DNA of 36,423 nucleotides from Gammaproteobacteria bacterium. Its GTDB lineage: Bacteria > Pseudomonadota > Gammaproteobacteria > Steroidobacterales > Woeseiaceae. Below the pieces are notes generated by a model, which saw only the letters and a list, made by a program, of their open reading frames with translations, had not been told where the DNA came from and made no database searches. The DNA lies in assembly GCA_009937445.1 (NCBI GenBank), contig JAACFM010000015.1, positions 1-36,423 on the forward strand, given 5' to 3'. Positions 1 to 36,423 of this stretch are shown here, one piece after another. Each line of letters starts with the position of its first letter. The stretch's first letter is position 1. Position numbers and translations under genes: made by a program.

Positions 1-83
1 TTGAGGTCGTACAGGAGTTGGCCGTCGACCATCGCCATGCGCAACTCTTCTTCTTGAGTTGCATTGATTAGCATTCTTTTCAT
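1..83 (-). CDS. rne: Ribonuclease E, N-terminal fragment (cut by window edge)
   Basis: Only the first 27 codons are in the window. The peptide begins MKRMLINATQEEELRMA and continues into VDGQ, the very conserved start of RNase E/G proteins, just before the S1 RNA-binding domain. RNase E is the main endonuclease of mRNA decay and rRNA/tRNA processing and the scaffold of the degradosome. A Shine-Dalgarno AGGG lies four bases before the ATG, so the start is well supported. The gene is divergent from rluC, the usual gammaproteobacterial arrangement. That neighbour, and the long leader, favour RNase E over RNase G; the distinguishing C-terminal half is outside the window. Confidence 0.9.
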   Translation of the reverse strand, partial: MKRMLINATQEEELRMAMVDGQLLYDL

Positions 84-385
84 GTTGCCCTACTTGAGTG
101 TGGGAGGGCAGCAAAACGGGGCGTAGCGCCAGGCGGGCGCAGGAATTGTCACGCAAAGGAACCCGGCGCCGAATTGCGCCGTCGAAAATCTTCGTTAGTT
201 CAGTTTGGGTCTGACACAAAATCGTCAGTACCCACAAAAAAATCAGCATGATTTCCCTGCGGCTTTGCCGCTGCGGCGCGCGCCGGAATCCGGTATCGCT
301 GCCTTCTGAAATCAGGTCTCGCGGGTTGCGGGACCATAAAAAAATCGTTTGAAGTGTCTGCCCCGGTATCTATGGAGAGCCACTC
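84..385 (-). promoter_or_regulatory. Long structured 5' leader of rne
   Basis: About 300 bases between the proposed rne transcription start and its ATG hold no credible gene. Several short hairpins can be read: arms 86-91/105-110 (TGCCCT/AGGGCA), 164-169/176-181 (CGGCGC/GCGCCG), 211-215/224-228 (CTGAC/GTCAG), 240-245/249-254 (AAATCA/TGATTT) and 259-263/267-271 (GCGGC/GCCGC). The first pairs the rne Shine-Dalgarno AGGG with upstream TGCCCT. In Escherichia coli the rne leader of similar length mediates feedback control by RNase E itself; that this leader does the same is inference from position, length and structure, not from sequence identity. Confidence 0.5.
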
Positions 386-391
386 GGCGGT

Positions 392-419
392 AATATAACA
401 CACCCTAACCCCACTTCAA
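392..419 (-). promoter_or_regulatory. Candidate sigma-70 promoter for rne
   Basis: On the minus strand, TTGAAG (414-419) and TATATT (392-397) are spaced by 16 bases. This would start transcription near 385 and give a leader of about 300 bases, as expected for rne. It sits only about ten bases from the rluC start codon, so the divergent promoters must overlap. No equally good plus-strand promoter was found for rluC. Confidence 0.5.
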
Positions 420-429
420 GCTATTGATC

Positions 430-1428
430 ATGCAAGAAAAGCCATCCATAGGTTCCAAATCCGAGGCCACCGACGGAACTCGCCAGACAAAGGTGCGCAA
501 AGTGGCGGTTGACCACGAACGCGCTGGCCAGCGAATCGACAATTTCCTGAAGGGGGAGTTGCCTGGAGTGCCGAAGGGCCGCCTGTATCGTTTGTTGCGC
601 CGCGGTGAGGTTCGAGTCAACGGTGGCCGGGTACGGGCCGAATACAAGCTGATGGAAGGCGATGAGGTCCGTGTTCCTCCCGCCCGCGTTAGAGAAGAAG
701 GCGCGCCGCCATCCGCCAAGATGGCGGCAGATATGCTTGATCGGGTGCTGTATGAAGATAAGCGGCTACTGGTGCTCAACAAGCCGACCGGCGTTGCTGT
801 ACACGGTGGCAGCGGCATCAGTCACGGTGTCATTGAGCTGCTGCGACACGCCCGTCCGGACCTCAAAGAGCTGGCGTTGGTGCATCGAATCGATCGCGAG
901 ACCTCCGGTTGCCTGGTAATGGCGAAACGTCGCAGTGCGCTGCGAGACCTGCACGAGCGTTTTCGTGAGGGCAAGGTCGAGAAGCATTACCTGGCGCTGG
1001 TCGTTGGGAATTGGCAACTCGGCGAGCAGCTGATCGACGCACCGTTGTTCGTTCAGAATCGCAAAAATGGCGAACGTCACGTGGTCGTCAGCGGCAAGGA
1101 GGGTAAACCGGCTCAGACTCGAGTGAGCTTGTCGCGAACCTACGGCAACTACAGCCTGCTGTCTTGTGCGCCGCTAACCGGTCGCACGCACCAGATTCGC
1201 GTGCATCTGGACCACGCAGAACATCCGATCGTTGGTGATGAGCGCTATGGTGATGATGATGCCAACAAGAAGGCGAAGAAGCTCGGTCTTAAGAGACTGT
1301 TTCTGCATGCGCAATCGATCGCCTTTACCGGTGATACGGGCAATGACCTGCATTTCACGGCGCCTTTGGCCGAGGACCTCGAACAATTCTTGTCGGTCTG
1401 CGCCAATGAGAAGCGCAGAAAACGCTAG
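430..1428 (+). CDS. rluC: 23S rRNA pseudouridine synthase RluC
   Basis: A 332-residue protein of the RluA/RluC/RluD family, which isomerises uridines of 23S rRNA to pseudouridine; RluC acts at positions 955, 2504 and 2580 in E. coli numbering. An S4 RNA-binding domain occupies about residues 33-95 (QRIDNFL, GRLYRLLRRGEVRVNG). The catalytic domain follows, with HRIDRETSG at 152-160, in which Asp155 is the expected catalytic residue, and GRTHQIRVH further on. ATG 430 is preferred over TTG 424; neither has a clear ribosome-binding site. Divergence from rne supports RluC rather than RluD. Its stop codon overlaps that of the convergent maf gene. Confidence 0.93.
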   Translation: MQEKPSIGSKSEATDGTRQTKVRKVAVDHERAGQRIDNFLKGELPGVPKGRLYRLLRRGEVRVNGGRVRAEYKLMEGDEVRVPPARVREEGAPPSAKMAADMLDRVLYEDKRLLVLNKPTGVAVHGGSGISHGVIELLRHARPDLKELALVHRIDRETSGCLVMAKRRSALRDLHERFREGKVEKHYLALVVGNWQLGEQLIDAPLFVQNRKNGERHVVVSGKEGKPAQTRVSLSRTYGNYSLLSCAPLTGRTHQIRVHLDHAEHPIVGDERYGDDDANKKAKKLGLKRLFLHAQSIAFTGDTGNDLHFTAPLAEDLEQFLSVCANEKRRKR

Positions 1429-2015
1429 GATAAATACCCCAGTTGCAGCAGTCGGTCGGCCACCCAGATCATAGGCAAGCCGATCAGCGCCGTTGGGTCG
1501 TCGGTCTGCACTGAGTCAAACAGCACAAATCCCGCGCCCTCCAGTTTGAAACTGCCGGCGCAGTCGTAGGGTTTGTCGTGCCGCAGGTAGTCTTCTGCCA
1601 GCCGCCGGTCAAACTGGCGGAAGTGCACAGTCGTCTTATCGGTGTGTTCAAACCGGTTTCTGCCGATTGGATCAAGTATGCAGACCGCGGTCAGGAAGGT
1701 GACCGCTTTACCAGAGGCCGCCAACAGTTGCTCAACGGCCTTTTGGTGGTCGCCCGGTTTGCCCAGCACCCTGTCATCCAGTACCGCCAGTTGGTCAGCG
1801 CCGATGATGAGTGCCTGCCGGGCGTGCTTGACGATTGCCTCAGCTTTTTGTCGTGCCAGGTAGGTGGCCAACTCGGGAGGGGCGAGCCCTTGGTCATTCG
1901 ATTCGTCCAAATCCGGCGTTATGGCCTCGTATGTGTCGAGAAATCGATCGAGCAGGCCGCGCCGGTAGAGCGAGGACGAGGCCAGGACGATCGTCGGTGA
2001 GGACGGGTTTTGCAT
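1425..2015 (-). CDS. Maf-type nucleotide pyrophosphatase (YceF-like, probable 7-methyl-GTP pyrophosphatase)
   Basis: A 196-residue Maf/Ham1-fold protein, the usual family length. It opens with the phosphate-binding ASSS segment (residues 12-15) and following arginines, and has the acidic motif GADQLAVLDD (72-81) with KPG just after; the aspartate of GADQ is the expected catalytic base. The C-terminal TALIGLPM matches the family. Gammaproteobacteria carry this YceF subgroup between rluC and yceD; characterised members hydrolyse 7-methyl-GTP, removing a modified nucleotide. It is transcribed toward rluC, and the two stop codons overlap within the palindrome CTAG. The substrate is inferred from subgroup and position. 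Confidence 0.88.
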   Translation of the reverse strand: MQNPSSPTIVLASSSLYRRGLLDRFLDTYEAITPDLDESNDQGLAPPELATYLARQKAEAIVKHARQALIIGADQLAVLDDRVLGKPGDHQKAVEQLLAASGKAVTFLTAVCILDPIGRNRFEHTDKTTVHFRQFDRRLAEDYLRHDKPYDCAGSFKLEGAGFVLFDSVQTDDPTALIGLPMIWVADRLLQLGYLS

Positions 2016-2108
2016 AAATAAATCAGTCTGTTAAGAGTCGATTCCATAAGTTTAGCGGGTTTATTCCCTGTGGCGGAAGGATTTGTTGGCAGGATCGCCG
2101 ACAAGGCT

Positions 2109-2137
2109 TTGACTTGAGCGGCTCTGGTCCTTATCAT
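2109..2137 (+). promoter_or_regulatory. Sigma-70 promoter of the yceD-rpmF-plsX-fabH operon
   Basis: TTGACT (2109-2114) and TATCAT (2132-2137) are separated by exactly 17 bases, a very good match. Transcription would start near 2144, about three bases before the yceD ATG at 2147, so this transcript would carry almost no leader for yceD. Confidence 0.6.
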
Positions 2138-2146
2138 GCGCGCGCC

Positions 2147-2728
2147 ATGAGCAATCCGCTGCGAGATCGCCGTTCCGTCACCGATTTGGCGGCGGCCGGA
2201 CAAGTAATTGAAATTGCTGAAAAAATCAGCTCTTTCGAAGGTCTTGCCAGCATTCTCGAGGCTGATCTTGCTGCGCTCGATTCTGATAAACTGCCGTCCG
2301 CCTGGCGCGAAAGCGTTGTAAGCGGTGCGTTACAGTTCGGATTTGCAGATGCGGCGGGGCGCGTTCCAAAGCTGACAGGTAGCGCTGAAGTGAATGTAGC
2401 GGCGGTTTGCCAGCGGTGTCTGCAAGCGTTTGAGCTGATGATTCGCGTTGCGCCTGAATTGCTGCTGCTGGATGCGCAGGACGATGCACAAGGGTACGAG
2501 GACATCGAAGTCTGGGAACTCGATGAGCGTACAGTACGACCGCAGGATATAGTGGAAGAACTGCTGATTATGGCTATGCCATTCTCAGCAATGCACGACA
2601 ACATGGCCGAATGCAAAGCACTCCTGTCCGATGATTCGTCAACGGACGAGAGCGTTGAAAAACCGGTAAAACCGTTTGCGGCATTGCGCTTGCAAATGAC
2701 ACAGAATGAAAAGGACCCGGACACCTAG
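2147..2728 (+). CDS. yceD: YceD/DUF177 family 23S rRNA accumulation protein
   Basis: A 193-residue protein of the DUF177/YceD family, needed in bacteria and plants for proper 23S rRNA accumulation and found just upstream of rpmF. The family's CxxC motif is present as VCQRCL (Cys88, Cys91). The conserved acidic stretch ending in [14 protein letters not shown] and the terminal PFAAL are also visible. ATG 2147 gives the usual N-terminal length; a longer TTG-started reading from 2114 would run through the promoter. It is followed 22 bases later by rpmF, so the pair is probably co-transcribed. Confidence 0.88.
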
Positions 2729-2750
2729 TCGGGTTCAATTGGAGAAGATT

Positions 2751-2945
2751 ATGGCAGTTCAAAAAAGCCGCAGGACCCCGGCAACACGCGGAGCACGTCG
2801 TTCACACGATAAGCTTAAAAATGCAGCATTGTCCGTAGATCCGACGTCTGGTGAAACGCATTTGCGACATTGCGTTACCCCCGACGGTTTCTACCGTGGC
2901 GTTCAGGTTGTCAAGCAACCTGAAATCGAAGAAGACGACGAGTAA
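2751..2945 (+). CDS. rpmF: 50S ribosomal protein bL32
   Basis: A 64-residue L32 with the diagnostic start [20 protein letters not shown] and the later block [18 protein letters not shown] strong ribosome-binding site GGAGAAG lies just upstream of ATG 2751. It belongs to the cysteine-poor form that lacks the zinc ribbon. Compared with the roughly 57 residues usual in gammaproteobacteria it has an extra acidic tail (QPEIEEDDE), and the second histidine of the usual RHH is a cysteine. Position between yceD and plsX is the standard arrangement and links ribosome and lipid synthesis. Confidence 0.95.
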
Positions 2946-2959
2946 GCATTCCCTGGCCT

Positions 2960-2980
2960 GGCCGGATAGTTTTTCCGGCC
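2960..2980 (+). other. Hairpin between rpmF and plsX
   Basis: Perfect 7-bp stem GGCCGGA (2960-2966) / TCCGGCC (2974-2980) with a 7-base loop, ending 9 bases before the plsX GTG. No run of T follows, so a full intrinsic terminator is unlikely. It could be an RNA-processing or stability element and could limit ribosome access to plsX, which has no visible Shine-Dalgarno. Confidence 0.55.
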
Positions 2981-2989
2981 TGACTGTTT

Positions 2990-4000
2990 GTGGGAACACA
3001 CTCAAAAATCTCCCTTGACGCAATGAGCGGCGACCTCGGCGCCGAGGAAGTCGTGCGCGCCGCCGCCGCGACGCTCGAAAAATACGCGAACGTCGAATTG
3101 CATTTGGTGGGTGATCAATCCGAGTTGCAGAATCTGGTTACGCGCATTGTTGGCGATAATCCCAGGCTGCGGATCGTCCACGCCTCTGAAGTTGTTCAGA
3201 TGGCTGAGTCACCTGCGGAGTCGCTGCGTAAAAAGAAAGACTCGTCGATGCGCGTCGCCATCAATCTCGTCAAAGAAGGGAAGGCGGATGCCTGCGTCAG
3301 TTCCGGGAACACCGGCGCACTGATGGCGACCTCCAAGTTTGTGCTTAAAACCTTGCCTGGGGTTTCCAGACCGGCATTCATTACTGAACTGCCAGCCAAG
3401 GTCGGTTCCCTGCACATGCTCGATCTCGGTGCCAACACCGAGGCATCTCCTGAGCAGTTGTTTCAATATGCAATGATGGGTTCCATCGTTACATCGGACA
3501 TCGTCGGCATAGAGCGCCCTCGTGTGGCGTTGCTCAATATTGGTGTCGAAGATATCAAAGGCAACGATACGGTTCGCGAAGCAGCGGCTCTGTTATCTGC
3601 GAGCACACTGAACTACGTTGGCTTTATTGAAGGGCATGACCTTTTTTCCGGCAAGGCCGACGTGGTAGTGACGGACGGGTTTACAGGCAATGTCGCGCTC
3701 AAGACAATTGAGGGTGCCGTTGGTCTGGTTCATTATTTTCTAAAACGAGCATTTACCCGCAACTGGTTTGCCAAGCTGCAAGCCGTTCTTGCAAGCCGTG
3801 TACTCAAAAGCCTCGCGATGAAAATGGACTCCCGACATTACAATGGTGCCACTCTCGTGGGCCTAAATGGTATTGTTGTAAAGAGCCACGGCAGCGCCGA
3901 CTCCATCGCCTTTCAACATGCCATCGATACCGCGATCGTTGAAGTCAGGAATCAGTTGCCACAACAGATTGGTAAGCTGCTGCAAGAGGAGGCTGCATGA
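2990..4000 (+). CDS. plsX: Phosphate acyltransferase PlsX
   Basis: A 336-residue protein that converts acyl-ACP to acyl-phosphate, the acyl donor used by PlsY for membrane phospholipid synthesis. Family blocks are clear: ISLDAMSGDLGAEEVV near the N-terminus, SSMRVAINLVKEG, CVSSGNTGALMA, LDLGAN, ALLNIGVEDIKG, VVTDGFTGNVALK and GATLVGLNGIVVKSHG. The GTG start at 2990 is chosen because the next ATG (3023) would cut the conserved LDAMSGD motif. The stop overlaps the fabH start (ATGA), indicating translational coupling. Confidence 0.95.
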   Translation: MGTHSKISLDAMSGDLGAEEVVRAAAATLEKYANVELHLVGDQSELQNLVTRIVGDNPRLRIVHASEVVQMAESPAESLRKKKDSSMRVAINLVKEGKADACVSSGNTGALMATSKFVLKTLPGVSRPAFITELPAKVGSLHMLDLGANTEASPEQLFQYAMMGSIVTSDIVGIERPRVALLNIGVEDIKGNDTVREAAALLSASTLNYVGFIEGHDLFSGKADVVVTDGFTGNVALKTIEGAVGLVHYFLKRAFTRNWFAKLQAVLASRVLKSLAMKMDSRHYNGATLVGLNGIVVKSHGSADSIAFQHAIDTAIVEVRNQLPQQIGKLLQEEAA

Positions 4001-4965
4001 CGTATTCGCGCATTGTCGGGACGGGGCGATACCTTCCTGAACAAATCATGACGAACGCCGATGTTGAGAAGATCGTTGATACCAGTGACGAGTGGATACG
4101 CACACGCACGGGTGTCGAGCGCCGACATGTTTGTGCTCCGGATCAGACGACGTCTGAAATGTGTATCGAAGCTGCGAAAATTGCGATCGAAGATGCTGGT
4201 ATCGATGTTACCGATATCGATATGGTTATTACGGGCACGACAACGCCCGATCTGATTTTTCCGAATGTCTCAACCCTCGTTCAGCACAAGCTGGGTATAC
4301 CGGCTTGCCCCGCGTTCAGTCTTGAAGCGGCCTGCACCGGTTTTATCTATGCGCTGACGACAGCCGACAAGTTCATCAAAGCCGGTGAGGCGAAGTGCGT
4401 GCTCGTCATGGGTGCCGAATGCATAACAAAACTGGTCGACTGGACCGATCGTAATACCTGCGTGTTATTCGGTGACGGTGCGGGCGCCGTCATTTTGCAG
4501 CCATCCGAAGAGCATGGCATTATTTCCTGCCATCTTGGTGCCGACGGTCAGTACAAGGATTTACTCTACTATCCGGTTGGGCAGTCATCCAACCTGGCGC
4601 TCGCGGGAACGGCGGATGCCAATATTATTATGAGCGGCAACGAGGTATTCAAAGTTGCTGTAAAAACGCTGGGTAAAATTGCGGCGGAAACGCTCGAAGA
4701 TGCGGGCGTTACTAAAGAAGAACTCGACTGGCTGGTGCCGCACCAGGCGAATATACGCATTATTCAAGCGATGGCTAAACGCCTCGAAATGCCGATGGAG
4801 AAAGTCATCGTGACGGTTCAGGATCACGGCAATACGTCAGCCGCTTCTGTGCCGATGGCACTGGATGTTGGTATACGCGATGGGCGGATCAAGCCCGGTC
4901 AGCTGGTTCTCATGGAAGCCTTTGGCGGCGGCTTTACCTGGGGTTCGGTGTTAATGCGTCTCTGA
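3997..4965 (+). CDS. fabH: Beta-ketoacyl-ACP synthase III (FabH)
   Basis: A 322-residue KAS III that condenses acetyl-CoA with malonyl-ACP to begin type II fatty acid synthesis. The catalytic triad is intact: Cys113 in EAACTGF, His249 in VPHQANIRI and Asn279 in DHGNTSAAS. The C-terminal GGGFTWGS block is also present, and the length is normal. The start overlaps the plsX stop by four bases. Unusually, no fabD, fabG or acpP follows; a minus-strand DUF1232 gene ends 20 bases further on, so the lipid operon closes here. I see no intrinsic terminator in that short gap. Confidence 0.96.
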   Translation: MTYSRIVGTGRYLPEQIMTNADVEKIVDTSDEWIRTRTGVERRHVCAPDQTTSEMCIEAAKIAIEDAGIDVTDIDMVITGTTTPDLIFPNVSTLVQHKLGIPACPAFSLEAACTGFIYALTTADKFIKAGEAKCVLVMGAECITKLVDWTDRNTCVLFGDGAGAVILQPSEEHGIISCHLGADGQYKDLLYYPVGQSSNLALAGTADANIIMSGNEVFKVAVKTLGKIAAETLEDAGVTKEELDWLVPHQANIRIIQAMAKRLEMPMEKVIVTVQDHGNTSAASVPMALDVGIRDGRIKPGQLVLMEAFGGGFTWGSVLMRL

Positions 4966-4985
4966 CGCGATCTCGACGCCCACAC

Positions 4986-5531
4986 CTACCAAAGTTTACT
5001 TTTCTTCTGCTGTGCCGAGCGCTGTTGCATTCTCTGGTGTAATTGCTGCCTGCGACGATCAATCCGATCGCGTCGAATGACCGGATCAACATTCTTGCCT
5101 TTGCCACTGTCAAAATCATCACGAAATTTACAGAAATCATCGTAGGCAACCCGTACGTGGTGCAGTTCGCGAACGACGAGCTCAATGATTATGACGTCAT
5201 CCAGGTAACCAATGACCGGAATGTCATCCGGAAGAATGTCCTCGGGGTCGGCAAAATATACGAAGGTCGCGAGCAGACGTTCCCTGTCGCCTTCGGGTAA
5301 GTGCCACTCATCATCAGTCAACATGCTGATCAATGATTCAAGTTCCGGAATCCGCTTACCAACAAAATCCGGTAGCGGTTCATTCTTGCGAATCTCAACG
5401 AGGACGTCTTTAATTGCCTCGATAATCTCCGACTCCTCCGCATCGCGTACCGCTTCACGAGATTGCTGGAGTGCATTGCGAAAAAAATTAAGGTCGCGGT
5501 CGGTGAGTTCGAACGAGATTTTCATGCCCAT
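4986..5531 (-). CDS. DUF1232 (YkvA-like) protein
   Basis: A protein of about 180 residues with a DUF1232 core in its centre: LLATFVYFADPEDILPDD then IPVIGYLDDVIIIELVV, matching the family pattern of a short hydrophobic segment around proline, aspartate and DD residues. Function of the family is unknown. The N-terminal 85 residues are charged and mostly helical, and the C-terminus is a basic, glutamine- and arginine-rich tail (RRRQQLHQRMQQRSAQQKK) that could bind nucleic acid or be coiled; that is inference. Start is uncertain between ATG 5531 and ATG 5525, with no good ribosome-binding site. It converges on fabH. Confidence 0.75.
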   Translation of the reverse strand: MGMKISFELTDRDLNFFRNALQQSREAVRDAEESEIIEAIKDVLVEIRKNEPLPDFVGKRIPELESLISMLTDDEWHLPEGDRERLLATFVYFADPEDILPDDIPVIGYLDDVIIIELVVRELHHVRVAYDDFCKFRDDFDSGKGKNVDPVIRRDRIDRRRQQLHQRMQQRSAQQKKSKLW

Positions 5532-5610
5532 ATGCACAGGCTACCGGGAAGTCCCTATATCGGTCAATGCGTGATGGTTTACCATGTGAGCAGGTTATTA
5601 GGTTTAAATC

Positions 5611-6267
5611 ATGAAAACGAAACTTATTATCGGAAACAAGAACTACTCGTCGTGGTCCCTGCGTGCCTGGTTGTTGCTCAAAGAGGCTGGCATCCCGTTC
5701 GAGGAGCATAGGATCGCGCTGGATTGTCCAAACACGGCTGGCGAGATTGCGACCTTTACAGAGGCGAAGTGTGTGCCCGTGCTGCAGTTTGGCGAAATGA
5801 CGGTCTGGGACACGATGGCTATTGCTGAGACGATGGCGGAACATTTTCCAGAGAAGCATTTATGGCCACAAGACCCCGTAGCCCGCGCGCATGCGCGCGC
5901 AATTTGTGCGGAGATGCATTCCGGGTTTCATGTACTGAGAAGTTGTATGCCCATGAATTGCCGAGCGATGGGGCGCAAGATTCCATTGCCGGATGAGTTG
6001 GGAGATGATATTGACCGCATCATCGCGATCTGGGCCGAGTGCCATCGGAAGTACGGTGATCAGGGTAGCTGGTTGTTCGGTAATTTCTCTATTGCCGATG
6101 CGATGTTTGCACCCGTAGTATTGCGTCTCAGAACCTACGGCATCAATCTTCCGGAGTCCGCCGGGTTTTATCCGCAGCGCCTGCTTGAAAGTGAAGCGAT
6201 GCAGGAATGGTTATTGGCGGCAGAGGCCGAAACGGAAGTCATCGACAGAGAAGAAACAGGTCAGTGA
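5611..6267 (+). CDS. Glutathione S-transferase family protein
   Basis: A 218-residue cytosolic GST. The thioredoxin-like N-terminal domain starts IIGNKNYSSWSLRAWLLL, where a serine in SSWS is the likely glutathione-activating residue. It carries the cis-proline segment KCVPVLQ and the glutathione-contacting WDTMAIAE. The helical C-terminal domain contains WLFGNFSIADAMFAPVV, the family N-capping box. Members conjugate or reduce with glutathione; the substrate cannot be inferred. Its stop overlaps the GTG start of the downstream L,D-transpeptidase by four bases, so the two are probably co-translated, although no functional link between them is known. Confidence 0.85.
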   Translation: MKTKLIIGNKNYSSWSLRAWLLLKEAGIPFEEHRIALDCPNTAGEIATFTEAKCVPVLQFGEMTVWDTMAIAETMAEHFPEKHLWPQDPVARAHARAICAEMHSGFHVLRSCMPMNCRAMGRKIPLPDELGDDIDRIIAIWAECHRKYGDQGSWLFGNFSIADAMFAPVVLRLRTYGINLPESAGFYPQRLLESEAMQEWLLAAEAETEVIDREETGQ

Positions 6268-7316
6268 TAAAACGCCTATTCATCATCGCTGTATTTATTG
6301 CAGCAAACAGTCCGGGTAATGCGGCAATTTATGATCTGCCGCCTGACGGGCACGATGTTATCGGCGCGGTATCAACCGTAGTTGCAACCTACGACGATAC
6401 GCTGGTCGACATTGCACGGCGCCATGGTCTGGGCTATCAGGATATTGTGCGTGCTAACCCGGACGTGAATGTCTGGGTACCAGGCGAGGGCACGGAAGTG
6501 ATTCTGCCCAATCGATTTGTATTACCACCGGGGCCACGAACCGGTCTGGTTCTGAATTTGGCAGAATACCGGATGTATTATTTTCCCGAACCAAAAGCGG
6601 GCGAACCCGCGAAGGTTCACACCTATCCCATGAGTATTGGCCGAATGGACTGGGAAACGCCGTTGGGAAAAACGCAGATTGTTGCGATGGCGAAAGACCC
6701 GGCCTGGTATCCGCCGCAATCGGTACGTGACGAACATGCTGCCGATGGTGACCCATTGCCGCGAGTGGTAAAGCCCGGACCCGAGAATCCGCTGGGCACG
6801 CGCGCGCTGCGTCTGGGCATACCGGGCTACCTCATACATGGCACAAACCGTCCCGCTGGCGTAGGCATGCGAGTCTCGCACGGTTGCATTCGGATGTTCC
6901 CCGAGGACGTTGAGTTTTTGTTTGATCGCATCGCAGTCAAAACCGCAGTGCGGATCATTGACGTGCCGGTGAAAATGGGCTGGGACGGCGCGGCACTGGT
7001 CGCTGAGGTTCATCGGCTGCTGGAAGTGCCGCAGCGACTGCCCGAAGAAACCGCGGAGCATATCGAGACGCTCGATGCTGATGTTGAGCTACCGGAGATT
7101 GAGTCGTTCAGCAAAGATCCGCTGACCTATATCACGGAACAGTTCATTGCAGTGACGGCGGAAAAACCCGGTCAGCTCGACTGGGATCTCGTTGAAGCGC
7201 TGGTTACGCGCTCGGACGGCATTCCCGAGGTCGTCGGTATTGGCATAGAGGTCGTCGGTGCTGACACAAAAGAGACGGGCATAAAAAACGCCGCGACAAG
7301 CGCGGCGTTCGAATAG
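6264..7316 (+). CDS. L,D-transpeptidase (LysM + YkuD), probable Lpp-anchoring type
   Basis: A 350-residue exported enzyme of the ErfK/YbiS/YcfS/YnhG type. A hydrophobic signal peptide covers residues 1-20 (cleavage likely after GNA). A LysM-like peptidoglycan-binding module lies at about 38-85. The YkuD catalytic domain is at about 94-235, with IHGTN (His192) and SHGCIRM (His206, catalytic Cys208, Arg210). Such enzymes make 3-3 cross-links or attach Braun-type lipoproteins to diaminopimelate. GTG 6264 is chosen because the signal peptide starts there and it overlaps the GST stop. A lipoprotein ending in lysine lies immediately downstream in convergent orientation. The last codons (KNAATSAAFE) coincide with the lipoprotein gene's terminator. 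Confidence 0.9.
   Translation: MIKRLFIIAVFIAANSPGNAAIYDLPPDGHDVIGAVSTVVATYDDTLVDIARRHGLGYQDIVRANPDVNVWVPGEGTEVILPNRFVLPPGPRTGLVLNLAEYRMYYFPEPKAGEPAKVHTYPMSIGRMDWETPLGKTQIVAMAKDPAWYPPQSVRDEHAADGDPLPRVVKPGPENPLGTRALRLGIPGYLIHGTNRPAGVGMRVSHGCIRMFPEDVEFLFDRIAVKTAVRIIDVPVKMGWDGAALVAEVHRLLEVPQRLPEETAEHIETLDADVELPEIESFSKDPLTYITEQFIAVTAEKPGQLDWDLVEALVTRSDGIPEVVGIGIEVVGADTKETGIKNAATSAAFE
7281..7309 (-). terminator. Intrinsic terminator of the lipoprotein gene
   Basis: On the minus strand a perfect 9-bp GC-rich stem (arms 7301-7309 and 7287-7295, loop 5) is followed directly by TTTTTTAT. This is a textbook Rho-independent terminator for the lipoprotein at 7337-7636. It lies wholly inside the 3' end of the opposing transpeptidase gene. 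On the plus strand no T run follows the stem. Confidence 0.85.
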
Positions 7317-7336
7317 ATGTTGCTAAGTAATCGAAA

Positions 7337-7636
7337 TTACTTGGACATCGATTTCTGGAACATACGTTCCATGCTTTCGCGGTTTGCTTCGCAGCATGCC
7401 TGAGCTTCTGTAGAAGCAGACAATGCTTGATCAGCAGTGCTTTGTGCAGCAGCAGCAGCTTGACCAGCGCGGTCAGCAGCAGCGCGTGCAGCTTCAGCAG
7501 CAGAAGCTGCAGCAGAAGCATCAGCAGCGGCACGATCAGCCGTAGCTTTAACTTCGTCCAAGCCTGTTGTTGCACAGCCTGCGGCCATTGCGAGAAGAAG
7601 TACGAGTCCGCTTGCTCTGAGTGCGGTCTTTTTCAT
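7337..7636 (-). CDS. OprI/Lpp-like alanine-zipper murein lipoprotein
   Basis: A 99-residue lipoprotein. Signal peptide with lipobox MAAGC, lipidated Cys21; residue +2 is Ala, so sorting to the outer membrane by Lol is expected. The mature part (about 25-80) is an alanine-rich heptad pattern (ATADRAAADASAAASAAEAA) typical of alanine-zipper trimeric lipoproteins. The end EANRESMERMFQKSMSK resembles the OprI tail and finishes in lysine, the residue joined to peptidoglycan in Lpp. A Cys81-Cys82 pair just before the tail is notable. Shine-Dalgarno AGGGA lies 8 bases from the ATG. The neighbouring L,D-transpeptidase is the obvious candidate for anchoring it. Confidence 0.88.
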   Translation of the reverse strand: MKKTALRASGLVLLLAMAAGCATTGLDEVKATADRAAADASAAASAAEAARAAADRAGQAAAAAQSTADQALSASTEAQACCEANRESMERMFQKSMSK

Positions 7637-7676
7637 GTGGATGATCCCTTAATAGTTAGCCAAAAACAGCAGGCGC

Positions 7677-7705
7677 ATTATTTATCAAACTGCACGCGGC
7701 TGCAA
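7677..7705 (-). promoter_or_regulatory. Candidate promoter of the lipoprotein gene
   Basis: Minus-strand TTGCAG (7700-7705) and AATAAT (7677-7682) with 17-base spacing. The start would fall near 7670 and give a leader of about 35 bases, similar to leaders of abundant murein lipoproteins. The -35 match is modest. Confidence 0.4.
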
Positions 7706-7793
7706 TGAAAATGCTTGTTTTTATTATTGTTTGTCGGTATCGAGCGACAACGGGTCGGAAATCGTCTTGCGCGCAAGCCACACTCCTAAGGGC

Positions 7794-7821
7794 TTGCACT
7801 CCAGAAACTACTGTATATAAT
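7794..7821 (+). promoter_or_regulatory. lexA promoter
   Basis: TTGCAC (7794-7799), 16-base spacer and a perfect TATAAT (7816-7821). The -10 lies inside the first SOS box, so LexA binding would exclude RNA polymerase. Expected start near 7828. It probably drives lexA-imuA-imuB-dnaE2, since none of the later genes has its own SOS box. Confidence 0.8.
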
Positions 7822-7826
7822 CCCAG
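7811..7826 (+). promoter_or_regulatory. SOS box 1 (LexA operator)
   Basis: CTGTATATAATCCCAG fits CTG-N10-CAG with a TA-rich left half, the gammaproteobacterial LexA operator. It overlaps the lexA -10. Confidence 0.9.
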
Positions 7827-7830
7827 CATA

Positions 7831-7846
7831 CTGTGAATACATACAG
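7831..7846 (+). promoter_or_regulatory. SOS box 2 (LexA operator)
   Basis: CTGTGAATACATACAG fits CTG-N10-CAG. It lies 20 bp (about two helical turns) downstream of box 1, across the transcription start and up to the ribosome-binding site. Paired boxes before lexA also occur in E. coli. Confidence 0.9.
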
Positions 7847-7857
7847 GAACTGCTCAA

Positions 7858-8475
7858 ATGCGCGAACTAACCCCAAGACAAAAACAAATACTTGAATTAA
7901 TTCAAGATGTTATCTACGAAACCGGTATGCCGCCGACGCGTGCCGAAATTGCCCGTGAACTCGGCTTCAAGTCAGCCAATGCGGCTGAGGAGCACCTCCG
8001 GGCATTGCAGCGAAAAGGCGTTCTGGATCTTGTGCCGGGCGCATCGCGTGGCATTCAATTAAAAGATTCTTTACGTGATCAGATGGGATTACCGCTCGTG
8101 GGGCGGGTTGCAGCGGGTAGTCCTATCCTCGCCGAGGAACATATTGAGACGCATTACAGAATTGATCCGCAGCTGTTCAACCCGAAACCGCATTACTTAT
8201 TGCGCGTCCAGGGGATGAGCATGAAGGATGCCGGCATACTTGATGGTGACCTCGTGGCTGTGCATCGCACACCAGAGGTTCGCAGTCGGCAGATAATTGT
8301 TGCGCGCCTTGATGACGAGGTAACAGTGAAGCGTTATCGGCAGACGGGTTCGCTGGTCTCATTGTTACCGGAGAACGAAGACTTCGAGCCCATTATCGTT
8401 GATCTGAAAACACAGGCACTCGTTATCGAAGGTGTGGTTGTTGGCGTTATTCGTGATGGCCTGCTGTTGCATTGA
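7858..8475 (+). CDS. lexA: LexA repressor
   Basis: A 205-residue SOS repressor and self-cleaving protease. The N-terminal winged helix-turn-helix (1-70) has the recognition segment [22 protein letters not shown]. The cleavage site is Ala86-Gly87 in RVAAGSP. The catalytic dyad is Ser121 (QGMSM) and Lys158 (VTVKRY). Each position is two residues later than in E. coli LexA. RecA filaments stimulate cleavage and so derepress SOS genes. AGGA sits about 9 bases before ATG 7858. The stop codon lies inside a 13-bp palindrome (8473-8485) just ahead of imuA. The upstream operators show autoregulation. Confidence 0.98.
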
Positions 8476-8487
8476 TGAGTCATCAGT

Positions 8488-9117
8488 ATGAGCCTGGAGA
8501 AGTTACTCGAGAATCCGCGAGTCTGGCGGGGCAGTTGTCAGGCCAGTACCCGGGCCGGACTTGCGAGTGGTTATCCCAAACTCGACCGTTGTCTGCCCGG
8601 CGGTGGCTGGCCGCAGCAAGCGCTCACTGAGATTTTGACTGACCAATACGGCATTGGTGAACTGCGTTTACTCATGCCGGCGTTGGCTGAACTCAGTACT
8701 GAAGAAACCCATTACGGCGAACAAACAGAGCCGGGCTGGATTGCCTGGATAGCACCACCATTTCAACCCTACGCACCCGCACTGCAGCAGTCCGGTATCG
8801 ATTTGTCACGCATGCTGATTGTGCGGCCAAAAGATGACAGCGATTTGCTGTGGTCTGCCGAGCAGGCGTTATCGTCGGGTACTTGTGTCGCCGTATTGTT
8901 GTGGCCGGACAAGCTCGATGATCAGGGCAGTCGACGTTTACAACTGGCCGCAGAAAAAGGCCACAGCTGGGCGATCGCTTTTCGTCCGCTTACCGCGCGC
9001 CAGCAACCCTCTGCTGCGGCATTACGCCTGGAGCTGCAATCCACAGGGCAGGGTACGCGTGTTCATATCTTAAAAAGTCGCGGTGGACGCCCGGCCGTTC
9101 TAGACAGTCTTCTGTAG
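8488..9117 (+). CDS. imuA: ImuA, SOS mutagenesis accessory protein
   Basis: A 209-residue protein of the ImuA (SulA/RecA-like) family, which works with ImuB and DnaE2 in error-prone lesion bypass. The N-terminus has the family pattern SGYPKLDRCLPGGGWPQQALTEIL. The hydrophobic segments around WIAWIAPPFQPYAPALQQ and AVLLWP resemble RecA-like core strands, while no intact Walker A motif is seen. It starts 12 bases after lexA with no clear Shine-Dalgarno, suggesting translational coupling to lexA; the short palindrome between them could influence this. Family assignment rests on sequence pattern and on the classic lexA-imuA-imuB-dnaE2 order. Confidence 0.9.
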   Translation: MSLEKLLENPRVWRGSCQASTRAGLASGYPKLDRCLPGGGWPQQALTEILTDQYGIGELRLLMPALAELSTEETHYGEQTEPGWIAWIAPPFQPYAPALQQSGIDLSRMLIVRPKDDSDLLWSAEQALSSGTCVAVLLWPDKLDDQGSRRLQLAAEKGHSWAIAFRPLTARQQPSAAALRLELQSTGQGTRVHILKSRGGRPAVLDSLL

Positions 9118-9119
9118 CC

Positions 9120-10712
9120 ATGCCAAGAGCCTGGAAATCGCCCGTCATGCTACGGGACACCGCCCCAACTGCCCCTGCCAGTCAGCAGCAGTTACCATTT
9201 GCCGAACCGATGCCGCTAACCAGGCCTTTATTGGTTGCGCCAAAACAGGTGCGGAGACTGTGGTTTTGCATCTGGTTGCCGAACCTGCCACTGGAGGCCT
9301 GTGGGTCCTCTGATGAAGCGTTGGCCATTGTCGAAGAGCAGCATGGGATCCATCGGGTCTTGCAGGTTGATCCTGTCGCTGCGGCAGTCGGAATTATGCC
9401 GGGCCAGTCAGCGAATGCGGCGCTCGCATTATTGCCAACACTAAGACTTGAAGAACGCAGCAGGGTCCGCGAGCAACAGGTGCTCGAAGCGCTGGCAACC
9501 TGGCTGGAACGTTTTTCTTCCTTTGTAAGTATCGCCGGCAAAGATGTGCTGTTGCTGGAGATCGGCGGCAGTCTGCGATTGTTTGGAGGGCTCCGCAGTC
9601 TGCGGCAGACCCTGTCAAAAGATCTGGATGCAAAAGGTTTTTCTGCGGCGATGGCAATAGCCCCTACACCGCTGGCGGCGACCTGGCTGGCAAGAGCGGG
9701 CAGGCGTGCCTGTATCCGTGCAGAAGAAAACCTTGGCCCTGCATTGCGCAAGTTGCCGCTGAGTTGTCTCGATTGGTCAGCAGGGCAATGTGAGTCGCTG
9801 ACGGGCATGGGCATCCATACTGTTGGTGATTGTTTACGCCTGCCGCGTGCAGGTTTTGCGCGTCGTTTTGGTGCGAAACGTTTACTCGATCTTGATCGTG
9901 CCCTTGGGCACTTGCCGGATCCACGCGACTCATGGCGTGCTCCTGAGCGTTTCTGTGCCGATCACGAGATGGTTGAAGAACAATCGGATCGTGAATTGCT
10001 GCTGCAGATCTGTCGTGAATTGTTGTTGTTACATGAACAGTTTTTGTTGGCGCGTCAGTTGGGTACGCAACGTTTGTGTTTCAGCTTTTTCCACCTCAAA
10101 AGTGTGGCGACGGAGCTGCGCCTGGGCTCGACATTTGCTGATCGTTCTGCGGAGCGCTGGTTTGATCTTCTGAACATTCGTTTCGAACAATTTCGCCTTC
10201 CGGAAGCGGTGATTGCCGTGCGTTTGCAAAGCGGCCTGTCACAGCCATTGCAGGCTGAATCGGCACACCTTTGTTTTGATAACAAAGCCGGTATACAGAG
10301 GCGTCGCTTCTCAATAGCGCAGCTGGCGGAGCGTCTTGTTGCCCGTATCGGGGATCATTCAGTCAATGCGCTGGCAACGGTCGCCGAGCATCGCCCCGAG
10401 TACGCATGGAGCTTACAAAACCCGTTGTCGGATGTTTCAAGCAGCACATTGATGACCTGTGATGGCGTCGCACGCCCGTTATGGATGCTGTCGGAACCTG
10501 CTCTGTTACCGGCAGACGGTGATTATCCCCTGCACAAGGGATGCCGTTTAACACTGCTGGATGGACCGGAACGGCTTGAGACAGGCTGGTGGGATGAGCA
10601 GGGTATCTCCCGCGACTACTACACGGCGGTAAACGGGGCGGGTATGCGTTTATGGGTATTTCGCAATCGGCAACGAACACCAAACTGGTATTTGCACGGC
10701 ATCTTCGGATGA
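9120..10712 (+). CDS. imuB: ImuB, inactive Y-family polymerase-like hub
   Basis: A 530-residue DinB/UmuC-related protein. The Y-family core starts at about residue 46 (RRLWFCIWLPNLPLEA). A normal Y-family polymerase has metal-binding acidic residues at the first strand and in an SxDE motif; here these are not apparent, in line with ImuB being a non-catalytic adaptor that links DnaE2 and the beta clamp. The helix-hairpin-helix part (LTGMGIHTVGDCLRLP) is clear. About 45 residues precede the family's usual start and contain QQLPF, loosely like a clamp-binding pentapeptide. It begins two bases after imuA; its stop overlaps the dnaE2 start (ATGA). Confidence 0.92.
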   Translation: MPRAWKSPVMLRDTAPTAPASQQQLPFAEPMPLTRPLLVAPKQVRRLWFCIWLPNLPLEACGSSDEALAIVEEQHGIHRVLQVDPVAAAVGIMPGQSANAALALLPTLRLEERSRVREQQVLEALATWLERFSSFVSIAGKDVLLLEIGGSLRLFGGLRSLRQTLSKDLDAKGFSAAMAIAPTPLAATWLARAGRRACIRAEENLGPALRKLPLSCLDWSAGQCESLTGMGIHTVGDCLRLPRAGFARRFGAKRLLDLDRALGHLPDPRDSWRAPERFCADHEMVEEQSDRELLLQICRELLLLHEQFLLARQLGTQRLCFSFFHLKSVATELRLGSTFADRSAERWFDLLNIRFEQFRLPEAVIAVRLQSGLSQPLQAESAHLCFDNKAGIQRRRFSIAQLAERLVARIGDHSVNALATVAEHRPEYAWSLQNPLSDVSSSTLMTCDGVARPLWMLSEPALLPADGDYPLHKGCRLTLLDGPERLETGWWDEQGISRDYYTAVNGAGMRLWVFRNRQRTPNWYLHGIFG

Positions 10713-13700
10713 CCAGCCGTTATGCAGAATTACACGCGCTAAGTAACTTTACGTTCCTGCGCGGGGCTTCTCATCCTGAGGAACTCGTAGAGACAGCTGC
10801 AGCACTGGGCTACGAAGCACTGGCTATTACCGATGAATGTTCGATGTCCGGAATTGTGCGGGCGCACGCAGCCGCAAAGGAAACAGGCCTTAAGAAGCTG
10901 ATCATCGGTTCCGAATTGCGTTTGCGCAGCGGTCGAAAGTTGGTCGTGCTGGCGCAAAATATCAGCGGCTATGCGGTGCTTTGCCAACTGATATCGAACG
11001 CGCGGCGTGCGGCCGGGAAGGGCAGCTATGAACTCACGCGACTCGATTTCGAAAGCGGCTTGCCCGATTGCCTCGTGTTATGGGTTCCGGATAAGGATCT
11101 GACGCTCGATGTGGAGGATCACTGGATACGTGAGACCTTTCGGGGGCGTCTCTGGATCGCGGTTGAACTGGTGGCCGATGGGCGGCAACGAGAGCAGCTT
11201 AAGAGGCTGCGTGAAGAAGGCCGGCGCCTGAAGTTGCCACTGGTGGCGGCCGGTGATGTGCATATGCATGTTCGTGCGCGCCGCATTTTGCAGGATGCCG
11301 TGACAGCCATTCGCCTGGGCGTAACGCTTGATACTGCCGGATTTGCCTTGTACTCCAACGGTGAACGACATCTGCGCTCGCTTGCTGTGCTTGGGCATGT
11401 TTATCCACCGGATTTGCTCGAAGAATCGGCGCGCATTGCGGACACGATCCATTTCTCACTGGATGAACTTTGTTACGAGTATCCCGACGAACTGGTGCCG
11501 GGCGGGGAAACCGCCGGCAGCTATTTGCGAAAACTGACCGAGGAGGGCATGCGGCGCCGTTGGCCCGGGGGCACTCCGGCCAAGGTGATCAAGCTTGTAG
11601 AACACGAACTCACCCTGATCGCTGAACTGGAGTACGAGTCCTACTTTTTGACGGTACAGGACATTGTCGCATTTGCCCGATCCAAAAATATTCTTTGTCA
11701 GGGCCGAGGCTCGGCGGCGAATTCAGCGGTGTGTTTTTGTTTGGGGATAACAGAGGTTGATCCCGGTCGCATGGAAGTGCTGGTCGAGCGATTTATCTCA
11801 AAAGAGCGCAATGAACCACCGGATATCGATGTTGATTTTGAGCATGAACGTCGCGAAGAGGTTATCCAGTACATCTACGAAAAGTACAGCCGGGAACGGG
11901 CCGCATTGGCCGCCACCGTGATTACCTATCGTCCACGCAGCGCATTGCGCGATGTTGGCAAGGTGCTGGGTTTAAGTGACCTGCAAATCAGCCGCCTTTC
12001 CCGCTCGATGCAATGGTGGGACGGTCGCAAGGTTGATGACAGCCGTATCCTTGAGGCAGGACTTGACCCGGATAGCCCGGTCATCCGCCGCCTGATGTAT
12101 CTGGTTAGTGAAGTCATGGGGTTTCCACGGCACCTCTCGCAGCATGTGGGCGGTTTTGTTATTTCTGATGCGCCGTTGTATGAGCTTGTACCCATCGAAA
12201 ATGCGGCGATGCCGGATCGCACGGTGATCCAGTGGGAGAAAAATGACCTTCAGGACCTGGGGCTCATGAAGGTCGATGTGCTGGGTCTGGGTATGTTGAC
12301 GGCAATTCGCCGAAGCTTCGATCTGATTCGCGATTTCGATGGCAGGAACTACACACTGGCAAACGTGCCGGCGGAAGATCCGCGGGTCTATGACATGATT
12401 TGTGACGGCGACACAATGGGTGTCTTTCAGATCGAATCGCGTGCGCAGATGGCGATGTTGCCGAGGCTCAGGCCACGCTGTTACTACGATCTCGTGGTTG
12501 AGGTAGCGATCATCCGTCCGGGTCCGATTCAAGGCGACATGGTGCACCCCTATTTACGTCGCAGAAATGGTGAGGAGGCCGTCGACTATCCCAGCGAGGA
12601 AGTTAAGGGTGTATTGCAGCGCACGCTGGGCGTACCGATTTTTCAGGAACAGGTGATGCAACTTGCTGTTGTCGCGGCGGGGTTCACGCCCGGTGAGGCA
12701 GATCGCCTGCGCCGCGCGATGGCCGCCTGGAAACGACGGGGTGGACTGGGACAGTTTGAAGAAAAGTTGATCACTGGCATGCGCGAACGTGGCTATGAAG
12801 AAGGGTTTGCACAGCAGATATTCCGACAGATTGAGGGCTTTGGTGAGTACGGTTTTCCGGAGTCGCACGCAGCCAGTTTCGCGCTGCTCGTTTATGTGTC
12901 GTGCTGGCTTAAGTGCTATACGCCCGCCGCATTTACATGTGCGCTATTAAACAGCCAGCCGATGGGGTTTTATTCTGCCTCGCAGCTGGTTCAGGATGTT
13001 CGACGTCACGGTGTTGAGGTGCGCGCTGTTGATATCAACGACAGCGATTGGGATTGCAGTCTTGAACGTGGAAAAGATAACGCCGCGGTCCTGCGGCTCG
13101 GGTTGCGTATGGTTAAAGGCCTGTCTGAGGAGGCGGGATACCGAATAGTTGCTGAACGCGAGCGTGGTTGCTACGAGAAAGTGCAGGGCTTACTGGAAAG
13201 AGTACAGCTCGACCGACGTGGGCTGGGTGTACTTGCAACTTCGGGTGCGCTGCGGACACTGTCAGGCGATCGTCACAAGGCGCGCTGGGACGTTGCAGGC
13301 GCTGAGAAGCCGATGCCGTTGTTCCCGTCCATGGAGCGCTTTGAAGCCGTACCACTCTTAACGAAACCGACCGAGGGCCAGAATATTGTCGCCGATTACC
13401 AAAGTACCGGCCTGACGCTTGAACGGCACCCGCTGTGCTTGTTGCGCCGTCATTTGGATCGGTATGACTACGTGATGGCCAGGCGGTTGCCTGACATGAA
13501 GGATGGCCAGCGCATCAACGTGGCAGGCCTGGTGATAACCAAGCAGCGTCCCGGAACGGCGAGTGGCGTCACGTTTGTGACGATGGAAGACGAGAGCGGT
13601 CAGATCAATCTGATTATCTGGAAGACAATAGCCGAGGAATTTCGAGCAGCACTGTTGAACGCACGCTTGCTCGGTATAGCCGGGGAGTTACAGATTGAGG

Positions 13701-13789
13701 GGAAGGTTATTCACGTCATTGCGCACCAGCTGTTTGACCACACCGAAATGCTCGGTGGGCTCAGCTTACGATCACGCGATTTTCGATAA
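10709..13789 (+). CDS. dnaE2: Error-prone DNA polymerase DnaE2 (ImuC)
   Basis: A 1026-residue C-family polymerase, the catalytic subunit of SOS-induced lesion bypass. An N-terminal PHP domain (about 1-210) begins YAELHALSNFTFLRGASHPEELV. The catalytic palm carries PDIDVDFEHERR at 371-382, with Asp374 and Asp376 the expected metal ligands. Further DnaE blocks are GRGSAANSAVCFCLGIT, HVGGFVIS, GVFQIESRAQM and FQEQVMQLAV. An OB-fold domain near the end reads GVTFVTMEDESGQINLIIW. The length and lack of the long DnaE1 C-terminus mark it as DnaE2. ATG 10709 is chosen because it overlaps the imuB stop and leaves the PHP start at residue 5. Confidence 0.96.
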   Translation: MTSRYAELHALSNFTFLRGASHPEELVETAAALGYEALAITDECSMSGIVRAHAAAKETGLKKLIIGSELRLRSGRKLVVLAQNISGYAVLCQLISNARRAAGKGSYELTRLDFESGLPDCLVLWVPDKDLTLDVEDHWIRETFRGRLWIAVELVADGRQREQLKRLREEGRRLKLPLVAAGDVHMHVRARRILQDAVTAIRLGVTLDTAGFALYSNGERHLRSLAVLGHVYPPDLLEESARIADTIHFSLDELCYEYPDELVPGGETAGSYLRKLTEEGMRRRWPGGTPAKVIKLVEHELTLIAELEYESYFLTVQDIVAFARSKNILCQGRGSAANSAVCFCLGITEVDPGRMEVLVERFISKERNEPPDIDVDFEHERREEVIQYIYEKYSRERAALAATVITYRPRSALRDVGKVLGLSDLQISRLSRSMQWWDGRKVDDSRILEAGLDPDSPVIRRLMYLVSEVMGFPRHLSQHVGGFVISDAPLYELVPIENAAMPDRTVIQWEKNDLQDLGLMKVDVLGLGMLTAIRRSFDLIRDFDGRNYTLANVPAEDPRVYDMICDGDTMGVFQIESRAQMAMLPRLRPRCYYDLVVEVAIIRPGPIQGDMVHPYLRRRNGEEAVDYPSEEVKGVLQRTLGVPIFQEQVMQLAVVAAGFTPGEADRLRRAMAAWKRRGGLGQFEEKLITGMRERGYEEGFAQQIFRQIEGFGEYGFPESHAASFALLVYVSCWLKCYTPAAFTCALLNSQPMGFYSASQLVQDVRRHGVEVRAVDINDSDWDCSLERGKDNAAVLRLGLRMVKGLSEEAGYRIVAERERGCYEKVQGLLERVQLDRRGLGVLATSGALRTLSGDRHKARWDVAGAEKPMPLFPSMERFEAVPLLTKPTEGQNIVADYQSTGLTLERHPLCLLRRHLDRYDYVMARRLPDMKDGQRINVAGLVITKQRPGTASGVTFVTMEDESGQINLIIWKTIAEEFRAALLNARLLGIAGELQIEGKVIHVIAHQLFDHTEMLGGLSLRSRDFR

Positions 13790-13819
13790 GGCTACAGAAA
13801 GGGTCAGATGATTGACGCA

Positions 13820-13891
13820 GAGACGCTGGTGGTACGCCAATGGATTCGACTGTGGGTCGTGGAGAAGCCATTGGCGTACCACCAGCATCTC
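13820..13891. repeat. Long inverted repeat downstream of dnaE2
   Basis: A perfect 19-bp inverted repeat (13825-13843 and 13868-13886, core GGTGGTACGCCAATGG) with a 24-base spacer. One mismatch further out, four more bases pair (13820-13823 with 13888-13891). The spacer contains a small inner stem, CGAC 13847-13850 / GTCG 13856-13859. No T run follows on either strand, so it is not a typical intrinsic terminator. It fills most of the 121-base gap between dnaE2 and the convergent acidic-protein gene. It could be a repetitive extragenic palindrome, a Rho-dependent 3' end stabiliser or a small transposon relic. Confidence 0.85.
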
Positions 13892-13910
13892 GACAGTAGG
13901 TCATGTAATT

Positions 13911-14183
13911 CTACAGGTCGTCGTCGAGATCAATATTGAACGTGTCGTCGAGCTCTCTTGATCGCTGCTCGTTCAATTCTTCAAGTCGCTTTCGGGCGAT
14001 CCTTTTTCGTTCGGCCTCTTCGGCGTCGGTCGCATCCATTTTTGCAACCAGGGCATCAACGCTGGCATCTACAATCGTATTTGCGAAGTCGTCATCAGAA
14101 GAATCGAGAATAATATTCTCATCAGTCGCATCGTCGGACGCAAAATCGTCTTCCAGTTCTTTGTCGGTATTTTCACTAGTCAT
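13911..14183 (-). CDS. Small acidic protein of unknown function
   Basis: A 90-residue protein, very rich in Asp and Glu (about one third of residues), with a basic helical stretch AERKRIARKRLEELNEQRSREL at about 57-77 flanked by acidic ends. No signal peptide, membrane segment or cysteine. A good ribosome-binding site, GAGGTG, six bases before the ATG supports real translation. It lies 52 bases downstream of gspF on the same strand, so it is probably the last gene of that operon. It might be a member of a small envelope-associated family found in pseudomonads, but I could not confirm this. No function is assigned. Confidence 0.7.
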   Translation of the reverse strand: MTSENTDKELEDDFASDDATDENIILDSSDDDFANTIVDASVDALVAKMDATDAEEAERKRIARKRLEELNEQRSRELDDTFNIDLDDDL

Positions 14184-14235
14184 TGCACACCTCGTCGGAA
14201 ATTAAGCTCAGCAATAAGCAGATCAAAAAAAGCAG

Positions 14236-15450
14236 TTATCGAATCAGGTTGTTGATCTCAAATATGGGCAAAAGAATAGCCAATACGATCGTCAGTACAA
14301 TACCACCCATCAATACGATCACCAATGGCTGCAATATACCAAGTAATGTGGCGATAAGGCCATCAACTTCACGTTCCTGACCGGCGGCCGCGCGATCCAG
14401 CATTTCTTCCAGCTTGCCACCCGCTTCGCCGCTCGAAATCAGGTGGATCATCATCGGCGGAAACAGCTTGCTGACAGCCAGCGACTTGCTGATAGACGCA
14501 CCTTCGCGAACGCGTATCGTCGCTTCAGTAACCGCATCTCGCATCGGCAGATTCTCAATAACTTCGGCAGAGATCTTAAGTGCCTCCAGGATTGGCACAC
14601 CGGCACCGGCAAGAATACTCAGCGTGCGAGTAAAGCGCGCCGTATTGATGCCGCGCGTGAGCTTACCTGTGATGGGCATACTCAACAGAAAACGGTCGTA
14701 GCGACGACGTAGTGCTTCCCGCTGCAGAATTCGCCATATGGTGTAACCCAGTGCCGCAATACCGACGATCAATGCCGGCCAGTAGTCTCGAAGGAAATCA
14801 CTTGCCGTTATGAGGCCACGCGTCAGTCCGGGTAACTCTGCCTGAGTGCTCTGAAAGACACCCACAATCTTCGGCACGACTGTCGCGAGCATGAAGCCGA
14901 TAATGCTGACCGCCATAACAACCAACGCGATCGGATAGACCATGGCGTTGGTAATATTCTGGCGCAACTCCTGGCGCGACTCGGTGTAGTCGGCGAGGCG
15001 TTCGAGAACGATATCCAAATGCCCGGATTGTTCGCCGGCCGCGACCGTTGCTCGATAAAGTTCGGGAAAGGCCTGCGGAAAATCGCCGAGTCCGTCAGCC
15101 AGTGTGTAACCTTCCATGACCTTTCCGCGCACACCCAGCAGTATGCTCTTCGTTCGCGGATTGTCATTTTGTTGCGATACGGCCAGCAAAGACTCTTCAA
15201 GCGGCATACCGGATTGAGACAAAGAAGCCAGCTGTCGTGTTACAAGGGCGAGCTCAGCGGACGATATCCCTTTACGAAAGGAGAAGCTGGTTTGTCGGTG
15301 TGCTTCTTTCTGCGCGACCTCAGTGACGCTGACGGGCAGAAGGTTGCGATCACGCAAAAGCTGTCGGATATGCTTTGGTGTATCGCCCTCAAGCAGGCCT
15401 TTGGCCTGCTTGCCGGCCGGGTCCATTGCAACATATTCAAACGCGCCCAT
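14236..15450 (-). CDS. gspF: Type II secretion inner-membrane platform protein GspF
   Basis: A 404-residue polytopic protein of the GspF/PilC family, the inner-membrane platform that couples the GspE ATPase to pseudopilus assembly. It starts MGAFEYVAMDPAGKQAKGLLEG, the usual family start. Two repeated cytoplasmic T2SSF domains are visible: LVTRQLASLSQSGMPLEESL and FTRTLSILAGAGVPILEAL. Each is followed by GEQSGHL or GEAGGKL motifs. Membrane segments are at about 168-195, 215-240 and 372-398. It begins 9 bases after gspE. Assignment to type II secretion rather than type IV pili comes from gspC and gspD upstream. Confidence 0.92.
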   Translation of the reverse strand: MGAFEYVAMDPAGKQAKGLLEGDTPKHIRQLLRDRNLLPVSVTEVAQKEAHRQTSFSFRKGISSAELALVTRQLASLSQSGMPLEESLLAVSQQNDNPRTKSILLGVRGKVMEGYTLADGLGDFPQAFPELYRATVAAGEQSGHLDIVLERLADYTESRQELRQNITNAMVYPIALVVMAVSIIGFMLATVVPKIVGVFQSTQAELPGLTRGLITASDFLRDYWPALIVGIAALGYTIWRILQREALRRRYDRFLLSMPITGKLTRGINTARFTRTLSILAGAGVPILEALKISAEVIENLPMRDAVTEATIRVREGASISKSLAVSKLFPPMMIHLISSGEAGGKLEEMLDRAAAGQEREVDGLIATLLGILQPLVIVLMGGIVLTIVLAILLPIFEINNLIR

Positions 15451-15459
15451 TTTACGAGT

Positions 15460-16971
15460 CTAGTCTTCGCGTGTGACGCGCAGGACTTCGTCGAGCGTCG
15501 TTCGGCCAAGCATGACTAATCGACGGCCATCCGCACGAATACTCGGACCGCCTTTGCGCGCGTGGCGTTCGAGTTCCTGTTCGCTTACGCCTTCATGAAT
15601 CATTTCACGCATTCGGTCGTCGAGCGTGATCAACTCGTAAATACCTGTGCGCCCGACGAATCCTCGGTTACCGCCGCTACCGGCTTTGTAAAGCGTCGGT
15701 GGGCTTGCCGGGTCAACGCCTAACACTTCGCACTCGTAGTCCGAGGCGGTGTAGGGGATTTTGGTTTCATCGTCCAGTACGCGCACGAGACGTTGGGCAA
15801 GCACGCCGATGAGGCTGGATGCCAACAGATACGGGGCAACGCCCATGTCACGCAGGCGCGTAACCGCGCCACTGGCTGTATTGGTGTGCAAAGTGGACAG
15901 CACCAGGTGACCGGTCAAACTCGCTTGTACGGCGATCTCCGCGGTTTCGAGATCACGAATTTCGCCAACCATGACGACGTCGGGATCCTGGCGCAAGATA
16001 GCGCGCAATCCGCGCGCGAAAGTCATTTCTACCTTCGTGTTGACCTGTGTTTGTCCAATGCCATCGATCAAATATTCAATCGGATCTTCGACCGTCATGA
16101 TGTTGCGGCTATTGTCGTTGATGCGTTCGAGCGCGGCATACAAGGTGGTCGTTTTACCTGAACCGGTTGGGCCCGTAACCAGAATAATTCCATGCGGTTT
16201 ATGGATTAACTGATCGATTTCTTGCATGGGCTCGTCGGCCATGCCGAGCGACTTCAAGTTGAGCCGACCGGCCTGTTTGTCGAGCAGGCGTAACACGACT
16301 CTCTCGCCGTGACCCGATGGCATTGTCGATACTCGAACATCGACTGCGCGTCCTGCGATCTTTAACGAAATACGTCCATCCTGTGGCAGGCGTTTTTCAG
16401 CGATATCCAGACGAGACATTACTTTGACTCGCGACACGACCAGCGGAGCGAGTGCTCGACGCGTTTGCAGTACTTCTCGGAGAACGCCGTCAATCCGGAA
16501 TCTGACGCTCAAACGGTTTTCATAGGTTTCCACGTGAACGTCGGACGCGTTTTCCTTTATTGCTTCGGTCAAGACAGCATTGATGAAACGAATAATCGGT
16601 GCGTCGTCGTTGCTTTCCAACAGATCTGACGGCTCGAGTTCCTGTGCGACCTGAGTGAGATCGAAATCTTCATCAAGTCCATCGACCATCTGCGCGGCGT
16701 TGGCTCTATCACCCTCATAAACTTCCTGCAGCAGCGTATCGAAAACGTCGGCAGAGACTCGTGACAGTGTTAATGGCGCGTCGGCAAAGCGTCTTGCTTC
16801 GGCAAGACTCAAAGGGGAGGCGCCCACACGGTATACGGCCTCGTTATGAATACCATCGACCGGGCGGATTAGTACTCCGTGGCGTTTGGCGAATGAAAAG
16901 GGCAGTGCCCGATGGGCCGGTTTGACCACATCGCCTTCGGTTTCCATAACAATTTCGCTACTGACTTCCAT
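15460..16971 (-). CDS. gspE: Type II secretion ATPase GspE
   Basis: A 503-residue hexameric secretion ATPase that powers pseudopilus assembly at the cytoplasmic face. N1 region about 1-110; N2 region with DAPIIRFINAVLTEAI; Walker A GPTGSGKT at 267-274; Asp box VEDPIEY; Walker B VVMVGEIRD at 332-340; His box TGHLVLSTLHTNTA. The usual zinc-binding CM domain, normally two CxxC pairs, has lost them: the first pair position reads LDDETK and the second GSGGNRG, leaving a single Cys414. Despite this the flanking GRTGIYEL is intact. Start ATG 16971 overlaps the gspD end by 14 bases. Confidence 0.93.
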   Translation of the reverse strand: MEVSSEIVMETEGDVVKPAHRALPFSFAKRHGVLIRPVDGIHNEAVYRVGASPLSLAEARRFADAPLTLSRVSADVFDTLLQEVYEGDRANAAQMVDGLDEDFDLTQVAQELEPSDLLESNDDAPIIRFINAVLTEAIKENASDVHVETYENRLSVRFRIDGVLREVLQTRRALAPLVVSRVKVMSRLDIAEKRLPQDGRISLKIAGRAVDVRVSTMPSGHGERVVLRLLDKQAGRLNLKSLGMADEPMQEIDQLIHKPHGIILVTGPTGSGKTTTLYAALERINDNSRNIMTVEDPIEYLIDGIGQTQVNTKVEMTFARGLRAILRQDPDVVMVGEIRDLETAEIAVQASLTGHLVLSTLHTNTASGAVTRLRDMGVAPYLLASSLIGVLAQRLVRVLDDETKIPYTASDYECEVLGVDPASPPTLYKAGSGGNRGFVGRTGIYELITLDDRMREMIHEGVSEQELERHARKGGPSIRADGRRLVMLGRTTLDEVLRVTRED

Positions 16972-18925
16972 TATCTGGACTTTCAGCCGACTGCGGTTGA
17001 GTTTGGGATGCGGGCAGCGGCGGTATCATCGGCCTTGTAGCACTCGGCATCAACTGCACGGTGTTTGACCGGTTATTCTGCTGAGCATTGCGAATCATGT
17101 TGTATTTCGCATTTGTTTGAAAGGCCGTTTCGTTCGTGTCACGCATGATCTCGGCGCGGACAAAAATCATCAGGTTGGTTTTTAAGACCTCAGTTTTTTT
17201 AGACCTGAACAAAGCGCCAATCAGCGGTATGCTTCCTAGCACCGGAATTCGTTGGTTACTCTCGCGAAGCACGTCTTCCAACAAGCCACCGAGAACCAGA
17301 ATTTCACCGTCATCGACTATGACAGTCGTCTCAATGATGCGTTGATTAGTGATGAGGTCCACTGCAGCGGCTGAACTGGCGATGTTCGAAATCTCCTGAG
17401 AAATTTTGAGCAGCAGTGAATCACCGTCGTTGATCTGCGGTGTGATCGCCAGCTTGACACCGATCTGTTGACGGTTAATTGTCTGAAACGGATTTACGGC
17501 ACCCGCTGTGCCACCGGCATTGGTGAAAGAACCGGTGACGAACGGAACTTCCTGTCCGACATTTAGCGTTGCTTCTTCGTTATCCGTCGTCACTATCGAA
17601 GGTGTCGATATGATGTTGGTATCAGCCTGGCCTTCCAGTGCCCGCAGGATTGCGGCGAAGCTGACTCCGGTATCTGAAATGCGGCCAACACCAAGCGTTA
17701 TTCCTTCTCCGATAATCCCCGATGGATCTCCCCCGGCCGATGCTCCTGCGGCCTGCACGATGCCATTCAGGAAGTTCGGGAAGTTGGTAACCGCAACTGG
17801 TGTATTTGAGGATTCGCCTTCGACACCCACGGACACCCCGAGTTCTTTTTGATCGTTTTCAATAATTTCGACGATGATCGCCTCTACCAAAACTTGCGCG
17901 CGACGTATGTCCAACTTGTCAACAATCTGCATCAGCGAACGCATCATCTTGGGAGGTGCGTTAATCACAATAGCGTTGGTTTGGGTGTCCGCCCAAACGC
18001 TGACTTTGTCGACGGAGTTAGGGCCCGCCGCTTGTCCCGCTGCCCCGGCGGCCTGGCTCGTAAAGTGCGTTTGCAGCTTCGTAGACAGTTCTTCAGCATC
18101 GGCATAACGCAAGTAACGCACCTGGGTGTCTCCACCATCTTCCAGCGGTGTATCGAGGTGAGCGATCAGGGAGCGAAGTCGCAGTCGTTCCGATTTATCA
18201 CCGCCGATCAAAACACTGTTAGTGCGCGCGTCGGCAACCAGGCTGGTCGTAACCGGTGCGCCGTCCCCACGCTGTGTCTGGGTCAGAGCGGTCATTATGC
18301 GGACAATCTCCGACGCCGATGCATTCTGCAGAGCGATGACCTCGATGTCGTCGTCACTCGCCATATCAATGCGTTTGATAATGGTCACCATCCGAGCGAG
18401 ATTTGCGGCTCGGTCCGAGATGATCAGCATGTTCGAACCGGCGTGAGCGACCATGTGCCCATTCTGTGGTATCAGCGGACGCAGAATCGGTACGAGTTGC
18501 GTGGCGCCGACGTTCTTAACCTGAATCACCTGAGTCGCCAGGTCGTCCGGGCCGTTAGCGCCGGCAGTACCGAAGGCGCTCGGAAATTGCCGGGCGGTCG
18601 CGTCGGGAAGTATCTTGATCAGGTTGCCGCTTTCGACGGCAATGTAACCGTGCACCTGCAATATCGAAAGGAAGGCTTCGTAAAAGGCGTCTTTCGACAT
18701 GGGTTCGGCCGACAGCAGGTTCACTTTGCCGGTTACCCGCGGATCGAGTATGAAGTTCTTTCCTGTGGCTTCGCTGACGGCTTCGACAACAATTCGAATA
18801 TCTGCGTCTTTCCAGTTCAGCGTGATGCCCGCATCCTGTCCTAACGAGGACTGTGTCATCGGCAAGGTGAGGATGGCGAATAGCAACAACAGGGTGTTGG
18901 GTTTCAGTTTGTTATTTTTTTTCAT
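16958..18925 (-). CDS. gspD: Type II secretion secretin GspD
   Basis: A 655-residue outer-membrane secretin. A signal peptide covers about 1-30. The N0 domain begins ITLNWKDADIRIVVEAVSEATG, followed by N1-N3 ring repeats (VIQVKNVGATQLVPILRPLIP, VIALQNASASEIVRIMTAL, VRYLRYADAEELSTKL). The secretin beta-barrel domain includes QVLVEAIIVEI, VGQEVPFVTG and the signature VDDGEILVLGGLL then PVLGSIPLIGALFR. The last 70 residues are low-complexity and proline/glutamine/serine-rich. Twelve or more copies form the exit channel. Start overlaps the gspC stop (ATGA); the end overlaps gspE. Confidence 0.95.
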   Translation of the reverse strand: MKKNNKLKPNTLLLLFAILTLPMTQSSLGQDAGITLNWKDADIRIVVEAVSEATGKNFILDPRVTGKVNLLSAEPMSKDAFYEAFLSILQVHGYIAVESGNLIKILPDATARQFPSAFGTAGANGPDDLATQVIQVKNVGATQLVPILRPLIPQNGHMVAHAGSNMLIISDRAANLARMVTIIKRIDMASDDDIEVIALQNASASEIVRIMTALTQTQRGDGAPVTTSLVADARTNSVLIGGDKSERLRLRSLIAHLDTPLEDGGDTQVRYLRYADAEELSTKLQTHFTSQAAGAAGQAAGPNSVDKVSVWADTQTNAIVINAPPKMMRSLMQIVDKLDIRRAQVLVEAIIVEIIENDQKELGVSVGVEGESSNTPVAVTNFPNFLNGIVQAAGASAGGDPSGIIGEGITLGVGRISDTGVSFAAILRALEGQADTNIISTPSIVTTDNEEATLNVGQEVPFVTGSFTNAGGTAGAVNPFQTINRQQIGVKLAITPQINDGDSLLLKISQEISNIASSAAAVDLITNQRIIETTVIVDDGEILVLGGLLEDVLRESNQRIPVLGSIPLIGALFRSKKTEVLKTNLMIFVRAEIMRDTNETAFQTNAKYNMIRNAQQNNRSNTVQLMPSATRPMIPPLPASQTQPQSAESPDNGSQ

Positions 18926-19848
18926 TTGGTTTGCTCGCCGCTCAGGTCGAGTTGGCTGGTTTGCAGCGTCAGAGATTCAGATTGACCATCGCGTTCAACG
19001 GTGACGGTAACCTGTTCTGACGTGCCAAGTGATTGAAATATTTGCATCGCCTGGCTGGCATCTGTCAATGCCTGGCCATCGATTTCCTTAATAATGTCGC
19101 CCGGGCGTAGGCCCAGTGCCGCAAACTGCCGGCGGTCACGCCCAGGATAAACCCGAAAGCCAACCTGCTCGCCTTGCACTCTGTACGGCGTTGGACGAAT
19201 AACGTCGGTCAATTTGGTCAGGTTCTGCGCAACCATCGCCTGAATGCCACCGGTGTTTTCGGTTTTTTGTCGTGTGGTGGTTGTCGTACGACGCGCCGTT
19301 TGCGCCGGTGCACTCTTGAATTCACGCGGCAACTTCAAATTGGTCAACACGCCTTTTTCATTCAGGACGACTCGGTCTGCGTAAACCGCGTGCAGCGTCG
19401 CATTGTTGCCGACGGAATCACCAATAACGTAGACCTCCTGATCGTTGCCGCCATCTGAAATAATGGCAACCGAATAGTTGGGTATCTCAGAGGCTACTGT
19501 GCCATTCAATGTGAGATTGACCAGTCGCGTATCGGCGAGATCATCATCCGGCGCAGCGATCACTGCGGGCCCTGCCTCTTCGGCATCGGCCAGGCCGAAA
19601 ATGTGAGTGTCAGCAATGGCAATAGCGTCTGTGGAGGTGGTGCGCACAACTGGCCCAGATTGTGGGAGTGAATCCGGTAATGGCACGGAAGCACTGATGG
19701 CGGCACCAGGAACAAGCATCCAGATAACTCGGGCGATCTGCCAACCAATAAGTACGACAAGCAACAGACTTACCGCTGGCGGTAAGTACCGGTTGATTGC
19801 GCTGCCGTCGAATTCGGCAAAATTTGGTAAATTGGCTCTTGAAATCAT
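18922..19848 (-). CDS. gspC: Type II secretion protein GspC (HR + PDZ)
   Basis: A protein of 308 residues linking the inner-membrane platform with the secretin. Short cytoplasmic N-terminus, one membrane segment at about 25-47 (PPAVSLLLVVLIGWQIARVIW), a periplasmic homology region near 100-175 (HIFGLADAEE, LVNLTLNGTVAS, VYVIGDSV, ADRVVLNEKGV), a threonine-rich linker (RRTTTTTRQK) and a C-terminal PDZ domain (FRVYPGRDRRQFAALGLRPGDIIKEIDGQAL). The HR domain binds GspD; the PDZ domain helps select substrates. ATG 19848 is preferred to TTG 19854; the ribosome-binding site is weak. First gene of the gspCDEF block. Confidence 0.9.
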   Translation of the reverse strand: MISRANLPNFAEFDGSAINRYLPPAVSLLLVVLIGWQIARVIWMLVPGAAISASVPLPDSLPQSGPVVRTTSTDAIAIADTHIFGLADAEEAGPAVIAAPDDDLADTRLVNLTLNGTVASEIPNYSVAIISDGGNDQEVYVIGDSVGNNATLHAVYADRVVLNEKGVLTNLKLPREFKSAPAQTARRTTTTTRQKTENTGGIQAMVAQNLTKLTDVIRPTPYRVQGEQVGFRVYPGRDRRQFAALGLRPGDIIKEIDGQALTDASQAMQIFQSLGTSEQVTVTVERDGQSESLTLQTSQLDLSGEQTK

Positions 19849-19873
19849 ATGCAACGAAGCTATTAAAGGTACC

Positions 19874-19888
19874 TTACTAACTTAGTAA
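19874..19888. promoter_or_regulatory. Palindrome between gspC and clpS
   Basis: TTACTAA-C-TTAGTAA, a perfect 7-bp inverted repeat with a one-base centre, 26 bases upstream of the gspC ATG and 23 bases ahead of the clpS -35. Its symmetry and position suggest a dimeric regulator's operator; the regulator is unknown. Confidence 0.4.
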
Positions 19889-19910
19889 CGTAGCGGCCCG
19901 ATGATACGGG

Positions 19911-19939
19911 TTGAACTGCAACACGAACAAGCAGATTAT
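19911..19939 (+). promoter_or_regulatory. Candidate clpS-clpA promoter
   Basis: TTGAAC (19911-19916), 17-base spacer, GATTAT (19934-19939). Start near 19946 gives a 30-base leader to clpS. Confidence 0.5.
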
Positions 19940-19975
19940 TGACTTTTAAGCGAAAAATAGTCCAGACGCGATTTT

Positions 19976-20305
19976 ATGAGTGAAAGACCAACCGACATTG
20001 AACATCAAGATGGATTTGACCTCGCTGTTGAAGAAGCACAGCCGAAGGTCAAGCCACCGCCATTGTACCGGGTTGTTTTGATTAACGACGATTTTACCCC
20101 TATGGAGTTCGTTGTGGACATTCTGGAGTCTGTATTCGGCATGGATCGTACACGCGCGACACAGGTCATGCTTGAAGTGCACACTAAGGGTAAAGGTATT
20201 TGTGGTGTATTTAACTACGAAATTGCCGAAACAAAGGTAGCGCAGGTTATGTCAATAGCCAATCAGCATCAGCATCCGTTGCTGTGCACGATGGAAGAGT
20301 CCTGA
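19976..20305 (+). CDS. clpS: ClpS adaptor of the ClpAP protease
   Basis: A 109-residue adaptor that delivers N-degron substrates (bulky N-terminal residues) to ClpAP. A flexible N-terminal tail (1-28) precedes the folded core [20 protein letters not shown]; the NDD and following residues line the N-degron pocket. The later [17 protein letters not shown] is also conserved. Length is normal. It stands 20 bases ahead of clpA on the same strand, so the two are an operon; aat, which makes N-degrons, is close by on the other strand. Confidence 0.96.
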
Positions 20306-20325
20306 ATGAATAACGAGGCCCGAAT

Positions 20326-22599
20326 ATGCTGAGTAGTGAACTCGAATTTTGTCTTAATGAGGCCTTTCAGGGCGCAAGGGATCAGCGTCATGAATTTATG
20401 ACGGTGGAGCATTTGCTGCTCGCGCTGCTGGATATTCCCGCAGTACATGAGGTGCTGAAAGCCTGTGATGCCAAAATTCCTGAATTACGACGTCAGCTGA
20501 CCGAGTGTATCGACGAGCAGACTCCGAAGCTCTCCGACGATGAAGACAGCGAGGTACAACCAACGCTTGGATTCCAGCGCGTGCTGCAACGAGCCGTATT
20601 TCACGTCCAGTCGAGTGGCAAGAAAGAGGTAACCGGTACCAATGTGCTGGTCGCGATTTTCTCTGAAAAACAGTCTCAGGCAGTCTATTTCCTGAACCTG
20701 CAGGATATCTCTCGACTCGATGTTATTAACTTTATTGCGCACGGTATGCCGCAGGTGCCGGGTGAAGAGATGGATAAGGATGGCGAGCCGCTACCGGAGT
20801 CTGAGGCAGAGCCAGAGCCCTCACCACTTGCAAAATACGCGACGAATCTTAACGAGCTGGCGTTGCAGGGCAAGATTGACCCGCTGATTGGTCGCGAGCT
20901 CGAAATAGAGCGTACGGTGCAGATCCTCTGCCGTCGTCGCAAGAACAATCCGCTTTATGTCGGAGAGGCGGGCGTTGGCAAGACTGCGCTGGCCGAAGGG
21001 CTGGCGCGCATGATTGTTGAAGAACGAGTGCCGGAGGTCCTGTCTGATGCCACGATCTACGCACTGGACATGGGCACATTGATTGCTGGCACCAAGTATC
21101 GTGGTGATTTTGAAAAGCGCCTGAAAGGCGTTATTGCTGAGGTCCGCGATGACCCCGGCGCGATTCTTTTTATCGATGAGATTCATACGGTTATCGGCGC
21201 TGGTGCGGCTTCTGGCGGCGTCATGGATGCGAGCAATCTGATCAAACCGGTGCTGGCAAACGGCGATATCCGCTGTATCGGTTCAACAACCTATGCCGAG
21301 TACCGGGGAATCTTCGAAAAAGACCATGCACTGGCACGACGCTTCCAGAAAATCGATGTTCCGGAACCGAGCGTCGAGGAAACCGTCGCGATCCTGAAGG
21401 GGCTTAAGTCTCGTTTTGAAGAGCACCACGGCATCAAATACGACAACCCGGCACTCGAGGCGGCCGCGGAACTGTCCTCGCGGCACATCAACGACCGACA
21501 TCTGCCGGATAAGGCGATCGACGTTATAGATGAGGCGGGCGCTAATCTGCGTCTGAAGCCTGTCGCCGAACGTGGCAAACGGGTAACCGTTCGCATGGTT
21601 GAGGCGATCGTTGCAAAGATGGCGCGGATTCCTGAAAAAAGCGTGTCGTCATCTGATCGTGATGCACTCAGGACGATGGACCGCGATTTGAAATTGACTA
21701 TTTTTGGTCAGGACGCAGCGATCCAGGCACTCAGCGGTGCGATCAAGATGTCTCGCTCGGGCCTCAGAGATGAGGAAAAACCGATCGGCGCGTTCCTGTT
21801 TGCCGGTCCGACCGGTGTTGGCAAGACGGAGGTCACCCGGCAGTTGGCGATGCTCATGGGTGTCGAACTGATTCGCCTTGATATGTCCGAGTACATGGAA
21901 CGACACACGGTCTCGCGATTGATCGGCGCGCCACCGGGTTACGTCGGTTTTGACCAGGGTGGGATCTTAACGGAGGCTGTTAACAAAAACCCACATGCTG
22001 TTGTTTTACTTGATGAAATTGAGAAGGCTCACCCCGAAGTTTTCAATATCCTACTGCAGGTGATGGACCACGGCACATTGACCGACAACAACGGTCGCAA
22101 AGCCGATTTTCGTAACGTCATACTCGTGATGACGACCAATGCAGGTGCCCAGGAGATGAGCCGTGCCTCGATCGGTTTCACCGAACAGGATCACAGCTCG
22201 GACGGAATGTCGATTATCAAAAAGCAATTTTCGCCGGAGTTCCGGAATCGCCTGGACGCGATCATTCAGTTCGCATCGCTGGAAATTGACTCGATCAAGC
22301 GCGTTGTCGACAAACTGGTTGTTGAGCTTGAGGCGAAACTGGATAACAACAATGTCACGCTGGAACTGGACGATGCCGCCCGCGACTGGATTGCTGAACG
22401 TGGCTACGACCCGCAGATGGGTGCCAGACCGATGGCCCGGATCATTCAGGAACAAATCAAGCGGCCGCTGGCGGAAGAATTGCTGTTCGGCAGCCTCGCG
22501 AAAGGCGGGCACGTAAAAATAGTCGTCGGTAAGGACGATGCGCTGGAGTTGATAGCTGAACCGGTGCTCAAGGAACTCGAGCACTTGCCCGAGCGTTAA
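20326..22599 (+). CDS. clpA: ATP-dependent Clp protease ATP-binding subunit ClpA
   Basis: A 757-residue class I AAA+ unfoldase. The N-domain (1-145, LSSELEFCLNEAFQGARDQR) binds ClpS. Two AAA+ modules follow, with Walker A motifs GEAGVGKT (about 213-220) and GPTGVGKT (494-501). There is no ClpB-type middle coiled coil, so this is ClpA. The ClpP-docking loop reads IGF at 616-618, where E. coli ClpA has IGL. A GAGG ribosome-binding site precedes the ATG. It unfolds substrates and feeds them to ClpP. It converges on infA with a nine-base gap and no terminator seen. Confidence 0.97.
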   Translation: MLSSELEFCLNEAFQGARDQRHEFMTVEHLLLALLDIPAVHEVLKACDAKIPELRRQLTECIDEQTPKLSDDEDSEVQPTLGFQRVLQRAVFHVQSSGKKEVTGTNVLVAIFSEKQSQAVYFLNLQDISRLDVINFIAHGMPQVPGEEMDKDGEPLPESEAEPEPSPLAKYATNLNELALQGKIDPLIGRELEIERTVQILCRRRKNNPLYVGEAGVGKTALAEGLARMIVEERVPEVLSDATIYALDMGTLIAGTKYRGDFEKRLKGVIAEVRDDPGAILFIDEIHTVIGAGAASGGVMDASNLIKPVLANGDIRCIGSTTYAEYRGIFEKDHALARRFQKIDVPEPSVEETVAILKGLKSRFEEHHGIKYDNPALEAAAELSSRHINDRHLPDKAIDVIDEAGANLRLKPVAERGKRVTVRMVEAIVAKMARIPEKSVSSSDRDALRTMDRDLKLTIFGQDAAIQALSGAIKMSRSGLRDEEKPIGAFLFAGPTGVGKTEVTRQLAMLMGVELIRLDMSEYMERHTVSRLIGAPPGYVGFDQGGILTEAVNKNPHAVVLLDEIEKAHPEVFNILLQVMDHGTLTDNNGRKADFRNVILVMTTNAGAQEMSRASIGFTEQDHSSDGMSIIKKQFSPEFRNRLDAIIQFASLEIDSIKRVVDKLVVELEAKLDNNNVTLELDDAARDWIAERGYDPQMGARPMARIIQEQIKRPLAEELLFGSLAKGGHVKIVVGKDDALELIAEPVLKELEHLPER

Positions 22600-22608
22600 G
22601 CCGGGGAA

Positions 22609-22827
22609 CTAACGACCGCGGTAGACGATTCGGCCCTTGCTGAGATCGTACGGGGTCAGTTCGACGGTGACCTTGTCCCCCGTCAATATACGAATGTAGT
22701 TCTTGCGCATTTTTCCTGAAATATGCGCAGTTACTATGTGACCATTTTCGAGTTCAACTCGAAAAGTGGTGTTGGGTAGCGTCTCGGTTACGACGCCTTC
22801 CATCTGAATGGCTTCTTCTTTCGCCAA
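22609..22827 (-). CDS. infA: Translation initiation factor IF-1
   Basis: A 72-residue single OB-fold protein, exactly the usual length, reading [19 protein letters not shown], then [23 protein letters not shown] and [11 protein letters not shown]. It binds the ribosomal A site during initiation. The start codon is TTG at 22827. There is no ATG in frame upstream before a stop, and the next ATG (Met9) would remove conserved residues. Only a weak purine-rich stretch AGAGAGAA lies upstream. The clpA / infA / aat neighbourhood is a conserved gammaproteobacterial one. Confidence 0.96.
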
Positions 22828-22912
22828 GGGATTTAATTCTCTCTAGTGTTGAGGCTGGCGAATTGTGCAGAAACGCCAGTGGTAATGCAATGCGCCATGA
22901 CATTAAATGACA

Positions 22913-23647
22913 TCAATCGGACAACAAATCGCTGCACTGCCGCGGGGTATCTGGCCAGTTGTTGAAGGGATTGGGCATCTCGCACGCCGCCTCAAGACAG
23001 CTCATAAATTCGCTTCGCGGCACAACACGCGCTCCCAGGCTCGTCAAATGACTTGAGACCACCTGGCAATCCAGCAGGCAGATATCGTTGGACAGCAAGT
23101 GTCGCGCGATGAATAGCAGCGCCATTTTGGATGCATTGGATTTGCGGCTAAACATCGATTCACCAAAAAACGCCTTGCCGATAATCAGGCCATAAAGGCC
23201 TCCGATGAGTTTTCCGGACTCCCAAACTTCAATCGAGTGTGCCCAGCCTTGTTCATGCAGGTCTTCATAGGCTTGCATCATCAGAGACGTGATCCAGGTC
23301 CCCTGTTCCGAGCGCCGGGGCCCCGCACATTCGCGAACGACGTCTTGAAATGCCGTGTTGATGCGGATTTCAGCCGTTGAATGTCGCAGATCTCGACGCA
23401 AGCGGCGTGATACGTGAAAATCGCCCGGCAGAAAGACGCAGCGCGGGTCAGGCGACCACCATAGCAATGGTTGACCTTCTTCATACCAAGGGAAAATGCC
23501 GTTGCGATAGGCATGCAGTAAGCGCTCTTTTGACAGGTCGCCGCCGGCCGCAAGCAGTCCGTCAGGCTCGGCGAGCGCTCTGGTGACAGGCGGGAAACTC
23601 TCCGGTGGATCTTCCGGACTTAGCCAGGTGACTCGATTGTTGCTCAT
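22913..23647 (-). CDS. aat: Leucyl/phenylalanyl-tRNA--protein transferase
   Basis: A 244-residue enzyme that adds Leu or Phe from aminoacyl-tRNA to proteins with N-terminal Lys or Arg, creating N-degrons for ClpS/ClpAP. Characteristic blocks are GLLAAGGDLS, LLHAYRNGIFPWYEEGQPLLWWSPDPRCV (split here by variable residues), GTWITSLMMQAYEDLHEQGWAHS, GGLYGLIIGKAFFGESMFS and LLDCQVVSSHLTSLGA. Its start overlaps the stop of the upstream FemAB-like gene by four bases (ATGA). No arginyl-tRNA transferase gene (ate/bpt) accompanies it, unlike in pseudomonads. Confidence 0.96.
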   Translation of the reverse strand: MSNNRVTWLSPEDPPESFPPVTRALAEPDGLLAAGGDLSKERLLHAYRNGIFPWYEEGQPLLWWSPDPRCVFLPGDFHVSRRLRRDLRHSTAEIRINTAFQDVVRECAGPRRSEQGTWITSLMMQAYEDLHEQGWAHSIEVWESGKLIGGLYGLIIGKAFFGESMFSRKSNASKMALLFIARHLLSNDICLLDCQVVSSHLTSLGARVVPRSEFMSCLEAACEMPNPFNNWPDTPRQCSDLLSD

Positions 23648-24786
23648 GAATCGTCGACAGGTTCTTTGTATGGCGTGCGGGAATCGATTGCATCCATGTA
23701 TCGATCAACGTGTTTGCCTTCCTCGCCCAGATACTCCTCAATCGCGCTTGAAAACTGCGGGTGTGCGAGCCAATGGGCCGACCACGTCGGCACCGGAGAA
23801 AACCCGCGGCTTATTTTGTGTTCGCCCTGAGTTCCGGGCTCGAACACCTGTTTTCCCGAATCGATGCAGTAGTCGATGCCCTGGTAGTAGCAGGTTTCAA
23901 AGTGCAGCGAATCGTAATGTCCGTCGCTGCCCCAGTAGCGACCGTAAAGATGGGTGTCGCTTTCGAAGAAGACAGCCGCTGCGACAGGTGTGGATCCGAT
24001 TTCCGCAAGAATGATGAGAATACCGTCGGGGAGTTGTTCTGAAAGGCCGCGAAAAAAGAGTTCATTGTAGTAAGGCATGGAACCGCGAATCATAAAAGTG
24101 CGGCATATCAAGCGATAAACGACCGACCACGTGTCAGCGTCAATGTCCTTGCCCCGAATGCGCCGGAATTTGATCCCGCCTTCCTGAACTCGCCGTCGGT
24201 CGCGTCGGGCCTTCTTGCGCTTAGCAGACGTAAAAGTCGCCAGGAAAGCATCGAAACTGGTGTAGCCCTTGTTGTGCCAATGAAACTGGCAGTCTTTGCG
24301 GATCAACATTCCGGCTGCTTCAAGATGTGGCAGGTCTGCCGCCGATGGGAAAAGAACATGGAAAGACGAGCAATCCGTTTCTGCCGCCAGGGTAATCGCT
24401 CCTTGCAACAGGCCCGCCGCCGCCTCTGAGTCGTCCGGGTCACGCAGGAGAAGTTTGGGGCAGGGCGCTGGCGTGAACGGTACGGCCGAAATCAGTTTCG
24501 GGTAATAGCTCAGGCCAGCTTGTTCATAGGCATTTGCCCATGCCCAGTCGAAAACGAATTCGCCCCAGGAATGACTCTTTTCATACAGTGGCATAGCCGC
24601 CCGCAGCTTTCCGCCTTCCGATACGGTCAGATGCCGGGGCGACCATCCGTGCTGCGCGGAAACGCAGCCGGTTTCTTCTGCGAGTTGCAGGAATTCGTGC
24701 TGCAGGAACGGGTACTCATCACGTGCGAGGGCATTCCAGTCATTCCTGGCGATGCTGGCGACACCGTCGTGCACGGTAACCTTCAT
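23644..24786 (-). CDS. FemAB-like/GNAT family protein (DUF482, COG3146)
   Basis: A 380-residue protein of the FemAB-like group (PF04339), annotated variously as GNAT acetyltransferase or peptidoglycan biosynthesis protein; no biochemical function is established. Visible family signatures: early NALARDEYPFLQHEFLQLAEETGC with GWSPRHL; a tandem acyltransferase fold; TSAKRKKARRDRRRVQEGGI in the centre; and C-terminal GRYWGSDGHYDSLHFETCYYQG plus FEPGTQGEHKISRGF. It begins about 50 bases after trxB and overlaps aat, so it is co-transcribed with aat. It might transfer amino acids or acetyl groups; being beside an aminoacyl-tRNA-dependent transferase is suggestive only. Confidence 0.85.
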   Translation of the reverse strand: MKVTVHDGVASIARNDWNALARDEYPFLQHEFLQLAEETGCVSAQHGWSPRHLTVSEGGKLRAAMPLYEKSHSWGEFVFDWAWANAYEQAGLSYYPKLISAVPFTPAPCPKLLLRDPDDSEAAAGLLQGAITLAAETDCSSFHVLFPSAADLPHLEAAGMLIRKDCQFHWHNKGYTSFDAFLATFTSAKRKKARRDRRRVQEGGIKFRRIRGKDIDADTWSVVYRLICRTFMIRGSMPYYNELFFRGLSEQLPDGILIILAEIGSTPVAAAVFFESDTHLYGRYWGSDGHYDSLHFETCYYQGIDYCIDSGKQVFEPGTQGEHKISRGFSPVPTWSAHWLAHPQFSSAIEEYLGEEGKHVDRYMDAIDSRTPYKEPVDDS

Positions 24787-24835
24787 GTGCTCACCTTAGT
24801 ATTCAAGGCTGCTGCGCCATCTGCAGACGGATGAT

Positions 24836-26000
<1,165 letters not shown>

Positions 26001-28316
26001 ATGGCAAGAGCCACGAAAGCAAAGCAACCGGAACCCCGTTTGTCAACGCAGGTGCACAGGTCACTGCGCGAGGGCGCACTGTACGTGTTTGGTGCGCTTG
26101 CGCTAATACTCTGGTTCGCATTATTCACCTATGACACGGCGGACCCGGGGATTTCTCAGACAGGTGGCGATGCGGTGAGCAACGGTGTTGGCCGGGTCGG
26201 CGCCTGGGTTGCCGATCTGCTGTTTACTGGATTTGGCCGGCCAGCCTATCTGTTCACCGTCATGGTGTTTTTCCTCGGCTGGATGCTGTATCGCGAACAA
26301 AAGACCCAGATCGAGTTGACGAAGCTCGACTTCGGTCTTCGCTTGGCTGGCTTTCTAGCGACGTTGGCGACCAGTTGCGCGTTATCGACACTGCATTTTT
26401 CACCGCTCGGTTTTAACGAGACCGCCGGTGGCATCATTGGTCAGGCGCTGGGCGAGTGGCTTGCCGGTGTTATGAAGCTGTTGGGCGCGAGCGTATTACT
26501 GTTTTGTCTTTGGGTTGCATCGCTGTCCCTGTTTCTGGGTATCTCCTGGATCGACGTCATGGACCGGGTCGGACACTGGGCGCTGACTGGATTCGAAAAG
26601 GTACGCTTTAAAATAGGCGAACTGCGCGACAAAGCTGAAGGTCGCCGCAGTGCGGCGGCGCGGCAGGACATCGTAAAAGTCGAGAAGAAACTCAAAGCCA
26701 ATCGCGCCAAACCGAGAATCGAGCCTGTGATGGCAGCGCTGGAGCCAAGCGAACGGGCGGAAAAAGAACGTCAGGTTCCCTTGTTTGATCCGCCAGCAGC
26801 GGGCGAGTTGCCACCATTGTCGTTGCTGGATGACCCGCCTGAGCAAAAAGCCGGGTACTCGAAAGAATCACTGGAGGCGATGTCGCGCCTGGTGGAGTTA
26901 AAACTCAAGGACTTTGGTATCGATGTCGAGGTGAGGTCGGTGTCACCGGGACCGGTGATCACCCGATTCGAGCTTGATCCGGCGCCGGGCGTAAAGGTCA
27001 GTCAAATAGCGAATCTTGCCAAAGATCTTGCGCGCTCCCTGTCTGTGGTCAGTGTCCGTATCGTGGAAGTTATTCCCGGCAAGTCTTTCGTTGGACTGGA
27101 GATCCCCAACGAAAATCGCCAGCTCGTCACACTGGGAGAGATTCTAAAGTCTCGTGCGTATGACGACTGCCCGTCGCCGGTCACGCTGGCGCTTGGAAAG
27201 GATATCGGGGGTCACTCGGTGGTCGCAGACCTCGCCAGAATGCCGCATTTGCTCATCGCCGGTACGACCGGTTCCGGTAAGTCGGTTGGCATCAACGCGA
27301 TGGTACTCAGCATCCTCTACAAGACGCAGCCAGAGCACGTGCGATTGATCATGATCGATCCGAAGATGCTGGAGTTGTCGGTGTACGAGGGTATTCCACA
27401 TCTGCTCGCACCCGTTGTTACGGACATGAAAGAGGCGGCCAATTCACTGCGTTGGTGTGTTGCCGAAATGGATCGACGGTATCGCCTGATGTCGGCATTA
27501 GGCGTTCGTAACATTGGTGGGTACAACCGCAAGGTTCGCGATGCGATCGATGCCGGTGAGCCGCTCAAGGACCCGATATTCAAACCACCCGATCTGTTCG
27601 ATGAAGACAAACCCATTGAACATCCAACTTTACTGCCGTTGCCGTTTATCGTCGTTATTATCGATGAGCTGGCCGATATGATGATGATCGTCGGCAAGAA
27701 GGTGGAAGAACTGATCGCGAGACTCGCGCAGAAAGCGCGGGCATCCGGCATTCACATGATTCTCGCGACGCAACGGCCATCGGTTGATGTCATCACGGGC
27801 CTGATCAAGGCCAATGTACCGACCCGTATTGCGTTTCAGGTTTCCGCGAAAGTTGATTCCCGCACGATTCTTGATCAGATGGGGGCGGAAAATCTGCTCG
27901 GTCACGGCGATATGCTGTACCTGCCACCGGGTACCTCACTCCCTGTGCGCGTCCACGGTGCCTTTGTCGATGATAATGAGGTGCACGCGGTTGTACGCCA
28001 CCTGAAGAAAAGTGGAAGCCCGCGATATATAGATGAAATTTTGGAAGGTCCTTCCGGTCCAACACCAGGACTGACGGGAATCGACAAGCCAGGAGATAGC
28101 GACGATGCTGAGCAGGATGCGCTCTACGATCAGGCTGTTCAAGTCGTTATGGAGACGCGCAAAGCATCGATATCCGGCGTTCAACGCCGATTAAAGATCG
28201 GCTACAACCGTGCTGCCAGAATGGTTGAGGCGATGGAGATCGCGGGATTGGTTGGTCCTTTGCAGTCGAACGGTGCTCGTGAAATTCTTGTGCCGACGCC
28301 GGCAAAAGAGGACTAG
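26001..28316 (+). CDS. ftsK: DNA translocase FtsK
   Basis: A 771-residue septal DNA pump that clears chromosomes from the division site and activates XerCD at dif. Four membrane segments at about 26-45, 78-96, 112-131 and 157-182 anchor it. The linker (200-285) is short compared with E. coli. The motor follows: alpha/beta region with [19 protein letters not shown], Walker A GTTGSGKS (421-428), Walker [13 protein letters not shown], and the [13 protein letters not shown] and [14 protein letters not shown] blocks. The C-terminal winged-helix gamma domain (about 705-765, [23 protein letters not shown]) reads KOPS polarity sites. AGGGAA precedes ATG 26001. Confidence 0.97.
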
Positions 28317-28350
28317 TTTTTGTTTCTTCGGGAAGCCAAGGGAAAGGCCA

Positions 28351-29010
28351 GTGATTAAGAAGACGATTTTGTTTACAACGCTCATACTTGCTGCAGGCGG
28401 TGCTAATGCACAAGCGCGGCTCGATGAGCTTGGCGAAAAGCTCGTCAACGACTTCCTGACCAATATCACAACGCTCGAGGGACAATTCGAGCAGTCGCTT
28501 ATCGATGCGCAAGGCGCAATCGTCGAGACCAACAGCGGTACGCTGGAGATTTCGCGACCAACGCGATTCCGCTGGTCATATGCAGAGCCATACGAACAAT
28601 GGCTAATTGCCGATGGCGTCAATATCTGGAGTTACGACCTGGACCTGGAGCAGGTTACGGTCAAGCCTCAGGCGGAAGCGCTTGCGAATACACCCGCACT
28701 GCTGCTGGGTGGTTCTGAAGATGCCCTGGAGCAGTTCGACTTTGGTGGTACAACCGTCGAAACGGTGACGACCTGGGTTCGGCTGGAACCCAAAGACAAG
28801 GACAGCGGATTTAATCGAGTTGAACTCGGTTTTATCGACAGCGAACTGCGCCGCATGGTCTTCTTCGACAATCTGGAGCAGACAACGCTGGTTGCATTGC
28901 ACGACGTGAAGGTCAACGAACCCATTGATTCCGCCCGCTTTGAGTTTACGGTGCCGGATGACGTCGACCTTGTTGGTACGCCGGCTACGGCTGCGATTCT
29001 GGATCCCTAG
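28351..29010 (+). CDS. lolA: Outer-membrane lipoprotein carrier LolA
   Basis: A 219-residue periplasmic chaperone that receives lipoproteins from LolCDE and passes them to LolB. Signal peptide residues 1-20 (VIKKTILFTTLILAAGGANA). LolA fold features: TTLEGQFEQSLIDAQG, SGTLEISRPTRFRWSYAEPY and LIADGVNIWSYDLDLEQVTV, then ALLLGGSEDALEQF. GTG 28351 is chosen because it has a very strong AGGGAAAGG site and starts the signal peptide; earlier in-frame codons lie in the ftsK end. Position between ftsK and rarA is conserved. The murein lipoprotein at 7.4 kb would be a client. Confidence 0.94.
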   Translation: MIKKTILFTTLILAAGGANAQARLDELGEKLVNDFLTNITTLEGQFEQSLIDAQGAIVETNSGTLEISRPTRFRWSYAEPYEQWLIADGVNIWSYDLDLEQVTVKPQAEALANTPALLLGGSEDALEQFDFGGTTVETVTTWVRLEPKDKDSGFNRVELGFIDSELRRMVFFDNLEQTTLVALHDVKVNEPIDSARFEFTVPDDVDLVGTPATAAILDP

Positions 29011-29415
29011 ATGTTGCCACTACGTCACATCCGACGCTGGCAAGTGGCCAGCGTATTATTCCTGTTATTGGTGTTGGCAGCGGCGCTCATGCCAGCTGTT
29101 TGGTTTTGGGGCGACAAGGTTGGCGGGCTTTTATGGTTTGAGAGTGTCGACAAGTGGTTACACGGCGCTACGTTCCTTGCGCTGTCGTTATGGTTCATCG
29201 GGCTGTATGCGAAGAGCGCCTATTGGCGCGTCGGATTGGGATTGCTGATTTTTGGCCTGATCATTGAAGCATGCCAGCGGATGGTGAGTTATCGCACTGC
29301 AGATTTGATCGATGTCGGCGCTGACGCAGCCGGTATAATTCTGGGTCTTGTTATCGGCGCGGCCGGCCTGGGTGGTTGGTGCCTGCGCGTCGAGAAGCGT
29401 TTAACCAAGCACTGA
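29011..29415 (+). CDS. VanZ-like small membrane protein
   Basis: A 134-residue protein with four predicted membrane segments (about 11-31, 47-66, 72-87 and 103-123). It carries the VanZ-family pattern DKWLHGATFLALSLWF and GLIIEACQRMVSYRTADLIDVGADAAG, with conserved His/Glu/Asp within or near membranes. VanZ confers low-level teicoplanin resistance in enterococci, but the role of most homologues is unknown. It begins directly after the lolA stop, with no gap, and ends three bases before the rarA TTG. It is an insertion into the otherwise conserved ftsK-lolA-rarA-serS order. Confidence 0.8.
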   Translation: MLPLRHIRRWQVASVLFLLLVLAAALMPAVWFWGDKVGGLLWFESVDKWLHGATFLALSLWFIGLYAKSAYWRVGLGLLIFGLIIEACQRMVSYRTADLIDVGADAAGIILGLVIGAAGLGGWCLRVEKRLTKH

Positions 29416-29417
29416 TA

Positions 29418-32020
<2,603 letters not shown>

Positions 32021-32027
32021 CCTCTGG

Positions 32028-34790
32028 CTATCCGCCCAACACGCTCGACTTGAGTTCAGCCAGTCCGACTGCCCAGCGATCGACGGACAGTCGATAGTAT
32101 TCTTCCCAATCCTCGCTACCGGGTATGCCGGTCACGGTCACAAGCAGGCGTGACCCCTTGTCCGTTTCTCTGATTACGATCTCGATCGTGATCGGCCCGG
32201 TTGGCAGCGGTCCTTCCTGTATGTCGGGCATTATGACGATGCGCATTCGGCGCGGCGGCATGAAGATATCGATGCGCCCTGTGACAGAATATCCGTCGCG
32301 AAACTTCAGCTCACATTTTCCGCCGATTTGCGGGTTGAATTCCCCCTCTACGGCCAGCCATCGCTTGATTTGATTGATGTCAGTCAAAGCTGCCCAGATT
32401 TCGTTTCTGTCGCGAGACGATTCGAGTTCAGCCGTGTGGTTTCGTGTCACATCATCAACATGTACAGCCGGGTCTGCCACCACTTTCTTCGCCTTCGGGT
32501 CAGGCGCTGACTGTTCGGGGTAGGAGACAATGTGCAGGTCGCGTTGTGGAAACGGAATCGTGACGCCCGCTTCACGGAAGGCCGCGTCGAGTGAGAAATT
32601 GATGTCGCTCATGACCGAGAACCGGCGCTCAATGCGCTGGACGCGGACACGCAATTCGAAATCCAGTGAGCTGTCACCGAATCCCATGAACAACGCCCGG
32701 GGAGCAGGTGCTCGACCGTCAGTGATGACCTCTGGATGTTCTCGTCCGATGGTTTCCAGAATGTCGCGGACTTTCGCTACGTCTGAACCGTAAGCGACAC
32801 CAACTTTAACCAGGAGACGACCATGGGTATCCCTGAGTACCCAGTTGGTCACGCGGCCTGAAACCAGTTCGGAATTGGGAACAAGAACGTTCTGATTGTT
32901 CAGCGTTTCTATTTCAGTTGCACGGATACGGATGCTGCGAACATAGCCTTCAACATCGCCGACCGAAACGAAGTCTCCCGCACGAATAGGTCGTTCGAAC
33001 AAGAGAATCAATCCAGAGACGAAGTTGTTCGCAATAGCCTGAAGCCCGAAGCCCAGCCCCAGTGCGAGTGCGCCACTGATAATCGCAATTCCTGTCAGAT
33101 CTACACTTGCCGCTTTGAGCGAAACAATGATGGCCACGATAAAGGCGATATAGCCAAATAATGTGAGAATCGCATCGCGGGCGCCACGTTCTATGACAAT
33201 GCGTTGTAACCAACGTCGGTCCACCCAGCGTTTGATCCAACCGATAAGGACGACGAGCGCAGCAAACAGGAGGATACCGCCCACAACGTTTTTCGGAACG
33301 AGGGATACTCCGCCGAGATCCCATCCTTCGACGACGGATAATTGCAGCTTGCCGAGCGTTGATCCCGTGTTATCCCAAACGTAAATCAGGTAAACGATGG
33401 CGGCGATCCAGAGAACCAGATCCGCAACCAGTTGCATGAAGCCAATTCCGGTGCCGGTTCCTTTGTCCGAAATGCCCAGCGAGCTTCTCACTTGGGTTGC
33501 CGTTTCTGAATTCTGTTCGAGGAGGTAATTGAATCCGGCGTAAATCGACCAAAGCGCAACCCAGAGGAAAAACAGTACCAGTCCCGTGCGGGTTACGCCT
33601 TGAACAAGATAGCCTGAGAAATTCTGGTAACCCATCAGTACGGCGATGACGGCAACGCCACTGGTTGTTATGGCGGCAACTCGCAGCGCCCTGTACCGAC
33701 CCTGAAGTCCCGGTATGCGACCGAGATAGGTGAGCAGGTAGAGCAACCCGGATGCCAGGAGAAATAACGACGTCGCGCGGCCGTTGACGTAAGGCTGAGA
33801 TATTCTGGTCGCAAGCCAGTGGTCGCCGAGAACAATATAGCTCAGGCAAATAATGAGCGTGATCAGACGCAATCGAAAACGCAGCGGGGCCACGTGATCA
33901 GGAATGAGCCCGCGTACTTCAGCAGACGGCGAGAGTCGCCCGGTTGCCCAGTTGATCACAACGAAGCTCATTCCGAATGCGAAGATTGCTATCGCAGCGC
34001 GTATGACGGTTAAGTCATTTGAGGCGTCAACGATCACAAGGCTTAAGACTGCGTAAAGTGCCACACCCTCCAGCCATAATGGGGCGAACTCGGCCAGCGG
34101 TTTGGGAAACAGGTATTTCATTTGTGCCGGAGCTTTGTCACCGCCGGCGGCTGCATACCATTTCGCAAATCGTTGGCGAATAAGCAATCCCGCGAATGCT
34201 GCGGCGAGACCTGCGATGATCAAATACCATAGAAGATGTGTCGTCGAAACGCCGTCCGCCAATTGCAGATCAAATTGCGCTCGAAACTGCTCGGGCCATT
34301 CTGCTATGCGCTCGGGAAGATCACTGAGCAGATTGACGACATTGCCCGATTGTGCTGACAGAAATTGCTGAGACAGTTGGTTCTGCCGGGCGGAAATTCG
34401 GGAGATTATGCTCTGCCCTTCATCAACCAGGCCCCCACAGCGGGCTTGTCGCGCAATTGCTTCATCGAGCGAGGTACTGATGGATTGCAGCTGAATGAGC
34501 GACTCTGCACTGGCTTCGCCGGCGGGAATCATTCGCAAGGGCTCGAGTCTCTCTTCCAGGCGCGCGCGCGTCACGCCGTTTTGCTGAGCGCAGGCAGACG
34601 CTGCGTTCACGATCAGACTGGTCCTTGAGCGAGCCGCATTCAGCGCTGCGGCGTCAATCGCAGCGTTGGAGAGCAGTGAAGATATTACCTGCAGCTCGTC
34701 GGCGGCCTCAATGTCATTGAATAACGGCTGGTCCTGTCCAAGGGCGGGCAGGGCGATCAGCAGCAAGCAGAGGACAACGGCTTTTTTCAT
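32028..34790 (-). CDS. MscS-type mechanosensitive channel fused to an SRPBCC (AHSA1/START-like) domain
   Basis: A 920-residue membrane protein. Signal peptide 1-18; periplasmic, coiled-coil-prone domain to about 180; around ten membrane segments between 185 and 600. The MscS pore helix region is IAIISGALALGLGFGLQAIA (568-587), followed by NNFVSGLILLFERPIRAGD and the beta-domain GDVEGYVRSIRIRATEIETL and VLVPNSELVSGRVTNW. The cytoplasmic cage ends near 755. A linker then leads to a C-terminal SRPBCC domain at about 784-917 (EIWAALTDINQIKRWL, GGKCELKFRDGYSVTGRI, GIPGSEDWEEYYRLSVDRWAVGLAELK). Such domains bind hydrophobic ligands or chaperones. Start ATG 34790 has only a weak Shine-Dalgarno; an intrinsic terminator lies 13 bases upstream. 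Confidence 0.88.
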   Translation of the reverse strand: MKKAVVLCLLLIALPALGQDQPLFNDIEAADELQVISSLLSNAAIDAAALNAARSRTSLIVNAASACAQQNGVTRARLEERLEPLRMIPAGEASAESLIQLQSISTSLDEAIARQARCGGLVDEGQSIISRISARQNQLSQQFLSAQSGNVVNLLSDLPERIAEWPEQFRAQFDLQLADGVSTTHLLWYLIIAGLAAAFAGLLIRQRFAKWYAAAGGDKAPAQMKYLFPKPLAEFAPLWLEGVALYAVLSLVIVDASNDLTVIRAAIAIFAFGMSFVVINWATGRLSPSAEVRGLIPDHVAPLRFRLRLITLIICLSYIVLGDHWLATRISQPYVNGRATSLFLLASGLLYLLTYLGRIPGLQGRYRALRVAAITTSGVAVIAVLMGYQNFSGYLVQGVTRTGLVLFFLWVALWSIYAGFNYLLEQNSETATQVRSSLGISDKGTGTGIGFMQLVADLVLWIAAIVYLIYVWDNTGSTLGKLQLSVVEGWDLGGVSLVPKNVVGGILLFAALVVLIGWIKRWVDRRWLQRIVIERGARDAILTLFGYIAFIVAIIVSLKAASVDLTGIAIISGALALGLGFGLQAIANNFVSGLILLFERPIRAGDFVSVGDVEGYVRSIRIRATEIETLNNQNVLVPNSELVSGRVTNWVLRDTHGRLLVKVGVAYGSDVAKVRDILETIGREHPEVITDGRAPAPRALFMGFGDSSLDFELRVRVQRIERRFSVMSDINFSLDAAFREAGVTIPFPQRDLHIVSYPEQSAPDPKAKKVVADPAVHVDDVTRNHTAELESSRDRNEIWAALTDINQIKRWLAVEGEFNPQIGGKCELKFRDGYSVTGRIDIFMPPRRMRIVIMPDIQEGPLPTGPITIEIVIRETDKGSRLLVTVTGIPGSEDWEEYYRLSVDRWAVGLAELKSSVLGG

Positions 34791-34799
34791 GGTCTCTAA

Positions 34800-34830
34800 A
34801 ACAAGAAAGGGCCCTCACGGGCCCTTTCTT
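34800..34830 (-). terminator. Intrinsic terminator between the BI-1 gene and the channel gene
   Basis: A perfect 12-bp stem (34803-34814 / 34819-34830, AAGAAAGGGCCC with its complement) and 4-base loop TCAC. On the minus strand TGTTTTAG follows. It lies right after the Bax-inhibitor gene and directly before the channel's ribosome-binding region. Confidence 0.85.
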
Positions 34831-34841
34831 CTGTATGGCGT

Positions 34842-35543
34842 TTAGTCACGATTCATGAATAAGCGCAAGATATAGAAGAACATCATTGCGATCGAGGCAA
34901 ACAATGCCATCGACGCCGCGACATACTTGTCCTGCGGATAGTGGTGCATGATATTTGAGGTGTCATACAAAACCGCAACACCGGCGAAAGCGATCATACC
35001 AACCGAGAACCAGGTTCCCAGGTCAAAGCCGAAAGCCCACGAAGCGACTATTAGCCCTATCGCAACAAAGAAGCCCCAGACCATCACGCCGCGCAAGAAT
35101 GAAAAGTCTTTGCGGGTAATCATTACGGTAGCGATCAATGCGGCGCAGCCAAAGACGGTTACAACGGCGGCGTCTTCAATGATATTCACGCCACGCTGCT
35201 GGCCGTAAACCATGGCCATGCCTAATATTGGCACGAACATCACGGCCCAGAGCACGACAAACGCGGCAAACGCGGCGTACTGGGCAGCCGTTGATTCGAG
35301 CCGATGAGCCACATGGCCGGCACCCCAACTCAAAGCGACAAAGCCAATCATCACCAGCATAGGGCTTTGCATCATCGTTCCGGCAATCGCCCCGGCCACA
35401 CCAGAACTAAACAGGTAATACTCAACTGCGATCAGGGCAAAGATCGCACCTACGACATGCGCGTAGCATTTCCAGATAAATTCAGAACGGTCCTCGACCG
35501 CAAGGCTTGATACAGGTGCCATCGAATTCAGGTTGTCTTGCAT
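34842..35543 (-). CDS. Bax inhibitor-1 family membrane protein (YccA/YbhL-like)
   Basis: A 233-residue protein with seven predicted membrane segments from about residue 28 to the end, and a short cytoplasmic N-terminus (SSLAVEDRSEFIWKCY). The C-terminal segment GVAVLYDTSNIMHHYPQDKYVAASMALFASIAMMFF contains the BI-1 pattern YDT.n with later Asp residues, associated in this family with pH-dependent calcium leak (split here into recognised parts). In E. coli the relative YccA inhibits FtsH; which subgroup this is cannot be fixed. GGAG lies 7-10 bases before the ATG. A TAAAAT about 35-40 bases upstream is a possible -10. The gene ends in a strong terminator. Confidence 0.88.
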   Translation of the reverse strand: MQDNLNSMAPVSSLAVEDRSEFIWKCYAHVVGAIFALIAVEYYLFSSGVAGAIAGTMMQSPMLVMIGFVALSWGAGHVAHRLESTAAQYAAFAAFVVLWAVMFVPILGMAMVYGQQRGVNIIEDAAVVTVFGCAALIATVMITRKDFSFLRGVMVWGFFVAIGLIVASWAFGFDLGTWFSVGMIAFAGVAVLYDTSNIMHHYPQDKYVAASMALFASIAMMFFYILRLFMNRD

Positions 35544-35597
35544 TGTTTGTACTCCAATTAGGAAAGCTGTCTGTCAGATTTTAGCATTATTTTTCGG

Positions 35598-36257
35598 TTA
35601 CCACGGCAACTCATAACCCTCGGCGTGCCAGAAACCGCCTGAATTCTCCAGGCCAAGTTCATCAATCCTCTGGATGAGCCCGGCGGCAGAGTCTTCAGGT
35701 GAAATTCCGTGTCCACCGGTCATGTCAGTGGCCACCAGTCCCGGGTGCAATAAAGCAACCGCAACTCCACTTGGTTTCAGCTCGTGCATCAGATTCATTC
35801 CGACCTGATTTACCGCCGTCTTTGATGCGCGATAACCGTAGTGGCCACCAGAGCCATTATCATCAATGGAGCCAACTCTGCTAGAAACAATGGCGATTTT
35901 GGAACCGGCGCTGAAATTATCTCGAAGCGCCTCGGTAACACGCAATGGGCCGAGCGTGTTGACCTTGTATTGCTTGACCATGTCGTCGTAATCGATTGAG
36001 CCGAACTTGTCGTTGATGAGTATGCCGGCGTTATTTATGAGTACATCCAGATGGACATCGCCTAACTCACTTTTGAGACCGGACACCGAATCACCATCAG
36101 TAACATCGATGCCGGTGATGATGCGAATACCGAGGGCGGACAGAGCTTCGCTCGGGTTTCGACAAACACCAATAACGGTGTCACCGCGCGCGGATAATTG
36201 CACGGCGAGTTGCAAACCGATCCCGCGGTTGCAGCCTGTTATGAGAATGGTTGCCAA
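35598..36257 (-). CDS. Short-chain dehydrogenase/reductase (C-factor-like SDR)
   Basis: A 219-residue classical SDR with a Rossmann fold. Cofactor motif TGCNRGIG (7-14), NNAG (75-78), catalytic Ser near 125-126, and YxxxK as Tyr142-RAS-Lys146. The post-motif HPGLVATDM is also typical. Members reduce or oxidise carbonyl or hydroxyl groups with NAD(P); sequence style is close to the C-factor (CsgA-like) group, but the substrate is unknown. The start is TTG 36257 with an AGGAG Shine-Dalgarno 8 bases upstream and no in-frame ATG before it. It lies between yccA-like and tRNA-Ser genes on the same strand. Confidence 0.87.
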   Translation of the reverse strand: MATILITGCNRGIGLQLAVQLSARGDTVIGVCRNPSEALSALGIRIITGIDVTDGDSVSGLKSELGDVHLDVLINNAGILINDKFGSIDYDDMVKQYKVNTLGPLRVTEALRDNFSAGSKIAIVSSRVGSIDDNGSGGHYGYRASKTAVNQVGMNLMHELKPSGVAVALLHPGLVATDMTGGHGISPEDSAAGLIQRIDELGLENSGGFWHAEGYELPW

Positions 36258-36297
36258 CGTGATGCTCCTGTTTGAGTGGACGAGAAGAATAGCGAAT

Positions 36298-36331
36298 TAA
36301 AAAAGGCCCCGTAAACGAGGCCCTTTATTTA
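36298..36331 (-). terminator. Intrinsic terminator of tRNA-Ser
   Basis: On the minus strand AAAGGGCCTCGT pairs with ACGGGGCCTTTT (two G-U wobbles), followed by a T run TTTTTTAATT. It starts within a few bases of the tRNA CCA end. Confidence 0.8.
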
Positions 36332-36333
36332 TA

Positions 36334-36423
36334 TGGCGGAGAGGGTGGGATTTGAACCCACGAAGGGCTATTAACCCTTGCTGGTTTTCAAGACCAGTGC
36401 ATTCAACCGCTCTGCCACCTCTC
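36334..36423 (-). tRNA. tRNA-Ser(UGA)
   Basis: On the minus strand the molecule reads GAGAGGTGGCAGAGCGGTTG at its 5' side, an anticodon stem-loop CTGGTCTTGAAAACCAG with anticodon TGA (plus-strand tca at 36388-36390), a long variable arm typical of serine tRNA (AAGGGTTAATAGCCCTT), the T arm GTGGGTTCAAATCCCAC and an encoded CCA. The acceptor 3' strand CCTCTCC requires GGAGAGG at the 5' end, so one base (the first G) lies beyond the window edge. It reads UCN codons, mainly UCA. Confidence 0.95.

Follow-up and report, generated by a model that had tools for sequence, protein, structure and literature searches.

An MscK-like mechanosensitive channel with a C-terminal AHSA1-type SRPBCC domain, a putative sensor, in the Woeseiaceae

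The usual view of MscS-family channels is that they act as valves for membrane tension; known examples of direct control by chemicals are few. In bCNG channels, an MscS-superfamily pore carries an added cyclic-nucleotide domain. The MscS cage itself ends in a barrel of seven strands, one per subunit, that opens to the cytoplasm. Titles in the reference list of PMC4560390 describe the bCNG channels as cyclic-nucleotide-gated. For MscK (KefA), PMC9653487 states that activation requires external K+ and that the cytoplasmic domain has essentially the same shape in the closed and open channel.

The gene described here lies in a 36,423-nucleotide stretch of a Woeseiaceae genome (contig JAACFM010000015.1; hereafter the window), where it forms a single 920-residue frame on the complement strand, with its ATG at 34790 and its stop ending at 32028 (32028..34790, -), exactly as the initial annotation had it. 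Frame and Pfam matches together delineate an MscK-like mechanosensitive channel followed by a C-terminal AHSA1/SRPBCC domain. Seven genes with MscS domains were found in the genome, this one included. The MscS beta domain PF00924 (MS_channel_2nd) occupies residues 586-651 (32838..33035, -; E 2e-22, 79.5 bits against a cut-off of 20.2), and the C-terminal domain of the cytoplasmic cage, PF21082 (MS_channel_3rd), residues 661-744 (32559..32810, -; E 7e-16, 58.9 bits against 21). An MscS pore and cage are therefore present as proposed, but the label "standard MscS" is inexact, because the nearest named relatives are MscK proteins. The best named NCBIfam match is MscK (NF008438; residues 457-759), at 228.1 bits against an equivalog cut-off of 991 that is not reached, and the closest PDB chain by sequence is E. 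coli MscK 7uw5 (E 1.6e-52, residues 483-756), followed by MscM, MscS and YnaI. Judged by its sequence, the channel is of the long MscK-like type and not a plain MscS.

The likeness to MscK appears to extend to the overall plan, with a signal-like N-terminal stretch, a helical region, about 11 membrane helices (in a low-confidence model) and an MscS cage. Residues 1-18 (34737..34790, -) resemble a signal peptide by eye, with no predictor behind the assignment. Residues 20-180 (34251..34733, -) are predicted to form a helical domain, from the low-confidence model and identity comparison, and by analogy with MscK we infer that this domain is periplasmic; it spans about 160 residues, compared with about 500 for the periplasmic part of MscK as given in PMC9653487. 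The membrane part (residues 183-596; 33003..34244, -) rests on the same model and on MscK homology over residues 483-756. The full-length model is poor (mean pLDDT 60.3), so its roughly 11 long helices at 183-596, with further helices within 26-172, give an approximate count, and the model was excluded from claims on domain packing. The last membrane helix is predicted to line the pore. Alignment with MscK stops at residue 1097 of the 1120 in chain 7uw5, whereas the protein described here continues into the AHSA1 tail. E. coli MscS aligns from query residue 501 to 760 with residues 30-283 of the 294-residue chain 7onj, and the tail begins about 20 residues past the end of this match. Since the match stops near the end of the MscS chain, the tail is probably attached where the strands of the cage barrel exit into the cytoplasm.

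Between cage and tail lies a variable, probably disordered linker (residues 756-780; 32451..32525, -), with pLDDT below 50 at residues 5-29 of the tail model, equivalent to protein residues 755-779. Its earlier description as Lys/Asp-rich is not reliable: in this protein 31 residues hold three Lys/Arg and six Asp/Glu, and mean pairwise identity across 22 relatives is 21%. The tail (residues 781-918; 32037..32450, -) is assigned to AHSA1/SRPBCC from Pfam, an AlphaFold2 model and PDB matches. When the whole protein is scanned, PF08327 is found at residues 795-911 (E 6e-9; 36.6 bits, where the curated cut-off is 22.1), and the score rises to 40.9 bits when the last 170 residues are scanned alone. 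In all five further fused relatives scanned PF08327 scores 36.2-50.1 bits, with the channel domains likewise above cut-off. Structure prediction of the tail, set beforehand as a test of the AHSA1/START-type assignment, yields a strand, two short helices, six strands and a long helix, with block pLDDT of 85-96 across the domain and one block at 72. The model thus predicts a helix-grip fold, in agreement with the initial annotation.

Comparison with solved structures points the same way. The best PDB sequence match of the tail is the AHSA1-like protein 2lak (E 5.3e-5 for the tail alone), and the top structural matches of the model are 3q63 (MLL2253), 1z94 (CV1439), 2m89 (Colwellia Aha1) and 8es5 (the P. 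aeruginosa Aha1 domain). These four share 15-20% identity with the tail, and are chains of 134-146 residues in entries that contain no channel. After the AHSA1-like proteins come other cup-forming proteins, among them 5zcg, 2qim and 4a84, whose entry titles name abscisic acid, cytokinin or deoxycholate.

A search with the tail in 73 genomes of the window's genus recovered the fused tail in five, the window's genome included; a sixth match (E 4.5e-6, 28% identity) lies within a 302-residue frame. Among 396 genomes of the order there were 20 further strong matches, all from Woeseiaceae. The fused channel is visible in 24 of 107 Woeseiaceae genomes, representing 11 of 12 genera; in addition, one contig (in G315) ends within the tail and leaves a tail fragment beside serS. 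A whole-protein search of the same 107 genomes returned 26 orthologues above 260 bits, and the tail is present in every one of the 24 whose C-terminus is visible. The other two, from different species of the window's genus, are cut by contigs that break at the same codon (G032, at the start of L038, and G073, at the end of L156; residue 681 in the numbering of the window's protein). Because the same fused frame recurs in separate assemblies across these genera, with the AHSA1 domain in frame and not as a neighbouring gene, a fusion created by assembly error or frame-shift, already considered improbable from the window, is rejected.

Beyond the family, searches with a profile of the tail (A2) found no further fusion in samples of 369 genomes from the class and 398 from the phylum. 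Apart from the window, the profile matched one genome in the class sample and 18 in the phylum sample, in frames of at most 342 residues with one exception of 749 residues. This longer frame was considered as a second fusion and rejected, as by eye it combines an AHSA1 gene of normal size with an accidental open frame upstream. The sensitivity of the profile is limited: the window was its sole positive control in the class sample, it passed over a stand-alone relative (in G045) that a single-sequence search had found, and it would miss an independent fusion involving a distant or unrelated SRPBCC domain.

The closest relatives found for the tail come from another family of the same order (f10), where 110 genomes encode AHSA1 proteins that stand alone. 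They are separate small genes in open frames of at most 387 residues, and their best matches to the tail are 21-34% identical. At 12 of these 110 loci, each viewed over 6-13 kb, no MscK gene was found beside the AHSA1 gene. Two of the stand-alone genes of this family (L099 5033-5419 and L098 4502-4897) adjoin a MAPEG-family gene, Pfam-confirmed at L099 and assigned by resemblance at L098. The fused tails have 26 conserved positions, of which 11 (R783, W811, G823, G824, D841, R850, G888, P890, W895, W906 and L913) recur in no fewer than 11 of the 12 stand-alone proteins examined. Conservation at these positions consequently offers no argument specific to a pocket in the fused tails. When 22 fused domains and 12 stand-alone ones are placed in one tree, they form two groups whose separation is fully supported (100/100); a single origin of the fusion would fit this, though the tree does not prove it.

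The polarity of the change is suggested by more distant channels. Of 23 genomes from other families, nine (spread over seven families) encode long orthologues that score 418-591 bits. Their similarity reaches residue 755-774, where the proteins stop with no AHSA1 domain, an absence read from the sequences, with Pfam run on two. In four of these nine loci (L011, L012, L016 and L019) serS is recognisable by eye as a neighbour. A tail-less channel beside serS thus looks ancestral, and the tail was probably a single gain that dates to the common ancestor of the Woeseiaceae or earlier.

Within the window's genus the gene itself is patchily distributed. The site between serS and the Bax1-I family gene (window 32020-34842, and loci L159-L187) either carries the channel gene or lacks it cleanly. 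Among the 30 best serS loci of the genus, three have the gene and 27 do not, and in 23 of the latter serS and the Bax1-I gene are adjacent (with a gap of less than 130 bases in 22, and of about 600 in one). Because outgroups have the channel, its absence here is most simply explained as loss. The function of the channel appears dispensable, as 66 of the 73 genomes of the genus contain no orthologue above 260 bits and the inspected sites are mostly closed up.

At the C-terminal side of the channel lies the convergent serS (30740..32020, +; Pfam Seryl_tRNA_N and tRNA-synt_2b, with synteny), and upstream of it a Bax1-I family membrane protein gene (34842..35543, -; PF01027, with synteny); this gene order is that of the relatives' loci. 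The window apart, serS occupies its convergent position in 23 of 24 tail-bearing loci; at L074 about 2.2 kb separate the two genes, and at L082 a contig end falls where serS would be. A match to the Bax1-I gene is found upstream in 15 of the 24 and is lacking upstream at L085, L086, L088, L089, L090 and L091, while L039, L092 and L093 are too short upstream to show it. Of the neighbours checked (serS, Bax1-I and SDR), serS alone is near-constant, and its role is a housekeeping one. A consensus scan of the gene region found no promoter-like site, and five terminator-like sites where 4.2 would be expected. Between the Bax1-I stop and the channel ATG there is a GC-rich inverted repeat with a T-rich tract after it (34798-34827, -), ending 7 bases ahead of that ATG; absent from the scan's list, it looks like a terminator or leader hairpin. 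In one relative (G072; L106 2653-2690) no ATG precedes the stretch that resembles a signal peptide, and the open frame continues into Bax1-I, so translation there may be coupled to Bax1-I.

To compare constraint across the protein, dN/dS was estimated for six genome pairs, of which three were computable in all regions, one of them with dS above 1; the rest were saturated. In these three pairs, taken in the same order, the tail has dN/dS values of 0.09, 0.23 and 0.04; the linker gives 0.53, 0.23 and 0.17, and the pore and cage give 0.10, 0.01 and 0.02. Tail and linker are equal in one pair. Mean pairwise identity across 22 proteins is 80% for the pore and cage, 55% for the membrane part, 50% for the tail, 40% for the periplasmic part (the most variable folded region) and 21% for the linker. 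Together these values indicate that the tail is a constrained domain on a fast-changing tether. Distances among tails also correlate with those of the pore (Mantel r 0.76) and the membrane part (r 0.90), with none of 2000 permutations as high, and the tracking of the membrane part is the pattern expected of a single inherited unit. On this comparative evidence from sequence, the fusion is maintained by natural selection in the Woeseiaceae.

We propose that the tail is a putative sensor whose occupancy shifts channel behaviour, and regard this as the likeliest role, with a probability of roughly 45%. A presumably heptameric MscK-type channel of the Woeseiaceae would have acquired a C-terminal SRPBCC domain of the AHSA1 type. 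The cage of each subunit would end in one strand of the seven-stranded barrel, leading to that subunit's tail, such that seven SRPBCC domains would hang in the cytoplasm on flexible linkers just below the cage exit. Each helix-grip cup may bind a small, probably partly hydrophobic cytoplasmic molecule or a lipid, and its occupancy could alter how the domains pack against the cage. The changed packing would in turn shift the tension needed for opening or inactivation, or the passage of solutes. This role is favoured because helix-grip domains often hold small or lipid-like molecules, and it is made plausible by the precedents for chemical control in the MscS family, MscK with K+ and bCNG with cyclic nucleotides. 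The small change reported for the MscK cytoplasmic domain on opening (PMC9653487) makes allostery from cage to gate less easy to envisage, and occupancy might instead affect inactivation, or how solutes pass through the cage. Also weighing against a sensor are the absence of the gene from most genomes of the window's genus, the pair in which tail and linker have equal dN/dS, and the conserved positions shared with stand-alone proteins. A more specific version, in which tension and a metabolite or lipid held in seven START/Bet v 1-type cups jointly gate the channel, an arrangement fixed by one domain gain in the Woeseiaceae, is put forward tentatively, with about one chance in three.

The strongest competitor to a sensor role is that the tail docks rather than senses, binding a partner protein, its sister tails or the cage, and thereby placing or stabilising the channel or sensing crowding without a small ligand. 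We consider this somewhat unlikely, yet several features suit it. The linker that carries the tail is variable and probably flexible, and six residues (H785, G816, I822, T868, V886 and E896) that are kept in fused tails and absent from all 12 stand-alone relatives could form an interface. A dimer is named in the entry title of the Colwellia Aha1 structure (2m89), and FtsZ is reported to partner the cage of E. coli MscS (title of PMC4440785). However, no partner gene appears among the neighbours checked, and this is a fold that often carries a ligand.

Recruitment of the chaperone HtpG (bacterial Hsp90), in the manner of Aha1 and eukaryotic Hsp90, would tie the channel to protein-folding stress. 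The Pfam family name and structural matches of the tail to human and Plasmodium Aha1 (7dme, 8z3h and 3ni8) recall such a role, and of 27 genomes that contain all or part of the channel gene, 26 have HtpG; the one without it is 65% complete. HtpG is nonetheless common in bacteria, being present in five of 14 control genomes, so co-occurrence discriminates little, and PF08327 names a fold family, not a function. Bacterial AHSA1-like proteins are a broad group that is not generally known to act on HtpG, and we consider recruitment improbable. A similarly small probability attaches to an enzyme or lipid-handling domain that the channel merely tethers to the membrane. Cyclases and lipid-transfer proteins share the helix-grip fold, the tail model matches polyketide aromatases and thebaine synthase among others, and Polyketide_cyc2 is matched weakly, under its cut-off, in one relative, but no catalytic motif stood out in the analysis and no pathway is evident in the locus. 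That the tail is a hitch-hiker with nothing particular to do, or a product of faulty assembly or gene calling, is very improbable: most genomes of the window's genus do lack the gene, and the tail has changed more quickly than the pore, but recurrence across separate assemblies of 11 genera and tail dN/dS well below 1 in the computable pairs largely contradict such a reading.

If the sensor reading with joint gating is correct, the channel would use a class of ligand receptor that we found described for no MscS channel. A channel bearing a ligand cup and kept in 11 genera of one marine family would offer a natural system for studying how a sensor at the cage tunes a pore, with ready-made controls in the tail-less orthologues from other families and in the AHSA1 proteins that stand alone. 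Among the open-licence PMC papers listed by literature searches, judged by titles and the starts of abstracts, no description of an MscS-SRPBCC fusion was found; the suggestion that the architecture is undescribed is consistent with this survey and bounded by it. There is a parallel with the bCNG channels, which likewise join an MscS-superfamily channel to an added domain of a ligand-binding kind. The added domain differs, being SRPBCC here instead of a cyclic-nucleotide domain, for which the 920-residue protein gave no Pfam match up to E 1. Chemical control within the MscS superfamily is already known from MscK and bCNG, and the SRPBCC version is a new variation on it.
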